Assembly: GCF_028649655.1 (NCBI RefSeq)
Contig: NZ_JAQSLN010000003.1
Coordinates: forward strand, 992,001 to 1,056,000
Source of the DNA: Halobacteriovorax sp. GB3
GTDB lineage: Bacteria; Bdellovibrionota; Bacteriovoracia; Bacteriovoracales; Bacteriovoracaceae
Length of the DNA stretch: 64,000 nucleotides
Reading direction: 5' to 3'
Part shown: positions 1 to 64,000 of the stretch, piece by piece
How positions within the stretch are numbered: position 1 is the first letter of the stretch
Layout of the letters: each line of letters opens with the position of its first letter
Position numbers and translations under genes: made by a program
The notes under the pieces: generated by a model
What the model was told of the DNA's origin: nothing
Databases searched by the model: none
What the model saw: only the letters and a program-made list of their open reading frames with translations

Positions 1-2
1 AC

Positions 3-38
3 GCCTTAATCATCAGTTATTTAAAGGCCTCGTTTTTT
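3..38 (+). terminator. possible Rho-independent terminator of a gene left of the window
   Basis: An imperfect stem (GCCTT pairing with AAGGC, extended by AT pairs with a bulge) is followed four bases later by six Ts. The stem is weak and the gene it would serve lies outside the window, so this is tentative. Confidence 0.3.
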
Positions 39-114
39 ATACTCCTTTGATCCTCATCAAAGTTCGATAAAATATTAATCATAGCAATGACTAATAATAA
101 TCAAAGGAGGAATG

Positions 115-312
115 ATGGCACGTTTTGAGAAACCTCTTACAATCTGCGCCTGGAGCAAGAAAGTTAAGATTGATGACAATTGGCTTAGTCTCGAAGAATT
201 TCTTTATGAAGTTTTACACATCGACTTCTCACACGGCATAAGTCCAGAGATGGCAGAGAAAGTTCAAAGAGAAACTAAGGAAGCCTTGAAAGCTTCTGCT
301 GATTCACCTTAA
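115..312 (+). CDS. small hypothetical protein, 65 aa
   Basis: Not recognised. A strong Shine-Dalgarno sequence AAAGGAGG (103-110) lies just upstream of two consecutive ATG codons. The second ATG (115) has the more workable spacing of four bases, so it is chosen over 112. The product is soluble with no signal peptide or membrane segment. It is Trp- and Lys-rich at the N-terminus (ICAWSKKVKIDDNWLSLEEF) and has an acidic/basic helical C-terminus. It stands alone on the plus strand, and its last 38 bases overlap the end of the convergent TPR gene. Confidence 0.6.
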   Translation: MARFEKPLTICAWSKKVKIDDNWLSLEEFLYEVLHIDFSHGISPEMAEKVQRETKEALKASADSP

Positions 313-847
313 GGGCCTGACGTGTACTTTCAATTAAGTCCATATCTCCAAGTAGAATGCGAAGATCGAGTGACCTTAGAAAGTACTTCTCTGCCTCGTT
401 ATGAAGATGCTGATCAAATTTACATTTACCAAGGTGTTGGTAAGCAAAACTTAGATAATAACGAACACCTTCATCAGTGCTCTTTGAGCAGATATCTAAC
501 GCCTTTGTAAAAAGTTTTTCCGCTTTACCAAATTTTCCCATCCAATGATATACACTTCCAAGACGAAGAGTTGAAACCACAAGAGAGAGAAGAACTCTAT
601 TATCTTTAAAGATTTGATAAGCTTCTTTTAAGCTCTTTTCCGACTCTTCTAACTGCCAAGTAATTCGCTGATAAGTTCCGGCCAAAGACAGAAGAGACGC
701 GCGATCGATTTGATGACTTTGCTCTTTCGCCTTTTCTAAAATAAAGAGAATCCCCTTATTCATCTCCCCTATATCATCCGCTTCTTCTCTGAGGTTTTCG
801 AGCATACTATAATTCATATTGTAGGGAATATCAGATATCTTCATCAT
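275..847 (-). CDS. TPR-repeat protein, 190 aa
   Basis: The protein is all-helical with several tetratricopeptide-like units, for example around residues 90-120 (LGSVYHWMGKFGKAEKLFTK) and 128-160 (AYQHLGKCKFDQHLHNEAEK). TPR units normally mediate protein-protein contacts. There is no signal peptide, so it is probably cytoplasmic. Its start overlaps the pyrD stop as ATGA (844-847) and no separate Shine-Dalgarno is obvious, so translational coupling to pyrD is likely. It is the last gene of the dnaE-to-pyrD run. Its partner is unknown. The TPR assignment is fairly secure, but the function is not. Confidence 0.7.
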   Translation of the reverse strand: MMKISDIPYNMNYSMLENLREEADDIGEMNKGILFILEKAKEQSHQIDRASLLSLAGTYQRITWQLEESEKSLKEAYQIFKDNRVLLSLVVSTLRLGSVYHWMGKFGKAEKLFTKALDICSKSTDEGVRYYLSFAYQHLGKCKFDQHLHNEAEKYFLRSLDLRILLGDMDLIESTRQALKVNQQKLSRLP

Positions 848-1899
848 GGTGATTGAATCTCTTTCAATAAATCTTCAAAATTAGAAACACCATAGTAGGA
901 CATTTTAATTTCAAGCTCTCGCGCGATCTCTTTTAAAAGAGAAGGTCCTTGAAAAATAAAGGCCGAATAAATTTGAAGTGCACGCCCCCCGTTTTTCCAG
1001 TACTCCCACATTTGATCAAAATGAGAAAAGCCACCTATACCAATGAACTCGACTTCTGGTGTTTCTTTTAAATGATCCAAGCATAGGGAACGAACGTGAT
1101 GGGCCTTTTCATAAAGTAGCTTTCCTGAGACGCCACCAATTCCCCTCTCAGGCATAATCGTTGTATTTGTGGCCATCAGTCCTTCGAGTTTATATTTCTT
1201 TACAACTTCAATAATAGAAGGAAGATCTTCAGTATTAATATCTGGAGCAATTTTTAAATATAAGGGACAGTCTTGTTCTTTTCTTAGATCTTCTAATGCC
1301 TTAAAAATTTCTTCAAGTTCACTGGCCTTTTGTAAATCGCGAAGTCCTGGAGTGTTGGGCGAAGAAACATTGACGACTAAATAATCAGCAAGCCCAGCAA
1401 ATTTTCGATAAAGCTTTTGATAATCTCGTGGTGCTTCTTTGTCTGGAGTTAGCTTATTCTTGCCAAGATTAATTCCTAATGGTCTTTTATTACGATTTGC
1501 TCCCATCACATTATCAAATAGGACATCGGCCCCTTCATTATTAAAGCCCATACAATTTCGAAGAGACTCCTCTTCAATATAGCGAAAAAGCCTTGGCCTT
1601 TCATTTCCAGCTTGAGCAAGTGGTGTTACCGTCCCAACTTCAACTGCACCGAAAAATATACGAGAGAAAAAATCAATGGCCTCTCCATTTTTATCTAGGC
1701 CCGCAGCAAGACCCACAGGAAATTTCCAGCGATTGCGACCGACTTGAAGTTCAAACTTAGAAACCTCACTATCTAGTTCGCCCTGAACAAAAGAAAGCAA
1801 ATGAGGATAATGGGCCAAGAGATTAAGAGAGAGAGTATGCGCCTTTTCTGCATCCATAGAAAAGGCCATTTTTTTGAAAAGTTGGTAGGCAAAGTTCAT
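844..1899 (-). CDS. pyrD: dihydroorotate dehydrogenase (quinone), class 2
   Basis: Catalyses the fourth step of pyrimidine synthesis, oxidising dihydroorotate to orotate with a quinone acceptor at the inner membrane. The 351-residue length and the N-terminal helical extension (residues 1-50) mark the membrane-associated class 2 enzyme. Visible motifs include the FMN-site GLAAGLDKNGEA near residue 63, the substrate-site Asn loop CMGFNNEG, the catalytic-Ser segment VVNVSSPNTPGLRDLQ, YLKIAPD, and the C-terminal GIGGF and GRALQIYSAF phosphate-binding segments. The start is supported by AAGGA five bases upstream. The gene lies eight bases after the CsgG/FlgT-like lipoprotein gene and overlaps the TPR gene. 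Confidence 0.95.
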   Translation of the reverse strand: MNFAYQLFKKMAFSMDAEKAHTLSLNLLAHYPHLLSFVQGELDSEVSKFELQVGRNRWKFPVGLAAGLDKNGEAIDFFSRIFFGAVEVGTVTPLAQAGNERPRLFRYIEEESLRNCMGFNNEGADVLFDNVMGANRNKRPLGINLGKNKLTPDKEAPRDYQKLYRKFAGLADYLVVNVSSPNTPGLRDLQKASELEEIFKALEDLRKEQDCPLYLKIAPDINTEDLPSIIEVVKKYKLEGLMATNTTIMPERGIGGVSGKLLYEKAHHVRSLCLDHLKETPEVEFIGIGGFSHFDQMWEYWKNGGRALQIYSAFIFQGPSLLKEIARELEIKMSYYGVSNFEDLLKEIQSP

Positions 1900-1907
1900 A
1901 GATATCC

Positions 1908-2840
1908 TTAATAGAGCTGAACGAAGTCTCCTTCATGAACAGATCCTCCCGAGTGTAAAATGGCCACAGAACCATCTTTTCCAACATAATCGATAATTTC
2001 AATGGTTCCTTTTACTTCACCTTTTGAAACACCAATTAAAGCACCAGTCTCAGGATCATAAATCTCCTGCCCTTCAGTAATCACTTTTAAAATATCACCA
2101 ATATTAATTCCTGACTCACGTCCGGCATTAAGATAGATTTTATTCCCCATAATCTTTGCTACACGCCCGACCCAATCAAGCTTCGCCGAAATATCGAGAA
2201 CCTTCGGGATCGCTCTTCTAACAGCGACTTTAACTGCATAACGCAAGAGATCTCTACGGTACTGAAGTTTTGATTCTCTATCGGATACAAAAAAGCGAAA
2301 TGAACTATCATCGGCATAACCGTTAAGTGTATCTGTATAGATTTCTTTATTTCCGTTAACATCAAAGATTCTGATTTCAACTTTACTTTCAGTATAGGAC
2401 TTCGTCTCACGAACGAGTCCGATCTCATCTGTCTTCTCACGAATTCGCGCTTCAATAACACGACCAAAGATAACGAAATTTAACCCTTGAACTTTTGCCT
2501 TACGAGAAAGTTGAACAAGTTTAACCCCGCCTCCAGCATAAATTTCTTTTGAATTACCAAAAATCTTTTTGGCCATTGGATCAATGATGAACTCACCTGT
2601 ACGAGATAATTCTCTTAAAAGCTCGTTTGTAGCAGTAATACCTAAGTCCTTACCGCCATAAGGAGATTCATTAAAAAATGTTAAAAGAGCGACACGTTTT
2701 TTCACTCCATTGAAATATTGCCTAGGATTTTGTCTTGGTCTTTTACCGTGATCAGTTCTTTGAATCACTTGATTAGCACAAGAACTCCACACAAATAAAC
2801 CGAGTATTAGAATCAGATTTCTACATCTACCTTGCAACAT
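1908..2840 (-). CDS. CsgG/FlgT-like outer-membrane lipoprotein
   Basis: A 310-residue precursor with a signal peptide ending in a lipobox (WSSC, Cys at about residue 21). The central part (RVALLTFFNES..., then ...LNFVIFGRVIEARI) resembles the CsgG-type fold used by curli-secretion and flagellar FlgT-type proteins. The C-terminal part (GRVAKIMGNKIYLNAGRESG, then IGDILKV and DPETGALIGV) closely resembles the FlgT C-terminal SH3-like domain. A role in an envelope or flagellar-associated assembly is inference; a curlin-secretion role has no other support here. AAGGA lies eight bases before the ATG. It sits between a periplasmic protein gene and pyrD in one run. Confidence 0.65.
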   Translation of the reverse strand: MLQGRCRNLILILGLFVWSSCANQVIQRTDHGKRPRQNPRQYFNGVKKRVALLTFFNESPYGGKDLGITATNELLRELSRTGEFIIDPMAKKIFGNSKEIYAGGGVKLVQLSRKAKVQGLNFVIFGRVIEARIREKTDEIGLVRETKSYTESKVEIRIFDVNGNKEIYTDTLNGYADDSSFRFFVSDRESKLQYRRDLLRYAVKVAVRRAIPKVLDISAKLDWVGRVAKIMGNKIYLNAGRESGINIGDILKVITEGQEIYDPETGALIGVSKGEVKGTIEIIDYVGKDGSVAILHSGGSVHEGDFVQLY

Positions 2841-2868
2841 GAACTCTATCCTTGAGATACATTATTAA

Positions 2869-4269
2869 TTATTGCTGAGTTTTTTTGCCTTGAGACAAAT
2901 CCCTCATTACTAGTATAAAAGGATTTTGCTCATCTTCAAAACCTAGGACACGAGTTTCCTGTTCAATAGATTTATTTTTGAGTCCTTTCAATAGATCAAA
3001 GAGAACTTGATTCTCCCCTCGGTACTCCACTTGAAGAATTGTTTCATTGGCACCAATCGAGAGAACATCTGTCGACAATCTAAGTGTGACACCCTTAGTT
3101 TGAAGATACTTACTAAAACTCTCAACTTCTCCTACTGAACGAAATCCTCTAAGCTTGAGTTGTACTCTCTTTTTTTCATTGAGCATTTCGGCCAGAGATT
3201 TCTTGATATCTTTAAAGCGATTCATCGGTAAACGATAAACAAGACTTGCAGAGTTTGAACTCAACTCGTGCTCATCAGAAAATGAGAAGCTCGCTTTTTC
3301 AGTAATAAAGTCATAATAATTGACAATTTTCTTAGAGTTTAGATCTTGAAGAATAAAGTCCCCATCAAAGATAAGGTTACGCTTCATCACAAGTTCATCG
3401 TCCCCTGTCTTTTTGATATCAACTCTGATTTTTAACCAGAGAGATTGTTTTAGCTCATCATCCATATTCATAATGGCCATGGTTGTATTCTCTTGGAGTA
3501 CACCCTTGTCTTTATCAAAATAGGCAGTCGCTTCAACAGGAATCTTGAGGTAATTTACAAGCTTTTCTTTCATTGACTCATCAGCGACAATAACATCTTT
3601 AACAACGCCATTTAATGATTGTAGAAGCCAATTTCTCCAATACTGATGAATAACATTCGTAAAATCTTTTTCAAGCTTAACACCGAGATCAGTCCAGCTC
3701 ATATCTTGTAATTTGAAATCAACTGTTACAAAGAGGTTGTTAAAACTTCTAAAGTCTTCAGTTCTAGTGAAATCATAATAGAGTTCAGTCAAGAGCTTCT
3801 TATTCACCTTGGCAGAAACATTCATATAACGAGATTGGGCCATTTGAGTCGAGCGAGTCATCTTTCTTACCGAATAAGATGAGATCACTCTTTCAATGCG
3901 ACCAAAGCGCGATTTTAAATTCAGTTTTTTAACTCTTAGAGCATCTTCAAAGTCTTTTCTAACTTTAGTCGAAACTTCTTTATCCTCTTCAATTCCAAAC
4001 TTCTCTTTCAAGTTATTTTGAACTAACTGAAATTCCGCTTCAAATTTTTCATTGTAGCGAGTCCAAAAGTTTTGAGAATCAAGTCCAAGCTTTTTCATTT
4101 CTTTTGTAATGACATCAGTAAAAGCTTGATAGAGCAATTGCTTCTTAACAAACGTCAGAGAGTCATCCTCGTGAGAGTAAAATCTCCCCTCTCCATCTGT
4201 ATATTGTCCAGCTGAAAAACTAGAAATACTTACAGTCATCATTACTAGTGTTAAAATCCATTTTACCAT
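2869..4269 (-). CDS. conserved-looking exported protein of unknown function, about 466 aa
   Basis: Not recognised. It has a clear signal peptide (ILTLVMMTVSISSFSA) followed by a long, charged, mainly alpha/beta periplasmic protein without membrane segments. The first in-frame ATG (4276-4278) abuts the AGGG Shine-Dalgarno directly, so the next ATG (4267-4269), about nine bases downstream of it, is the better start. It lies 21 bases after dnaE and 28 bases before the CsgG/FlgT-like lipoprotein gene. The neighbouring pair may act together in the envelope, which is inference. No catalytic motif was identified. Confidence 0.6.
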   Translation of the reverse strand: MVKWILTLVMMTVSISSFSAGQYTDGEGRFYSHEDDSLTFVKKQLLYQAFTDVITKEMKKLGLDSQNFWTRYNEKFEAEFQLVQNNLKEKFGIEEDKEVSTKVRKDFEDALRVKKLNLKSRFGRIERVISSYSVRKMTRSTQMAQSRYMNVSAKVNKKLLTELYYDFTRTEDFRSFNNLFVTVDFKLQDMSWTDLGVKLEKDFTNVIHQYWRNWLLQSLNGVVKDVIVADESMKEKLVNYLKIPVEATAYFDKDKGVLQENTTMAIMNMDDELKQSLWLKIRVDIKKTGDDELVMKRNLIFDGDFILQDLNSKKIVNYYDFITEKASFSFSDEHELSSNSASLVYRLPMNRFKDIKKSLAEMLNEKKRVQLKLRGFRSVGEVESFSKYLQTKGVTLRLSTDVLSIGANETILQVEYRGENQVLFDLLKGLKNKSIEQETRVLGFEDEQNPFILVMRDLSQGKKTQQ

Positions 4270-4290
4270 TTTATGCATCCCTACAAAAAT

Positions 4291-7200
4291 TTATTGAATT
4301 GTATTTATATCTTCTAAGCGCCCATCAACGATGAATTTCACTCCATTCTCATTGAGAACCTCGTTTACCTTTGCCGCCAATTTTGGCGTAGGATTGACGA
4401 GATAATCTTCACCAAGAGGAAGTCGCGCTCGACCATTCTCATGTTCAAAGATAATGTGCATTGGCACACTACCACGATAACTTAGAAGAACTCTTTTTAA
4501 GCTCTCAAGTTTGTATTCATTGAACTTATCAATATTAACATTAATTCGTACTGAAGTAACCCTTGTCTCGGCCTGGTCTTTGAGCTTTTGAATTTTTGTT
4601 GGAAAAATCTTTCTCGGATCTTCCGATAAATTCACCTGACCAGTAATGAGTAACGGTTCATCAGTAGCGAGCAATTCTTCGAATTCAAGAAATGTTCTTG
4701 GGAATACAATACATTCAATCTTTCCTGAAAGGTCTTCCAATGTCGCAAAACACATACGGTCACCTTTTTTGGTCATGATGTTCTTTCGTTCAACAATCAT
4801 TCCACCAAGAACAATATCGCGCTTCCCATCTCCAGTTAAACCTTGAACTTCAGCAATTGGCATCGATGCCATTTGTAAAAGAATATCAGAATAGCGATCA
4901 AGCGGATGTCCTGAAACGTAAACTCCAATGAGCTCAGCTTCATGGAGAAGCTTTTCTCTATCGTCAAAGTCTTCAACAGGATTTATATCCAAAAGCTCTT
5001 TTGTCGACTGCTTCGCTTCTTCGGCCATTGCTCCAATATCAAATAGGCTCGTTTGCCCCAACTCTTTTTCTTTTTGTCTCTTTTGAGCATAACTAACGAC
5101 CATCTCCATATTTTCGAGCATCGTCTTACGGTTAAACTCTTTCTCGCAGTCATCGAATCCACCAACTTTGATAAGACACTCGACAACACGTTTAGAAACA
5201 AGCTTTAAATTCACTCGTTCACAAAAATCAATGAAACCAATATAAGGTCCATTTTCTGTTCTCTCGCGAACAATCTCTTCAACGGCATTTTCACCAACGT
5301 TCTTGATCGCCCCCATACCAAAGCGAAGATTATCTTCGACAACATTAAAGTGCCAAAGGGACTCATTCACATCAGGAGGAAGAACTTCAACATCATAGTT
5401 CTTTGCATCGTTAATATACGTCGTTACCTTTTCAGCGTTTGAAAGCTCCGTTGAAAGAAGTCCTGCAAAGAAACACGCTGGATAGTAATATTTCAAAAAT
5501 GCTGTTTGATAAGAAATATAAGAATAGGCAACAGCGTGTGATTTGTTAAAACCATACTCCGCAAATTTCGCCATCAGATCATAGAGGTGCTCGGCGATCT
5601 TAAGGTCATAGCCTCTTTCTTCGGCACCAGTTAAGAAGATCTGCTTGTGCTTTTCCATTTCCTTGAGCTTCTTCTTACCCATGGCACGTCTAAGCATATC
5701 CGCTTGACCAAGAGAGTAACCAGCAATGATCCTTGCAATGTTCATTACCTGCTCTTGATAAACAATAATTCCGTACGTATCTTTTAGAATTGGTCTAAGA
5801 TCTTCAAAAGGATAAGCTTCCTCTTTACGCCCGTGCTTAATCTCAACGAACTCATCGTGCATTCCCGATCCCATCGGTCCAGGACGGTAAAGCGCGTTGA
5901 TGGCGGTAATATCATCGATTGAATCAGGCATAATTCTCTTACAAAGATCGATCATACCAGAAGATTCAAGCTGGAAGACACCAGTGGTATTTCCATCACC
6001 AATAAATTTAAAAACATTTTGATCTTCATAATCAATGGCCTCGATATCAAAGCCTTTAACGTGATCTCTTTTAATAAAATCACAAGCAAGATCAATTACG
6101 GTAAGTGTTTTAAGACCGAGAAAGTCAAATTTAACAAGACCGATTTGCTCACCAAAGTCTTTATCAAATTGAATAACCTTCTCACCCTTACCACCTTTAA
6201 AAAGTGGACAGTACTCAACGAGAGGAAGGTTGGTAATAACAACCCCAGCAGCGTGAATACCAGCGTGGCGATAAAGCCCTTCTAGTCTTTTAGATATTGT
6301 GAAAATTTGACGAATCTTTGGATCCGTTTCAATAAGCTCTTGAAGTTTAGGCTCCATATCAATGGCCTTTTCAAGAGAGATTCCAATCTCATCAGGAATA
6401 AGCTTAGAGACCATATTGGCTTCAGCAAAAGAGAGATCAAATACTCTGGCGACATCTTTTACAACGGCCTTGGCCTGAAGCTTACCAAAAGTAATGATCT
6501 GACCAACTTTATCTTCACCATATTTTTGCGTTACATACTCAATAACTCTTTGACGTCCAGCCTGACAGAAATCGACGTCAAAGTCTGGCATCGAAATACG
6601 TTCTGGGTTAATGAAACGCTCAAAGAGAAGGTTGTATGGAAGAGGATCGATGTTGGTAATAAGCATGGCATAGGCAACGAGAGAACCCGCCCCAGATCCA
6701 CGACCAGGACCAACAGGAATTCCATTATCTTTTGACCATTGAATGAAATCGGCAACGATCAGAAAATATCCAGGGAATCCCATATCAATAATCATATCAA
6801 CTTCATATTTAAGTCGATCATAATACTTAGGTCTTAATTCTGATTCCCAATTATCTTGTTGAATTAATTTCGTAAAATGCGGACCTTTAAATCTCTCTTC
6901 AAGTCCTTCTGATGTGATTCGACGAAAGTAATCATTCATCGGCTCCCCTGTATCAATAGGATAGTCAGGAAGGTGATAAATCTGTTTTCCATCATCATCA
7001 GTCCACTTGAGCTCAACATTACATTTGTCAGCGATTTCAAGTGTATGATCACAGGCCTCTGGAATATAAGAGAAGGCACTTCTCATCTCCTCTGGAGACT
7101 TGTAGTAGAATTCCTGAGAAGTCATACGCATACGATTTTCATCGGCATATGTCTTTCCCGTTTGAACACACAGAAGAACTTCTTGTGCCTTCGCATCTTC

Positions 7201-7914
7201 AGGTGTCATATAGTGACAGTCATTCGTTGCAACAACTTTTAACTGATTTTCCTTGGCGTACTCGATGACTTTTTCATTAACAATCTTCTGCTCAGGAAGA
7301 CCATTTTCTTGAATCTCTAGATAGAAGTCGTCTTTTCCAAATACATCGACAAGTTTCTCAATGGCCTTCACGGCCCTGTCATCTTGACCAGTGAAGAAAT
7401 TGTATCCAACCTCGCCTTTTAAACAAGCTGTCGTACAAATAAGACCTTCAGAGTGTTCTCTTAAAAGTTCAATATCAGCTCTTGGCTTATAGTAGAACCC
7501 TTCCATATAAGCTTTTGATAAAAGTTTACAAAGGTTCTTAAAACCTGTGTTGTCTTTAGCCAGAAGAATTAAATGGTGAATTTGTCTTGATGCTTCTTCT
7601 TCATCTTGAGAACTCGCTGTCTTAGTTCTCTTGGCCGCACGACGATCATGGCGTGAACCAGGAGTGAAATAAATTTCAGAACCCAAGATTGGTTTAATGC
7701 CCGCATCTTTACAGCGACAATAAAAGTCGATCGCCCCAAACATATTTCCGTGATCGGTCTGAGCAATTGCAGGAACCCCAAGCTCTTGTGCTCTTGGAAT
7801 TAAGTCCTTTAATCGAATAGCTCCATCAAGGAGAGAATATTGGGTGTGAAGATGAAGGTGAACAAAACTGTCTGGGTGTGTTTCTTGAAAAGATTTTGGA
7901 GTTTCCTCACTCAT
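4291..7914 (-). CDS. dnaE: DNA polymerase III subunit alpha
   Basis: The replicative polymerase catalytic subunit, about 1207 residues, the usual size for DnaE. In order: PHP domain (HLHLHTQYSLLDGA, then AIAQTDHGNMFGAIDF), palm with GPGRGSGAGSLVAYAM and the catalytic acidic motif PDFDVDFC near residue 440, the third acidic segment KFDFLGLKTL, thumb and fingers, helix-hairpin-helix region, and an OB fold near residues 1030-1100 (IVLGGMIVERKNIMTKKGDR). A TTG codon five codons upstream is in frame, but GAGG nine bases before the ATG at 7912-7914 supports the shorter start. It heads a run with envelope genes and pyrD. Confidence 0.97.
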   Translation of the reverse strand: MSEETPKSFQETHPDSFVHLHLHTQYSLLDGAIRLKDLIPRAQELGVPAIAQTDHGNMFGAIDFYCRCKDAGIKPILGSEIYFTPGSRHDRRAAKRTKTASSQDEEEASRQIHHLILLAKDNTGFKNLCKLLSKAYMEGFYYKPRADIELLREHSEGLICTTACLKGEVGYNFFTGQDDRAVKAIEKLVDVFGKDDFYLEIQENGLPEQKIVNEKVIEYAKENQLKVVATNDCHYMTPEDAKAQEVLLCVQTGKTYADENRMRMTSQEFYYKSPEEMRSAFSYIPEACDHTLEIADKCNVELKWTDDDGKQIYHLPDYPIDTGEPMNDYFRRITSEGLEERFKGPHFTKLIQQDNWESELRPKYYDRLKYEVDMIIDMGFPGYFLIVADFIQWSKDNGIPVGPGRGSGAGSLVAYAMLITNIDPLPYNLLFERFINPERISMPDFDVDFCQAGRQRVIEYVTQKYGEDKVGQIITFGKLQAKAVVKDVARVFDLSFAEANMVSKLIPDEIGISLEKAIDMEPKLQELIETDPKIRQIFTISKRLEGLYRHAGIHAAGVVITNLPLVEYCPLFKGGKGEKVIQFDKDFGEQIGLVKFDFLGLKTLTVIDLACDFIKRDHVKGFDIEAIDYEDQNVFKFIGDGNTTGVFQLESSGMIDLCKRIMPDSIDDITAINALYRPGPMGSGMHDEFVEIKHGRKEEAYPFEDLRPILKDTYGIIVYQEQVMNIARIIAGYSLGQADMLRRAMGKKKLKEMEKHKQIFLTGAEERGYDLKIAEHLYDLMAKFAEYGFNKSHAVAYSYISYQTAFLKYYYPACFFAGLLSTELSNAEKVTTYINDAKNYDVEVLPPDVNESLWHFNVVEDNLRFGMGAIKNVGENAVEEIVRERTENGPYIGFIDFCERVNLKLVSKRVVECLIKVGGFDDCEKEFNRKTMLENMEMVVSYAQKRQKEKELGQTSLFDIGAMAEEAKQSTKELLDINPVEDFDDREKLLHEAELIGVYVSGHPLDRYSDILLQMASMPIAEVQGLTGDGKRDIVLGGMIVERKNIMTKKGDRMCFATLEDLSGKIECIVFPRTFLEFEELLATDEPLLITGQVNLSEDPRKIFPTKIQKLKDQAETRVTSVRINVNIDKFNEYKLESLKRVLLSYRGSVPMHIIFEHENGRARLPLGEDYLVNPTPKLAAKVNEVLNENGVKFIVDGRLEDINTIQ

Positions 7915-8046
7915 AGATAAATGCCTCAAAACTTGTGTGTCTGTCAGATTTGATTCTACCGTTTTCAGGGTCTTTTGTCAGTTGATGACGCGACACAAAT
8001 ACACATTTTAAGCATTTCTAACTATCTGAAATAAGGATATTAATAC

Positions 8047-8637
8047 TTAAATATTGAGATACCTCTTAAAGTGATCAATGACATTGCTAGGAAGCGTCAA
8101 TATATTGGAAATCTTTCCTCCAAAGCGACCACCAAGTCCACCCCACTGATTTTCATTAATGAGCTTTGCATCTTTTTGATCTGATAAATTGGAAAAGAGC
8201 ACTTGCCCTTCAAAGACAACGATTTCTGTCTCTCCTAAAAGAGGATTCACTTTCAAAAAGTAATCAGTCCCACGCACTCCAATTGAGGCCTGCTTAGAAA
8301 AGATCACTCCCTTATTTTGCTTCTTTCTAAGATAACTCTTCCAGCGACAAATCCCTTTTGTAATTTCATATTTCTTTTGAACTTCCTTAGAAGTTAAGGC
8401 CAGATTCATTTCACTACTTGGTCCTAGAACAATGTGATTACCCCACTCTTTAATTTCAAGTTTTATAAAACTTGCCTTCTTAGTTTCTAAAACCCCCTTA
8501 CCCTGAAGTGTATCACCTAATTTTAAAACCTTTCCATTATAGGAAGCACTTCCTTTAAGCTTTATTATCTTAGCTGTAGGGAGAGCGAGAATAGAAAATG
8601 AGAGAAAAAAGAAAAGAGAAAATACAATAGATTTCAC
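8047..8637 (-). CDS. FecR-domain exported protein, 196 aa
   Basis: Signal peptide (FSLFFFLSFSILA) followed by a FecR-like domain. The segment LKGSASYNGKVLKLGDTLQG is the typical opening of that fold, followed by VLETKKASFIKLEI, IVLGPSSEMNL and GVRGTDYFLKV. FecR-type domains occur in sigma-factor regulators and also in many stand-alone periplasmic proteins. No sigma or anti-sigma partner is adjacent, so a structural or binding role is as likely as signalling. The start is GTG with AGGAG five bases upstream. A second FecR-like protein lies at 18798-19940. The function is open. Confidence 0.7.
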   Translation of the reverse strand: MKSIVFSLFFFLSFSILALPTAKIIKLKGSASYNGKVLKLGDTLQGKGVLETKKASFIKLEIKEWGNHIVLGPSSEMNLALTSKEVQKKYEITKGICRWKSYLRKKQNKGVIFSKQASIGVRGTDYFLKVNPLLGETEIVVFEGQVLFSNLSDQKDAKLINENQWGGLGGRFGGKISNILTLPSNVIDHFKRYLNI

Positions 8638-8696
8638 AAAGGCTCCTAAAAAGAAATTTCAGCTATTTTCTCACTAGATCGCCTTTGATGCAAAAG

Positions 8697-8733
8697 AGGC
8701 AAAGCTTAATTATGTTTATATTAAGCTTTGCCT
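8697..8733 (-). terminator. Rho-independent terminator after the PhoX gene
   Basis: A perfect 14-base inverted repeat (AGGCAAAGCTTAAT / ATTAAGCTTTGCCT) with a nine-base loop lies 16 bases past the PhoX stop. On the minus strand it is followed by the T-rich CTCTTTT. Confidence 0.7.
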
Positions 8734-8748
8734 TATTATCTCAGAGAT

Positions 8749-10341
8749 TTACTTCTGTAATGAGTCAAGCAATGGTCCAGAGATTTGAACAATCGCAGGT
8801 TTTGGCATGCTTTTTCCACCGTGGGGCCAGTGACTTGTTAGAGAATCTAATGATTTAGATTTCTCTCCAGGGTGCTGAACACTCAAGAAGATTGTCTTTC
8901 CGTCCGGTGAAAGTGTTAAGCCTGTAAGTTCAGCATCAGTTGGTGCCGAGGCCATTTGAAAAGCAACTCCAGCATTTGGGCCAGAGAGTGGAAAATAGAA
9001 AAGCCCATTATTTTTAAATTTCTTATACGGACCTTTATGCATCATTGAGCCTGACATGTCTGTCGTCATCCACAGATTCCCGGCCTTATCAAAGAGAAGA
9101 TTGTCCGGGCATGAAAATCCACTATCAACTCCACCAACGGCAAAGTCACTTGATTTGAATTCTAATGATAAAGGGTCTTGGTTCTTTTCTTGGATTTTTA
9201 AAATCTTTCCGTGAAAGTTATTTTTTGGGTCTTCTAATTTATCACTATTGTAATTATTTGTTAAACAAACGAAGACATCATTATTTTTAGGATTAACTTC
9301 AACATCTTCAGGACGATCACATGGTGTTGCCCCTAAAAGCTTCGCCGCTTCACGAGCAAAAATAAGCACATCAGTTTGATCTTTAAAATTCTCTTGTAAA
9401 ACTTTTTGCTTATTATAATCAAGAGAGAGCCACTGCCCTTTTTCAAGATTGGCAACAAAAAGCTCTCCTTCATCTAAAGAACCAGGCTTATTTGAAATGA
9501 ATTTATAGATATGTTCATTCGCCTTATCATCACCAGAATAAACAACACAGCGCCCATCTTTAGCAACGACAGTTGTTGCACATTCATGTGAAAAACGTCC
9601 AAGACTTGTAAGTTTTTTTGACTCCCCAGTCTTAGGATTAACTTCGACAACCCAACCATAGTGCTCAGGAGGCATTTGATAAAATTCTTCCCAGCCATAT
9701 TGGCCCTTAGAGAATCTCCCTTTTGAATCTCTTTCTCCGTAGAAATTTTGATAATTTTCTTCACAGGAAAGAACTGTTCCCCACGGAGTCGTTCCACCTG
9801 CACAACCTGCAAATGTTCCAATTGCTTTTTCGTGCCCAGCAATTTTTCGAGGGGCCACAAGAGGAATTTCACTTGTTGCCGTTAGTCTTCTATTGTAATT
9901 AGAGTTTTCAACAAGAGACCATTCATTGCGATCATTCTTTTTAATATGAATAATAGAACCACCTACTTCATAGCGTTCCTTATCAACTTGTTCCTTTGTT
10001 CTCTTGGAGCCTCTTTGCCAACCACTGACAAACATTGGATGGATATACTCGTGATTTACCCACATTAATAATTCATTTGAATTTAAAGGAAAAACAGCTG
10101 TGTAATCATTATTAAAACCGAATGTATCAGAGGAATTTAACTTCGCTCCCCATTCAACAAGTAACTTGTAATCAAGTCCCTTAGCGAGAACAAGATCATC
10201 TAAATCACTAGGCTTAATTCCCATGAGTGATTCTTGATTTTTACACCCACTCAAAACAAGAGGAGAGCTCACTGTCAAAGCTCCAAGAGTTCCACCTAAA
10301 AATGCCACAAACTCACGACGAGAAAACTTACCATCTTTCAT
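8749..10341 (-). CDS. PhoX-family (DUF839) Tat-exported phosphatase-like protein
   Basis: The N-terminus carries a twin-arginine signal (FSRREFVAFLGG) and ends in LVLSGC, so it is probably a Tat-exported lipoprotein. The 530-residue body matches the PhoX/DUF839 beta-propeller family: segments such as LLMWVNHEYIHP, GCAGGTTPWGTVLSCEENYQ, GRFSHECATTV, VYSGDDKANEHIYKF and RPEDVEVNPKN are characteristic. These are calcium- and iron-dependent alkaline phosphatases that release phosphate from organic esters. No Pho-box was identified upstream. AAAGG lies seven bases before the ATG. The gene is monocistronic, with a strong terminator behind it. Confidence 0.88.
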   Translation of the reverse strand: MKDGKFSRREFVAFLGGTLGALTVSSPLVLSGCKNQESLMGIKPSDLDDLVLAKGLDYKLLVEWGAKLNSSDTFGFNNDYTAVFPLNSNELLMWVNHEYIHPMFVSGWQRGSKRTKEQVDKERYEVGGSIIHIKKNDRNEWSLVENSNYNRRLTATSEIPLVAPRKIAGHEKAIGTFAGCAGGTTPWGTVLSCEENYQNFYGERDSKGRFSKGQYGWEEFYQMPPEHYGWVVEVNPKTGESKKLTSLGRFSHECATTVVAKDGRCVVYSGDDKANEHIYKFISNKPGSLDEGELFVANLEKGQWLSLDYNKQKVLQENFKDQTDVLIFAREAAKLLGATPCDRPEDVEVNPKNNDVFVCLTNNYNSDKLEDPKNNFHGKILKIQEKNQDPLSLEFKSSDFAVGGVDSGFSCPDNLLFDKAGNLWMTTDMSGSMMHKGPYKKFKNNGLFYFPLSGPNAGVAFQMASAPTDAELTGLTLSPDGKTIFLSVQHPGEKSKSLDSLTSHWPHGGKSMPKPAIVQISGPLLDSLQK

Positions 10342-10650
10342 ATAAAAACCTTTTTTATTAATTGATATGCAATAGCATAATCAAAGATCGGTATTTATAT
10401 AAGAGAAAGAAATGTTTTTAGAAAAAAATATTTGAATCCTAACGTTCAGATGTAAAACCTACTTAATTTTAGAGCATTCAAAGATAGAACTCACTGTTTT
10501 TCATTTAATTAATCATGGAGTAATCCAACTTTTAATTACTTAGAATGAGTAATTAATTCACACCAAGCTTTTCAAGCTATCTCATTTTTTAAAACCCGCC
10601 ACAATCGACAATATTTTAATTACCTAACAATTCACCAAAAAGGGGAACGC
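10342..10650. other. 309-bp AT-rich divergent intergenic region
   Basis: No gene is visible. It separates the divergent PhoX gene and the exported-protein gene at 10651. Four copies of TAATTA occur (10506-10511, 10533-10538, 10550-10555, 10617-10622), which could be binding sites but are also expected by chance in such AT-rich sequence. Confidence 0.4.
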
Positions 10651-11568
10651 ATGAAATACCTTCTTCCACTCTTTCTCATAATGAGTTTCTATTCTTCGGC
10701 CAGAGATTTTTGGCCAAATAAGAAGGTCTCAATTTCAAATAAAATTATCACGCAAGAAGGTCTTGACGCCGCTGAGTTTAATGAAATGTACTCGAGAACA
10801 ACTTCTGATCTTAGAAAAGAGTATGTACAAGAGGCCATTCAACTAATGATGGCCGGAGCTCTTGGACCGGAAGCGTTGAAAATGATCACAACATTTGATG
10901 ATCGCGTTTACGATAGAAGACAAGTTTCAAAAAAAGGAATGGGGAACACTTTAGCAGGACATTTTCGTTCAGCGCTTGCAAGGATTAATGAAGAATATGA
11001 ATTCGAGGGTGGAAACCCAAAAGTTAGAATGAGTTCAAGAACTGAAGATTATGATGCAAGTATTGTATGGGGCGCAAGTTCACATGCTCAAATCTATGCA
11101 ATCTTAACAGTTAAAAATAAAAGAACAGGAATGACAAAGAGTTACTCGGCATACTCTCACGTTTCAAGAGTTGGAGTTATCGGAAAGCAACTTGCTCTTC
11201 AAGTTTTTCACTCGGCCCATGCAACTCAATTCCCAACGACTCTTGAAGTTGGTTATCGAAAAATGAAAGTATCAGGAATTAGAACCTATACATCTAGAGG
11301 TTATACTCAATACAAAACGCTCATCGACCAGGTATCTAATTACTGTCGTTCTAAAGGTGCAAGACTTCCATCAGTTAATGAACTGACGTCTCTCTTTTCA
11401 AGAGGGCTTTATCACGGAGGACTTAGTATGGGTCAGAAAACGGAGTGGGCAGCGATGAATCATGGAATGAGGGCCTATGTTAATTCACAGTACCCTCAAG
11501 GTAACACAGGTTCTCTAACAGATAGCCCTTTTAACAGAACAATTACTTACTTTTGCGTTAAAGAATAA
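10651..11568 (+). CDS. exported protein with a DUF1566-like (Lcl-type) C-terminus
   Basis: A 305-residue precursor with a short signal peptide (YLLPLFLIMSFYSSA). The middle is a beta-rich region of unknown type. The last 90 residues contain an NYCRSKGARLPSVNELTSLF segment, then a GGL...TEWAAM stretch and a late Cys (TITYFCVK). This is the layout of DUF1566/Lcl domains, which have a C-type-lectin-like or formylglycine-enzyme-like fold and usually lie on the cell surface. Binding of a ligand or host surface would be inference. AAGGGG lies a few bases before the ATG. It stands alone, divergent from phoX. Confidence 0.6.
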   Translation: MKYLLPLFLIMSFYSSARDFWPNKKVSISNKIITQEGLDAAEFNEMYSRTTSDLRKEYVQEAIQLMMAGALGPEALKMITTFDDRVYDRRQVSKKGMGNTLAGHFRSALARINEEYEFEGGNPKVRMSSRTEDYDASIVWGASSHAQIYAILTVKNKRTGMTKSYSAYSHVSRVGVIGKQLALQVFHSAHATQFPTTLEVGYRKMKVSGIRTYTSRGYTQYKTLIDQVSNYCRSKGARLPSVNELTSLFSRGLYHGGLSMGQKTEWAAMNHGMRAYVNSQYPQGNTGSLTDSPFNRTITYFCVKE

Positions 11569-11593
11569 TCAACTTGAAATAAATCCAGAATAT

Positions 11594-11639
11594 GGCATCA
11601 TTTTATAGTAATCATAAAAAGGATTCTATGAATGATGCC
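11594..11639 (+). promoter_or_regulatory. inverted repeat that would bury the start codon of the 11632 gene
   Basis: GGCATCATT (11594-11602) is perfectly complementary to AATGATGCC (11631-11639). The right arm contains the ATGATG start codons, and the loop contains the AAGGA Shine-Dalgarno. It could act as a translational switch or as a weak terminator for the upstream gene (TTCTTTT follows). Confidence 0.4.
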
Positions 11640-12063
11640 TTCTTTTAAAGTCACAATTTTAGCACTCTCACTTTCTGTATTTTCAACTGCTAGTTTTGCC
11701 CAAAACAAAGAAGAACTAAGACTTCAACAATTAATTTTTGATACACAAACTCTTATTCCAACGATTCAAGAAATCGATGGAAGTTTTAATAAAAAGATAC
11801 AAACGATTCCCTATGAGTACTTTCAAGTTGCAGAGAATCTAAGAGAGATGGATAAGATAGCTCGCAATGACTTCTCTAAGAGAGAGGCTGTCCTCGCTTT
11901 TGAAAAGAGATGCTCTCTCAACAAGAAAGTTATTACCATCATAAAGGCCCTTTGCCTCACACACTACCTTCAAAACATTCCGAAAGAAAAAAGAAAGGCC
12001 GAATCAAAAGAGTATTCGGCCGAAATAATAAATTTAACAAGATTGATTATTGAAGAGAGTTAA
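11632..12063 (+). CDS. small exported hypothetical protein, 143 aa
   Basis: Not recognised. Signal peptide ([18 protein letters not shown]) followed by a helical, charged mature part with two Cys residues (ALCLTHYL and RCSLNKK). There is no known motif. AAGGA lies eight bases before the first of two adjacent ATG codons. Its stop overlaps the stop of the convergent chemoreceptor gene by four bases. Confidence 0.6.
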
Positions 12064-14063
12064 GCAGCCTTTCTCCCCTCTTTCTTTTCGTGATAGTACT
12101 CAGCATAATTATTGTCTATTCCCATAATGTGAGAAAGTAGCCAGTTTTGAATAAAGGCAACAATCTTTTCGGCATCAAATTTACCTGTTTCAAGTTGCGC
12201 TCTATGCTCTTTTAACTGAGAAACGAGATTTCTGTGAACCTTTGCATGTGCTTCATATTGAGGATAATTGATTGATCTCATAAACTGCTCTTCTTCATCA
12301 AAATGAAAGACAGCATATTGCATGAGTTCATCAAATGATTTTTTCATGTGAGCAAAGTTTTTAGAATTAATTGCGTTAATGAGAACATTGATTAACTTCA
12401 CAATCTTTTGGTGCTCATCATCTATTTTATCGATATTGAGTCCATAGTCGTTTGACCATGGGAAATTTGGTAATTTCTTATCAACGGCTCTATTTCCACC
12501 AAAAACAAATTGATTCAAGTTTTTAATATTTTTTTCTAAAGACAAATTCTCTTTTTCCACAAGTTCAGAAACTTTCTCTGTCTGAGAAGCTAGAAGAGCA
12601 CTTTGATCGATACTCTTTTCTAACTCCCTAATTGAGAGACTAATCTCACCAATCCCTTCAGTTTGATGAGTTGAGTAATCGGCGATTTCATTAATCATCG
12701 AACTGACACTTTCAATATTTTGATTGATCGTTTGAAATTGAGTCAGGCACTCATCTACTTTCTCTTCACCGACAGATATATTTTGCGAAGAAACCTCAAT
12801 GAGCTTATTCACTTTTCTCGTTGTTTCTTCAACGATTTTTTTAACTTCATCAATACTTTCATTGAGCATATCAGAAATCTCATTTGCCGCACTTCCACTC
12901 ATCGATGCTAGGTTTCCAACTTCCTCCGCAACAACAGCAAATCCCTTTCCATGTTCACCTGCTCTTGCCGCTTCTACAGAAGCATTAAAGGCCAAGAGTT
13001 TCGTTTGAAAGACAATATCATTAATCACTGTTGTTTTCTCTGAAATCTGAGAAATGATCGTCGTGATGGTCGAAAAGCGCTTTTCATTCTCTTTCATTTC
13101 ATCAGTAATCGTTCCATTACCTTTTTTAATCTCATTAAAAGATCTTTTTAAATCCTCTCCAATTTCAAGACCATGTGTGCTCATTTGCACAGATTCTTTA
13201 GAGAAATCACTTGATTCGATTGCCCTTTTTGAATTGGACTCAACTGTTTTTCTAATTTCTCCAACTTGAAAGATAACATTATCTAAGTTTTCTCTCTGCT
13301 CTTTACTTCCTTCAATAAGATATTGACCAGTTTCAGAGATTTGCTCAGAAGAGCTTCTAAGAGATTGCAGTTGATTTCTCATATGAGCTGAAATATTTGT
13401 CAGAGGTTTTAGAACAATTTTCTTAGAGATCATCACAATTGACCCGGCCATAAGTAGAACGATGGCCCCTACTACTGCGAGAAATTTAAAAATCAAATTA
13501 TTTACATATTCATTAACGTCATTAATGTAAATCCCTGTCCCTAAAACCCAATTCCACTCAGGATAAGATTTTACAAAGGATAGCTTTGGAACATGTTTTT
13601 TAGGATCTTTCTTATCATTCCAAAAGTACTGATAAAAACCCTCTCCATCTTTTTTAGCGATTTTGACAATTTCTTGAAAAAGAAAACTCCCTTTTTTATC
13701 TTTAAAGTCGGCCATATTTTTACCAATTAAAGATTTTTTTGGGTGGGACACAAGAACGTGATCAAAATCGTTAATCCAAACGTAATCGTCCTTGTCTTTT
13801 CCATAGAAATGCTGACCAATTTCAGCGGATGAACGAAGTTTGGCTTCCTCTATTGAAATTTTATTGTCTTTAACGAGCATTTGATTGTTTTGAATTGTTG
13901 CCATTGAGAGGTCGATGACATTTTTCAAAGAGGCTTTTCTCTCAGCAATAATCGAATTATACATGTGGGATTTCACTAAAAAGAGAAAAACGAGAACGAT
14001 CGAGACCATTGGAACAAGTGTCACAATTTGTAATTTCAGACCAATACTAAGGCTCTTTTTCAT
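12060..14063 (-). CDS. methyl-accepting chemotaxis protein with C-terminal hemerythrin domain
   Basis: A 667-residue inner-membrane receptor. Order: TM1 (about residues 12-30), extracytoplasmic single-Cache sensor (about 40-190, with [19 protein letters not shown] and [11 protein letters not shown]), TM2 (about 190-212), coiled-coil signalling region with the conserved hairpin tip ([20 protein letters not shown], near 350-370), then a bacteriohemerythrin domain (about 535-660). All expected diiron ligands are visible: [18 protein letters not shown] and HIMGID. Such domains bind O2 at a non-heme di-iron centre, so an oxygen- or redox-sensing chemoreceptor is likely (compare DcrH). No clear HAMP domain is seen. 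GGGGAG precedes the ATG. Confidence 0.92.
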
Positions 14064-14216
14064 TTACTCCCCTTTATCTTAGCTAAACCCTTGGATTTTC
14101 ATGTATATTTCCTCAACTGATCGGAATTTTGCCTAGAATTCTTAAACAATTTTAGGGTGCTCAAGATTTGAGCAGAACTAAAATTATTACACTGTGAAAT
14201 TGTAAGGATTGGAAAA

Positions 14217-15137
14217 TTGAACAATAATGCGCTTATGGTCATAAAGAGAAAAGTCCCTAAAAATAAAGGACAATTGGAATTCGATTTCAAAAGAGAGCAA
14301 GAGCCGGATAGAAACTTTCATCTGGGAGGACGCTCATTTTATTTTTTCGACTTTGATGACAATGTGGCCTTTCTATCGACTCCTGTCGTGATTTTTCATA
14401 AAAAAACTGGTGAAGAAAAAATCCTAACAAGTGGTGAATTCGGGCAACAATCCGCGCTCATTGGCAAAGAGGGACCTTATGCCGATTACACCGTTGATCT
14501 GTGTGATGCTCATGGCTCTTTTCGCTATTGTCGCGATCAGGAAATCAGTATTGTTGATAGAGTTAAAGGAAAGAAGCAAAGATTTATTTTAGATATTGAA
14601 GAAGCACTTAAACTACATGACTTCAACTGGAAGGCCCCTTCTTGGAGCTGTTTCTATCACGCGACTTTTAATAAGCGTCCGATGTCTGTTATTACAGCTA
14701 GAGGCCATCATCCTGAGACGATTAAGAATGGAATCGATGTCATGGTGAGAAAAGGTCATTTACCTCATAGACCAAACTACTTAAGTATCTACCCAGTTAG
14801 TAATCCGCAAACGAGGGCCGATCTCGGAGATCCAGATCTTACAACTTCTATTGCCGAGCTAAAGAGAAAAGCTATTTTTGAGTCGGTTGAAAAGGCGATT
14901 GAAACTTACGGATACTCTAACCACCACCGTTTTGGGATGAGTGATGATGACCCTAAGAACGTCGAACTCGTTACTGAAGCGATGAAAGAGCTGAAAAGAA
15001 AATACACAGAAATGAGCTTCTTTGTTATACAAACCTATGAAGATTCATTTGAAAAGCGTGAAGTATTAGAACATCGAACAGATGACGTTATAAAAAAAGA
15101 CCTACACGGAATTGATCAATTACCACTTTTTAGTTAA
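14217..15137 (+). CDS. HAD-superfamily-like protein, unknown substrate
   Basis: A 306-residue soluble protein. HAD-like motifs are visible: YFFDFDDNVAFLSTP near residue 42 (motif I, Asp-Phe-Asp), SVITARGH near 160 (motif II) and GMSDDDPKNVELV near 240 (motif IV acidic pair). This suggests a phosphatase or phosphotransferase with a large cap insertion. The C-terminus ends in a short hydrophobic-Pro tail (DQLPLFS). The start is TTG, supported by AAGGA eight bases upstream; a later ATG (14235) lacks a Shine-Dalgarno. It is followed eleven bases later by an exported-protein gene. The substrate is unknown. Confidence 0.6.
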   Translation: MNNNALMVIKRKVPKNKGQLEFDFKREQEPDRNFHLGGRSFYFFDFDDNVAFLSTPVVIFHKKTGEEKILTSGEFGQQSALIGKEGPYADYTVDLCDAHGSFRYCRDQEISIVDRVKGKKQRFILDIEEALKLHDFNWKAPSWSCFYHATFNKRPMSVITARGHHPETIKNGIDVMVRKGHLPHRPNYLSIYPVSNPQTRADLGDPDLTTSIAELKRKAIFESVEKAIETYGYSNHHRFGMSDDDPKNVELVTEAMKELKRKYTEMSFFVIQTYEDSFEKREVLEHRTDDVIKKDLHGIDQLPLFS

Positions 15138-15148
15138 TAGGAACTCAT

Positions 15149-15598
15149 ATGAAAAAAATTATTCTTCCCTTAGTGCTATTTATGCAAATGACAGCTGTTC
15201 AAGCTTGGACCTACAAGTGTGACAAAGTCATTCTCAATTCAATGGATGCGCGCATTCAAGTTAAAACCGCCAATATCTTAGCAGAAGTAAGCTTAGACGG
15301 AGTGATGCTTGAAGGGACATACACAGCAAATGGAGATGATTACGAACTCATCTTTAATCGTTTCTACGATCTTGATGTCGAAAAAGATTTTTTTGGAAAT
15401 TATAGCGTCGAAAAGAATCACAGAGGTAATGTCTTCGCTTGTGGAGAGCCAGGTAACCCATGTGTTGAGACAGAAGAGGTAACTTTTAGTGAAAAGTCAC
15501 TCGTTTTAAAATACTCTGAAACATTTAGAATGAGATACCTGACTTCAAATGAGTTAACTCAATTTAATTTTCATCTCGCTTGTAAACTAGCAAATTAG
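15149..15598 (+). CDS. exported hypothetical protein, 149 aa
   Basis: Not recognised. Signal peptide (IILPLVLFMQMTAVQA) followed by a beta-rich mature domain with Cys residues near both ends (WTYKCDK, FACGEPGNPCVE, HLACKL) that probably form disulfides in the periplasm. AGGA lies six bases before the ATG. It follows the HAD-like gene closely and is probably co-transcribed with it, though a functional link is not evident. Confidence 0.6.
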   Translation: MKKIILPLVLFMQMTAVQAWTYKCDKVILNSMDARIQVKTANILAEVSLDGVMLEGTYTANGDDYELIFNRFYDLDVEKDFFGNYSVEKNHRGNVFACGEPGNPCVETEEVTFSEKSLVLKYSETFRMRYLTSNELTQFNFHLACKLAN

Positions 15599-15601
15599 AT
15601 A

Positions 15602-15621
15602 GGAGTAGCTTCTGCTACTCC
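15602..15621. terminator. possible bidirectional terminator hairpin
   Basis: A perfect eight-base stem GGAGTAGC/GCTACTCC with loop TTCT lies between the convergent exported-protein gene and guaA, overlapping the guaA stop codon. Neither side has a proper T-run, so termination is uncertain. Confidence 0.35.
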
Positions 15622-17165
15622 CACTCTATTGTTCCAGGTGGCTTACTCGTAATATCATAAACAACTCTCGTCACACCCTTCACTTCATTTGTTATTCTAT
15701 TTGAAACTTTCGATAAGAATTCATAAGGCATATCCGACCAAGTAGCCGTCATACCATCGCTTGAATTTACTAAGCGCACACAAATAACTTCTTCATAGGC
15801 CCTTGAATCACCCTTAACACCAACTGTTTTTACAGGAAGTAACACAGTAAAGGCTTGCCATGTGGCCATGTAAAGATTTTGATTATGGAGCTCTTCAAAA
15901 AGAATTTGATCTGACTCTTGCACTTTCTTAATTGATTCAGGTTTCAATTCCCCAAGAACTCTAATTCCAATTCCTGGACCAGGAAATGGGTGGCGATGAA
16001 CCCACTCTGGATTAAGCCCTAGCTCTTTTCCAAGTGCCCTTACCTCATCTTTAAAGAGATATCTTAAAGGCTCTAAAAGCTTAAGTTTCATTCTCTCAGG
16101 AAGCCCCCCAACATTATGATGGGACTTAATCGTTACCGACTTTCCATCTTTTTCATGGGGAGAAATAGACTCAATTACATCAGGATAAAGTGTTCCTTGA
16201 AGGAGGTATTCAAACTTGATTCCATGATTACTTTCAAACTCATGAACTTTTTGTTCAAAAACTTCAATAAATGTACGACCAATACACTTTCTCTTATCTT
16301 CCGGATCACTAAGTCCAACAAGTTTTGGAAGAAACGTTGGAGTCGCATCAATCACCTCAATGTTGAGACCAGTTTCTTTTTTCAAAACTTCGATATGAGC
16401 ATGATCTTGCGGGCGTAAAAGTCCGTGATCGACAAAGAAACAATAGAGGTTATCCCCAATCAATCTATGCGCAATTGCGGCTGCAACAAGAGAGTCAACA
16501 CCACCAGAGAAAGCGCAAAGCACCTTTGCCTGACCAATCTTTCCAACAAGTTCATCAGCTTCTTTAAGCATTTCTGTAGCATCCCAATCTTTTTCGAGTT
16601 TCGCGATCCCTTCAAAGAAATGGTTGAGAATATCCTTCCCATGCTCAGAGTGCTCTACTTCTGGGTGAAATTGTAATCCAAAGATTGGGCGGTCTTTATG
16701 CTCAATGGCCGCGACCAATTTATTATGAGACTCCATAACAAGATTAAATTCTTTTGGAAGTTTAGAAACATGATCAGAGTGAGACATCCAAACATTCACA
16801 TTGCTCGGGCAATGAGCAATACTGTAATCTCCAACAAAATGGAGATTAGCATGTCCATACTCTCCAATTGTCCCCTTTTCAACAGTTCCACCAAAGTACT
16901 TTCCAATCAGTTGCATTCCATAACAGATTCCAAAGATAGGAAGATCTTCGTTAAAAATAAAACTGTAATCTGTTTCATCTTCAAATACTGACTGAGGACC
17001 ACCTGATAATACCAGTGCCTTTGGTCTTAAATTCTTTTCAAAAAGTTCACGACACTTCTCAACAGTTATAATTTCACTTGAATAGCCAAGTTCACGACTT
17101 TTTCTCGTAATTAACTGTGTGTACTGTGAACCAAAATCTACAATCCAAATTTGTCTATCGCTCAT
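15615..17165 (-). CDS. guaA: GMP synthase (glutamine-hydrolysing)
   Basis: Converts XMP to GMP with ATP and glutamine. At 516 residues it is the usual two-part length. The N-terminal class I glutamine amidotransferase has the catalytic Cys in FGICYGMQLIGKYFGG and the His/Glu pair in QFHPEVEHS. The ATP-pyrophosphatase domain has the P-loop FSGGVDSLVAA (about residue 220). The C-terminal dimerisation domain has HPFPGPGIGIRVLGE and ends PPGTIEWE. It follows guaB with an 11-base gap, so the two form a guaB-guaA operon as in many bacteria. The upstream Shine-Dalgarno is weak. Confidence 0.97.
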   Translation of the reverse strand: MSDRQIWIVDFGSQYTQLITRKSRELGYSSEIITVEKCRELFEKNLRPKALVLSGGPQSVFEDETDYSFIFNEDLPIFGICYGMQLIGKYFGGTVEKGTIGEYGHANLHFVGDYSIAHCPSNVNVWMSHSDHVSKLPKEFNLVMESHNKLVAAIEHKDRPIFGLQFHPEVEHSEHGKDILNHFFEGIAKLEKDWDATEMLKEADELVGKIGQAKVLCAFSGGVDSLVAAAIAHRLIGDNLYCFFVDHGLLRPQDHAHIEVLKKETGLNIEVIDATPTFLPKLVGLSDPEDKRKCIGRTFIEVFEQKVHEFESNHGIKFEYLLQGTLYPDVIESISPHEKDGKSVTIKSHHNVGGLPERMKLKLLEPLRYLFKDEVRALGKELGLNPEWVHRHPFPGPGIGIRVLGELKPESIKKVQESDQILFEELHNQNLYMATWQAFTVLLPVKTVGVKGDSRAYEEVICVRLVNSSDGMTATWSDMPYEFLSKVSNRITNEVKGVTRVVYDITSKPPGTIEWE

Positions 17166-17176
17166 CTTATTCTCTT

Positions 17177-18658
17177 TTAGTTTAATTGATAATTAGGTGC
17201 TTCTTTCGTCACAACGACATCGTGTGGATGCGACTCTTTTAAAGATGCAGATGTTATTTTAATAAACTCAGCTCGCTCTTGAAGAAGATCAATTGTAGGA
17301 GCTCCGACATAGCCCATACCAGCTCTTAGTCCACCAACCATTTGATAAACATTTGAAGCGAGAGAACCTTTATAAGGAACTTGCCCTTCAATCCCCTCTG
17401 GTACAAGTTTCTTATCTTCAACTGAGGCTTGTCCATAACGATCCTTAGATCCTAGGGCCATAGCACCAAGAGAACCCATCCCACGATAGATTTTATATGA
17501 ACGTCCTTGATAGATAACCATCTCACCAGGAGTTTCATCACATCCGGCAAAGAGAGAGCCAATCATGACACAACTTGCTCCTCCAGCGATCGCCTTAACG
17601 ATATCCCCAGAGTATTTAATCCCACCATCAGCGATGAAAGGAATGTCATGTTTTTTACAAACTTCAGCACATTCCATAACAGCACTTAATTGGGGAACAC
17701 CAATTCCTGCGACAATTCTTGTCGTACAAATCGAACCTGGTCCAATACCAACTTTTACAGCATCGGCACCAGCTTTAATTAAGTCTTCACAAGCTTTTGC
17801 TGTTGCTATATTTCCGGCGACAATATCAACCTTGTCACCGACTAAGTCCCTTACTCTTTTTACCATGTCGATTACACCTTTTGAGTGTCCATGGGCCGTA
17901 TCAATAACAATGGCATCAACACCGGCCTTAAAAAGAAGCTCAGCTCTATGAAATTCCTTATCTCCAACACCTATAGCAGCAGCACAACGAAGACGCCCTA
18001 GAGAGTCTTTATTAGAGTTAGGAAAATCAATATTTTTTAGAATGTCTTTGATCGTAATAAGACCTTGAAGCTCATTCTTTTCATTAATGATTGGAAGCTT
18101 TTCGATACGATGCTTATGCAGGACATCCTTTGCTTCATCCAGATCAATATCAGACTTAGCTGTAATTAATCGATCTGCAGATGTCATAATATCTTTCACC
18201 TTCTGAGAAAGATCTGTTTCAAAGCGCATATCGCGGCTTGTACAAATCCCAACAAGCTTTCCATCTTTACCAACAACAGGAACACCAGTGATGTTATGTT
18301 CTTTAGTAATCTTTACGACTTCATGCAAACTATCTTCAGGTGCGACAGTAATTGGATCCGTAACCATCCCTGCTTCATATTTCTTTACCTTTCTGACTTC
18401 ATCAGCTTGGTGTTCTGGTGAAAGATTTTTATGAATAACACCAATCCCACCTTCTTGGGCCATAACAATCGCAACAGGTGCTTCTGTAACAGTATCCATA
18501 GCAGCAGAAACAATTGGGATATTCACATGGATATTTTTTGTGAAGCGAGACTTTAAATTTGCACTTGCAGGAAGTATTTCAGAGTACCCTGGGCGCAAAA
18601 GAACATCATCGTAAGTTAGTGCGTGATCTTCTAAAATTTTAGGCATAACAAACCCCAT
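17177..18658 (-). CDS. guaB: inosine-5'-monophosphate dehydrogenase
   Basis: Oxidises IMP to XMP with NAD+, the committed step to GMP. The 493-residue protein has the TIM-barrel opening (LTYDDVLLRPGYSEILP), two CBS domains inserted at about residues 95-210 (DPITVAPEDSL..., IMTSADRLITAKSDIDLDEA), the catalytic-Cys loop (GIGPGSICTTRIVAGIGVPQ), the phosphate site (FIADGGIKYSGDIVKAIAGG) and the flap (GSKDRYGQ). Two possible starts exist: 18658 (MGFV...) and the ATG at 18646 (MPKILEDH). The latter has GGGG five to nine bases upstream and neither is decisive. First gene of guaB-guaA. Confidence 0.97.
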   Translation of the reverse strand: MGFVMPKILEDHALTYDDVLLRPGYSEILPASANLKSRFTKNIHVNIPIVSAAMDTVTEAPVAIVMAQEGGIGVIHKNLSPEHQADEVRKVKKYEAGMVTDPITVAPEDSLHEVVKITKEHNITGVPVVGKDGKLVGICTSRDMRFETDLSQKVKDIMTSADRLITAKSDIDLDEAKDVLHKHRIEKLPIINEKNELQGLITIKDILKNIDFPNSNKDSLGRLRCAAAIGVGDKEFHRAELLFKAGVDAIVIDTAHGHSKGVIDMVKRVRDLVGDKVDIVAGNIATAKACEDLIKAGADAVKVGIGPGSICTTRIVAGIGVPQLSAVMECAEVCKKHDIPFIADGGIKYSGDIVKAIAGGASCVMIGSLFAGCDETPGEMVIYQGRSYKIYRGMGSLGAMALGSKDRYGQASVEDKKLVPEGIEGQVPYKGSLASNVYQMVGGLRAGMGYVGAPTIDLLQERAEFIKITSASLKESHPHDVVVTKEAPNYQLN

Positions 18659-18749
18659 TTGTTTATTTAAGTATTTAAAAATAATAGACTGTTTTATTAT
18701 AACTGGGACTTCAATTGAAAGGCAGATTGTAAAATGTGCCAGTCAAAAA

Positions 18750-18771
18750 AGGCCCACAATTCAGTGGGCCT
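18750..18771 (-). terminator. Rho-independent terminator
   Basis: The stem AGGCCCAC/GTGGGCCT with a six-base loop is followed on the minus strand by TTTTTTG. It lies 27 bases past the stop of the FecR-like gene that ends at 18798. Confidence 0.8.
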
Positions 18772-18797
18772 CTTTCGAAATTTATATTCAATCAATT

Positions 18798-19940
18798 TTA
18801 GTAGGATTCTTTGTAATCTTGATCGTAATTCTTGAGCTCTTTAATAAGGCTATTGATTTCTTTAGAATGTCTCATTTGCTTTTTATACTCTTCTACCAGT
18901 GACTTCTCAAATAAATCACCTTTAATCTGAACAGGACTTACTGAAGCAGGTCCTCGCATCATCATTTTTTTCTTTGGCATCTCTTTTACCGAAGCAGGTG
19001 CTCTTGCAGAAGATTGATCAGAAGTGGCAGAAAATATTCTCACAGCAACACCCGACTTTGTCTTGTAGTCAGGTTTGAACACTTTGTGTTTAGTTACTTT
19101 CTTAGGCTTTGACTGAGCTTCTTTTTTGAGTTTTTCAATCAAAAGATCTTTGTACATTGTATTCTTTGGAGACTTAACATAAATCATTGTACCAGGCTCT
19201 GTTGCCATTTCATTGGCAGAAGCAGGTGTTCTTTTTGAATCAACTTGCTCTTTCATTGAAGGAGATGAACCTTTCATTTCTTTTTTAACGATTTGTCTTC
19301 TTCCTCTTTTTTCAAACTCTTTATCAACTCCATCAAAAAGCGTTAGAACCTTTCTATAAGTTGCTTCTCCAATTGGTGTCGGATTTCTTGGTGCCCCATT
19401 CTCATAGTTCTCAGAGATAAAAGAGAACTTTCCAGCATCGACACTTAATTTAAGATAAGAGTGGATTGAATTGGCAAACTCAACATCTTCTTTTAATGCC
19501 ATAACTTGTGTTTTACCACTTGCTTGATCAAAAGAAATAATGAAGTCACTACTGTCATAGCGAGTGTGGGCATTTACAGTTGAAACCATAAAATCTTCAT
19601 TACGCTTTGAATACGAGCGAACCCAAAGGTATCCACCTTTTAATTCTAATGCCCTATTCATAACAATAAGATAACCAGATCCAGATAAATGAAAGTCGTG
19701 ATCATAATTATCACGAAACGAAAGTTGTGATCCAACTTCTGTGAATATTTCATCAAACTCAAAAAGAGCATCACCTTCGCGAAGCTCAATCATCGTTGAT
19801 TTACCATCGATGTTTCTCGTAACAAAGGCCTTTCCCATCAAATTAACGACAAGTCCCTTCTCTGTCGCTGCGACAGCAGAAAAACTTATCAAGAGGGAGA
19901 GAAGACTAATTACTCTTATATTTTTGAACAATCTTTTCAT
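18798..19940 (-). CDS. exported FecR-like protein with a basic, repeat-containing C-terminal tail
   Basis: A 380-residue precursor with a signal peptide (VISLLSLLISFSAVAA). Residues about 30-190 resemble a FecR domain (GDALFEFDEIFTEVGSQLSF, LELKGGYLWVRSYS, VSTVNAHTRYDSSDFIISF). From about residue 210 the protein is low-complexity and Lys-rich and carries three copies of a short R-x-PAS motif (RTPASANEM, RAPASVKEM, RGPASVSPV). The start overlaps the preceding lipoprotein gene by 35 bases, suggesting coupled translation and a shared envelope role. A lysine-rich tail could contact peptidoglycan or LPS, which is inference. Confidence 0.65.
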   Translation of the reverse strand: MKRLFKNIRVISLLSLLISFSAVAATEKGLVVNLMGKAFVTRNIDGKSTMIELREGDALFEFDEIFTEVGSQLSFRDNYDHDFHLSGSGYLIVMNRALELKGGYLWVRSYSKRNEDFMVSTVNAHTRYDSSDFIISFDQASGKTQVMALKEDVEFANSIHSYLKLSVDAGKFSFISENYENGAPRNPTPIGEATYRKVLTLFDGVDKEFEKRGRRQIVKKEMKGSSPSMKEQVDSKRTPASANEMATEPGTMIYVKSPKNTMYKDLLIEKLKKEAQSKPKKVTKHKVFKPDYKTKSGVAVRIFSATSDQSSARAPASVKEMPKKKMMMRGPASVSPVQIKGDLFEKSLVEEYKKQMRHSKEINSLIKELKNYDQDYKESY

Positions 19941-20631
19941 AGTGCGGACTCAATATTTGCCATTCTGGCGTGTTTCTATACTTCTTTCTGAATTCTTCCA
20001 CAGTGCCAAAGAAATTCTTTTCATCACCTAATTTTAAATAAGTTAACCCAATCCATAACTTAGCACCAAGATAGTACTGGCTCGTTGGATAGTTTTTAAC
20101 AAGTGTTTGAAGGTGCTTCAACGTCCACTCGTAATGCTTTCCTGATTCATAAGAGGCTACACCTGCTTGAAAAAGAAAGTGGTCATCTTTAGATTTTGAA
20201 CTTGGATATTTAATTGCAAATGTATTATAGAACTGAGCAGATTTCTCAAAGTTCTTCATGTTAAATTCTTTATCAGCAACGGCGAGAATCTCTTCAGGCT
20301 TCCACTTGTAAATATCAAATTTAACCATGTCATTTGAATCAACCATTTTTACACTAGCTAATCCTCTTCCTGGCCTCTCTTCAGTGATTCCCTTTTTTAA
20401 GCTCTGAATCTGACCTTCAAGATAGTAATTCTTGCTCTCCAAGGTTTTCACTTTAGACTTTAATCTTGCCGTCTCAATTTTAAGTTGCTCATTTTCTTTT
20501 AGAAGAGCATAACTCTTATCCTCGAGTCGATTGTAATAAGCTGCTCTTTGTTCCATAAAGTCTACGGCTCCACACGATGTGAAGAGAGCTGCGATCATAG
20601 TCATTAAAAATAAATTCATCATACTTTTCAT
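19906..20631 (-). CDS. YbgF/CpoB-like lipoprotein with coiled coil and TPR
   Basis: Signal peptide ending in the lipobox LFTSC, a coiled coil at about residues 30-80 (YALLKENEQLKIETARLKSK), then TPR-like repeats at about 110-230 (FNMKNFEKSAQFYNTFAIKY, HLQTLVKNYPTSQYYLGAKL). This is the layout of CpoB/YbgF proteins, which link Tol-Pal and peptidoglycan synthesis, but here the protein is lipid-anchored. No tol or pal gene is adjacent. The ATG at 20629-20631 is chosen because AAGGA lies eight bases upstream; the longer frame starting at 20661 has none. It overlaps the FecR-like gene. Confidence 0.7.
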   Translation of the reverse strand: MKSMMNLFLMTMIAALFTSCGAVDFMEQRAAYYNRLEDKSYALLKENEQLKIETARLKSKVKTLESKNYYLEGQIQSLKKGITEERPGRGLASVKMVDSNDMVKFDIYKWKPEEILAVADKEFNMKNFEKSAQFYNTFAIKYPSSKSKDDHFLFQAGVASYESGKHYEWTLKHLQTLVKNYPTSQYYLGAKLWIGLTYLKLGDEKNFFGTVEEFRKKYRNTPEWQILSPHYEKIVQKYKSN

Positions 20632-20762
20632 GGACACGTTCCTTAATCCATTGACACCCATTTCAATAAACTGTTCGGATTTTTGACAAAATCATTTAGT
20701 AAAAAGTGAGTGATAGGAAAAAAGGACCTACTTCATCCATAGAATCGGATATTTAGGTGTAT

Positions 20763-21545
20763 TTATTTCTTATTCTTAGAGCGAAGACCGAGGTTATTAG
20801 GGCAAAAAAGACAACCGTCCCCCTCTTTACAGCAATTGCTTAAACCCATCTTTGAGTCTTGGAAGTTTCTGATGATGGCATCTGAGTTTTGGAAACCTGA
20901 GTTTAAAAGAAGAGATTTCGCTGAATCAAATTGATCGACCGAAACAAGGTCATAACTTTTAAGCAATACTTCAATGCTCTCAAATGAAAGGGATTCAATT
21001 TGTGAATGAAGTGAATGAGAATCCATACCTAGTGCACGAATATTGGATGACTTTATAGTGGATTGATAAGTAAGAATCAATACCTTACGTACATGATCAA
21101 GCTCTTCTTTAGAGAATTTTGAAATATCAACAGACTCAATGGCCTTATACTCATGAATTGAAAAGTCCACAAACGAGTAAAGACGATAAATTTCATTGGC
21201 ATAAAATGTTTGAACATCTTCATCAGAGAGATTATCCAACTTAAATGTCTTTCTAACGTACTCTAATTCTTTTTCACTGAAGGACCTCTTTGACTTGCTT
21301 CTGTTTATATAGGTATCAAGGTATGTTTCCTCTTGTGCTTTTAAAAGATCAAATAATTCATAGAGTTTTGAAAGTTGAACTTCATCTCCACTAATTAAAC
21401 TCCCTAATGACTTAGCATTTTCAGGCAGCGTCTTTTCAAGAGACTTTGAAAGAACACGAATATATTTAAAACAACTCGATTCAACGGCCCAAGATTGCAG
21501 TGAAAGTGTCATCAAAAGAATGGTTAAAAAGTACCTAAGTCTCAT
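20763..21545 (-). CDS. exported hypothetical protein with a Cys-rich C-terminus, 260 aa
   Basis: Not recognised. Signal peptide (YFLTILLMTLSLQSWA), a long helical acidic/basic mature part, and a C-terminal Cys cluster (NCCKEGDGCLFCP) that could bind metal or form disulfides in the periplasm. There is one early Cys after the signal peptide (ESSCFKY), but it is not in a lipobox. No convincing Shine-Dalgarno precedes the ATG. It is monocistronic by spacing. Confidence 0.6.
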   Translation of the reverse strand: MRLRYFLTILLMTLSLQSWAVESSCFKYIRVLSKSLEKTLPENAKSLGSLISGDEVQLSKLYELFDLLKAQEETYLDTYINRSKSKRSFSEKELEYVRKTFKLDNLSDEDVQTFYANEIYRLYSFVDFSIHEYKAIESVDISKFSKEELDHVRKVLILTYQSTIKSSNIRALGMDSHSLHSQIESLSFESIEVLLKSYDLVSVDQFDSAKSLLLNSGFQNSDAIIRNFQDSKMGLSNCCKEGDGCLFCPNNLGLRSKNKK

Positions 21546-21642
21546 GAACTAATTGTTACACGAAACGAAAGTTTGACGAGCGAAACATCGTTAAAATGAA
21601 ATAGTTACATCAAATGTATTTATTGAAGTCACCTTATAAAAA

Positions 21643-22434
21643 TCAAGGACTTGTCTTTACCCAAGACGAAAAGATCTCACAGAGCGTGTCTATCCCAGTA
21701 ACCAGCGGCGCAGGTCCAGGCTGTAAAAAAACAGCAGGATCAAGTTCAAAGATATTCCCCCTCTTAACGGCCTCTAACTCACTATAGCCCTCTCTGTTAG
21801 CGATAGACTCCTTATCAACTTTTTTGCCACACCAGCAGGCTAAAATAATATCAGGATTTGCATCGATAACGAATTGGTCTTCAATAAAACGCTCTTTGGC
21901 CAATGAACCCATCGACTGATCCTTAGTGATAGAGTCTCCACCACAAAGTTCAACAAGTTCATGAAACCAGCGAATTGCACATATTCGAGGTTCATCCCAC
22001 TCTTCAATATAAACTTTTGGTCTTTTAGTGAGCGACTTTGCAAATGCTCTCGCCTTCTCTATTTTAAGCTCGATTTGCTCAAGATAAAGCTCCCCTTCCT
22101 CCTGCTTTCCAACCATATTTGCAATCAGACGAATATAAGAGAGAATCTCCTCAATCGAGCGATGATTAGCGATAAAAACATTGAGGCCAGCACCAATGAG
22201 ATCTCTTGCAAAATCTTTTTGAATGTCAGAAAAACCAAGTACTAAATCAGGATTGAGATCTCGCACTTTTTTTACATTTCCACCTGTAAAAGCACAAACG
22301 ACAGGCAATTTCTTTGCCTCTGCAGGTCTTTCAACGTAAGCAGAAACACCAACCACACGATCCCCCTCCCCAAGGGCAAAAAGAACCTCGACAGCTTCTT
22401 CAGTAAGACAAACAATTCTTCTTGGAAAATGCAA
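21643..22434 (-). CDS. BtuF-like cobalamin/iron-complex-binding family protein without a signal peptide
   Basis: A periplasmic-binding-protein fold of the BtuF/FhuD type: RRIVCLTEEAVEVLFALGEG, GVSAYVERP, VKKVRDLNPDLVLGFSDIQ, the central helix region (ANMVGKQEEGELYLEQIELK), then WFHELVELCGGDSI and NPDIILACWCGKK. There is no signal peptide or lipobox, unlike transporter-associated members, and no permease or ATPase gene is adjacent. Such stand-alone proteins are usually annotated as cobalamin-binding. The frame extends to a TTG at 22446, but GGGAGG overlaps that codon, so the TTG at 22432-22434 is preferred. A cytoplasmic location is implied but not proven. Confidence 0.7.
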   Translation of the reverse strand: MHFPRRIVCLTEEAVEVLFALGEGDRVVGVSAYVERPAEAKKLPVVCAFTGGNVKKVRDLNPDLVLGFSDIQKDFARDLIGAGLNVFIANHRSIEEILSYIRLIANMVGKQEEGELYLEQIELKIEKARAFAKSLTKRPKVYIEEWDEPRICAIRWFHELVELCGGDSITKDQSMGSLAKERFIEDQFVIDANPDIILACWCGKKVDKESIANREGYSELEAVKRGNIFELDPAVFLQPGPAPLVTGIDTLCEIFSSWVKTSP

Positions 22435-22474
22435 ATTTCCTCCCAAATAACACTATTGTGTCTGCTAAAAGAAA

Positions 22475-22549
22475 GTTAACAAAGCAAACATGTCAATTCT
22501 TAGTCAAATAATTTCCTTCAAGATGATTATCTCACATAACTTTGCTAAC
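22475..22549. promoter_or_regulatory. inverted GTTARCAAAG pair in a divergent promoter region
   Basis: GTTAACAAAG (22475-22484) and the inverted CTTTGCTAAC (22540-22549) lie between the divergent BtuF-like and DsbD-like genes, in a 135-bp gap where both promoters must be. It could be a pair of operator half-sites. No cobalamin-riboswitch box was found. Confidence 0.25.
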
Positions 22550-22581
22550 ATAAAAAGGTATTTCATTAGCGAAGAGGACAG

Positions 22582-24846
22582 ATGTTCATGAGAAGTTTAA
22601 GCACTATTTTATTCACCCTACTTTTAAGTTTTTCGACCCTCGCAACAGGCGGGGCTTATCAACCAGAAGAAGAGGTACCAAAAACGCCTGTTGAATTTGG
22701 AGTTCAAACGGCTCAGATAAATGGTGAATTCTACTTATCGCTCAATTATAAAAACTTTCCACACTGGCATACATACTGGAAAAACCCTGGAGATGCAGGA
22801 CTTCCAATTAGCTCTGACATCTCTGTCGATGGGAAAGAAATTAAACTAGAACAATTAGAATGGCCGGTGCCAAAAAGATACATCGAAAAAGGAGATATTC
22901 TTGCTTTTGGTTACGATGGTTTTTATAGTCTATTTTATAAACTTCCAAAAGAAGCACTCAACGGAAGTGCTAAAATCCACTCAACTTGGCTCGTCTGTAA
23001 GCATATCTGTATTCCAGGACAAGCTACGATCGAAGGGAATTTTGCTAATAATATTTTTGAAACAACAGATACAAAGAATCTTACTGCTGAAGGGCAAGTT
23101 TTAGAAAGTCGCTTTAATCAACTCCCAAAGTTAAAAGAATTTCCAGCTGAAATCGATCTCATTCTAGCTAAAGACTCAAACCCAAATGTTCCCTCATTAA
23201 TACTCTTCTACAATCTTTCAGATGTAAGCGCAGATCAATTGATGAGTAATATGAATTTACTAACGCCTTATCCAATTTCACCATTTAGCTTTAAAAGAGA
23301 AGAACTATTTAAAGATAAAAAGAATAATGTTTATGCAAAATATAAAATAGAATGGGATGGTGAATACGTTGAACCTGTAATTCCCTACCCATCAAATGGA
23401 AAATTAGATCGTCCCTACAAACTCAAATTTCTCTACGCTGATCCTAAAACAAAGGAAGTAAGCATCGTTGAGAAGACCTTCACGACAGTTAGTTTAGATC
23501 AAGCAGAAAAAACAGAATCATTCTTTAGTCTTGTTCAAAGAATCAACAATCAAGTATCAACTGATAAAAAGATTGAAGTTGAGCAATCAGATAAAGTCAT
23601 CACTTCCGATACTTCTGAATCAGGAGGTAATACTTTTCTCTACTATCTCTTACTTGCTTTTATTGGCGGTCTAATTCTAAATTTCATGCCATGTGTACTA
23701 CCTGTAATCTCTCTTAAGCTCTTTGGTCTTATTCGCCATAGTGATGAGAGTCGAGCTTCAATTTTTAAGCATAACCTCTTCTACTCTCTTGGAGTCCTTG
23801 CAACATTCCTCGCTCTCGCAGCCGTTGTCGTTGCAGTAAAGGCAGCAGGAGCAAATATTGGCTGGGGCTTCCAACTTCAATCTCCACCGTTTGTGGCCAT
23901 TATGGTTATTGTTATTTTCGTTATGGCCCTAAACCTCTTTGGACTTTTTGAAGTGAGAACTCCGGGAGGATCGAAACTAGGTAACGTAGAAATTAGAAAT
24001 ACATATTCAGGAGACTTTTTAAGCGGAATTCTAGCAACAATTCTCTCGACTCCATGTAGTGCTCCATTTTTAGGTACAGCACTAACTTTTGCTTTTACTT
24101 CAAGCACAACAGCAATTGTTCTCGTTTTTCTAAGTATCGGTCTTGGACTTTCATTTCCATTTCTTCTAACAGGGATTTTCCCAAAACTTATCGCCTTCCT
24201 ACCTAGACCAGGTCACTGGATGGAACACCTTAAGAAGTTTCTCGCTCTCACTCTTATTCTTACTGTTATTTGGCTATTGGATGTCTATGGGGCCCTTACA
24301 ACCTCATCAATCCCACTTTTAAAGCTAAATACAACTCTCGTTCTTATCTTCTTTAGCATCTATATGCTTAAGCATATTACAAAGAGAAAACTTTTTGTTC
24401 TGCCTTTTGCAATCGTAACAATTGCTCTGGCGGCCAATGTTCTCCTAACAAAAGAAACTCCTGTAATAGATCAATCGGTTAATCAAATTGTTCTCGATAA
24501 GAGACAAGGAGGTCTTGATTGGGAAGAATGGAGTGAAGCAAAAATGAACTCTTCTAAAGAGCAAAAACAACTTACTTTCGTCGACTTTACAGCAAAATGG
24601 TGCTTCACTTGTAAAGTTAATGAGAAACTTGTCATTGATACTGCAAGCTTTCATGAACTAGTGAAAAAGAAAAATGTGAAACTTCTTCTTGCTGATTGGA
24701 CAAGAAGAGATGAAAAAATTGGATCGTGGTTAAAGAAAAATGGAATGGTTGGAGTTCCCGCCTATTTCGTAATCAACTCAAAGGGAGAACTCATCAATCT
24801 CGGTGAAACACTTTCTATCAAAGAGCTTGAAAAGACTTTAAACTAA
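22582..24846 (+). CDS. DsbD/ScsB-family thiol:disulfide interchange protein
   Basis: A 754-residue membrane reductase that moves electrons from cytoplasmic thioredoxin to periplasmic substrates. Order: signal peptide (TILFTLLLSFSTLA), periplasmic N-terminal DsbD-like domain with the Cys pair in CKHICIPG near residue 138, a multi-span cytochrome-c-biogenesis-type core with the conserved Cys motifs MPCVLPVISLK (about 369) and TPCSAPFLGTAL (about 489), and a C-terminal thioredoxin domain with WCFTCK (about 672). All three redox-Cys modules are present. It is longer than E. coli DsbD and is closest in layout to ScsB-type proteins. GAGG lies just upstream of the ATG. It overlaps the gpsA stop by four bases. 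Confidence 0.88.
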   Translation: MFMRSLSTILFTLLLSFSTLATGGAYQPEEEVPKTPVEFGVQTAQINGEFYLSLNYKNFPHWHTYWKNPGDAGLPISSDISVDGKEIKLEQLEWPVPKRYIEKGDILAFGYDGFYSLFYKLPKEALNGSAKIHSTWLVCKHICIPGQATIEGNFANNIFETTDTKNLTAEGQVLESRFNQLPKLKEFPAEIDLILAKDSNPNVPSLILFYNLSDVSADQLMSNMNLLTPYPISPFSFKREELFKDKKNNVYAKYKIEWDGEYVEPVIPYPSNGKLDRPYKLKFLYADPKTKEVSIVEKTFTTVSLDQAEKTESFFSLVQRINNQVSTDKKIEVEQSDKVITSDTSESGGNTFLYYLLLAFIGGLILNFMPCVLPVISLKLFGLIRHSDESRASIFKHNLFYSLGVLATFLALAAVVVAVKAAGANIGWGFQLQSPPFVAIMVIVIFVMALNLFGLFEVRTPGGSKLGNVEIRNTYSGDFLSGILATILSTPCSAPFLGTALTFAFTSSTTAIVLVFLSIGLGLSFPFLLTGIFPKLIAFLPRPGHWMEHLKKFLALTLILTVIWLLDVYGALTTSSIPLLKLNTTLVLIFFSIYMLKHITKRKLFVLPFAIVTIALAANVLLTKETPVIDQSVNQIVLDKRQGGLDWEEWSEAKMNSSKEQKQLTFVDFTAKWCFTCKVNEKLVIDTASFHELVKKKNVKLLLADWTRRDEKIGSWLKKNGMVGVPAYFVINSKGELINLGETLSIKELEKTLN

Positions 24847-25877
24847 TCTAATTCAAATTTTGATGGTGATTTCATAATGCGCTTAATGACTTCCATTGGG
24901 CGCTTTTCTTCATAAAGCACCTCATACAATCCATTAAATATCTGTGCGCGAATTTCATACTTTTCAGATAAAAAGTGAGCGGCCTTCGTGGTCTTAAATC
25001 CCTCAACAACCGTACGTTGAGATTCAATAATCTCTTGCGGTGCTCGCCCCTTAGCAATTTCAATACCAAATTGTTTATTTCGAGAAAGGCCACCCGTTGT
25101 CGTAAGAATAAGATCACCCATTCCACTAAGTCCATAAAACGTCTCAGGACGTGCATTAAAAACTTTCCCATAGCGAAGCATTTCTACAATTCCACGCGTA
25201 ATCAGAGCAGCACGAGTGTTATGGTTAAAACCAAGACCCTCAATAATACCACCTGCAATAGCAATGACATTTTTTAAAGCACCGCCTAACAAAACACCTT
25301 TAACATCATAGCTCTGAAGAGCTTTAAAATAAGGAGTCTCCATCATATGAGAAACTTGCGTTAGAACTTTTTTTGAGCGACCAGCAAGAGTAACGAGTGT
25401 GATTTGCTCTTGCATGATTTCTTTTGCAAAACTCGGCCCAGATAGAAAACAAAATAATTCTTTATAATTATTGAAGAGGTCAAAGAAAAGGTCGTCCGGT
25501 AGCTCTAATGAAATAGGATCAATACCTTTAGAAAGTGAGACAACTGGAATATCTCTTTCAAGATATTTTTCGAATCGATCAAAGTTCTCTTTGAAAAAAG
25601 GGCCAATTGCAGAAGTTGGTAGACCTGAGACAATCAATTCCAGATCATCCATCTTATGAGCATCAACTTCATCCCATGTAAGTGCAGCATCCACATTTGC
25701 AGCTAATTGCAGCCCAGGTAGGTAAACATCGTTAATACAATTTTCTTTAATCGACTCATAAACATCAGTCGATCTGACTTTTAAAATTACTTTATCAAAA
25801 TTATTAGCGAGAATAGAAGCAATACTTGTACCAAAGGCACCTGCTCCTACGACTAGCGCAACCTTGTGCTTTTTCAT
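24843..25877 (-). CDS. gpsA: glycerol-3-phosphate dehydrogenase [NAD(P)+]
   Basis: Reduces dihydroxyacetone phosphate to sn-glycerol-3-phosphate for phospholipid synthesis. About 344 residues, the usual length. The Rossmann motif LVVGAGAFGTSIASILANN is at the N-terminus, followed by VVSLSKGI, FLSGPSFAKEI, the catalytic-Lys segment GGALKNVIAIAGG, and TRGIVEMLRYG with YGLSGMGDLILTT. The ATG at 25875-25877 has AAAGGA six bases upstream and is preferred over the in-frame TTG at 25883. It is followed convergently by the DsbD-like gene. The DUF493 gene lies 20 bases upstream, so they are probably co-transcribed. Confidence 0.93.
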   Translation of the reverse strand: MKKHKVALVVGAGAFGTSIASILANNFDKVILKVRSTDVYESIKENCINDVYLPGLQLAANVDAALTWDEVDAHKMDDLELIVSGLPTSAIGPFFKENFDRFEKYLERDIPVVSLSKGIDPISLELPDDLFFDLFNNYKELFCFLSGPSFAKEIMQEQITLVTLAGRSKKVLTQVSHMMETPYFKALQSYDVKGVLLGGALKNVIAIAGGIIEGLGFNHNTRAALITRGIVEMLRYGKVFNARPETFYGLSGMGDLILTTTGGLSRNKQFGIEIAKGRAPQEIIESQRTVVEGFKTTKAAHFLSEKYEIRAQIFNGLYEVLYEEKRPMEVIKRIMKSPSKFELD

Positions 25878-25897
25878 AATCAATCCTTTGAAAATGA

Positions 25898-26155
25898 TTA
25901 AAGAGAAATAATTCCAGGAACTGTTGAGACACTTTCATAAAGTAGAATGACCTCTTCGCTAGAGTTCATCATTTTTTTAAATGTCATACTTACATATTTT
26001 CCTGTACGTGAGGGTCTTTCCATAAAATTATCGTGATCAACCGTCTCTTTAAAAAGTTCAATATGTTCTTCTTTGACAACAAATTTAAACGTATAGTGCG
26101 AGGGCCAAGTATATTCGGCATCAAGCAAATCTTTTAATTTTTGTGTATCGGCCAT
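25898..26155 (-). CDS. DUF493 (YbeD-like) family protein
   Basis: A small ACT-like-fold protein of 85 residues. The pattern FKFVVKEEHIELFKETV, then RPSRTGKYVSMTFKKMMNSS and a C-terminal TVPGIISL, matches the DUF493/YbeD family, whose role is unclear. The ATG at 26153-26155 has AGGTG six bases upstream; the in-frame GTG at 26164 overlaps that sequence and is rejected. It lies 20 bases upstream of gpsA in the same direction. Confidence 0.75.
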   Translation of the reverse strand: MADTQKLKDLLDAEYTWPSHYTFKFVVKEEHIELFKETVDHDNFMERPSRTGKYVSMTFKKMMNSSEEVILLYESVSTVPGIISL

Positions 26156-26322
26156 GGTATTCACCTATTTTTTTGTTTATCTGATTATATTACTTTATTT
26201 TACCTGAAAATTGAATGATTCTAGGGTTTTCTACAGACTAAAAAAAATCACTTAAGTTCTTGAGATTTCATAAAATTATTCCGAAAAGTTTAAAAAAATA
26301 AATATATCTTTCTGAGGTGATC

Positions 26323-27384
26323 GTGAATCTTTCTATAGAGACAGCAAAAACTATTTTAGATAATGCTCCCCTTCCCGTTATTTGCTGGAATGGAGACAAC
26401 GAACTAACTTACTTCAATTCCAATGCAAAAGAGTTCTTTGAATTGTCTGAAAATCACCTTGGTGACGATATCGAATTACTTTTTAATGGTTATAAAACGA
26501 ATATCTTTGAAAAGATTATCTCTAACGAAGTGATCACTCTACAACTCAGAGGCGTCCAAAGACACTTCAAGTTTTATACTTATAAAACAAGTGAAAACTT
26601 AACAGTGGCCCAAGCCGTTGATGCGAGTCAGTCATCTTATGAAGTTCAGGCCTTTGATGAGCAAAGATGTCAGGCCATACATGAACATAAAATGGACATG
26701 ATTTCACAACTTGCAGCAGGACTATCCCACGAAGTAAATAACCCTCTTGGAATTATCAGCCTCTCGGCGAGTATTCTTGAAGAGAGAATCGATTCACTCT
26801 CTGATGTCCTTGGAGAAGATAGTGAAAAAGTCCTCAATTACATTGAAAATATTGACTGTGCAATTGATAGAACAAGAGAAATCATTCAAAAACTTCTTAT
26901 TTTTAGTAGAAAGCAAAAAGAAGACCGTATTGAAGAATTTAATGTCGAAACTTTTATTCGCAATAGTTTAGTTTTTTGTAAGATCAATATAAAAAACAAA
27001 GGAATCAAGATCGAAGAAGACTTTGATCGAGACATTAATATAAAGACAATGAATTCAACGCTTATGCAGTGCTTTGTCTATCTTCTCTATAATGCTGTTG
27101 AAGCATTTCATGAACAAGAAATTGAAAATCCAAAGATTGTTATTTCGGCAAAAAAAGAGAATAAAGACCTCATCCTTTCTATAAGTAATAACGGAATGCC
27201 TTTAATTGAAAGTGATCAAGAAAAGATGTTCTCCCCTTTCTATTCGACAAAAGGTCCTGGTCACCTAGGAATTGGTCTTACTCAATGTCGAACACTACTC
27301 AAAACCTTGAAAGGTGATATTCAATTTAATCGTCATGACAATATATCGACTTTTGAAATTAGAATACCTTCAGAATTAAGTTAA
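26323..27384 (+). CDS. PAS-domain sensor histidine kinase
   Basis: About 353 residues, no membrane segment, so cytoplasmic. An N-terminal PAS domain (ILDNAPLPVICWNGDNELTY, then FNSNAKEFFELSENHLG) is followed by a HisKA region with the phospho-acceptor motif LAAGLSHEVNNPLGII (His about residue 145). The HATPase domain shows an N-box-like VYLLYNAVEAFHE, a G1-like SNNGMP (Asn where Asp is common), the F-box SPFYSTKG and G2 HLGIGL. The relation is to NtrB/PAS-type kinases. No response regulator is adjacent, so it is an orphan here. GTG at 26323 with GAGG five bases upstream is preferred to GTG at 26317. Confidence 0.85.
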   Translation: MNLSIETAKTILDNAPLPVICWNGDNELTYFNSNAKEFFELSENHLGDDIELLFNGYKTNIFEKIISNEVITLQLRGVQRHFKFYTYKTSENLTVAQAVDASQSSYEVQAFDEQRCQAIHEHKMDMISQLAAGLSHEVNNPLGIISLSASILEERIDSLSDVLGEDSEKVLNYIENIDCAIDRTREIIQKLLIFSRKQKEDRIEEFNVETFIRNSLVFCKINIKNKGIKIEEDFDRDINIKTMNSTLMQCFVYLLYNAVEAFHEQEIENPKIVISAKKENKDLILSISNNGMPLIESDQEKMFSPFYSTKGPGHLGIGLTQCRTLLKTLKGDIQFNRHDNISTFEIRIPSELS

Positions 27385-28121
27385 CGATATTTTCTTATAA
27401 TTTTATCGAGAGTACCATCAGCCTTCATAGCGCGAAGATGTTTATCAATATCTTTGATTAAGTGTTTGAAACGGGATTTCTTTTGAATATGAAAATGAAA
27501 ATCAATTTCATCAAGAATGATCGGTAAACTCTCCACTGACCAGTCCTTGCCTTTGGCCTTCATCTGGTAGTCCACGAGATAATTTGACTCGATAAAGACA
27601 TCCGCTCTATTTAAAGTTAAAATTTTAAAAACTTGTTCCATATTTGTTACCCACATAACATCCATATTATGTAGTCGAGTTTTGGCCCAACCACTTCCAA
27701 GATAGAAGACAATTCGATAATCTTTTAAGTCTGAAATTGAGCGCACTTGCTTGGCTATTTTTTTCTTATCTGGGTTTTTCATTCCAGTGAAAACTTGCAT
27801 CTTACTCGTTACTACCGGAATACGATTGACCAGAGAATAAGATTTTCTCTCTTTACTAGGCATTGTAATGAAACCATCAGCTCTTGCTGTTTCAACAAGT
27901 TTCTGGGCCCTTGCCCAAGGGTAACCGCGATGATCTATTTCAATTTTCATTCTACTTTTGAAAACTTCATCGGCCACATCGACAAAGATCCCCTTCATCT
28001 TTCCCTCTTCCTTCCATGATAAAGGAGGATAATTGTAATAGTAATTCATTACAAATTGATCTTTTGACAAGGAATCAAAAGAAAAAAAGACAGAAAAAAA
28101 GATGAAGATAAGTTGATACAT
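27381..28121 (-). CDS. extracellular solute-binding protein family 3-like
   Basis: Signal peptide (LIFIFFSVFFSFDSLS) followed by a type 3 solute-binding fold: YPPLSWKEEGKMKGIFVDVA at the start, ARADGFITMPSKERKSY, then SISDLKDYRIVFYLGSGWAK and a C-terminal hinge return (LIKDIDKHLRAMKADGTLDK). It is of the kind found in amino-acid ABC systems and in stand-alone family members of Gammaproteobacteria. No permease or ATPase is nearby. The ligand is unknown. The Shine-Dalgarno is weak. It overlaps the histidine kinase stop by four bases in convergent orientation. Confidence 0.75.
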   Translation of the reverse strand: MYQLIFIFFSVFFSFDSLSKDQFVMNYYYNYPPLSWKEEGKMKGIFVDVADEVFKSRMKIEIDHRGYPWARAQKLVETARADGFITMPSKERKSYSLVNRIPVVTSKMQVFTGMKNPDKKKIAKQVRSISDLKDYRIVFYLGSGWAKTRLHNMDVMWVTNMEQVFKILTLNRADVFIESNYLVDYQMKAKGKDWSVESLPIILDEIDFHFHIQKKSRFKHLIKDIDKHLRAMKADGTLDKIIRKYR

Positions 28122-28139
28122 ATATCGTGTAAAAAATTT

Positions 28140-28157
28140 GCCCTAAAAGTTTAGGGC
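28140..28157 (-). terminator. terminator of the kdsB-pyrG-kdsA-kdsC operon
   Basis: The stem GCCCTAAA/TTTAGGGC with a two-base gap (four-base loop if the last pair opens) lies eight bases past the kdsC stop and is followed on the minus strand by AAATTTTTT. Confidence 0.75.
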
Positions 28158-28164
28158 AGAATAA

Positions 28165-28737
28165 TTATTTAAATGAAATCGGTTGCCCGTCAAAGTCGAG
28201 AACTTCTGGATAAATTCCTTGAGCGTATCGAAGTACATCGATAACTTCACGAACACACCCAAGTCCTGCAGGAGTTGTGCTTACATAATCAACTCTCTTT
28301 TGAACTTCTATGCTAGCTTCTTTTGTTGTTGCAGCAAATCCACATCTCATAAGAAGAGGAAGATCAAAAAATTCATCTCCCATATAGAGAATTTCTTCAT
28401 CTTTAAAGCCAAGATCGAGAACACTTTTATAGGCCTCTCTCTTATCTTCATTTCCAAGAAATGCGAAATCAAGATTTAGATTTTCTTCAAATCTTTTTTC
28501 AACACCTAGAGATTTACCTCCTGAGATGACTCCTACTTTCAAACCTGCTCTCATAAGAAGTTTTAAACCATATCCATCATGAGTATGAAACATTCGGTTA
28601 AAACCATTTGGACCTTCATCGAACCAAATTTGGCCATTAGTTAAAACTCCGTCTATATCAAATGCACAGCACTTAATCTTTTTGAGTTTCTCTTCAAACT
28701 TCTTTGCAACATCTAAAAGTTCATCTCTTTCAAGCAT
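28165..28737 (-). CDS. kdsC: 3-deoxy-D-manno-octulosonate 8-phosphate phosphatase
   Basis: A HAD phosphatase that releases KDO from KDO-8-phosphate. The 190-residue C0-type HAD protein has motif I CCAFDIDGVLTNGQIWF, FHTHDGYGLKLLMRAG, motif II GVISGGKSLGVEKR, the KREAYKSVL lysine segment and motif IV YMGDEFFDLPLL. The late segment TTPAGLGCVREVIDVL is typical of KdsC. The start overlaps the kdsA stop (TAATG) and GAGG lies seven bases upstream inside kdsA. Last gene of the KDO operon, with its terminator just after. Confidence 0.92.
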   Translation of the reverse strand: MLERDELLDVAKKFEEKLKKIKCCAFDIDGVLTNGQIWFDEGPNGFNRMFHTHDGYGLKLLMRAGLKVGVISGGKSLGVEKRFEENLNLDFAFLGNEDKREAYKSVLDLGFKDEEILYMGDEFFDLPLLMRCGFAATTKEASIEVQKRVDYVSTTPAGLGCVREVIDVLRYAQGIYPEVLDFDGQPISFK

Positions 28738-29537
28738 TAAACAACCTCGTAAATCTTTAATAGAGTTTCAACGATACCTTTAATCTTTTTAAGATCAAGA
28801 CTTGTTGAAGCATCACTTTTGGCCTGATCAGGATTTGGATGACATTCCATAAAAACACCATCTGCACCTGCAGCAATAGCGGCCTTCGCAAGAACAACAA
28901 TTTGTTCACGCTTTCCACCAGTTGTCTTGCCCAGACCTCCTGGACGTTGAACACAGTGTGTAGCATCGTGAATAGCTCTAACACCAAAGCTCTTCATAAT
29001 TTGAAAACTCGCCATATCAACAACGAGATTATTATATCCAAATGAAGTCCCTCTTTCGGTGAGAAGGATTCTTTCTTTTGGAACAATAGAAGAGGCTTTA
29101 TCAACGATATTTCCCGTCTCTTCAGGAGAGAGGAATTGCCCTTTTTTAATTTTCAATTGACGACCGAATTTTTGACAAGCCTCAGCACCAGCGACAATCA
29201 TATCTGTTTGGCGACAAAGAAACGCTGGAATCTGTAGTGTATCGACAACACTAGCAACAGCATCAGCTTGATCAGGGCTGTGAAAATCTGTAATTGTTGG
29301 CAATCCAAATTCAGAATTTACTTTTTCTAAAATGCGAAGCCCCTCTTCGATACCTGGTCCACGGTAAGAAGAAATTGATGAGCGGTTAGCTTTATCAAAG
29401 CTTCCTTTAAAAGAAAGATTAATCTTATCCTCGAATTCTTCTAAATCTTTTTTAAGTGTTTCAGCAATTGTCATCGCGAGTTGTTCGCTTTCTAAAACAC
29501 ATGATCCAATAAAAAGGTCTAATTTATTTTTTTCCAT
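28737..29537 (-). CDS. kdsA: 3-deoxy-8-phosphooctulonate synthase
   Basis: Condenses PEP and arabinose-5-phosphate to KDO-8-phosphate for lipopolysaccharide. 266 residues. Conserved blocks: [84 protein letters not shown] and [14 protein letters not shown]. The Cys in GSCVLESE is at the position that marks the metal-dependent class; the metal-independent enzymes have Asn there (family knowledge). It overlaps pyrG by 14 bases at its start and kdsC at its end, so translation is coupled. Confidence 0.95.
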
Positions 29538-31137
29538 GATTATCCGCCTGTTCTACAAAAGTTTTAAAGAGTGGATGTGGTGAGTACGGTCTAGATTTAA
29601 ATTCTGGATGGTACTGACAAGCAATAAAGTAAGGATGATCCTTAATTTCAATTACTTCTACAAGGCCGAGTTCTTTATTTGTTCCTGATATGATCATACC
29701 AGCTTTATCTACTTTATCGACATAAAAGTTATTCACTTCAAGTCTATGTCTGTGTCTTTCTGAGATGTCATCTTCACCATAAACTTGACGAGCAAGACTT
29801 CCCTCTAAAAGAGTACAATCATAAGCACCAAGTCTCATTGATCCACCTTTAGAGCCCTCTTTCGACTGGCCTTCCATATAGTGAATGACAGGATCTCCAC
29901 CTGATTCAAATTCTTCAGATGTCGCTCTTTCTAGACCGACAACATTTCTACAAAACTCAATCATCGCAAGCTGCATTCCAAGACAAATTCCAAAGAATGG
30001 AACTTTATTTTCTCTTGCGTATTGAATGGCCCTAATTTTTCCTTCAGTTCCTCTTTGACCAAATCCGCCTGGAACGAGGATACCTTGAACAGAGCCTAGA
30101 ATATCATCTACTTTATTCTCGTCTTCTAAATCTTCAGCATCAATATAAACCGGTTCAAGTTGAAGCTGGTTAGCTAAAGCACCATGTTTTAGTGCCTCAT
30201 CAAGGGATTTATATGATTCAACAAGTTCAGTATACTTTCCAACAATTCCAATACGCACTTTTCTAAGTGGGTTTTCAAAATTGTAGACAACTTTCTCAAG
30301 GTCTTTAACTTTTGGCGTTGCTGCCCAAATTCCAAGAAGCTCTGTAACTCTTTGATCAAGTCCTTGATTATGAAAATTTAGTGGAACTTTATAAATAGAA
30401 TCAAGATCTACTGACTGAAAAACATTGTCTTTTGGAACGTTACAAAAAAGAGAAATTTTATCAATAATTGATTGGTCAATTCCACGATCAGAACGACAAA
30501 TAATAACATTTGGAAAAAGCCCCTGGGAACGCAATTCCTTTACAGAGTGCTGCGCCGGTTTTGACTTCAACTCTCCAGCGGCATCGAGATAAGGAATGAG
30601 AACAAGATGGACGAAGAGTACGTTTTCATGTCCAACATCGTGAGCAAACTGACGAATTGATTCAACAAATGGAAGGGATTCAATATCACCTACCGTTCCA
30701 CCAATTTCACCAATCAAAAGATCAGCGTTCTCAGCTGCCACGTGAATTCTTCTTTTAATTTCATCTGTAACATGTGGAACAACTTGAACAGTTTTTCCAA
30801 GGTACTCACCTTCTCTTTCTTTTTCAATAACACGAAGATAAACTTGACCTGTTGTGAAGTTACTCTCTTTTGAAAGAGTTAATGATGTAAAACGCTCATA
30901 GTGACCAAGGTCAAGATCCGTTTCGGCTCCATCATCAGTAACAAAAACTTCCCCGTGTTGAGTCGGGCTCATCGTCCCTGGGTCAACGTTAATATAAGGG
31001 TCCATTTTAAGCATATTAATCTTAATCCCTCTTCTTTCTAAAAGAGCAGCAATACTGGCAGCAGCTAACCCTTTACCAAGTGATGAGGAAACCCCTCCAG
31101 TAATAAAAATGTACTTTTTGTTACTTTTCTTGCTCAC
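29524..31137 (-). CDS. pyrG: CTP synthase
   Basis: Aminates UTP to CTP using glutamine and ATP. About 537 residues. The synthase domain opens with [20 protein letters not shown] (P-loop) and contains [33 protein letters not shown]-like and [14 protein letters not shown] segments. The amidotransferase domain has the nucleophile in [18 protein letters not shown] and the His/Glu pair in [14 protein letters not shown] start (31135-31137) with AAGGAG six bases upstream is chosen over a longer frame. It overlaps kdsB by 17 bases and kdsA by 14 bases. Its placement links CTP supply to CMP-KDO synthesis. Confidence 0.97.
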
Positions 31138-31891
31138 GCAAAACTCCTTCAAGTCTCTCAATATCTTCTGGCGTATCAACACCTAATAATGTCATATCTG
31201 TTTCAATGGCCCCTATGTTCATTCCAAGCTCGAGAGCTCTCAACTGTTCAAGCTTCTCTAGCATCTCAAAGCGAGAGGGAGCAGCTTGGCAAAATTGCTT
31301 TAAACATTCTGGACGGTAAGAATAAACTCCCACATGCAAGAACCAGTGAGTTTTTCCATTTGTTGAATCTCTATCAAATGGGATTTGGGCCCTAGAAAAA
31401 TAGAGACACTTACCTATTTCAGGAGTGTAGATTACCTTTACTTTATTCGGATCGAGAAAATCTCCATCTAAACCGTTCTCTTTTTTTACAACAGTTGTAA
31501 CTTCATAAGAACTTTCAAGATGGAATTTAGATAGATCTTCAATCAAGGAACTTTTTAGGAGTGGCTCGTCTCCTTGAACATTGATAATAAGATCAAAAGA
31601 CTGATCTGCATAAAAACGCTCATAGGCTAAACTGATTCTTTCAGAACCACTGACGACATCATCATCTACTCTAACAACGACTCCACCAAATTCCTTAACA
31701 TGTTCTTCAATTCGATCATCATCTGTTACGACGGCCGTTACAAAATCAATATCCGAAGCCTGTGCTTTTGCACAATTTTCATAAACTCTTTGGATCATGG
31801 ATTTTTTAGAGATGAGTGCCAAGGGTTTCCCTGGAAACCGAGAAGAAGCAAAACGAGCAGGAATAAGAGTAAGAACTCTCTTCTTTTCCAA
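31121..31891 (-). CDS. kdsB: 3-deoxy-manno-octulosonate cytidylyltransferase
   Basis: Activates KDO with CTP to CMP-KDO. 256 residues, normal length. The nucleotide-binding opening is [19 protein letters not shown], followed by [46 protein letters not shown] and the late [19 protein letters not shown]. The start is TTG with GGGAG seven bases upstream. First gene of kdsB-pyrG-kdsA-kdsC, all overlapping. Confidence 0.95.
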
Positions 31892-31966
31892 AATAAAACT
31901 CCCTTTTCACGAAGGGCATAATTTAACACTTCTTACACCTTGGTGCAAAGGTCTGTTAAAATATAC

Positions 31967-32314
31967 ATGATGAAAAAAATAATTATTTTTTCCGCTATTT
32001 ATCTTGCCCCGATTATAATCTCTTTTGCCGGAGATTATAAGCGATCTGTTATTACCGATCCTTCGATTACGCGTCGTTGCAACTCACTAAGAGACAAGAG
32101 AATCGAGAAAATTAATTTAAAACAGCGCTATCAATCCCTACTTGCCAGAAATCGCAAGCTTCAAGGCATCACTCCAGACAATAAAAAAAGTGTAAAAAAG
32201 AAATTGATCAACACGGAGCGACATATACAAAATGAGCTCGAACTAGCGACTCTCAAGATCAGTCGGCTAGAAGAAGGCATTGTGCGTCAAGGGTGTCCAG
32301 GAATTTCTTTATAA
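31967..32314 (+). CDS. small exported hypothetical protein, about 115 aa
   Basis: Not recognised. Signal peptide (IIIFSAIYLAPIIISFAG) followed by a helical, strongly basic mature part with a predicted coiled coil (KKSVKKKLINTERHIQNELE) and one Cys pair (RRCNSLRD, RQGCPG). No Shine-Dalgarno lies close to the ATGATG; a TTACAC / TAAAAT pair (31933-31938, 31957-31962) could be its promoter, which would leave a very short leader. It is divergent from kdsB. Confidence 0.5.
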   Translation: MMKKIIIFSAIYLAPIIISFAGDYKRSVITDPSITRRCNSLRDKRIEKINLKQRYQSLLARNRKLQGITPDNKKSVKKKLINTERHIQNELELATLKISRLEEGIVRQGCPGISL

Positions 32315-32419
32315 AAAACCTCTAAATTCCGCTCATTTTGCCATGATGCAACTTTTCATCGCCCCACTCGCCCGATAAAATTTTCTTAAATAAAAATTGA
32401 GAAACGCACAACACACACT

Positions 32420-33889
32420 ATGAAAATGAAAACAACAACGACTCTGTTATTAAGTGGGCTCTTTTTAATAAGTCCAAAAATCATTCACGCCCAATCAACT
32501 GAGAGCAATCTTTCAAAAGAAGAACTCTATGTTCAAGAGCAGCTGAAAGAGAAATCTCTTGATGGTCCATCAAGCATTAAGTCTCTTGGTCTCCAAGCGG
32601 CCATTGAGCAGGGGCTTAGAAAGAATCACCTTCAAAAAGTTCGCGACTATCAACTTAGTCTACTCGATCTTAATTTCGAAGATGATAAAGAAAGTTTTTG
32701 GATGCCAAAGCTCTCTCTAAATCTTACGACTGAAGAACAAAGAATAACAACACTTACAAGTGGTAACAGTCAAACAGGCGAAACCAGTAAAGCAACAGTT
32801 GGAACCCTCTCTCTTGGATTTGATGACTATACGCTTTTTAATTGGGGTAAAGACTATCTCGCCTACCTTAATACAAAGAACACATTTTTTAGAGAGAAAG
32901 AAAAACTCAACGAGCAAAAGCGCGACTTAAAACATAGTATTATCATCTCATATTTCAATCTCTATCAACTCTTTCAAATTCAAGATGCCGCGAAAGACCA
33001 GCTCAGACACGCTTCTTTCATTTACCGTTTAAATAAAGAAAAGGCCTCTGTAAAAAAGATTAATGTTCAACAATACTACCAAGCAAGATCAGAGTATCTT
33101 ATTGCTCAAAGGGCCTATCACGAAGCTAAGGCAAATACACAAATTGCAGCTGAACAATTAGCGGAGCTACTTGGTGATGATGTTGGAACAGAATATGTAT
33201 TAGAAGATGAAGTCAATTACGAAAAGCTTCGCCTTTCTTATAACGAATCACTTAGCCTTGCTAAAAAACACAACCCAGCAGTTCTCGATGCTAAAACATC
33301 AATTGAAAACTCAATTCGAAGTGAAGAGATTACAAGAAGAGAAGATCTTCCCCTTCCTAAAATCTCAGTAAAACTTGGAGCTTACAATCATGTTTTTGGC
33401 AACGGCCAAGCTAGCACGACATTTTCAACAGGGACAAATAATAATGATGTTGAAGTCGTCGCAAGTATCAATGCCAGTTGGGCACTGACAGGAAAAGATG
33501 GTCTTCTCAATCGTAGAAAAAGAGAATTAGCTGAAGTTAATAAAATTTTAGCCTATAAGCAAAAAGATGCTTACACAAGAAGTGCTCATTCTTCGATAAA
33601 ACAAAGCTATAAAAAGATTCAAAAATTCCAAAACCTTATCGCAATCCTAGAGGCCAATATTCCTACTCTACAAAAGAGTTTCGATGCGGCTCTAGAGAAT
33701 TACCTCAATAAGAGAACCTCTTATAATGATTACCACCTCGCTCTTGAAGAACTTATTGAAGCGAGAAAGGAATTAGAAATTAATAAATTCCTCCATACCC
33801 AAGAAAAAATTCTTCTCGCCAAAGCAATTGGACTTGAAGACTTTCCTGGTCAAAATTTTGAAAAATTAGCTAAGCCGGTGAAGAGGTAA
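32420..33889 (+). CDS. TolC-family outer-membrane efflux protein
   Basis: A 489-residue precursor with a signal peptide (TLLLSGLFLISPKIIHA). It has two related halves with long amphipathic helices, each opening with the typical LQAAIEQGLRKNH or LSLAKKHNPAVLDAKTSIEN motif followed by beta-strand segments (MPKLSLNLT, LPKISVKLGAYN). This is the OEP/TolC layout, forming a trimeric outer-membrane channel for type I or RND export. No inner-membrane pump or adaptor gene is adjacent. No Shine-Dalgarno is visible before the ATG. It is followed at three bases by a probable barrel-protein gene and then purB. Confidence 0.88.
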   Translation: MKMKTTTTLLLSGLFLISPKIIHAQSTESNLSKEELYVQEQLKEKSLDGPSSIKSLGLQAAIEQGLRKNHLQKVRDYQLSLLDLNFEDDKESFWMPKLSLNLTTEEQRITTLTSGNSQTGETSKATVGTLSLGFDDYTLFNWGKDYLAYLNTKNTFFREKEKLNEQKRDLKHSIIISYFNLYQLFQIQDAAKDQLRHASFIYRLNKEKASVKKINVQQYYQARSEYLIAQRAYHEAKANTQIAAEQLAELLGDDVGTEYVLEDEVNYEKLRLSYNESLSLAKKHNPAVLDAKTSIENSIRSEEITRREDLPLPKISVKLGAYNHVFGNGQASTTFSTGTNNNDVEVVASINASWALTGKDGLLNRRKRELAEVNKILAYKQKDAYTRSAHSSIKQSYKKIQKFQNLIAILEANIPTLQKSFDAALENYLNKRTSYNDYHLALEELIEARKELEINKFLHTQEKILLAKAIGLEDFPGQNFEKLAKPVKR

Positions 33890-33892
33890 AAT

Positions 33893-34579
33893 ATGAAAAA
33901 TGTAATCGTCCTACTCTTTTTACTCGTGATTACCTTTTCTATGGCCAAAGGCCAAGAAGTTAATGAAGAGGTTCTCGATAGCGAACTTGTCCTTAAGTCT
34001 ATTAACGACCAAACAGGACTCACTTTCGAGCACTCAACAAGCGATGACAATTGGGTATTAAGTGGTGCCTACAATATCAATGGAGACCTTTTCAATGCAG
34101 TAGAACTCTCTGGTTTTGAAGCAAGTCTAGCTAAGAAGATGAATAGATATTATTTAGATTTCTATGCTGGTCAATTGACAACAAAAATTGAAGAAATTGG
34201 CTCAATTAATGAATCTGCATTTAGTGATCAAACTATCGACTTTGAAAACGATACAGTTTCGATCACACAATTTGGAGTTGGGCTTAAGTTGAGATCAACT
34301 CTCATTCAAGACTTTATCAACTCACCTAGTTACTTTGATACGATTTCAAGTCACCTTGTTTATGCCACAACAAGTGTTGGTGATGCCAGTTTTTCAGGCT
34401 ATGGACTAAAAGCAAGTTATGGTATCTATAAGAGGATGACTCAGAGTTTTCAAATGGGACTTAAAGCTGATTACCATCTCAATGTCTTTAAAAGAGATCT
34501 TGAAGAAGGGCAAACAATCAGTGATAGCTTCGTGGCCACATGGGTGACTCTAGGAATTGAAGCTTCAATCTACTTTTAA
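33893..34579 (+). CDS. probable outer-membrane beta-barrel protein, 228 aa
   Basis: Not recognised as a named family. Signal peptide (VIVLLFLLVITFSMAKG), then alternating beta-strand-like segments (WVLSGAYNING, FGVGLKLRSTLI, GYGLKASYGIY, FQMGLKADYHLNV) ending in an aromatic Phe (ASIYF), which is typical of outer-membrane barrels. It lies three bases after the TolC-family gene with AGAGG before its ATG and ends ten bases before purB. A joint role with TolC is possible but unproven. Confidence 0.6.
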   Translation: MKNVIVLLFLLVITFSMAKGQEVNEEVLDSELVLKSINDQTGLTFEHSTSDDNWVLSGAYNINGDLFNAVELSGFEASLAKKMNRYYLDFYAGQLTTKIEEIGSINESAFSDQTIDFENDTVSITQFGVGLKLRSTLIQDFINSPSYFDTISSHLVYATTSVGDASFSGYGLKASYGIYKRMTQSFQMGLKADYHLNVFKRDLEEGQTISDSFVATWVTLGIEASIYF

Positions 34580-34589
34580 AGGAATTCAT

Positions 34590-35843
34590 ATGATCCCTCG
34601 CTACGAGAAAAAAGAGATCTCTCAAATTTGGACAGAAGAGAATAAATTTAAAAAATTTCTTCAAGTTGAAATTGAACTCTTAAAAGCTCTCGAAAGCGAA
34701 AAGATGATTCCAAATAAAACTTCAGATGCTTTTGACCATGTGACAATTAATCTTTCTCGTATTCACGAGATAGAAAAGACGACAAGACATGACGTCATTG
34801 CTTTTTGCAGCTCTATAACTGAGCAAGTAGACCCCAATGTTTCAAAATACTTTCACTATGGAGTCACATCTAGTGACATCATAGATACGGCGCTAAGCCT
34901 TCAAGTAAGAGAATCACTCGATCTTATTTTACTTAGCTTTGAGAAACTTCTTAAGACCCTTAAAGAAAAAGCAAACCAACACGCTAATACTTTAACAATT
35001 GGTAGAAGCCACGGAATGTATGCTGAACCAATGAGTTTTTCACAAAAACTTATGGGCCACTACTTTGAATTTGAAAGAAGATACCAAGATCTCAAAGACT
35101 TTTATCATAAGGAACTAACGGCTCAATTTAGTGGTGCCGTTGGAAACTATACGATCTTAACAAAGGACGTTGAAAAGAAAGCGGCCCATGCTCTTGGACT
35201 TAAAGTTGAAGATTGTTCAACACAAGTTATTCCAAGAGATCGTCTAGCAAAACTTATTTCTATCACCGCTCTTTATGGTGCCGCCCTTGAAAGACTTTGT
35301 ATAGAGATTCGTCATCTTCATAGAAGTGATGTTGGAGAAATTCATGAGGGCTTTTCTAAAGGACAAAAAGGCTCATCAACAATGCCTCATAAGAAAAATC
35401 CGATTAGCGGTGAAAACCTATCAGGAATAGCGCGTATTCTACGCTCACATATTCACATTGCTCTTGAAAATACCCTTCTTTGGCATGAACGAGATATTTC
35501 TCACAGCTCTGCAGAAAGAATGTACCTACCAGATGCGATGGGACTTGTTCTCTACTCTCTTGAGAGACTTGACTCGACAATTGAAAACCTTGTTGTTCAC
35601 ACAGATAGAATGGAAGAGAGAGTAAAAGAGAATTTTACTTATCTATCAAGTTTCTACCTTCATAAAATTATAGATCAAACGGATCTTAGTCGTGAAGAAA
35701 TCTACCCGATTGTACAAAAGGCAAGCTTTGGAGCGAAAGGGGCAGAAGATTTTCACAAGATGATCAAAGAGGCGATCCCTTCACTCGAGTTGAAACTTCC
35801 AACATTTGAAGAGATCAAAAAGATTTTTCTAGCTAATCATTAA
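34590..35843 (+). CDS. purB: adenylosuccinate lyase
   Basis: Cleaves SAICAR and adenylosuccinate, releasing fumarate, in purine synthesis. 417 residues. Conserved blocks include RYEKKEISQIWTEENKFKKF, the TSSDIIDTALSLQ segment, GRSHGMYAEP and the fumarase/aspartase-superfamily signature GSSTMPHKKNPISGENLSG. The ATG at 34590 has AAAGGA six bases upstream and is chosen over the longer frame (34557), which overlaps the previous gene. The stop overlaps the convergent manC stop by four bases. Confidence 0.95.
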   Translation: MIPRYEKKEISQIWTEENKFKKFLQVEIELLKALESEKMIPNKTSDAFDHVTINLSRIHEIEKTTRHDVIAFCSSITEQVDPNVSKYFHYGVTSSDIIDTALSLQVRESLDLILLSFEKLLKTLKEKANQHANTLTIGRSHGMYAEPMSFSQKLMGHYFEFERRYQDLKDFYHKELTAQFSGAVGNYTILTKDVEKKAAHALGLKVEDCSTQVIPRDRLAKLISITALYGAALERLCIEIRHLHRSDVGEIHEGFSKGQKGSSTMPHKKNPISGENLSGIARILRSHIHIALENTLLWHERDISHSSAERMYLPDAMGLVLYSLERLDSTIENLVVHTDRMEERVKENFTYLSSFYLHKIIDQTDLSREEIYPIVQKASFGAKGAEDFHKMIKEAIPSLELKLPTFEEIKKIFLANH

Positions 35844-36913
35844 AGTAAATCTTCTCCTAGATCAGACTTCTTTAAAAACTCGACGATATTCTTTACTCGT
35901 TGCGAATCCTTCTTAGGTAGAACGACTACTGACTTTTCATTAGAAACTACAATGAGATCATCAACATTAATTAGAGAAACAAAGCGATCAGGCGTAAAAA
36001 CGATATTTCCTTTCGCATTTTCAAAGTAATGTCCCTTGGACTGAACAATTGTATTTTCATCTTGATCTTCAATTACTGATTCAAGAGCATCCCATGAGCC
36101 AAGATCATTCCAATCAAACTCAGCAGGACAAACACTTACCTTCTCAGACTTTTCCATAACCGCATAATCAATTGAGTCCTCTGGAATAGAATTATAAATT
36201 TCAGACAACTTTTGATCATCATTTAGATTTTCAAGCAGTGGATTGAAGAACTTTGAAATCTCAGGAGAATGTAACTCAAGCTCTTCTTTAAAAACAGAAA
36301 TTGGAGCGACAAACATTCCCGCATTCCAGTAAAAATTTCCTGAGCTTAAGTAAGCCTTAGCAGTTTCAAAATCAGGTTTCTCTTTAAATTGCTCTACACG
36401 ATAACCATTTTCAACTTGCTCACCACGCTGAATATAGCCAAAACCAGTATGCGGAAAATGAGGAACGATTCCAATCGTAACAATTTCTTTTCTAAGTTTT
36501 GCAATTTCCATCGCCTTAGTAATTGTCGACTGAAAACCAGTTGTATTTAAAATAACATGATCAGAGGGAACAACGACAATAAGATCATCATCAGATGCGC
36601 CATCTTTTATAAGCCTTGCCAAAGATAATAAAATACAAGGAGCTGTATTTCTTCCAGCAGGTTCAAAAATAATATTTTCTTTAGGAGAGAGATCTAAACT
36701 TGCTGCTTCAACAAGCTTTTCTTGTTCTTTAACTGTTACAATATAGCGATCATCAAAACCAACGAGATTATCAAATCGAGTGAGTGTCTGAGCGAGAAGC
36801 GGACGATCACCAGTTAAAGTTAAATATTGTTTTGGTTTTTGCTTTGTTGATTCTGGCCAAAAACGAGTGCCTTTACCACCGGCCATTACTAAACAATAAG
36901 CTTTTTTAGACAT
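35840..36913 (-). CDS. manC: mannose-1-phosphate guanylyltransferase
   Basis: Makes GDP-mannose from GTP and mannose-1-phosphate for surface polysaccharides. 357 residues, so it lacks the fused isomerase domain of long ManC proteins. Nucleotidyltransferase signature VMAGGKGTRFWPES, then KPKQYLTL, VVVPSDHVI, GFGYIQRGE, FKEKPDFETAKAYLSSG, YWNAGMFVAP, SIDYAVMEKSEKV and FDWNDLGSWDA. The Shine-Dalgarno AGGAG lies in a hairpin (36920-36936). Convergent with purB. Confidence 0.92.
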   Translation of the reverse strand: MSKKAYCLVMAGGKGTRFWPESTKQKPKQYLTLTGDRPLLAQTLTRFDNLVGFDDRYIVTVKEQEKLVEAASLDLSPKENIIFEPAGRNTAPCILLSLARLIKDGASDDDLIVVVPSDHVILNTTGFQSTITKAMEIAKLRKEIVTIGIVPHFPHTGFGYIQRGEQVENGYRVEQFKEKPDFETAKAYLSSGNFYWNAGMFVAPISVFKEELELHSPEISKFFNPLLENLNDDQKLSEIYNSIPEDSIDYAVMEKSEKVSVCPAEFDWNDLGSWDALESVIEDQDENTIVQSKGHYFENAKGNIVFTPDRFVSLINVDDLIVVSNEKSVVVLPKKDSQRVKNIVEFLKKSDLGEDLL

Positions 36914-36919
36914 AAAAAA

Positions 36920-36936
36920 TCTCCTAACGTAGGAGA
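36920..36936 (-). promoter_or_regulatory. hairpin enclosing the manC ribosome binding site
   Basis: TCTCCTA (36920-36926) pairs perfectly with TAGGAGA (36930-36936) around a three-base loop. Read on the minus strand, the downstream arm holds the AGGAG Shine-Dalgarno of manC, so folding would hide it. This could lower or regulate manC translation. Confidence 0.4.
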
Positions 36937-36970
36937 ATATTTTAGCATTGAAATTATTTAATGAAAACGC

Positions 36971-37660
36971 CTATTCAAAAGGCATAAAGTGATAGTCAGA
37001 ACCTTGAAAGAATGACTTATTTTTTAATACAAATTCTTTAGCTTCAGAAACACTATCAAATACTCCAACGCTAACTCTGTAATAAACACCGCGTCCTGGG
37101 ATGTCGACGTCATAGATAATTGGATCATAACCTCTAACAGTGACTGTACGCGCAAACTCTTCTGTTTTTAGCTTTGATTTATCGGCCATCAACTGAATCG
37201 TGTACTTCCCACTCCATTCACTCTTTTTAACATACTCTTTTTCGACAACATCTTCTTTCGCTGCTTCTGCCTTTGGAGCAGAAGCGACTGTTTCCATTTT
37301 CTCATCAGCTGTCTTCATTGAAGTTGGTTCGTTGAAAGATTGATCTTCCATTTTAAACTCTTCTTCAATTTTCTTTTTGATCTGTTCTCTGTATTTGTCT
37401 GTTTCTTCAGTTTTCGGTTGAGCTTTTTCTTCAACCATTTTCTCGACAAGTTCTTCATCTTGCGATTTAAACTCAATTGGTTTCTCAACCTTTTTCATTT
37501 CTTGCATCATTTGTGAGTTAATTCCGCTATCATTCATAGCGAACTCGCCTCCTACCTTTACTCCCAATAGAAACGAGACAAATGATGTAACGATCATAAT
37601 GAAAAAGATCGTGAACACTTCTTTTTTTGCAAATACATATACTTTCGTTTTATCTTCCAT
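36971..37660 (-). CDS. membrane-anchored SPOR-domain protein
   Basis: 229 residues. One N-terminal membrane span (EVFTIFFIMIVTSFVSFLLG), then a long acidic/basic low-complexity linker (about residues 45-145, Glu/Lys-rich), then a C-terminal SPOR domain (about 150-229, with WSGKYTIQLMADKSKLKTEE and YYRVSVGVFDSVSEAKEFV). SPOR domains bind denuded glycan strands of septal peptidoglycan, so a cell-division or cell-wall-remodelling role is likely. The Shine-Dalgarno is weak. It lies divergent from the Flp-pilin locus, across 208 bp that contain the locus promoter but no other gene. Confidence 0.82.
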   Translation of the reverse strand: MEDKTKVYVFAKKEVFTIFFIMIVTSFVSFLLGVKVGGEFAMNDSGINSQMMQEMKKVEKPIEFKSQDEELVEKMVEEKAQPKTEETDKYREQIKKKIEEEFKMEDQSFNEPTSMKTADEKMETVASAPKAEAAKEDVVEKEYVKKSEWSGKYTIQLMADKSKLKTEEFARTVTVRGYDPIIYDVDIPGRGVYYRVSVGVFDSVSEAKEFVLKNKSFFQGSDYHFMPFE

Positions 37661-37868
37661 AAGTCCATTTTAGTGGGCCTTAAAAAAACTGCAATTTATC
37701 TAATTACAGGAAGTTATTACCTACTAGGTTAATCTCCACACTAAAAGGGTCAACTTTCATGCTTCAAAAATGATTAACTTCCCCATATCGCAGCACTTCT
37801 CTTCATTTATGAATTGGCCACACTTTTGCTTTAGAACACACCTGTGACTTTCACGACTGGGAGAAAAT

Positions 37869-38039
37869 ATGAAAAGGAAAATTTTAAAAGACCAAAAAGG
37901 ACAAGGCGTTCTCGAATACATCATCATCTCAAGCCTTGTTGGAATCTTCTGTTTAGCCGCCATTGGAAAGTATGGAGAAGTTTTAAAGAAGAGAGTGAAC
38001 AATATGACGAATAAAGTTTCTCAAAGAGTCAGACTGTAA
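37869..38039 (+). CDS. Flp-type pilin, 56 aa
   Basis: A short protein with a basic leader and the Flp prepilin processing motif: after KDQKG the sequence is QGVLEYIIISSLVGIF, with Glu at +5 and Tyr at +6 of the presumed mature protein. It is followed by a hydrophobic span and a basic C-terminal helix (KKRVNNMTNKV). It is the expected size of a Flp/Tad pilus subunit. GGGAG lies five bases before the ATG. First gene of the Tad-like run; it overlaps the next gene (TAATG). Confidence 0.8.
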   Translation: MKRKILKDQKGQGVLEYIIISSLVGIFCLAAIGKYGEVLKKRVNNMTNKVSQRVRL

Positions 38040-38194
38040 TGATTCAGTTTTTCTTTTCTACAACTATGTTTTTAAGTTCATTTCTACTCATGCTCAAGCT
38101 TGTCATTTTTATGAATCACAAAAGTGATGAGCAATATAGAGACTGGAAGGTTTATGCAAAAAAGCAAGTCACTCTACTTGATCACAAAAAGTAA
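38039..38194 (+). CDS. small membrane protein, 51 aa
   Basis: Not recognised. One N-terminal membrane span (FFFSTTMFLSSFLLMLKLVI) and a short basic/acidic soluble tail. The start overlaps the Flp pilin stop (TAATG), suggesting coupled translation. The C-terminal part overlaps the start of the TadG-like gene by 41 bases. A role as a minor pilus-assembly component is inferred only from its position. Confidence 0.5.
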   Translation: MIQFFFSTTMFLSSFLLMLKLVIFMNHKSDEQYRDWKVYAKKQVTLLDHKK

Positions 38195-38813
38195 TTCCAA
38201 CCAATCAGGCCAAATAGCTCCGCTTTTGGCCTTATTCCTTACTCTCTTTTTTGCGGTCATCATACATTTCATTTATTCAAATTTCAGAAACCATGAATCA
38301 ATGAATCAGCAAATGAAAGCTCTTTTATGCTTCAAGAAGTCCTATATAAGCTCATCTTCTCTTTTGAAGAGTATGGCCAATTATAACAAAGTTATTGCGG
38401 CAAGCTTTATTTCAAAGAATACACCTGGACCTTGGGTTCAAGCGGCTACAGCGACCTATGAAGCGACGAAAAAGGCACAACAACTCCACTACTCTTTTTC
38501 ATTAATGAAATTTCTCTCTTTAAAGTCCACTTGTAGCTATCTCAATATCGCTCAAATAGTTAAAAGCTTTCCCTACAAAGGCCAAACTTCTGGCCTTCTC
38601 TTAATAAGAAACTTCAATGGAACAGCTAAAATAACGAGGAAAAAATGGGAAATAAAAAAGCATATTCTTCCAATCAATGGCAAAAACCCAGAGATCATAA
38701 AACTAAATGCAATTTTTCACCTCAAGAACAACTATACATCGCCAAAAACAAAGCTCGTCTGGAAAGAGGTTTCTCTACCATCGAAATTGCCATTACCCTT
38801 ACGATCCTACTAG
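38154..38813 (+). CDS. TadG-like pseudopilin or pilus-associated protein
   Basis: About 219 residues. After a short basic N-terminus, the segment SNQSGQIAPLLALFLTLFFA starts a single membrane helix in the style of TadG/TadE proteins (which usually have G-x-x-A-x-x-x-A-L). The remainder is periplasmic with two Cys residues (LLCFKK, STCSYL). ATG at 38154 with GGAAGG three to five bases upstream is preferred to ATG at 38124. The C-terminus overlaps the prepilin-like frame by 169 bases. Assignment rests on the N-terminus and position. Confidence 0.5.
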   Translation: MQKSKSLYLITKSNSNQSGQIAPLLALFLTLFFAVIIHFIYSNFRNHESMNQQMKALLCFKKSYISSSSLLKSMANYNKVIAASFISKNTPGPWVQAATATYEATKKAQQLHYSFSLMKFLSLKSTCSYLNIAQIVKSFPYKGQTSGLLLIRNFNGTAKITRKKWEIKKHILPINGKNPEIIKLNAIFHLKNNYTSPKTKLVWKEVSLPSKLPLPLRSY

Positions 38814-38911
38814 CTCTCTTGGCCCTTACTTATAACTACTTTAACTTCTCTCAAGCAGAATTAGTAAACAAACAAAAGGACTTCAAAAGTGAATGGACAA
38901 AAATTAAATGA
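38645..38911 (+). CDS. type IV prepilin-like protein in overlapping frame
   Basis: The frame contains a canonical prepilin-peptidase signature, ERGFSTIEIAITLTILLALL (Gly then Phe, Glu at +5), at residues 41-60, then a short C-terminal tail. GAGGA lies four bases before ATG 38645, which would give a 42-residue leader and a 169-base overlap with the TadG-like gene. The leader sequence may be a shadow, and translation may start nearer the signature. No ATG, GTG or TTG close to it was found. TadE/TadF-like by position. Confidence 0.5.
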   Translation: MGNKKAYSSNQWQKPRDHKTKCNFSPQEQLYIAKNKARLERGFSTIEIAITLTILLALLALTYNYFNFSQAELVNKQKDFKSEWTKIK

Positions 38912-39371
38912 AAGCATTCTCTTTCCAAAAGAGATTGAATCGAAAGTGAAGAAAAAACTCATTTACAAATTTAGCGCCGCTTTAATTCTTTCGAATATAC
39001 TCGTGCTTCTGTTAAGTACACCCTCATCTCAAATATCGGATGAAAAAAAGATTGAGTTGGCCGAATCGAGCCTAAGACTTAAGCTAGAGCTCCTTGTCCC
39101 TTTGAACTTAGATAACACTACTGAAGTATCACTCTATGATCAACGCAATCATCTCCTCGCTAAGAAAGCTTATATAATTAAAAGAATGGCACAAAAGGAA
39201 ATTCTTCTCGATGAAAGGGAGGAGCTATTCGAGGTTTCGGTCTTCGACAGAGATCTTAAAAAAATACTCTCAACGAAGAATATAAAAATTAAAGCGACAC
39301 CCCCTAACTACATTCCTAAAAAGCTAACTGTTAACACCTTCAAGCGAGGACCTTATGAAATTACATTTTAA
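38889..39371 (+). CDS. membrane-anchored protein in the Tad-like locus, 160 aa
   Basis: Not securely recognised. One membrane span (LIYKFSAALILSNILVLLLS) followed by a beta-rich periplasmic domain (RLKLELLVPLNLDNTTEVSL, then LLDEREELFEVSVFDRDLKK). Its position is where CpaB/RcpC is found in Tad loci, but no SAF-domain signature is seen, so this is only a suggestion. The start is GTG with AAGGA eight bases upstream. It overlaps the neighbouring genes at both ends. Confidence 0.5.
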   Translation: MNGQKLNESILFPKEIESKVKKKLIYKFSAALILSNILVLLLSTPSSQISDEKKIELAESSLRLKLELLVPLNLDNTTEVSLYDQRNHLLAKKAYIIKRMAQKEILLDEREELFEVSVFDRDLKKILSTKNIKIKATPPNYIPKKLTVNTFKRGPYEITF

Positions 39372-39678
39372 ATTTGTTGCACTCTTTCTCTTATTCTTTC
39401 TGAATTTCTCTTCTAATGCTCAAGAAGTTCTACTAACTATTGCAAATAACGAGTCACCACAGATTCAACAAACTCTAGAAAAAATTATGGCAACGCACAT
39501 GCCAAAGAAAAGCTATCGCGTGACAAAGGAGTATTCAAACTGCAATGAAGCAGCAACGCAAACCAAAGTCTTCCACCTCTGTCTTGAAAAAGGAAATATC
39601 TTTGTCCTAAACAACCTGGAAGAGATTCGAGTGAAGTATTCACTCTTCTGGAAAGAAGGAGTCTTTGCACATGAATAA
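39355..39678 (+). CDS. small exported protein in the Tad-like locus, 107 aa
   Basis: Not recognised. Signal peptide (FVALFLLFFLNFSSNAQ) followed by an 85-residue mature domain with a Cys pair (YSNCNEAA, HLCLEKG), probably periplasmic. GAGG lies five bases before the ATG. The start overlaps the preceding gene by 17 bases. It is the last plus-strand gene before the hairpin and the antisense mini-gene at 39745-39876. Confidence 0.55.
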   Translation: MKLHFKFVALFLLFFLNFSSNAQEVLLTIANNESPQIQQTLEKIMATHMPKKSYRVTKEYSNCNEAATQTKVFHLCLEKGNIFVLNNLEEIRVKYSLFWKEGVFAHE

Positions 39679-39687
39679 GCTAAAACG

Positions 39688-39714
39688 AAAAAAGGGCCTT
39701 GAAAAACAAGGCCC
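39688..39714 (-). terminator. Rho-independent terminator of the antisense small basic gene
   Basis: The stem GGGCCTTG/CAAGGCCC with a five-base loop (39694-39714) is followed on the minus strand by TTTTTTCGTTTT. It lies 30 bases after the stop of the 43-residue gene. On the plus strand the hairpin is followed only by CTTTAG, so it acts better on the minus strand. Confidence 0.8.
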
Positions 39715-39744
39715 CTTTAGAAATATGAACAATTACTTTAAAAA

Positions 39745-39876
39745 TTATTCTTTGTCTGGGTGGATTGCAAACTTAGGTGTTGTACCTTTATTTCTGTTTG
39801 CTGCTTTTCTTTTAGCACCCATTTTCTTTTTTCTAGCACTTCTCTTATTTCTTGTAATTCTAGTAAGTGAAACCAT
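39745..39876 (-). CDS. 43-residue highly basic protein, antisense to the Tad-like locus
   Basis: Not recognised by name. The product is rich in Arg and Lys over residues 6-30 (RITRNKRSARKKKMGAKRKA) and ends with GTTPKFAIHPDKE. This composition suggests an RNA-binding or ribosome-associated small protein, or a histone-like one; this is inference. Support that it is a real gene: AGGAG seven bases before the ATG, a TTGACA / TAGAAA promoter with a 17-base spacer at 39938-39966, and a strong terminator 30 bases after the stop. It lies in the opposite strand of the pilus genes and breaks their run. Confidence 0.75.
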   Translation of the reverse strand: MVSLTRITRNKRSARKKKMGAKRKAANRNKGTTPKFAIHPDKE

Positions 39877-39880
39877 CTTT

Positions 39881-41221
39881 ATGCTCCTATATCTACAATC
39901 TAAAACTTTAACTTCAATATTAAGATGTAAGGTCATATTTCTACCGATTTTTGGGCCATCTGTCAAAGCCTTCCTACAATTTACACTACTTTATGGTCTT
40001 TTTTCCACGGCAACATATGCAAGTACTGAAAATTCCATTACAAGCTATAAAAAAATAATATTGAGCACAGGCGAACATAGGCAACTCAAGCTCTCTAAAA
40101 TCAATAAATACACCTTATCTAACAAGGATGTTCTCACGTTCAACCCAAATTCAGCGCTCATTAAAGGCAAGAAAAAGGGCTATAGCGAGCTCATTGTCTG
40201 GTATAAAAATCATAAATCAACATTTCAGGTCTATGTTTACTCTAAGACTAAATCATTAGAACTAAGCAATCATATAAGAGCGCTTGAAAAAATTGGATTA
40301 AAAGCAGAGTTCTTTGGAGATAAGATACTCGTTAAGGGAGTGATTGAAGAGCTCGAGCAGCTTCGACTTTTAAAAAGCTTGCTTAGAAAAAAGAGACTTA
40401 TATTCTTAAGTGACGTTCGCTTAGAAAGAGAATTAGCAAAGAGTCTTATTGCTGATGTTTACACTCACTTTTTTCAAAACTACGGGCCAGAAGTTCACTG
40501 CGACATTCTTGGAATAGACGTCGATTGTTACTACTTGGAATCTTATAGTCTCAATAAGAAAACAAAGACCGTATTAGAACAGAGATTTGCTATTAATCTT
40601 CTAAAAAAGAGAAATCTTCCAAAGAACTATCAACTCAAACTAAAGTTACTTCAAATTCAAACGACAAATTCTAATGAAAGAAATTTCGGTTTATCACAAC
40701 TTAACTTCCCCCTTAAAGATATCTTTTATGGAAATGATAAAGCGATTGTTGAAAATAATCGCTTTATCCTTGAAAAGAAAGACATCAAAATTAAAACACT
40801 GGCAACACCACAGACTCTTATTCGACTAGGAAAAAAAGCAAAACTCCAACTAGGAAGTGAAATCCCTTACACTACTCATAATTTACAGCAATCAAATACT
40901 CAGTGGAATTTTGCCGGATTAAAACTGAAAATCGGATTAGATAAAGAACAAGGAAAATTTTCTTTAAAAGTAGAGAGTGAATTAACAACACCGGGTAAAA
41001 CAGGAGATATCCTTGGAAACAAGCAGGAAAGTCACTTCTTTATCAATTTAAAAGAGCCACTTATTATCTTTGATGTCGGTATGGAAATACAAGGCGAAAA
41101 GAAAACAGGTATTCCTATTCTATCCTCAATCCCTCTAATCGGAATTCCTTTTAGAGGGAAAGCTAAAGAAAAAGTTTATAAAAAAATTATCGCAATCGCA
41201 CAGATTGAGCAGGTAAAGTAA
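39881..41221 (+). CDS. CpaC/RcpA-type pilus secretin
   Basis: Outer-membrane channel protein of a Tad pilus, about 446 residues with the start assumed here. Order: signal-like hydrophobic segment ending in FSTATYAS, the CpaC N-terminal domain (STGEHRQLKLSKINKYTLSN, GYSELIVWYKN), a BON-like domain (LEKIGLKAEFFGDKILVKGV), and the secretin domain (LATPQTLIRLGKKAKLQLGS, then the end motif GIPILSSIPLIGIPF). The open frame extends back to 39665, but that part is antisense to a separate gene and gives a spurious Leu/Phe-rich sequence. ATG 39881 is a guess with a poor Shine-Dalgarno. It overlaps tadA (TAATG). Confidence 0.75.
   Translation: MLLYLQSKTLTSILRCKVIFLPIFGPSVKAFLQFTLLYGLFSTATYASTENSITSYKKIILSTGEHRQLKLSKINKYTLSNKDVLTFNPNSALIKGKKKGYSELIVWYKNHKSTFQVYVYSKTKSLELSNHIRALEKIGLKAEFFGDKILVKGVIEELEQLRLLKSLLRKKRLIFLSDVRLERELAKSLIADVYTHFFQNYGPEVHCDILGIDVDCYYLESYSLNKKTKTVLEQRFAINLLKKRNLPKNYQLKLKLLQIQTTNSNERNFGLSQLNFPLKDIFYGNDKAIVENNRFILEKKDIKIKTLATPQTLIRLGKKAKLQLGSEIPYTTHNLQQSNTQWNFAGLKLKIGLDKEQGKFSLKVESELTTPGKTGDILGNKQESHFFINLKEPLIIFDVGMEIQGEKKTGIPILSSIPLIGIPFRGKAKEKVYKKIIAIAQIEQVK
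39938..39966 (-). promoter_or_regulatory. sigma-70-like promoter of the 43-residue basic gene
   Basis: On the minus strand TTGACA (39961-39966) and TAGAAA (39938-39943) are separated by exactly 17 bases. Transcription would start near 39931, leaving a leader of about 55 bases before the AGGAG and ATG. Confidence 0.65.
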
Positions 41222-42372
41222 TGAATCAAATAGAAATTAAAATCGAAAAAACGTTCAAAGATGACTTTTATCAATTAGCTCAAAAACAGCAGTTTGAAAC
41301 ATTTGATAACTTAATGACTAGATTAGAAATGAAAACGGGCCTTAAAAAAAATACGATTTCAAATATTAGTGATCTCAAAAAATGGTTTGATAACATTCTC
41401 TCTCTGAAAGAAGTTGAAACCATACTTGAGAGAAATGATTTTGAAGAGTTCATCATTCACTCTCCTCAAAAAGCGAGCTTATCTTTGCAAGGAAACAAAC
41501 AAGAGTGTCCTCTTAATGGATTTGATGATAAAGACCTTCAAACTGCACTAGAATACCTGGCCCATAAAAATGGGCAATTTTGGAATTATACAAACCCATT
41601 CGTTAGTTTCAAATGTTCAATTTCCAAAATTGACTTACGTTGTACACTTATTCACAAGTCAACTTGCCCCAGTGGTCATTCTAAGGCCTTCTTTAGAAGA
41701 CAGTCATCAATGATTCATCCCTTGGATTCTTTTTGTGAAAATAATTCGAAAGAGATTATGTGTGAGCTCATTAAGAATAAAAGAAATATTATTATTTCAG
41801 GTTCAACAGGCTCTGGAAAAACATCATTTATTAAGTCACTTCTTTATGAATCAAGTGAACCGGATGAGCATATTATTATCTTAGAAGATACTGATGAAAT
41901 TGAAAGAAAGACAGAGACATGGACAAAATTACTTTCAGTAAACCAAAAAGGAAAGACCTTAAAGGACTTTTGCCATTATGCTCTAAGAATGAGTCCAGAC
42001 AGAATGGTTCTTGGGGAAATTAGATCAAGTGAAGTTATCCCGTTTGTGTTATCGATGAACAATGGCCATAAAGGTCTACTCTCCACCGTTCACGCTAATA
42101 GTGCAAATGACACACTCTCTAGGCTCTCACTCCTTTTTAGTCTCTATAATGACTCATCAGGTAGTATTGATCATCAAACGATAAATCAATTAATGGCACA
42201 AAGTATTGACTATGTTGTTCATCTAAAAAACAAAAAGGTACACGAGATATCAAAAGTTATTTCATGGCATGGACAGCGACCTACATTTGAACATCTCTAT
42301 AAAAAGGCGATTAGCAATACTCTAGAAGATAATCATGGCAAATCTTCAAGGCCCTTTCAAATTGGTTTTTAG
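41221..42372 (+). CDS. TadA/CpaF-type pilus ATPase
   Basis: 383 residues, a secretion-ATPase of the type II/IV family that powers pilus assembly in the cytoplasm. Visible motifs: Walker A GSTGSGKT (about residue 195), Asp box IILEDTDEIE, Walker B RMVLGEIRSSE and His box GHKGLLSTVHANSAND (about 280). It lacks the longer N-terminal extension of many CpaF proteins. The start overlaps the secretin stop by one base. The 3' end overlaps the convergent lysC by 62 bases. Confidence 0.88.
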   Translation: MNQIEIKIEKTFKDDFYQLAQKQQFETFDNLMTRLEMKTGLKKNTISNISDLKKWFDNILSLKEVETILERNDFEEFIIHSPQKASLSLQGNKQECPLNGFDDKDLQTALEYLAHKNGQFWNYTNPFVSFKCSISKIDLRCTLIHKSTCPSGHSKAFFRRQSSMIHPLDSFCENNSKEIMCELIKNKRNIIISGSTGSGKTSFIKSLLYESSEPDEHIIILEDTDEIERKTETWTKLLSVNQKGKTLKDFCHYALRMSPDRMVLGEIRSSEVIPFVLSMNNGHKGLLSTVHANSANDTLSRLSLLFSLYNDSSGSIDHQTINQLMAQSIDYVVHLKNKKVHEISKVISWHGQRPTFEHLYKKAISNTLEDNHGKSSRPFQIGF

Positions 42373-43462
42373 GAACAAGAAGTGAAACCTTCTTTTGAGT
42401 TTGCTCGAATGTTTCAAGAGAAATACCTGATTCTTTGAGCAGATCGTAAGGGTTGAAGTTTTCATTCAAAAGAGAGTTTCCAATAAATGAAATCTTCATA
42501 TAATTTCTATTTTCGATGACTTTCTCATCAAAGGCGAGACCAACAATTTTTCGTCCCTCTCCCACTGAACCACTTATTCGAGTCCCCGTACAATCAGGTT
42601 CATATGTAGACTTCACATAAACATCGATAGACGATCTCATGGCCGGTTCTAATGTTTTAGGAAAGAGAACCTTCGCACCGGCCATGGCCATAGCAGAAGC
42701 TTCTTCATAACTCATCTCGCTAATAAACTGAGCATCTTCAATCAGTCTAGGATCACAAGTTGCAATACCAGGAACATCGGTCCAAATATAAACGCGATTT
42801 GCCCCAATAGCCTCTGCAAAGAGAACCGCTGAAAAGTCGGAGCCTTCTCGACCAAGTGTCGTTGTCTCTCCCTTTTGGCTTTGGCCAATAAAGCCTTGTG
42901 TGATGTAGAAACTTTTAAATGAATCATCTGATAGAATTTCTTGGTAGGCAGCTTCTTTAATATCATTAACAAGCGGTAGAGCTTTTTTGAAGTCTCCATT
43001 TGTTATGATAACTTTTCGTGCATCAATAAACTTTACATCTCGATCTTTTAAAAGCTCTTTTGCATAAAAATAGACTAAATGACTAGATAGCCTCTCCCCA
43101 AATGAATAGAGAGCGTCCATATTATGATCGTAGAGATAAGATTTCGAGGCGATCTGCTCACCTAGTTTTAAAATCTCTTTTTCAAGACCCAGGAAAACCA
43201 TTTCCATAGACTCATTAATATTCAGCTGAACCGCGATCTCTTTATGACGATCGAGAATCGATTTTAAATATATTTTAGAGGCCTCAAAATTTGAAAGAAA
43301 GAAATCAGCGAGTTTTTCAAGTTGGTTTGTCGTATCGTATGTGGCCGAGACGACCATCATCTTGGCCCCTTCAGTGTCTTGAATGATCTGCAGACAACGC
43401 TCAATTGCTTGTGCGTCTCTGACAGAGCTTCCACCAAATTTACATACGATACGATTTGCCAA
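42311..43462 (-). CDS. lysC: aspartate kinase
   Basis: Phosphorylates aspartate, the first step to lysine, threonine, methionine and diaminopimelate. 383 residues, shorter than typical LysC (about 400-450). The kinase signature is CKFGGSSVRDAQAIERC, with VVSATYDTTNQL, LGREGSDFSAVLFAEAIGA, IWTDVPGI and EMSYEEASAMAMAGAKVLFP. After that only about 95 residues remain, so the regulatory ACT region looks reduced to one short copy. This may alter feedback control (inference). The start is TTG, four bases after ettA. It overlaps tadA convergently. Confidence 0.9.
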   Translation of the reverse strand: MANRIVCKFGGSSVRDAQAIERCLQIIQDTEGAKMMVVSATYDTTNQLEKLADFFLSNFEASKIYLKSILDRHKEIAVQLNINESMEMVFLGLEKEILKLGEQIASKSYLYDHNMDALYSFGERLSSHLVYFYAKELLKDRDVKFIDARKVIITNGDFKKALPLVNDIKEAAYQEILSDDSFKSFYITQGFIGQSQKGETTTLGREGSDFSAVLFAEAIGANRVYIWTDVPGIATCDPRLIEDAQFISEMSYEEASAMAMAGAKVLFPKTLEPAMRSSIDVYVKSTYEPDCTGTRISGSVGEGRKIVGLAFDEKVIENRNYMKISFIGNSLLNENFNPYDLLKESGISLETFEQTQKKVSLLVPKNQFERALKICHDYLLEYC

Positions 43463-43465
43463 TTC

Positions 43466-45151
43466 TTAATCTCTTGTTAATTTCTTATATTGGTGTCTCT
43501 TAGGATTAACAGCGGCATCACCTAGGCGACGTCTCTTGTCCTCTTCGTAATCAGAGAATGATCCTTCAAACCAGACGACTTCACCCTCTCCTTCGAATGC
43601 GAGAATATGAGTTGCAACACGGTCGAGGAAGAAACGGTCGTGGGAGATGATAACGGCACATCCGGCATAATCAACAACAGCTTTTTCCAAGGCCTGTAGT
43701 GTATTTACATCGAGGTCGTTTGTTGGCTCATCCAGAAGCAGAACGTTTCCACCTTCTTTGAGAACTTTTGCAAGGTGAACTCTGTTTCTCTCACCACCAG
43801 ATAGTTCGCTAACAAGTTTTTTCTGATCTTCTCCAGAGAAGTTAAATCTTGCGATATAGGCCCTAGAGTTTAATTGGAAGCCATCCATATCAATGAATTC
43901 TAAATTATCTGAAATTGTTTCATAGATTGTTTTCGTTGGATCAAGATCACGCCCCTGATCAACGTAGGCAAGCTTTACTGTTTCACCAAGCTCTAATGTT
44001 CCAGATGTTGGTTTTTCATCACCTGCAATCATTTTGAAAAGAGTTGTCTTACCTGCACCGTTGGCACCGATAATCCCAACAATTCCCCCTGCAGGTAGCT
44101 TGAAATTGAGGTTTTCATATAGAAGCTTATCATCGAAGGCCTTAGAAACACCTTGGGCCTCGATAACTTTATTCCCAAGTCTTGGACCTGGTGGAATGAA
44201 AAGCTCATTCGTTTCATTTCTTTTTTCACGAGAGTCTTTAGCTCTTTCTTCATAGTTTTTAATACGTGCCTTAGACTTAGCTTGACGGGCCTTAGGATTT
44301 GAGCGGATCCACTCAAGTTCCTCTTTAAGGGCCTTTTGTTTTTTCGACTCACTTTTTTCTTCCTGTGCAAGTCTCGTTGCTTTTTGCTCTAGCCAACCAG
44401 TATAGTTACCTTCAAAAGGAATACCTTTTCCACGGTCAAGTTCAAGGATCCAACCAGCAACGTTATCAAGGAAATAACGGTCGTGGGTTACAGCAATAAC
44501 TGTCCCTTTATATTTTTGCAGGTGTCTTTCCAGCCACCATACAGTTTCAGCATCAAGGTGGTTAGTAGGCTCATCTAAAAGAAGAATATCTGGCTCACTC
44601 AGAAGAAGACGACATAGGGCCACCCTTCTTTTCTCCCCTCCAGAAAGTACTCCACATTTTTGATCAGAAGCAGGACAACGAAGAGCATCCATAGCGAGAT
44701 CGAGTCTTGAATCGAGATCCCATGCATTTGTAGCATCTAGTTTATCCTGAAGCTTTGCTTGCTTATCAAGAAGAGCATTCATTTCATCATCGCTCATTGG
44801 CTCAGAGAATTTCATCGAGATGTCTTCAAATTCTTTAAGGGCATCAACGATCTCTTGGCACCCTTCTTCAACGATTTCTCTTACTGTTTTTTCAGGATCT
44901 AGTTTCGGCTCTTGCTCGAGGTAACCAATAGTATAGTTTTTGGCCATATGAGTTTCACCAAGGTGATTGTCATCAAGGCCTGCCATAATTTTTAAAAGAG
45001 TCGACTTACCTGCTCCGTTTAAACCGAGAACACCGATCTTCGCTCCATAGAAATAAGAAAGGCTAATATCTTTTAAAACGTGCTTGTTCTTATATACTTT
45101 TCCAACACGGTTCATTGAATAAATGATTTGCTTGTCGTTTGTCTGACTCAT
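43466..45151 (-). CDS. ettA: energy-dependent translational throttle protein EttA
   Basis: An ABC-F protein that binds the ribosomal E site and gates the first elongation step according to energy state. 561 residues with two ABC domains: Walker A VLGLNGAGKSTLLKIMAGLD and IIGANGAGKTTLFKMIAGDE; signatures LSGGEKRRVALCRLL and LSGGERNRVHLAKVL; Walker B DILLLDEPTNHLD and VLLLDEPTNDLD. Between them lies the arm and linker (WIRSNPKARQAKSKARIKNY). The length and linker fit EttA rather than Uup or ABCF resistance proteins. It is upstream of lysC in the same direction. Confidence 0.95.
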   Translation of the reverse strand: MSQTNDKQIIYSMNRVGKVYKNKHVLKDISLSYFYGAKIGVLGLNGAGKSTLLKIMAGLDDNHLGETHMAKNYTIGYLEQEPKLDPEKTVREIVEEGCQEIVDALKEFEDISMKFSEPMSDDEMNALLDKQAKLQDKLDATNAWDLDSRLDLAMDALRCPASDQKCGVLSGGEKRRVALCRLLLSEPDILLLDEPTNHLDAETVWWLERHLQKYKGTVIAVTHDRYFLDNVAGWILELDRGKGIPFEGNYTGWLEQKATRLAQEEKSESKKQKALKEELEWIRSNPKARQAKSKARIKNYEERAKDSREKRNETNELFIPPGPRLGNKVIEAQGVSKAFDDKLLYENLNFKLPAGGIVGIIGANGAGKTTLFKMIAGDEKPTSGTLELGETVKLAYVDQGRDLDPTKTIYETISDNLEFIDMDGFQLNSRAYIARFNFSGEDQKKLVSELSGGERNRVHLAKVLKEGGNVLLLDEPTNDLDVNTLQALEKAVVDYAGCAVIISHDRFFLDRVATHILAFEGEGEVVWFEGSFSDYEEDKRRRLGDAAVNPKRHQYKKLTRD

Positions 45152-45241
45152 GGTCTTTTTTCCTCTGGTTCCAAATATCTTTAAATACTAGAGGATAAAG
45201 TATTATAGAGACTGCTAGTTTTCAACATGAAAGCATTCAGA

Positions 45242-46117
45242 TCATTGCGTCAAACCAGAAAAAAAACTAAGAACCATAACCAAGTAAGGAGCAAGCGCGA
45301 ATATTGCCAAAAAGATAAACTTTATCCCTTTTATTTTCTTAGAAAATTTTATGGTTTCATTAAGGTGTACGTCCCACAAGTCTTCGATCAACTCTTTCAT
45401 CGCTTGATCAATATCTAGGCCATGGTCTTTCCATTTGGAAACGAGATCGATGAGTCGATGGCGCAAATACTCTAAAGCGCTATCTTTTGTAGGTGTCATT
45501 AAAATGAGTTTTATTTTAGAGCTTCCAAGTGTTAGCTCTACATCCAGGCCACAACGAACGTAGAGATAGAAAAGATGTACTCTCTCTAGCCACATAGAAA
45601 AGAGTTCTTCCTTCCTAAAAAAGAGCCAAAAAAAGAGAATACAGTAGAAGAGCATTCCAATGGACTGAAAAAGGAAAATTCCAAAAGCTGGAATACTGAG
45701 ATGTTCCGGTAGAATTCGCGTTGCAACATAAGCAAATGACTGAATGAGAAAGATAGACAGAAGCACTTGAACAAGTCCCGAATAAAGCTCACCCTGCGCT
45801 TTAAGTTTCGCTTTTTTCTCCTTCTTTAGACTTACTTTTAAATAACGCAAGCTCTCTGTGATATCGGCGCCAAAACTGGTGGCCGCCAAAATAAGGGACT
45901 CATATAAATTAGTATAAAAACTATACCTAATAGTCTGCTCTCGGACCCTTATGCTGCCCATTTGCCACTGAAATTGTGCCTGCGTTAAATGCTTTTCAAA
46001 GACAGTGCTCATCTTTTTGAAAAGTAGAAAGTCTATTAATTTCGATGAGATAGAAATCTCTTTCAATATAATAAACCCAATAAAAATCACAGATGGTACT
46101 AACAAAACAAAACTCAT
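45242..46117 (-). CDS. possible TadB/TadC (T2SSF-like) membrane protein
   Basis: About 291 residues with several membrane spans (FVLLVPSVIFIGFIIL, VQVLLSIFLIQSFAYVAT, GMLFYCILFFWLFF, FIFLAIFALAPYLVMVLSFF). The C-terminal pattern WKDHGLDIDQAMKELIEDLW and KKIKGIKFIFLAIFALAPYL resembles the F-domain of type II secretion and Tad inner-membrane platform proteins. It lies three kilobases from the TadA gene, on the other strand, with lysC and ettA between. ATG 46115-46117 has AAGGGAGGGG five bases upstream. The family call is moderate. Confidence 0.45.
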   Translation of the reverse strand: MSFVLLVPSVIFIGFIILKEISISSKLIDFLLFKKMSTVFEKHLTQAQFQWQMGSIRVREQTIRYSFYTNLYESLILAATSFGADITESLRYLKVSLKKEKKAKLKAQGELYSGLVQVLLSIFLIQSFAYVATRILPEHLSIPAFGIFLFQSIGMLFYCILFFWLFFRKEELFSMWLERVHLFYLYVRCGLDVELTLGSSKIKLILMTPTKDSALEYLRHRLIDLVSKWKDHGLDIDQAMKELIEDLWDVHLNETIKFSKKIKGIKFIFLAIFALAPYLVMVLSFFSGLTQ

Positions 46118-46203
46118 CCACCCCTCCCTTTCACTTTCTCTAGGCAAAAGTTAGGCCAATGGATTCTTGACGAAGTGAGCAAATTTGAGGATTATGGGCC
46201 ACT

Positions 46204-46494
46204 ATGGATATCAGAGACAACGCATCGCAACAAATCAATCGATTACTAGATAATTTTCTTTTAAAAGAAGATCCTAAGGCCTACCGAGAACTTCTCGAAT
46301 CAAGGCTAGAGGAACTGAAAGTTCTCTGTGATGAAATCAATCCCTACATTCCCCTAAGCCAAGAGCATAAAGAGAAGCTGAGCGCGCTCAATATCGTCTC
46401 GCTCGATGATCCTTTTGCTTTAACAAATCAACTTCTGGTTTTAACCGAAGATACACTCGAAGAATTAGAGAAAATTAAACAACAGGACAAATAA
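46204..46494 (+). CDS. small hypothetical protein, 96 aa
   Basis: Not recognised. A soluble, acidic, helical protein with heptad-like leucines (LLESRLEELKVLCDEINPYI). No signal peptide. Its stop overlaps the start of the methyltransferase gene (TAATG), so the two are probably translated together, suggesting a helper role. The Shine-Dalgarno is weak. It is divergent from the TadB/C-like gene. Confidence 0.55.
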   Translation: MDIRDNASQQINRLLDNFLLKEDPKAYRELLESRLEELKVLCDEINPYIPLSQEHKEKLSALNIVSLDDPFALTNQLLVLTEDTLEELEKIKQQDK

Positions 46495-47756
46495 TGAAAG
46501 GAAAGAAAATCCTTCCAGAAATACTACAAAGGCCTTATCCAAGAGTCCCACTTCACCCTATGACGATCAAGTACATGAAGAAAGGACATCCATGGGTTAC
46601 TCTCGATAAATTCTCAGCTCAATTTCCTTCAAAAAGAACCTTCTTAGTCGGGACAAACGGAAAGAGCGTTGAGAATTCTATTTTAATTCACGATCCAGAA
46701 CATAAGACCGTCAAGGCACGTGTTTGGTCACAAAAGGAACCTTTTGTAGAAGGTGTAAAACACTTCCCACAAGATCTCAATGAAAGAGTTAAAGATGCTT
46801 TCTTAAAGAGAGAACAATTAAAAATAGAAAGGGAAAGAGACAACTTCTATCTGATTTTTGGTGAATCTGATTATATTCCAGGTGTTCACGTTCAAAAGTT
46901 TAAGCAGACAATTCTCGTTCAATATTATGCGAACTATTGGGAAAAGCTTCAGAATTTCTTACTGAGATCAATTGAGCTCGCATTAAAAGAATTCTACCCA
47001 GGGGAAAAGTTCTCTTTAGTTATTCAGCAGAGAAATTCAGATAAAAAGGCCAATTCTAAAAAGGCCAAGTTTAGTGAAATCAACTGCGCTCCTATTAAAA
47101 CTGAAGTCATTCAAGAATATGGTGTTCGTTACCAAATCTATTTTGATCAAAGCTATGACTTTGGGATCTATACAGATATGGCGGCCATTAGAAAAAGAGT
47201 TGCTCCTTACTTAAAAGGAAAGAATAAACTTCTTAATCTTTACTCATACACTGGAGCTTACTCTCTCTTTGCCCTCTCTCAAGGTGTAGGGAAAACGGTT
47301 AGTGTCGATCTTTCTGGTAAGTATCTTTCTTGGCTCGATAAAAATATTGAACTCAATGAAGATTTTAAAAATAGAAATACAAATATTGAATCATCAACTG
47401 AAGATGCACTTTCAAAATTTAAGCAATCAGATGAAAAATTTGATTTTATCGTCTGTGATCCCCCTAGTGCTTCAAGCGATGGTAAAAAAGTAACAAAGGC
47501 CTTCAATGCCTATAGCTCACTTCTCCCAAAGCTCGTAGATATTACAGAAAAAGATGGAAACATTCTTATCTTTTTAAACACGCATAGTATTACATGGAAG
47601 AAGTTTGAAACAAAGATTCAAGAGATTTTGAAAACAAGATTAAAAAATAAAAAAGTTACGATTGAGAAAAAGTTTAATCTTATCGATGACTGCCCACGCT
47701 TAAGTGGTTTTATTGAAGGCGATTATTTAAAAGGCCTTCTTTTAAAGGTTCATTAA
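46494..47756 (+). CDS. RlmI-like class I SAM-dependent RNA methyltransferase
   Basis: 420 residues. The order is that of the RlmI/RlmK family: an N-terminal PUA-like part (about 1-110, with GHPWVTLDKFSAQFP), a central domain with the segment YLIFGESDYIPGVHVQKF, and a methyltransferase domain from about 215 (IYTDMAAIRKRVAPY) with motif I LLNLYSYTGAYSLFAL near 245 and motif IV CDPPSASSDGKKV near 320. The likely substrate is 23S rRNA cytosine; the exact position is not knowable from sequence. It follows the small protein by overlap and is followed 12 bases later by the YdcZ-like gene. Confidence 0.8.
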   Translation: MKGKKILPEILQRPYPRVPLHPMTIKYMKKGHPWVTLDKFSAQFPSKRTFLVGTNGKSVENSILIHDPEHKTVKARVWSQKEPFVEGVKHFPQDLNERVKDAFLKREQLKIERERDNFYLIFGESDYIPGVHVQKFKQTILVQYYANYWEKLQNFLLRSIELALKEFYPGEKFSLVIQQRNSDKKANSKKAKFSEINCAPIKTEVIQEYGVRYQIYFDQSYDFGIYTDMAAIRKRVAPYLKGKNKLLNLYSYTGAYSLFALSQGVGKTVSVDLSGKYLSWLDKNIELNEDFKNRNTNIESSTEDALSKFKQSDEKFDFIVCDPPSASSDGKKVTKAFNAYSSLLPKLVDITEKDGNILIFLNTHSITWKKFETKIQEILKTRLKNKKVTIEKKFNLIDDCPRLSGFIEGDYLKGLLLKVH

Positions 47757-47768
47757 GGAGAACATTGA

Positions 47769-48224
47769 ATGAGTACATATTCAGCTCTTTTAATTCCCGT
47801 CATTCTTGGAACTGTCGGAATTTTACAAGCAGGTTTAAATAGAACAATGTCTAATGAAGTTGGACTTACCCATGCAGCACTTCTTGGGAATGCCATTACA
47901 TTGATTTGTAGCTGCCTTCTTCTTTTTTATATCAAAATAAACTCAGACAAACTTCCAAGTATGTTTGAATTAAAAGCAAGTATCTCTGCTTTTAAATGGT
48001 GGTATATCATTCCTGGTATTTTCGGTTTCATGTTCGTTATTGGACTGCCTTGGGGAATTTATAAAATCGGCGCAGTAAAAGTAACTGTAGGACTCATTGC
48101 TGCTCAGATGATAGCGGGTGTTCTTTGGGATATATTTGTAGAAAAAATTCCAGTTAATACTATGAAAGTTATGGGAATGCTAAGTGCAGGGCTTTCCGTT
48201 GTCTTCATTACTTTTTCTAAGTAA
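47769..48224 (+). CDS. YdcZ-like (DUF606, DMT family) membrane protein
   Basis: 151 residues with four to five predicted spans, the size of half a drug/metabolite transporter. The segment GTVGILQAGLNRTMSNEVG and the later FVIGLPWGIYKIGAVKVTVG and SAGLSVVFITFSK fit the DMT_YdcZ family. Function and substrate are unknown. AAGGAG lies eight bases before the ATG. It follows the methyltransferase gene closely. Confidence 0.75.
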   Translation: MSTYSALLIPVILGTVGILQAGLNRTMSNEVGLTHAALLGNAITLICSCLLLFYIKINSDKLPSMFELKASISAFKWWYIIPGIFGFMFVIGLPWGIYKIGAVKVTVGLIAAQMIAGVLWDIFVEKIPVNTMKVMGMLSAGLSVVFITFSK

Positions 48225-48229
48225 TAAAA

Positions 48230-49285
48230 TTAATTATTAAAATATTCGTTGATTAGCTCAAAACAATTAGATCTTGCATTTTTTTGTTTTTGAGCTAACT
48301 CGACAAATCTTCTCATGATAGAAGTTCCAATTTCGTCAGGCATCAGCTCCGGGTGAAATTGTATTGTCATCCCTAGATTATTTCTAAATTCTAGCGCCTC
48401 GACAATAGGCCAATTATCATAACTAACTCCACTTATACGATAGAAGTCATCATTTTCAAGAACATCGACCTCTTGGTGATGAAGAGAGTTTACTTTAATT
48501 TCTTTTTTATCAAATAGGCGAGAAAGTTCTGAGTTCTCTTTTATTTCTATAAGGTGCTCGCCTTTTAAATGGATGTGATCAGCATTTTTTTCGATTTGAA
48601 TATCTTGAGTAAGTTTTTTTCCATTGGCCACTGCACACATCTGATGACCACGACATATGCCAAAACTCATTCCGCGCTTTGCTTGAATAAAGCTTCTGAC
48701 AAACTTCAATTCACTAAGATCTCTTTTTCGAACGAGGCCCTTTGAAAAAGTATTATTCTCGCCATAAAGATAAGGATCAATATCGGCTCCACCTAACACA
48801 AGTGTTGCATCAAATTGTTCGATAATTTTTCTTCGATACTCTTTTGCACTAGCTCCATTCAAATGAACATCATGAACGACAGGGAGCGTATAAACCTCTG
48901 CCCCATAATCACTGAGAATGTTATCAACATTAACGATTCGTCTTCCGATAGGATTATTGAAAAGTTCGCGTATTTCATTGATTACGACGATAAAGCGTGG
49001 CTTCCAATTTCTCCTCTCTAAAGTTTCGATCTGTCCTTTTTCAAATTGAATTTCACCATCGACTTTGTATTGAGATAAATCTCTTTGTTGGCGTAGAGTT
49101 TTTAAATGAGGACTCTTATTTAGTGCGTTTAAATAATTTGATACGGCATCATTATAACTTTGCCCATCTTCTCTATAGAGAATAATTTTAGGGCCATCAG
49201 AAAATTGCTTCCAAACAAAGAGTTCAGATGCACTCGCACTGAGAGTGAAAATAAATATAAGAAAGAGAGAATAAAATTTCATCAT
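48230..49285 (-). CDS. exported peptidase C26-family (gamma-glutamyl hydrolase-like) protein
   Basis: A 351-residue precursor with a signal peptide (FYSLFLIFIFTLSASASE). The C-terminal domain (from about 145) is a class I glutamine-amidotransferase-like hydrolase: DATLVLGGADIDPYLYGE, the nucleophile in SFGICRGHQMCAVANGKKL, and the His/Glu pair in QFHPELMPDE. Family members hydrolyse gamma-glutamyl bonds, for example gamma-Glu-GABA. Export is unusual for that group. The N-terminal 140 residues have no known domain. Two ATG codons overlap at the start and no clear Shine-Dalgarno is seen. Confidence 0.75.
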   Translation of the reverse strand: MMKFYSLFLIFIFTLSASASELFVWKQFSDGPKIILYREDGQSYNDAVSNYLNALNKSPHLKTLRQQRDLSQYKVDGEIQFEKGQIETLERRNWKPRFIVVINEIRELFNNPIGRRIVNVDNILSDYGAEVYTLPVVHDVHLNGASAKEYRRKIIEQFDATLVLGGADIDPYLYGENNTFSKGLVRKRDLSELKFVRSFIQAKRGMSFGICRGHQMCAVANGKKLTQDIQIEKNADHIHLKGEHLIEIKENSELSRLFDKKEIKVNSLHHQEVDVLENDDFYRISGVSYDNWPIVEALEFRNNLGMTIQFHPELMPDEIGTSIMRRFVELAQKQKNARSNCFELINEYFNN

Positions 49286-49402
49286 AGTACTATAAGCAAG
49301 TTTAATGCCATGTGATTTTGCCTAATCACTGGTTCAATGAGACTTCGAATGTTTATTTCATTGAGGGGTGTTTAAAAACTAAACACTTTTTCTCACAACT
49401 CA

Positions 49403-49444
49403 CTGTCACAGATTGTTGACAGCTTTATAACGAGTTTCTAAAAG
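49403..49444 (+). promoter_or_regulatory. promoter-like pair with an overlapping inverted repeat, upstream of the Ser/Asn-rich protein gene
   Basis: TTGACA (49416-49421) and TAAAAG (49439-49444) are separated by 17 bases. The inverted repeat CTGTCA-N8-TGACAG (49403-49422) overlaps the -35 box and could be an operator. The gene start at 49564 is about 120 bases downstream. Confidence 0.4.
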
Positions 49445-49563
49445 TCCAAGTTTCTAAATACCTATTTTTTCTCATCTTTAAAGAGTAATTCCAAGTTCAT
49501 GTCAAAATAACTAAGTAAATCACTCAGAAATACCGAATATAAAAGAGAAGTAAGGATGAGTTT

Positions 49564-50940
49564 ATGATTTTTAAGATTTTGCGACAGTTTCCCATTACAT
49601 CGGTGGTGCTCTCCGCAACTCTTGTCCTGCCTTTTTTAATTAGACCTAAACTTCCTGAAGTTTCTGAAAACGATATTTACATTGAAGAAAATCAAGAGCG
49701 AGTGATCGCTGCCGAAGAAAATGAAAAATACTGGGAAGGCCCAAATAACTCGAGAAGGCCAAGCTCACTAGAACAAGCATCTAGTGAAAAGAACACCCCT
49801 CAAAGAAACTCTCGCTCTAACAGAGAAAACCAATCCCAATATAACGATAACATCGATAATGATGGAACAAATAAAACGACTTATATTCCAAGAAATACAT
49901 ATCGCTCTTCTAGCAGCACGAACTCATCATCAAGTTCTCCTTCATCTTCCAATAATTACAACAGCTCTAATAACGAGGTTCCTAGTAGCTCAAATTCAAA
50001 CTCTTCCAGTGCCATTGAAAATGCAAACTCAAACGCAAAAGAGAATGCTAATGAAACAGCTGTTGCAACGGGTGGTTCAAAAGATTCGAACGAGGCTTCT
50101 GATTCTGATATTGACGATGAAGTTAGTGACTCTAATTCGAGCTCAACTTCTGATTCAAATGCAAACCTAGCTCCTTCAATTAGTATTAATAAAGCTTCAG
50201 GTGTCTATGCGATAGGACCTAATATTATTATATCAGGAACAAATACATCAGAGATTCGCTATTGCTTAAGTGAAAACGCTGCTTGTTGCGATCCACAAAA
50301 TGGAAACGAGTACAGTGAATCCATCAAGCTTTCTAATCAATCGAGTTACTGTCTTCAGGCCGTTGGTTACAATTCAACGGGTGGACAAACAGAGATCTTA
50401 AAATATGAATACACTGTTGATTCAACTGTTCCAGATGTTCAAGTGACAGGAACAATACAAATGCAAACAACTGAAGCGATGAATACGAAACTCTCTTCAC
50501 TAGACTTTGGAAAGAGTTCACACTCTCTTAGTTTTTACCGTGCTCCCGCTTCAACAAATGACTGTGAAGATGTCATCGACAATGCACAAGATCTTGGTAT
50601 TCATCTGGATATGTCGCAAATGGCCGGTGTCTATTCTCTCGATGTTCTTAGAAACTCTCTTCAATATGGAGATAATTTCATCTCGTCTGTTGCTAAGAAC
50701 TCTACTCCTCTTGATGGACCTCTAATCTCTTGCCCAACGACAAATATTATCTTAAAAGACTTCGATTATTTTCAACCATCATCAAGCTCAAGTGGTCAGG
50801 TGTCAGTTTCAAATGGAATCATGGAATTTCAAGGACACTTCAATAGCTTTGGTCACTTTGGAAACGGTACTTCAGGAGAAGGTATCAATAACCAGGCGGG
50901 ACAACAATTAGAAGTAGGCCTTCTCAACATTCTCAACTAG
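49564..50940 (+). CDS. membrane-anchored Ser/Asn-rich surface protein, 458 aa
   Basis: Not a recognised family. An N-terminal anchor or uncleaved signal (ITSVVLSATLVLPFLI) is followed by a long Ser/Asn/Thr low-complexity stretch (about residues 60-205) of the kind that spaces a domain from the cell. A beta-sandwich, Ig-like domain follows (from about 207, ISINKASGVYAIGPNIIISG) with several Cys residues (YCLSENAACCDP, SSYCLQAVGYN). The C-terminal 150 residues are of unknown type. AAGGA lies upstream of the ATG. It precedes the fibre gene at 51112 and could belong to the same surface system. Confidence 0.6.
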   Translation: MIFKILRQFPITSVVLSATLVLPFLIRPKLPEVSENDIYIEENQERVIAAEENEKYWEGPNNSRRPSSLEQASSEKNTPQRNSRSNRENQSQYNDNIDNDGTNKTTYIPRNTYRSSSSTNSSSSSPSSSNNYNSSNNEVPSSSNSNSSSAIENANSNAKENANETAVATGGSKDSNEASDSDIDDEVSDSNSSSTSDSNANLAPSISINKASGVYAIGPNIIISGTNTSEIRYCLSENAACCDPQNGNEYSESIKLSNQSSYCLQAVGYNSTGGQTEILKYEYTVDSTVPDVQVTGTIQMQTTEAMNTKLSSLDFGKSSHSLSFYRAPASTNDCEDVIDNAQDLGIHLDMSQMAGVYSLDVLRNSLQYGDNFISSVAKNSTPLDGPLISCPTTNIILKDFDYFQPSSSSSGQVSVSNGIMEFQGHFNSFGHFGNGTSGEGINNQAGQQLEVGLLNILN

Positions 50941-50997
50941 CCCAAAATTAGTGGCTATTCTAAAAGTTAACTCAATAGATAATAATTTTAATATTTA

Positions 50998-51013
50998 TGT
51001 GATTTAAATCACT
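50998..51013. promoter_or_regulatory. CRP-type palindrome upstream of the fibre genes
   Basis: TGTGATTTAAATCACT matches the CRP-family consensus TGTGA-N6-TCACA at nine of ten fixed positions. The core GTGATTTAAATCAC is a perfect palindrome. It lies about 40 bases before the putative -10 element at 51045. Confidence 0.5.
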
Positions 51014-51036
51014 TAGTGAATAATTAATAAATACTC

Positions 51037-51065
51037 TTAACTATCCGATAAAATAGTAGTTGTTG
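51037..51065 (+). promoter_or_regulatory. promoter-proximal motif shared by both fibre genes
   Basis: TTAACT, CCGATAAAAT (51045-51054) and TTGTTG (51060-51065) occur in the same order and spacing upstream of the second fibre gene (59066-59094). CCGATAAAAT could be the -10 element. It resembles the FliA-type CCGATAA, but no matching -35 box was found. Confidence 0.5.
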
Positions 51066-51111
51066 ATTTTATTTAAAAATCATAACAACCTAAGTAACCG
51101 GAGTTACAGGA

Positions 51112-54100
51112 TTGTTTAAGAAGTTTTTATTTCTATTCACCTTCTCTCTTTTAAGCTTCTCTAATTTTGCAGAAGAAATTTCATATTCTGGACGATTGGT
51201 AGAGCCAACAACGGGAACTCCACTAACGGGACCAGTTTCTCTTTCAATTAAAATCTATACAGAATTTCCAGCTTCAACATTTAACCTTCGCTGTTCTCAA
51301 AATTCACCAAGTACTAATTTATCAAATGGTGTTTTCAATATTCAGATTAGCTACTCTTCTCGATGTGATTCAAATACTAAAGACCTCTCAACGATCATCG
51401 AAGAGGCCACAAGTAATAATCAGAAGCTTTATATTGAAGTTGAAGATACAACGAATTCCAAAGTATACGAAAAGCAACTTATCAACTTTGCGCCAATGGC
51501 CCTCTATGCAAAGAAAGCCTCTAGCGTCGCACTTGCTGATAAAAGTTTAGATGTTGTTAAGCTCACATCTTCTTGTGGAAATGGACAAGTTTTGAAATCA
51601 GATGGTGCAGGAGGTTTTAGTTGTGCCAATGATGAAACAGGTCTAAGCTCGGCCATTACAAATGTTTCTAGTGGAGAGGCAACGAATGTTACGATTACAT
51701 CGAATGATGCAACAATTGATGTCCTCTACGACAACACGACAATAGGTCTCAATTCAAATCAACTTGAAGTTAAAGACGCGGCCATTACAAATGCCAAGCT
51801 TGCAGACAATTCCATTTCATCAGCTAAAATTCAAGATAATAGTGTTACTACGAGTAAGATACCAAGTAATGCCATTGCAACAGCTCATATACAAAATGGA
51901 GCCATTACTGATGTCAAAATTACAAGTATCTCTTCTTCAAAATTATCTGGAACTATACCTGATGCCAATCTTCCGGCCATTACATCGACACATATTCAGG
52001 ATGGAACAATTACTGGAGCAGATATAGCGAGTGCAACAATTGACTTGAATCAACTTGATCCTACGAGCTGTAGTACAGATCAAATTGTTAAGTACGATCT
52101 CATTCTCAATCAGTTTATTTGTGCTGATGCTTCCAGTCTTTCAACAAATGCTTGGACTGAAAATTCGGGAGATATTTATCGCACAACAGGAAAAGTTGGA
52201 ATTGGAACAAGTTCACCAACAAAGGCCCTGCATGTCGTAGCAAGTGATACTGAACAAATTCATGTTGAAAATACTTCGGCCGATGGTTCTGCTCAAATTG
52301 CCTTCATTAACGATGCCGACTCTTGGCAAATGGGAGTGCGAGGAGATGTGAGCGATAGCTTTATTTTAAGAGAAACAGGAGCAGGAGATCGCCTAACAAT
52401 TCTTGCTGGTGGAAATATTGGTATTGGAACAAACACTCCTACTGAGAAACTAGAGGTTAATGGAAAAGTAAAAGGTAGTGAATTATGTATTGGAACGGTT
52501 TGTCGCTCAAGCTGGCCTAGTGATACTTCGGGGACAGTGACGAATATAGCAGGGGCAGCAAATGGAGCCATTGATGTTTCTAATGGTACAACAAGTGCAG
52601 AAGTTGCAACGCGTGTTGATGGACTTACCTTAGAAGTTAATGGGTCAAATAATTTACAAGTAAAAGATAGTGGAATATCAAATGCCAAAATTGCAACAGG
52701 AATTGATGCTTCAAAAGTTACGACAGGCTCTCTTCCCGACTCTGTTCTAAGTACGAATGTTTCAAAGCTAGGATCGACAATCGAATCAGCAGAAATTACT
52801 GATGGAACAATTGCGGATTCAGATATTAGCGCAACAGCATCTATTGCTTGGACTAAAGTTGATAAAACGGGAGCAGCTGCAGGTGATATTGGTGCCGTAG
52901 CAGATACGACAACTGTCACGGCAGGAACTGGATTAACAGGAGGAGGATCACTTTCAAGTGATATTACTCTCAATGCTGATCTAGCTGCGATTAACTATTG
53001 GACGAAGGCGTCTACAGCACTAGGATACACTGCAGGAAATATTGGAATTGGAACAAGCGCTCCTACAAAAGATCTCCATATTCAAAGAACCGGTGCTTCA
53101 AACGATGCTGTTGGTATAAATATTGAAAACACGGCAACGAATGGCGGGAATTACTATCTTCTTTCAACATCAGACGGTCACTCTCTTGGAGCAGGAAGTT
53201 TTTCAATTTATGATGGAGCAGTAACAAAGTCTCGATTTACCGTGAGATCAAATGGGCATATTGGTGTTGGAACAAATTCTCCAATGTCTCTTCTCTCTCT
53301 GGCAGGGAGTGATGACAAAGACAACGGTCCTATTTTAACTCTCTCAGGCTCATCAATTAATCAAACAGAAGGTGGAAGAATTCGCTTCACAGAAGGAAAT
53401 GGAACATACCAAGGATCATTTATTCACTATGATGCCTCTTCAACGAATCTTCTTCATATCGGTGTTCATGAGACAAATGACTCAATTGCTACTAGTGATT
53501 CAAACGTAATTACGATTCGAAGAAATAATGGAAATGTTGGTATTAAAAATGAAGCACCTACAACAGCTCTTGATGTATCAGGAACAGTAAAGGCCACGTC
53601 ATTTTCTGGTGATGGGTCCGCACTAACAAATGTCAGTTCCTCAAACTCTTCTAATACGACAGATGTCGTTTTAAGTGCCGATAGTGATAGTAATAGTTCT
53701 GGTTCAATACTTCTTCAAACAAGTGGATCAACCAAAGCGACATTAACAAACACGGGAAGTCTAGGACTTGGGTTAACTTCCCCTGCAAGTAAATTTCATA
53801 TCAAACAAAGTAGTGATGCTGCTCACGAAGGATTTCGCATTACAAACAACGCAAACACAGCTAGCTTTGGAATCTATGTTGATGCTTCCGATAATACTCA
53901 CCTTGGAGCTCCGACAGGGAGTCCTGATGCGATTGTTTTAGATAATGACAACGGTAATATTGGTTTTGGAACATCAGCTCCAGTCGTTGATTTACACATA
54001 AAAGAAACAACAAATAGCCAGGCAACTCTTCGTCTCGAATCAAATAGAGATGCTTCTGGAGCATCCACTGCTGTCATAGACTTTATGGCCCCGCTCTCTC

Positions 54101-55323
54101 CTGCTCCAGTCGATGCAAAGAACTTTCAATTGATGAACGTCAATGGAGCCTCAGGGAACCGTTTAACTGTTGGATCAAATTCAGATGCCATGAACTCATT
54201 CTCCCCACTTTTTAATATCCTTCATAGTGGATATGTCGGTATTGGAACAACGGCACCAAAAGAGAAGTTTCAAGTAAACGGTTCTTCACTATTTAATACT
54301 TCCACAAATACAAATCCTCTAAAAGTTACGAGATTGGATAGTAACTCAAATGAATATCTCTCTGTGGGTATTGGTGATACAACAACAGATTTTCATTATT
54401 ATAATGACGAGGCCTTTGGTCAGATACGATTTAGCGTAACCAATTCAGATACTGAATCCAATGCAGGAGCAAATGCCAACTCAATCACGGCGTTTACAAT
54501 TAGAGGTGCTTCAGAAGGTGCAAGCATTGGAGTTGGGACAGGCACTCCAGCTGGAACGGCACATTTTACAAGAGGCGCCGGAGTAAATGGAGATGCTATC
54601 GTTGTCATTGAGTCGGATACTGACAATAATACATCTTATGAAAACTCAAATCCAATACTAAGACTTCTCCAAGATTCTGGAATTTCGGGTGTAGATATTG
54701 CCATGAATGGTAATGACACAAGTGTTTATGATGGTGCCATTTCAAATGCTTTCTACATTCAACATATTCAAGAGGACACAGGAACATTTCAATTCGTCAA
54801 CAAACTTTCAACTGAAACAAATCCAAGTGCAAAAGTAACCATTACAAATACGGGTCGTGTTGGTATTGGAACAACAACACCGAGTGAACAACTAGAAGTT
54901 GCCAATAACGTTAAAGCGACTTCTTATTTAACAACATCTGATAGAAGACTTAAAAAAGAAATTTATACGATAGATTCTGCTCTTGAAAAAATATTACAAC
55001 TTCGTGGAGTCTCATTTGTATGGAAAAGAAACGATCTGAAAACTTATGGTTTCATTGCTCAAGAAGTTGAAGAGATATTCCCAGAGCTTGTTGTTACAGA
55101 TAAAATCACAGGACTCAAGGCGGTTAAATACGCAAACCTTGTAGCTCCTCTAGTTGAATCAGTAAAAGAGTTAAATATAAATCAAATTGAAAATGAAAGA
55201 AGAATAGCAAGTTTAGAAGAAGAGAATACCATTCTTAAAAAGAAAATAGAGAATCAGTCACTTTTAATTTCAACTATGATCGAGAGACTAGAAAGACTAG
55301 AAAAATTAAAAAAGGATCAGTAA
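51112..55323 (+). CDS. large surface fibre protein with S74 autocleaving chaperone domain
   Basis: A 1403-residue exported fibre. Order: signal peptide (FLFLFTFSLLSFSNFA), an N-terminal domain (about 20-150, EEISYSGRLVEPTTGTPLTG), a Gly/Thr-rich beta region with many A-K-I-x-D-N-like short repeats, then about ten stalk repeats of the type VGIGTSSPTKALHV spaced through residues 360-1270. The C-terminus is a Peptidase_S74/intramolecular-chaperone domain (TSDRRLKKEI...FIAQEVEEIFPELV) with the Ser1276-Lys1281 dyad, then a coiled coil. Such domains trimerise phage fibres and cleave themselves. The start is TTG with GGAG eight bases upstream. Confidence 0.85.
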   Translation: MFKKFLFLFTFSLLSFSNFAEEISYSGRLVEPTTGTPLTGPVSLSIKIYTEFPASTFNLRCSQNSPSTNLSNGVFNIQISYSSRCDSNTKDLSTIIEEATSNNQKLYIEVEDTTNSKVYEKQLINFAPMALYAKKASSVALADKSLDVVKLTSSCGNGQVLKSDGAGGFSCANDETGLSSAITNVSSGEATNVTITSNDATIDVLYDNTTIGLNSNQLEVKDAAITNAKLADNSISSAKIQDNSVTTSKIPSNAIATAHIQNGAITDVKITSISSSKLSGTIPDANLPAITSTHIQDGTITGADIASATIDLNQLDPTSCSTDQIVKYDLILNQFICADASSLSTNAWTENSGDIYRTTGKVGIGTSSPTKALHVVASDTEQIHVENTSADGSAQIAFINDADSWQMGVRGDVSDSFILRETGAGDRLTILAGGNIGIGTNTPTEKLEVNGKVKGSELCIGTVCRSSWPSDTSGTVTNIAGAANGAIDVSNGTTSAEVATRVDGLTLEVNGSNNLQVKDSGISNAKIATGIDASKVTTGSLPDSVLSTNVSKLGSTIESAEITDGTIADSDISATASIAWTKVDKTGAAAGDIGAVADTTTVTAGTGLTGGGSLSSDITLNADLAAINYWTKASTALGYTAGNIGIGTSAPTKDLHIQRTGASNDAVGINIENTATNGGNYYLLSTSDGHSLGAGSFSIYDGAVTKSRFTVRSNGHIGVGTNSPMSLLSLAGSDDKDNGPILTLSGSSINQTEGGRIRFTEGNGTYQGSFIHYDASSTNLLHIGVHETNDSIATSDSNVITIRRNNGNVGIKNEAPTTALDVSGTVKATSFSGDGSALTNVSSSNSSNTTDVVLSADSDSNSSGSILLQTSGSTKATLTNTGSLGLGLTSPASKFHIKQSSDAAHEGFRITNNANTASFGIYVDASDNTHLGAPTGSPDAIVLDNDNGNIGFGTSAPVVDLHIKETTNSQATLRLESNRDASGASTAVIDFMAPLSPAPVDAKNFQLMNVNGASGNRLTVGSNSDAMNSFSPLFNILHSGYVGIGTTAPKEKFQVNGSSLFNTSTNTNPLKVTRLDSNSNEYLSVGIGDTTTDFHYYNDEAFGQIRFSVTNSDTESNAGANANSITAFTIRGASEGASIGVGTGTPAGTAHFTRGAGVNGDAIVVIESDTDNNTSYENSNPILRLLQDSGISGVDIAMNGNDTSVYDGAISNAFYIQHIQEDTGTFQFVNKLSTETNPSAKVTITNTGRVGIGTTTPSEQLEVANNVKATSYLTTSDRRLKKEIYTIDSALEKILQLRGVSFVWKRNDLKTYGFIAQEVEEIFPELVVTDKITGLKAVKYANLVAPLVESVKELNINQIENERRIASLEEENTILKKKIENQSLLISTMIERLERLEKLKKDQ

Positions 55324-58300
55324 TTGATTAACTCAATCATCATCCTACTTACTCTTTTTATCTCTTCAAATGTGTTCTCAATGAACTCTAAGACTGAGGG
55401 CTATGAAATTCAAGCAAACTCTATTCGCTATATCGATACACCCAGTGGTTACTTTCTTATCACTAATACTTCGAACAATAATATTTATATTCCAACTCAA
55501 ACTACGAGTTCCTGGAATAGCTTTCAAGCATCCCCTCCAAGTGGAATTAGTGTGCAAGCGCAAAGCGCACTGAAAGACTGTCATGCCTATTATCAAGCAG
55601 GTCTTCGAGCAGATGGCATTTATCAAATCGATCCCGACGGCCCTGGCCAACAAGCGGCCTTTAATGCAAGTTGTGATTTTAGAAGTGATGGTGGATGGAC
55701 TCTTCTTTTTAGACAGACGCGCCCCACTCTTTTTACAATCAATGATGCCTATTACAAAAATGTATCAAGTCCGACTTCTAGTGATTATTCTATTTTAAAT
55801 AAGCTTGAACTCTTTAGAGATCAAGGACATTTTACCTTCAGCCTAGTTCTCGATGGAATTAGTGGTAATCAAATTTGGGCCCAATCCTCAAACCCAACCT
55901 TAGATCAGGCAGTTAGTGGATATTTCCCAATAGATATCACCTATTCCGGTCAATACTGGGGTGGTCTCGAGAGAAACTGTGCCATTAACTGTACGAGTTC
56001 ATTCATGGATGGAAGTGTAAATCATTCAAACTGGTTCTATGCAATAGCTAGCTTTGTTGATTATTCTTCGGGTGTTATTCCTGGTGTTCACGATGGAACA
56101 ACTGATACAAATACAACAAAGAGCGAATTATGGATAAGGCCCTACTACCCAAAATCATGCTCACAAATTAAAGCCCATTCATCATCTAACTCTGGTCTCT
56201 ATCTTATCGATCATGATGGTCCAGGTGGAGATGCCCCCTACGATGCTTACTGCGATATGAGTACAAATGGTGGAGGCTGGACACTTTTCTATGCCAATAG
56301 TGCTGATGCCGCTCTACCTGTTAAACAGTCCTTTGATTGGTATGTGAGCAATACACCTGGAATTGATTTTACAAGCTATGATCACAGCAATATCAATCTA
56401 ACAGGAATGCTCAATATAGATAACTTTCCAGAGGCCACAGAGATGATGGCCAAAGACCTAGCAAATTGGAGTGCTAATGAATTTAGTGCACTCTCTTTTG
56501 AAAGTCATTCCACTTTGAATTCTCTTATCCAAGGAAATCTTGTACCAGGGACAGAGACATGTACAGATCTCCCCAATTCAGAACAATTTATCTTCCGAAA
56601 TAGCCAAGGACTCTCTTATAAGTTTAATCAGCTAAGAAGTTCTGGTTCAAATATTGGCTGGGGAAATTGTATTGGAACAAGTCTTGATCAAACTTCTACA
56701 TCTGATGTAGAAAATTATCCACGCGATTGGATTTATAATCGAGTTTCTAATACTGATACTTCAAGAGTTAGAGGTGTGGGTGGTTTTAATGGAGGTCTCT
56801 CTAGTGTAAAGGCAAGATATTATATTAGAGGAAAATCCCTTGCAAAAAGTTGTGAAGATTTAAAATCAATCTCGCCAGAATTAGCAGATGGGAAATATAA
56901 AGTTTATCCAGATGGAAAAAATGAAATAGAAGTTTACTGTGACTTTTCAAATTCACTTAAAGTTGGACTTCTCTCTCATCTTCTTTTTGAAGAGAATACA
57001 AATTTTCCAGGACAACTCGTCGATAACGGTCCATACCGAATCAATGCCACAATCTCAGGAGCAAGCTTTTCAACGGGTCCCTTTGGTTTAGAAAATAAAG
57101 CTCTCTTTTTTGAAGCCTCAACAACTTATGACAAAGTCTATTCCCTTTCTAATTACAAAGACAAACAAACATTCACGTTGGCCATTTGGATAAAGCCAAA
57201 CTCGTTAAATGGATTTAGAACAGTTATTGGTTCAGGCTACGGAAATAATATCGATGCAGGGATTATTTTAAATAATAACAATATTTGCTTCCATGAATAT
57301 AGTACTGGTGCTGTTGATACAAATCGTTGTACAACAACTGATCCTATCGTTGTAGATCAATGGCAACATGTGGCCGTCACGTATGACAATGGGGCCATTA
57401 GTATATATCACAATGGTGTCTTAGCATACTCTACAACTTATTCTATCACCAATTATAATCGAAACCTCTTTATTGGCGGAACTTCCAGTAATGCCTATAG
57501 TGGTGGACGTTTTTTTAGTGGCGATCTCTCACGATCATTTGTTTTTGAAAGGGCACTTTCTGCTAGTGAGATTGTAAAACTAAAAGATGTTGAACGTTTT
57601 TCAATTCCCTATGTTGCTAGTTGTGATGTGTTAGCAAGACAAGGAGTTACTAAAAATGATTTTTATACGATCTGGCCTCTTTGGGATAGCTCTTCAGTTC
57701 CTATGAGAGTCTATTGTAAATTTGATGAAACTTACGATTCAGGAAGAGGTTTAGCAAGAATTGTTCATCAAGATACTTCAGGAGGCTACTTCACCAATGC
57801 CACTGATGCTCTTAATAAAAATGAACTTTGGCCAGAAGCTAAACTCTATTCAATCCTAGATAAGCTTCCACTATTTAACCAATACGGTCCTTATCATTTA
57901 CAGATCCGATGGCCAGATAATGGCAAAAGAAATATTTGGACACAAACGAGCCTACCAACAGATGACGTTGATGTAGCTGGCTACAATGGACTCTATCTCG
58001 ATGCAACGAGCAATGACTGGGGAGGACTTGAGCTTGGAAATGGATCTCACGGGCCAGGAAATGGAGCAAGCTCTCTTTTAGATGGCGCCGTCAATACAGG
58101 AGGCTGGTACTTTGCTGTGGCATCCTATGCTGCCTGGGGAACGGGAACAATTGGAATTCCGGCCAGTTCAGATACGCATGGAACAGGTAACGGGGCACCT
58201 ATAGTAGAGCTCTATACGAGAGTTTCTAAGAACTTTACAAGTTGTAAAGAGATCCTCGATTTTGGATATTCTAAGGGAGATGGTTACTACATCATTAAAC

Positions 58301-58956
58301 CAGATGGTCCCTCTAGTTCGAATTCAACTCTTACCTACTGTGATATGACAACTGATGGAGGAGGTTGGACACTTCTAGCCAGAACTCACCCAGCTGAATC
58401 GAGTGAATACGTCTGTACGGTTGGCGCTGGTGCCTATACTAATCAAACGGATTGTACGACCAATAGTGGTCAATGGATTCCCGACCGGGCCCTCTATAAC
58501 TATGGTTGGTATTCTTCAACGGGAACTGTTCTTGATACGACAGCGCCCTATTCTCTTGGAGTCATGAATACAGAAATTTCTTTTAGTGAACTTATGATTG
58601 GTCAGCAAACGGCAACAACCAATGTTCCAGGATATCATATTATTAAGAGAACGATTTCTAAAAAGAATGTCAGTGATTATCAAACCACTCTTCTTAGTGA
58701 TGTTCCAGGATCATGGATTCAAAGGCCCTCATGGTCCTATTCCACTGTTCCTTTAATGCAAAGGCATATGGGGTTTACAAATTCAACGGAGGGTTATTTC
58801 ACTAGAGATTGCTGTAGTCCTAATAAGCTCTATGCCATTAATTGGTCAGGACTTAGAACAACTTATTGTGGAGAGGCCAATGATAGATCAGGCCCATATT
58901 GTAGTGGAACTACGATTGGCGATGACTCTAATCAAGTACTCATGTTTGTCCGATGA
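55324..58956 (+). CDS. multi-domain adhesin with fibrinogen-like and LamG-like modules
   Basis: A 1210-residue exported protein with a signal peptide (IIILLTLFISSNVFS). Modules start with a Cys and the segment G-x-Y-x-I-x-x-DGPG, then a YCDM/GGGWTLL motif, as in fibrinogen-related (FReD) domains: about residues 80-277, 277-508, 508-547 (shortened), 764-970 and 971-1210. A concanavalin-like LamG domain lies at about 555-760 (FTLAIWIKPNSLNGFRTVIG, WQHVAVTYDNG). FReD domains in ficolins bind acetylated sugars, so glycan recognition is a reasonable inference. A TTG start with AAGGA seven bases upstream directly abuts the fibre stop, so both are in one transcript. Confidence 0.7.
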   Translation: MINSIIILLTLFISSNVFSMNSKTEGYEIQANSIRYIDTPSGYFLITNTSNNNIYIPTQTTSSWNSFQASPPSGISVQAQSALKDCHAYYQAGLRADGIYQIDPDGPGQQAAFNASCDFRSDGGWTLLFRQTRPTLFTINDAYYKNVSSPTSSDYSILNKLELFRDQGHFTFSLVLDGISGNQIWAQSSNPTLDQAVSGYFPIDITYSGQYWGGLERNCAINCTSSFMDGSVNHSNWFYAIASFVDYSSGVIPGVHDGTTDTNTTKSELWIRPYYPKSCSQIKAHSSSNSGLYLIDHDGPGGDAPYDAYCDMSTNGGGWTLFYANSADAALPVKQSFDWYVSNTPGIDFTSYDHSNINLTGMLNIDNFPEATEMMAKDLANWSANEFSALSFESHSTLNSLIQGNLVPGTETCTDLPNSEQFIFRNSQGLSYKFNQLRSSGSNIGWGNCIGTSLDQTSTSDVENYPRDWIYNRVSNTDTSRVRGVGGFNGGLSSVKARYYIRGKSLAKSCEDLKSISPELADGKYKVYPDGKNEIEVYCDFSNSLKVGLLSHLLFEENTNFPGQLVDNGPYRINATISGASFSTGPFGLENKALFFEASTTYDKVYSLSNYKDKQTFTLAIWIKPNSLNGFRTVIGSGYGNNIDAGIILNNNNICFHEYSTGAVDTNRCTTTDPIVVDQWQHVAVTYDNGAISIYHNGVLAYSTTYSITNYNRNLFIGGTSSNAYSGGRFFSGDLSRSFVFERALSASEIVKLKDVERFSIPYVASCDVLARQGVTKNDFYTIWPLWDSSSVPMRVYCKFDETYDSGRGLARIVHQDTSGGYFTNATDALNKNELWPEAKLYSILDKLPLFNQYGPYHLQIRWPDNGKRNIWTQTSLPTDDVDVAGYNGLYLDATSNDWGGLELGNGSHGPGNGASSLLDGAVNTGGWYFAVASYAAWGTGTIGIPASSDTHGTGNGAPIVELYTRVSKNFTSCKEILDFGYSKGDGYYIIKPDGPSSSNSTLTYCDMTTDGGGWTLLARTHPAESSEYVCTVGAGAYTNQTDCTTNSGQWIPDRALYNYGWYSSTGTVLDTTAPYSLGVMNTEISFSELMIGQQTATTNVPGYHIIKRTISKKNVSDYQTTLLSDVPGSWIQRPSWSYSTVPLMQRHMGFTNSTEGYFTRDCCSPNKLYAINWSGLRTTYCGEANDRSGPYCSGTTIGDDSNQVLMFVR

Positions 58957-59065
58957 TCTTTATAGATAAGCCACTTAATCTCGGCATAAATTCGAATGTT
59001 TAAAACCTTAAACCTCTTAAGTAGCCCTCTATAATTAAATAGTTAGAAAAATATCATTATTTTTT

Positions 59066-59094
59066 CTAACTTACCGATAAAATACATATTGTTG
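59066..59094 (+). promoter_or_regulatory. promoter-proximal motif shared with the first fibre gene
   Basis: CTAACT, CCGATAAAAT (59074-59083) and TTGTTG (59089-59094) repeat the arrangement at 51037-51065, with 15 bases from CCGATAAAAT to TTGTTG in both. The gene start is 53 bases downstream of TCCGATAAAAT-type element here and 58 in the first copy. Confidence 0.5.
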
Positions 59095-59135
59095 GACTTT
59101 TCAAATATTCCCATATATTTGAGTTTGGAGTTAGT

Positions 59136-62100
59136 TTGATCAAAAAAATAAGTGCTTTCATTATGGCCCTTAGTTTTTGCTTCACTAGTTTTGGTGAAGA
59201 GATCTCCTATTCTGGTCGATTGGTGAATCCAACGACAGGTACTCCAATAAGTGGACCCGTTTCTCTTTCGATAAAATTGTATACAGAATTTCCAACATCG
59301 ACTTTCAATCTAAGATGTACTCAATCGACAACGAATACTAATTTATCAAATGGTGTCTTTACAGTACAACTAGATTATTCATCTCGATGTGACTCCAATA
59401 CAAAAGATCTTTCAACAGTTATCGAAGAAGCCGTTACAAATAATCAAAAAATTTATATCGAAGTTGAAGATACAACAAATGTTAAAACTTATGCTCGACA
59501 ACAAATCAACTTCGCCCCTATGGCCCTTTATGCAAAAAAAGCTACAAGTATTTCTGTTCCTGATAACAGTATAGATGTTATTAAATTAACTTCATCATGT
59601 GCTAATGGCCAAGTCATCAAATCAAATGGCTCAGGAGGCTTCACTTGTGCAAATGATGATACAGGTCTCAGCTCTGCCATTACCAACGTCTCAAGCGGAG
59701 AAGCGACAAATGTAACGATCTCTTCAAATGATGCAACCATTGATGTTCTCTATGACAACACAACAATAGGACTTAGTTCAAATCAACTTGAAGTAAAAGA
59801 CAATGCAATCGCTACTGCAAAGATTCAAGACAATGCAATCACGACTGCTAAAATTCAAGACAATGCCATTAATGGACAAAAGATTAATTCTAATCAAATA
59901 GCAACGGCACATATTCAAGATGGCGCCATTACTGATATAAAAATCACAGGAATCTCGGCCTCAAAACTCTCTGGAATTGTTCCCGATGCAAATTTACCAG
60001 ATATCACATCAACTCACATTTTAGATGGAACAATTACCGGTTCCGATATTGCCAGTGCAACAATTGCTCTAACACAACTCAATCCTACAGGTTGTAATTC
60101 AGATCAAATTGTAAAATTCGATCTCATTCTTAATCAATTCATTTGCGCTGATGTCTCTGCCCTTTCGACAAATGCTTGGACAGAGAATTCCGGTGATATT
60201 TATCGATCAAGTGGAAATGTTGGTATCGGTACAACAACTCCAGGAACAACACTAGAAGTTGAAAGTTCTAATTTTCCTGGATTCAGATTGATTCAACCAA
60301 CAAGTGATGGAATATCGGCCATGGCCAATCAATCGGGTTCAAATATCACTTATCTCACAACATATTCTGACTCTTATTCTGGTGGCTCTATTTTAAATGT
60401 TGGCGCTAATGGTAGTGCTCTTACGGCAGCCTCAGGGGACTTGGCCATCGTTTCAAATTCCACAGGAAAGATTATCTTTGGAGATTCAGCCTCTAACTTT
60501 GGTTCACAACAGACAAATATGGTTATTGATGGATCAAACGGAAATGTAGGGATCGGAGTTACGGCTCCTACAGAAAGATTAGAAGTTAGCGGTAAAATCA
60601 AAGGAACCGAACTTTGTATCGGTACAACATGTCGCTCTTCTTGGCCTTCAAGCTCGGGAGGAACAGTCACAAGTGTTGCCGGAGCAGCAAGTGGTGCCAT
60701 TGATGTGGCCAATGGCTCTACAACAGCTGAGCTAACGACAAGAGTTGATAATACAACGATAGAAATTAATGGTTCTAATAATCTTCAAGTTAAAGATAGT
60801 GGAATTACTAATGCAAAAATAGCCACAGGAGTTGATGCTTCTAAAGTTAGTACAGGGACACTGCCCGATTCAGTCTTAAGCACGAATGTTTCAAAACTTG
60901 GTTCAACAATTGAATCAGGAGAAATTACAGATGGAACAATCGCCGATTCAGATATTAGCTCAACGGCTGCCATTGCCTGGACGAAAGTCGATAAAACAGG
61001 AGCTGTTGCAGGAGATGTTGGAGCAGTTTCTTCGACGACATCTGTTATCGCTGGCACAGGGCTAACTGGTGGCGGAGCTCTTTCTGGTGATGTCACTGTC
61101 AATGCTGATATCGCGGGAATTAACTACTGGACTCAATCTGGTAGTGATCTTAGCTATACAGGGGGAAATGTTTCTGTTTCAAATCTTTCGATCTCCCCAG
61201 GAAGTCTAACCACATACAATAATCTTACCTCTAGGTTTGAGGGTGGCCCAGCTTTAACTGGAGCGCTCGTCATTACAACAAATATGGATGATACTGATAC
61301 AGGTATTTGGATTAATGATTTAGAAATTACTCTTTATAATTATTCAGACTCACCAAACCTTGAGCAACTCAATTTAGCTTTTTATAAGTATTATAATGGC
61401 GGAACATCAACGTCTTCATTTGTCAGCCATGGCTATACTCGATCAGGGAATATCAATCCGATGGTTAGACTTGGGCTCAATGGCTCAGGAAAAGTCGTTA
61501 TCATCATTGGAGATGTCTCTTCTTCTTGGTCTTACCCTCAAATCAAAGTAAAAAGTGTCGTTTCAAATTTTACGACAATATCTAAGTTCACTGGTTGGAC
61601 AAGTTCTCTTGTAACAGACATAAGTAGTTACACAGGAATTACAACAACCAATAACAAACAAATTGTCTCAAAAGTTGAACAATCATCAAGTGATGATAAC
61701 TATCTAACGGGTAATCTTGCCATTGGTAAGACAACACCTACAACTGCCCTAGATGTTTCAGGAACAGTCACAGCAACTGCTTTAAATGTTTCTGGCAGCA
61801 TAAGTGCAGCAAGTTTCTCCGGAGATGGTTCAGCACTAACAAATATCTCAGGTGCCGTAACTGAAGATATTAGCCTTAATGGTGACTCCGGACGATCTTT
61901 ATTAGTAAATAGAAATACCGTCGCCGATACTTCGGGTAGAAGTTTATCAGTTGCGGCAGGAGGGGCTACGACAGGAGCAACCGATAAAAATGGTGGAAAC
62001 CTCGTTTTAAAATCCGGTGTCTCAACAGGAACTGGCAGCAGTAGTATTCTTTTTCAAACCGCACCTTCTGGTTCAAGTGGAACGAGTGATAATGCTTTAT

Positions 62101-64000
62101 CAACAGCAATGATCATTAATGGTTCTGGAAATGTAGGAATTGGAACCTCTACTCCTAATTCACTTTTATCTTTGACAGGTGTTGATCAAACGGTTTCCCT
62201 AGCAGCTTCTAGAAATTTTCCAGCTATGCTCGAAATTAGTTCAACAGATCCATCTGCTGGAGCAGAATCAAATATCTTATTTACTTCGACTTATTCGGGC
62301 ACATCAAAAGTAGCTAATGCTTCAATAGCTTCTATTCAAGAGACATCCGGAAGTAATGCAGACTATGGAAAATCATCGCTGGTTTTTAGAACGAGTGGTC
62401 CAATCATTGCCGATCTTAACAAAGAACGAATGAGAATTAATGGCAATGGAATGGTTGGAATCGGAGAAAGTAACCCGACAACCCTTCTCTCTCTTGCAGG
62501 AACTGATGATAAATTTATAAGCTTAGACAGAACGGCCAATGCCAATGTCGACGACATCCTAACAATGGGAGTTGCCTACTCCGCAGGCGGTGGTGCTGAC
62601 GATTACTTTTACACAGGTTTTTCAGCTCATCAATTTGTATTAAGACCATCTGGAAATGTTGGTATTGGTGTAACAAACCCAAGTGCAAAACTCCATGTCA
62701 ATGGAACTTTCATCGCCGACAATATGGGTCTCTCCCTTCCTCCAAGTAACACATTTGATGATAAAACTTTGCCGGCCGGACTCTATATGTCCAACACAAG
62801 TTCGACAGGAAGCCCGACTCCCGGAAATAGTGGAGCAGTGCTTAATATGCAAAGTGGTGTCGCTTCAGGTGCTGTTGCTCAATTGCATATTCGCTCAAAC
62901 AATACAGAAATTCCTGAGGCCTATATCCGTCACAGTGATAACACTGGAGATTTCAAGCCATGGTACAAATTGGTCACAGAAAATGACTCAGGAAATGTGG
63001 GAATTGGCACGAATACTCCATCCTCCGTACTTAATGTAAAAGGTCCTTCTGATACTCCAAGTTCTTTTGGGATTGCAAATTTTGATACGATTACAGGAAC
63101 GAATGATGTTGGAGTAAAGATAGGAGCAGTGGCCGGGGCAGGAACAGCTGGATATGGCTTCATTCAAGCTAAACATGTTGGTTCAACAAATGATGGAAAC
63201 CTCATTTTAAATTCGGCCGGAGGTAATGTCGGAATTGGAACAACCTCTCCTATCGGTGGACTTCATATACAAAAGGCCCGTTGGACAGAAGGTGGAGTGT
63301 CAGGACCACAAATTACAGTGCAAGGTTCGAGAGCGGCCATTGGGTTATACGATGATAATGAAACAGGAGAAAATGTCTTTGCCATTCAAAATGGTGAAGG
63401 AAACTTTCATATATACTCAACGGCCTATACAAGTGATGACCTAGGTTTTGATGAAAAAGTTTCTAGAATGATGATTCAAAAAACAACAGGTAATGTTGCC
63501 ATTGGAACAACAGGAAGTCCTGTCGATAAACTAACAGTTTACGGTGATGGAGAAAGTCTAAGACTTCAAGCTGCCACCGCAAATATTGCTGATTCTTCTT
63601 CTATCATTTTCGCCGAGAATGCTACTGTTGACCATTTTAAAATTGGCTATAGTGGTAGTGATAGTGAGTCAGGTAGTGGTGCACTAACTTTTAGCACTCC
63701 TGAAAGTTCAACTATCTTAAAAATGAATCGCTTGGGGAAAGTTGGAGTTGGAGTAAATCCTAGTGGAGCAAAGCTTCACATTAATAACAGTACGACATTT
63801 GACCCCGCTTCTAATAGCAACGCTGCTCTTCTTCTTGATGGCTCATCAGGTGGAGGTATTGTGTTTAAAGATTCAGGATACGGTGGTATTTGGATGTCTG
63901 GTTCTGGTACGACAATGAACTTTAAAACAAATGGGGCAAGTTCAGGATTTGGATCAACAGAGGGATCGCTTGTACTCAATGATTCAGGAAATCTTGGAGT
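59136..64000 (+). CDS. second large surface fibre protein (partial, runs off the window)
   Basis: Paralogue of the fibre at 51112: the first 350 residues follow it almost line for line (signal ISAFIMALSFCFTSFG, EEISYSGRLVNPTTGTP, LYTEFPTSTFNLRC). It has the same A-K-I-Q-D-N-A-I repeats and at least ten stalk repeats such as NVGIGTTTPGTTLEV and NVGIGVTNPSAKLHV before the window ends. It stays open for 1621 codons, so the C-terminus and any S74 domain lie outside. The start is TTG with GGAG six to eight bases upstream. The centre (about residues 660-860) diverges from the first fibre, suggesting a swapped module. Confidence 0.85.
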   Translation, partial: MIKKISAFIMALSFCFTSFGEEISYSGRLVNPTTGTPISGPVSLSIKLYTEFPTSTFNLRCTQSTTNTNLSNGVFTVQLDYSSRCDSNTKDLSTVIEEAVTNNQKIYIEVEDTTNVKTYARQQINFAPMALYAKKATSISVPDNSIDVIKLTSSCANGQVIKSNGSGGFTCANDDTGLSSAITNVSSGEATNVTISSNDATIDVLYDNTTIGLSSNQLEVKDNAIATAKIQDNAITTAKIQDNAINGQKINSNQIATAHIQDGAITDIKITGISASKLSGIVPDANLPDITSTHILDGTITGSDIASATIALTQLNPTGCNSDQIVKFDLILNQFICADVSALSTNAWTENSGDIYRSSGNVGIGTTTPGTTLEVESSNFPGFRLIQPTSDGISAMANQSGSNITYLTTYSDSYSGGSILNVGANGSALTAASGDLAIVSNSTGKIIFGDSASNFGSQQTNMVIDGSNGNVGIGVTAPTERLEVSGKIKGTELCIGTTCRSSWPSSSGGTVTSVAGAASGAIDVANGSTTAELTTRVDNTTIEINGSNNLQVKDSGITNAKIATGVDASKVSTGTLPDSVLSTNVSKLGSTIESGEITDGTIADSDISSTAAIAWTKVDKTGAVAGDVGAVSSTTSVIAGTGLTGGGALSGDVTVNADIAGINYWTQSGSDLSYTGGNVSVSNLSISPGSLTTYNNLTSRFEGGPALTGALVITTNMDDTDTGIWINDLEITLYNYSDSPNLEQLNLAFYKYYNGGTSTSSFVSHGYTRSGNINPMVRLGLNGSGKVVIIIGDVSSSWSYPQIKVKSVVSNFTTISKFTGWTSSLVTDISSYTGITTTNNKQIVSKVEQSSSDDNYLTGNLAIGKTTPTTALDVSGTVTATALNVSGSISAASFSGDGSALTNISGAVTEDISLNGDSGRSLLVNRNTVADTSGRSLSVAAGGATTGATDKNGGNLVLKSGVSTGTGSSSILFQTAPSGSSGTSDNALSTAMIINGSGNVGIGTSTPNSLLSLTGVDQTVSLAASRNFPAMLEISSTDPSAGAESNILFTSTYSGTSKVANASIASIQETSGSNADYGKSSLVFRTSGPIIADLNKERMRINGNGMVGIGESNPTTLLSLAGTDDKFISLDRTANANVDDILTMGVAYSAGGGADDYFYTGFSAHQFVLRPSGNVGIGVTNPSAKLHVNGTFIADNMGLSLPPSNTFDDKTLPAGLYMSNTSSTGSPTPGNSGAVLNMQSGVASGAVAQLHIRSNNTEIPEAYIRHSDNTGDFKPWYKLVTENDSGNVGIGTNTPSSVLNVKGPSDTPSSFGIANFDTITGTNDVGVKIGAVAGAGTAGYGFIQAKHVGSTNDGNLILNSAGGNVGIGTTSPIGGLHIQKARWTEGGVSGPQITVQGSRAAIGLYDDNETGENVFAIQNGEGNFHIYSTAYTSDDLGFDEKVSRMMIQKTTGNVAIGTTGSPVDKLTVYGDGESLRLQAATANIADSSSIIFAENATVDHFKIGYSGSDSESGSGALTFSTPESSTILKMNRLGKVGVGVNPSGAKLHINNSTTFDPASNSNAALLLDGSSGGGIVFKDSGYGGIWMSGSGTTMNFKTNGASSGFGSTEGSLVLNDSGNLG

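Follow-up and report, generated by a model that had tools for sequence, protein, structure and literature searches.

A phylum-wide small basic-protein gene of the Bdellovibrionota and its probable antisense overprinting by a Tad secretin in the Bacteriovoracaceae

The DNA analyzed here, referred to as the window, is a 64,000-nucleotide stretch of the Halobacteriovorax sp. GB3 contig NZ_JAQSLN010000003.1. It includes a Tad pilus locus in which a small gene lies on the minus strand opposite the 5' end of the secretin gene (Table 1). The initial annotation had described this small gene as a full antisense expression unit cutting through the pilus operon, and the promoter, the AGGAG, the 43-codon ORF and the terminator are all present as described. 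Base-by-base reading of the minus strand places the start ATG at 39876-39874, with 7 nt between the AGGAG and the ATG, and the stop codon at 39747-39745. The peptide, MVSLTRITRNKRSARKKKMGAKRKAANRNKGTTPKFAIHPDKE, has lysine or arginine at 15 of its 43 residues. The terminator stem consists of 12 pairs, 6 of them G-C, and is followed by TTTTTTCGTTTT. The small-gene promoter sits inside the secretin coding frame, in its signal-peptide region, and the terminator falls in the first codons of the secretin gene.

Table 1. Features of the small gene and of the surrounding Tad genes (window coordinates).
Feature	Position	Strand	Evidence
CDS, 43-residue basic protein (stop codon included)	39745..39876	-	ORF read directly; single-copy family in 250/290 phylum genomes
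Shine-Dalgarno AGGAG of the small gene	39884..39888	-	Read directly; SD-like sequence at the same place in nearly all relatives
Small-gene promoter: -35 TTGACA (39966-39961), 17-nt spacer, -10 TAGAAA (39943-39938)	39938..39966	-	TTGAC in 89/91 loci
Small-gene intrinsic terminator: stem 39718-39690 and T-rich tail	39683..39718	-	Terminators in 57/91 loci
Tad secretin (CpaC/RcpA type), 516 aa, probable long-form start ATG 39671	39671..41221	+	Pfam Secretin (PF00263), E 1.8e-9, above the curated cut-off; start pattern across loci
Shine-Dalgarno AAGGAG, 9 nt 5' of secretin ATG 39671	39656..39661	+	Read directly
Probable secretin N-terminal extension, antisense to the small gene	39671..39961	+	Open in 83/91 loci; stop-forming codons avoided
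Upstream Tad-locus gene, 107 aa, signal-peptide-like start	39355..39678	+	Stop overlaps secretin start; junction repeated in 70/73 loci
Downstream Tad ATPase (CpaF/TadA type)	41221..42372	+	Pfam T2SSE, E 8.5e-30

The Secretin domain and the position before a CpaF-type ATPase gene assign the plus-strand gene to the Tad secretins, which it also resembles in its well-predicted core. It differs from the usual members of this class in about 97 extra N-terminal residues that precede a signal-peptide-like helix and are coded opposite another gene. The predicted structure shows a hydrophobic helix at residues 38-82 and the signal-peptide-like helix at residues 95-116, and the rest is well predicted. 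The secretin ATG overlaps the stop codon of the upstream 107-aa gene by 8 nt. Trp31 of the secretin (39761-39763) lies opposite conserved Ile-His codons of the small gene, and the small-gene -35 box is complementary to the secretin codons for Val98-Lys99; among the secretins V98 is invariant and K99 nearly so. Two small genes just 5' of the secretin (38889-39371, 160 aa, and 39355-39678, 107 aa) have no Pfam match. The genome of locus L178 (G000:C5:45685-45849) also has, elsewhere, a second secretin of the pilus type, carrying a T2SS-T3SS_pil_N domain. The two small genes 5' of the secretin could conceivably be related to the proteins Bd0108 and Bd0109 of the Bdellovibrio hit locus (PMC3818213).

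The promoter in the window is not significant when taken alone: a consensus scan of the region yielded 14 promoter-like sites versus 13.3 in shuffled sequences, and TTGACA-17-TAGAAA was not among the 14. Its significance comes from comparison, because 89 of the 91 distinct related loci have a TTGAC box 5' of the small gene, with a -10-like hexamer usually 16-18 nt away, because an intrinsic terminator is found 3' of the gene in 57 of the 91 loci (versus 1.3% in shuffles), and because the peptide is conserved throughout the phylum. A subclade of loci with long-tailed proteins has the terminator about 60-90 nt beyond the small-gene stop, which puts it within or close to the end of the upstream Tad gene.

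Conservation of the peptide at the protein level, the test proposed in the initial annotation, was found phylum-wide and extends to families in which the gene lies away from Tad genes. In a single-sequence search, 34 of the 37 same-family genomes, the source genome included, proved to have one copy each. A profile (A1) built from 26 members and used to search the phylum then extended the family to 250 of the 290 Bdellovibrionota genomes, in 128 of the 152 genera and some 24 families, with one gene in almost every carrier genome; no plasmid copies were found in a search for them. A genome scan with a single C-terminal-motif peptide pattern returned only Bacteriovorax-like, Oligoflexia, Bdellovibrio and unclassified-bacteria records. 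The members share the core pattern M-x-S-x-T...R...K...G..RK...NKGTT and end in PKFxIH in many families and in an LFGD-like sequence in others. Judged by this comparison, the minus-strand ORF at 39745-39876 is almost certainly a real and ancient Bdellovibrionota gene that encodes a small basic protein and has a promoter, ribosome-binding site and terminator of its own. A small-protein family that had no curated model and is present in most Bdellovibrionota genomes is thus now defined.

The same-family genomes that do not carry the small gene (G007, G033, G013, G193, G249 and G262) also have no intact copy of this secretin, of which G262 retains only a fragment; in these six genomes both genes were either lost together or missed together in the assembly. 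In 13 loci of one subclade (L008, L038, L040, L042, L043, L046, L050, L056, L071, L079, L080, L108 and L117) the small protein has an Ala/Lys/Pro-rich, histone-H1-like tail of 30-59 residues. Gln, His and Tyr, which have codons able to create stops in the secretin frame opposite, are almost absent from these tails.

The genomic position of the small gene varies within the phylum. An initial set of 30 same-family loci all have it on the strand opposite the 5' end of a Tad secretin gene, and the same placement was found across 91 distinct Bacteriovoracaceae loci and in seven further genomes with the nested arrangement. Sister families (e.g. L137, L138, L142-L144 and L151) have a homologous secretin, recognized by full-length or partial profile matches with E values of 1e-17 to 1e-45, head-to-head with the small gene and mostly not overlapping it; the S-adenosylmethionine synthetase gene (metK) is usually found 3' of the small gene. 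In other families the gene is at a distance from Tad genes, and its neighbors are TonB-like genes, surE or, in one family, rplC and efp. Since the sister families show the non-overlapping order and others place the gene away from Tad genes, the small gene is, on this comparison of gene orders, older than its overlap with the secretin.

Small basic ribosomal or nucleoid proteins are the general type with which the small protein can be compared. It resembles them in size, in lysine and arginine content, in its predicted helix and tail and, in some loci, in the Ala/Lys/Pro-rich tails, and it differs from them in having no detectable sequence or structure match. The AlphaFold model has a helix at residues 4-28 (25 residues) followed by an extended tail, with a mean pLDDT of 80. 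Neither the peptide nor its profile had a match in Pfam, NCBIfam or a PDB sequence search, Foldseek found no similar fold in the PDB, and no ribosomal model or solved ribosome chain matched. The composition, the predicted basic helix, the H1-like tails, the near-universal single copy and the rplC/efp neighborhood point to a constitutively expressed RNA- or ribosome-binding protein, a role to which we give even odds. On the other hand, the H1-like tails of the 13 loci and the basic helix of the model would also suit a DNA-binding nucleoid protein that does not bind RNA or the ribosome, an assignment that we consider rather unlikely in view of the family in which rplC and efp adjoin the gene.

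The mRNA of the small gene would be complementary to more than 200 nt of the secretin mRNA, and therefore expression of the two genes should interfere, as should their opposed promoters; secretin expression may be lowered while the small gene is active. Judged from position, antisense regulation of the secretin by transcription of the small gene is physically likely. Going further, the complementarity of the transcript to the early secretin coding region and the maintenance of its position in all the Bacteriovoracaceae loci examined could be taken to mean that the minus-strand unit is mainly a cis-antisense RNA controlling the secretin and that the peptide is secondary, but this is improbable, as the peptide is conserved phylum-wide, including where the transcript is antisense to no pilus gene. 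A search of Rfam gave no match within 37000-43000.

Several properties of the overlap indicate that the secretin frame is also used. The small ORF is located wholly inside the secretin ORF, on the opposite strand, in 83 of the 91 loci and in seven further genomes, and the register is such that the third codon positions of both frames coincide. The loci share ancestry and the P-values are therefore descriptive. The secretin frame runs open through the small gene in 82 of 90 testable loci versus 36.7 ± 4.3 expected when synonymous codons are randomized with local codon usage, and opposite small-gene codons 1-37 alone it is open in 90 of 90 versus 79.9 expected. Of 69 homologues from other families, which served as a control, 33 have this antisense frame open. 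Codons of the small gene end in T at 9 of 138 sites where this would form a stop in the secretin frame versus 1488 of 3061 ordinary sites, while families that have no overlap use T at 28 of 54 of the same stop-forming sites. This contrast still holds among highly diverged loci, as shown by 46 representatives with secretins less than 45% identical to each other (8/82 at stop-forming sites versus 625/1346 elsewhere). Likewise, T is the last letter of the Ile or Val codon that precedes the conserved His in 18 of 37 homologues from the control families versus 8 of 90 Bacteriovoracaceae loci. Constraint on the secretin residues themselves is supported more weakly, by the choice of arginine codons and by hydropathy.

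Not all loci have the full-length overlap, since the secretin frame is stopped opposite the small gene in 8 of the 91 loci. In these eight, small-gene codons 1-37 still face an open secretin frame, and in seven this stretch contains a TTG with AGGAG 8 nt upstream, so that a shorter overlap is possible there. The small-gene codons Thr33-Pro34-Lys35 (ACT CCT AAG; 39772-39780) depart strongly from local usage. An internal ribosome-binding site for the secretin was rejected as the reason, because the bias, clearest at Lys35 AAG, is also found in families that have no overlap. A hairpin in the mRNA between the ribosome-binding site and these codons was inconsistent across folds.

A second line of evidence comes from the leader of the small gene. 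Its ATG and -35 box are 57 to 117 nt apart, with about 19 different lengths represented, and the distance is divisible by 3 in 86 of the 89 loci when the box is chosen automatically; in the remaining three (L024, L090 and L092) an in-register box is also present at -57. In control loci the same distance modulo 3 was spread over the three possible remainders, with counts of 12, 12 and 8. An untranslated leader would otherwise have no reason to keep its length in register, and coding on the opposite strand is thus suggested. In addition, the secretin frame has a start codon no more than 30 nt from the stop of the upstream gene in 70 of the 73 open loci with an identifiable upstream gene. A 4-nt overlap is seen for 26 of these starts, and 56 are accompanied by a Shine-Dalgarno match; for some loci, no upstream start with a good Shine-Dalgarno sequence was found. 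Both frames are therefore under selection, the peptide being conserved phylum-wide and the secretin frame showing stop avoidance and frame-keeping indels. From these comparisons, it is very likely that the Bacteriovoracaceae secretin is translated from a start beside the upstream stop through the complement of the small gene, so that the same DNA would code for protein on both strands.

If only the small gene were real, the secretin would start downstream as it does in the sister families, and the long antisense frame would be a by-product of Lys/Arg-rich codons. The non-overlapping secretin start of the sister families, the secretin-frame stops of the eight loci, and the fact that lysine and arginine codons in this register yield few stops anyway are consistent with this explanation. 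It does not account for the avoidance of stop-forming codons only where the overlap exists, for promoter-to-ATG distances that hold a reading frame, or for coupled secretin starts with a Shine-Dalgarno sequence upstream of the small gene, and we regard it as improbable. The converse, that only the secretin is real and the small ORF is an accidental complement of its conserved N-terminus, draws on the shared third positions, by which conservation of one frame mimics that of the other, but is largely refuted: the peptide is kept in families with no secretin opposite, the peptide frame is intact in 91 of 91 loci including the eight with an interrupted secretin frame, the promoter, ribosome-binding site and terminator belonging to the small gene are themselves conserved, and the secretins have a median identity across loci of only about 29% versus mostly 56-83% for the peptide relative to the window copy.

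The best explanation overall, to which we assign a probability of about 85% on the strength of sequence comparison, is that an old small gene was overprinted by an N-terminal extension of the secretin, resulting in conserved antisense dual coding. The ancestral arrangement would have been a divergent pair, with the secretin gene on one side and the small gene followed by metK on the other. This pair would have been broken by the arrival of Tad genes behind the small gene, and afterwards the secretin frame may have been extended upstream across it. Such an extension would have joined the secretin to the pilus operon by translational coupling and, at the same time, written a new hydrophobic segment of the secretin N-terminus over the old gene.

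The nearest analogue among known systems is rnpA-rpmH of Thermus, in which, according to the description in PMC9841429 of the work of Feltens et al. (2003), the gene for ribosomal protein L34 is nested in another coding sequence and both are expressed. As in that case, as described there, a gene for a small basic protein is fully nested in another gene; unlike the Thermus genes, which in the same account are on the same strand with start codons sharing one initiation site, those discussed here are on opposite strands and have separate promoters. E. coli O157:H7 has antisense embedded genes as well, among them pop, which lies antisense to ompA (PMC7103648), and ano (PMC5960689); they are accompanied by expression evidence and are described as typically young and of narrow distribution (reviewed in PMC7457138). 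The Bacteriovoracaceae overlap resembles them in that two proteins would be made from opposite strands, here by coding evidence from sequence comparison. It differs in that the embedded gene is found phylum-wide and the evidence is at the codon level, as opposed to the expression data available for pop and ano. Also unlike pop and ano, the new coding layer would be the extension of the host secretin, and the embedded gene is the ancient one.

Antisense overlapping genes in bacteria are disputed, in part because the known cases are young and weakly conserved, and to our knowledge a deeply conserved coding overlap of two strands has rarely been documented. No report of this overlap in Bacteriovorax was found in the literature searched, the coverage of which was incomplete. 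The loci described here are diverged across a whole family (median secretin identity 29%) and show selection on both strands, and the sister families are a natural control in which the overlap does not exist. It is conceivable, but doubtful, that in these predatory bacteria the arrangement acts as a switch: transcription of the growth-related small-protein gene and of the Tad secretin would be mutually exclusive, pilus assembly would be tied to the growth state, and the overprinted segment would have a targeting function of its own. More generally, the finding suggests a way for an operon to be assembled across a trapped gene, namely extension of a reading frame through the complement of that gene.
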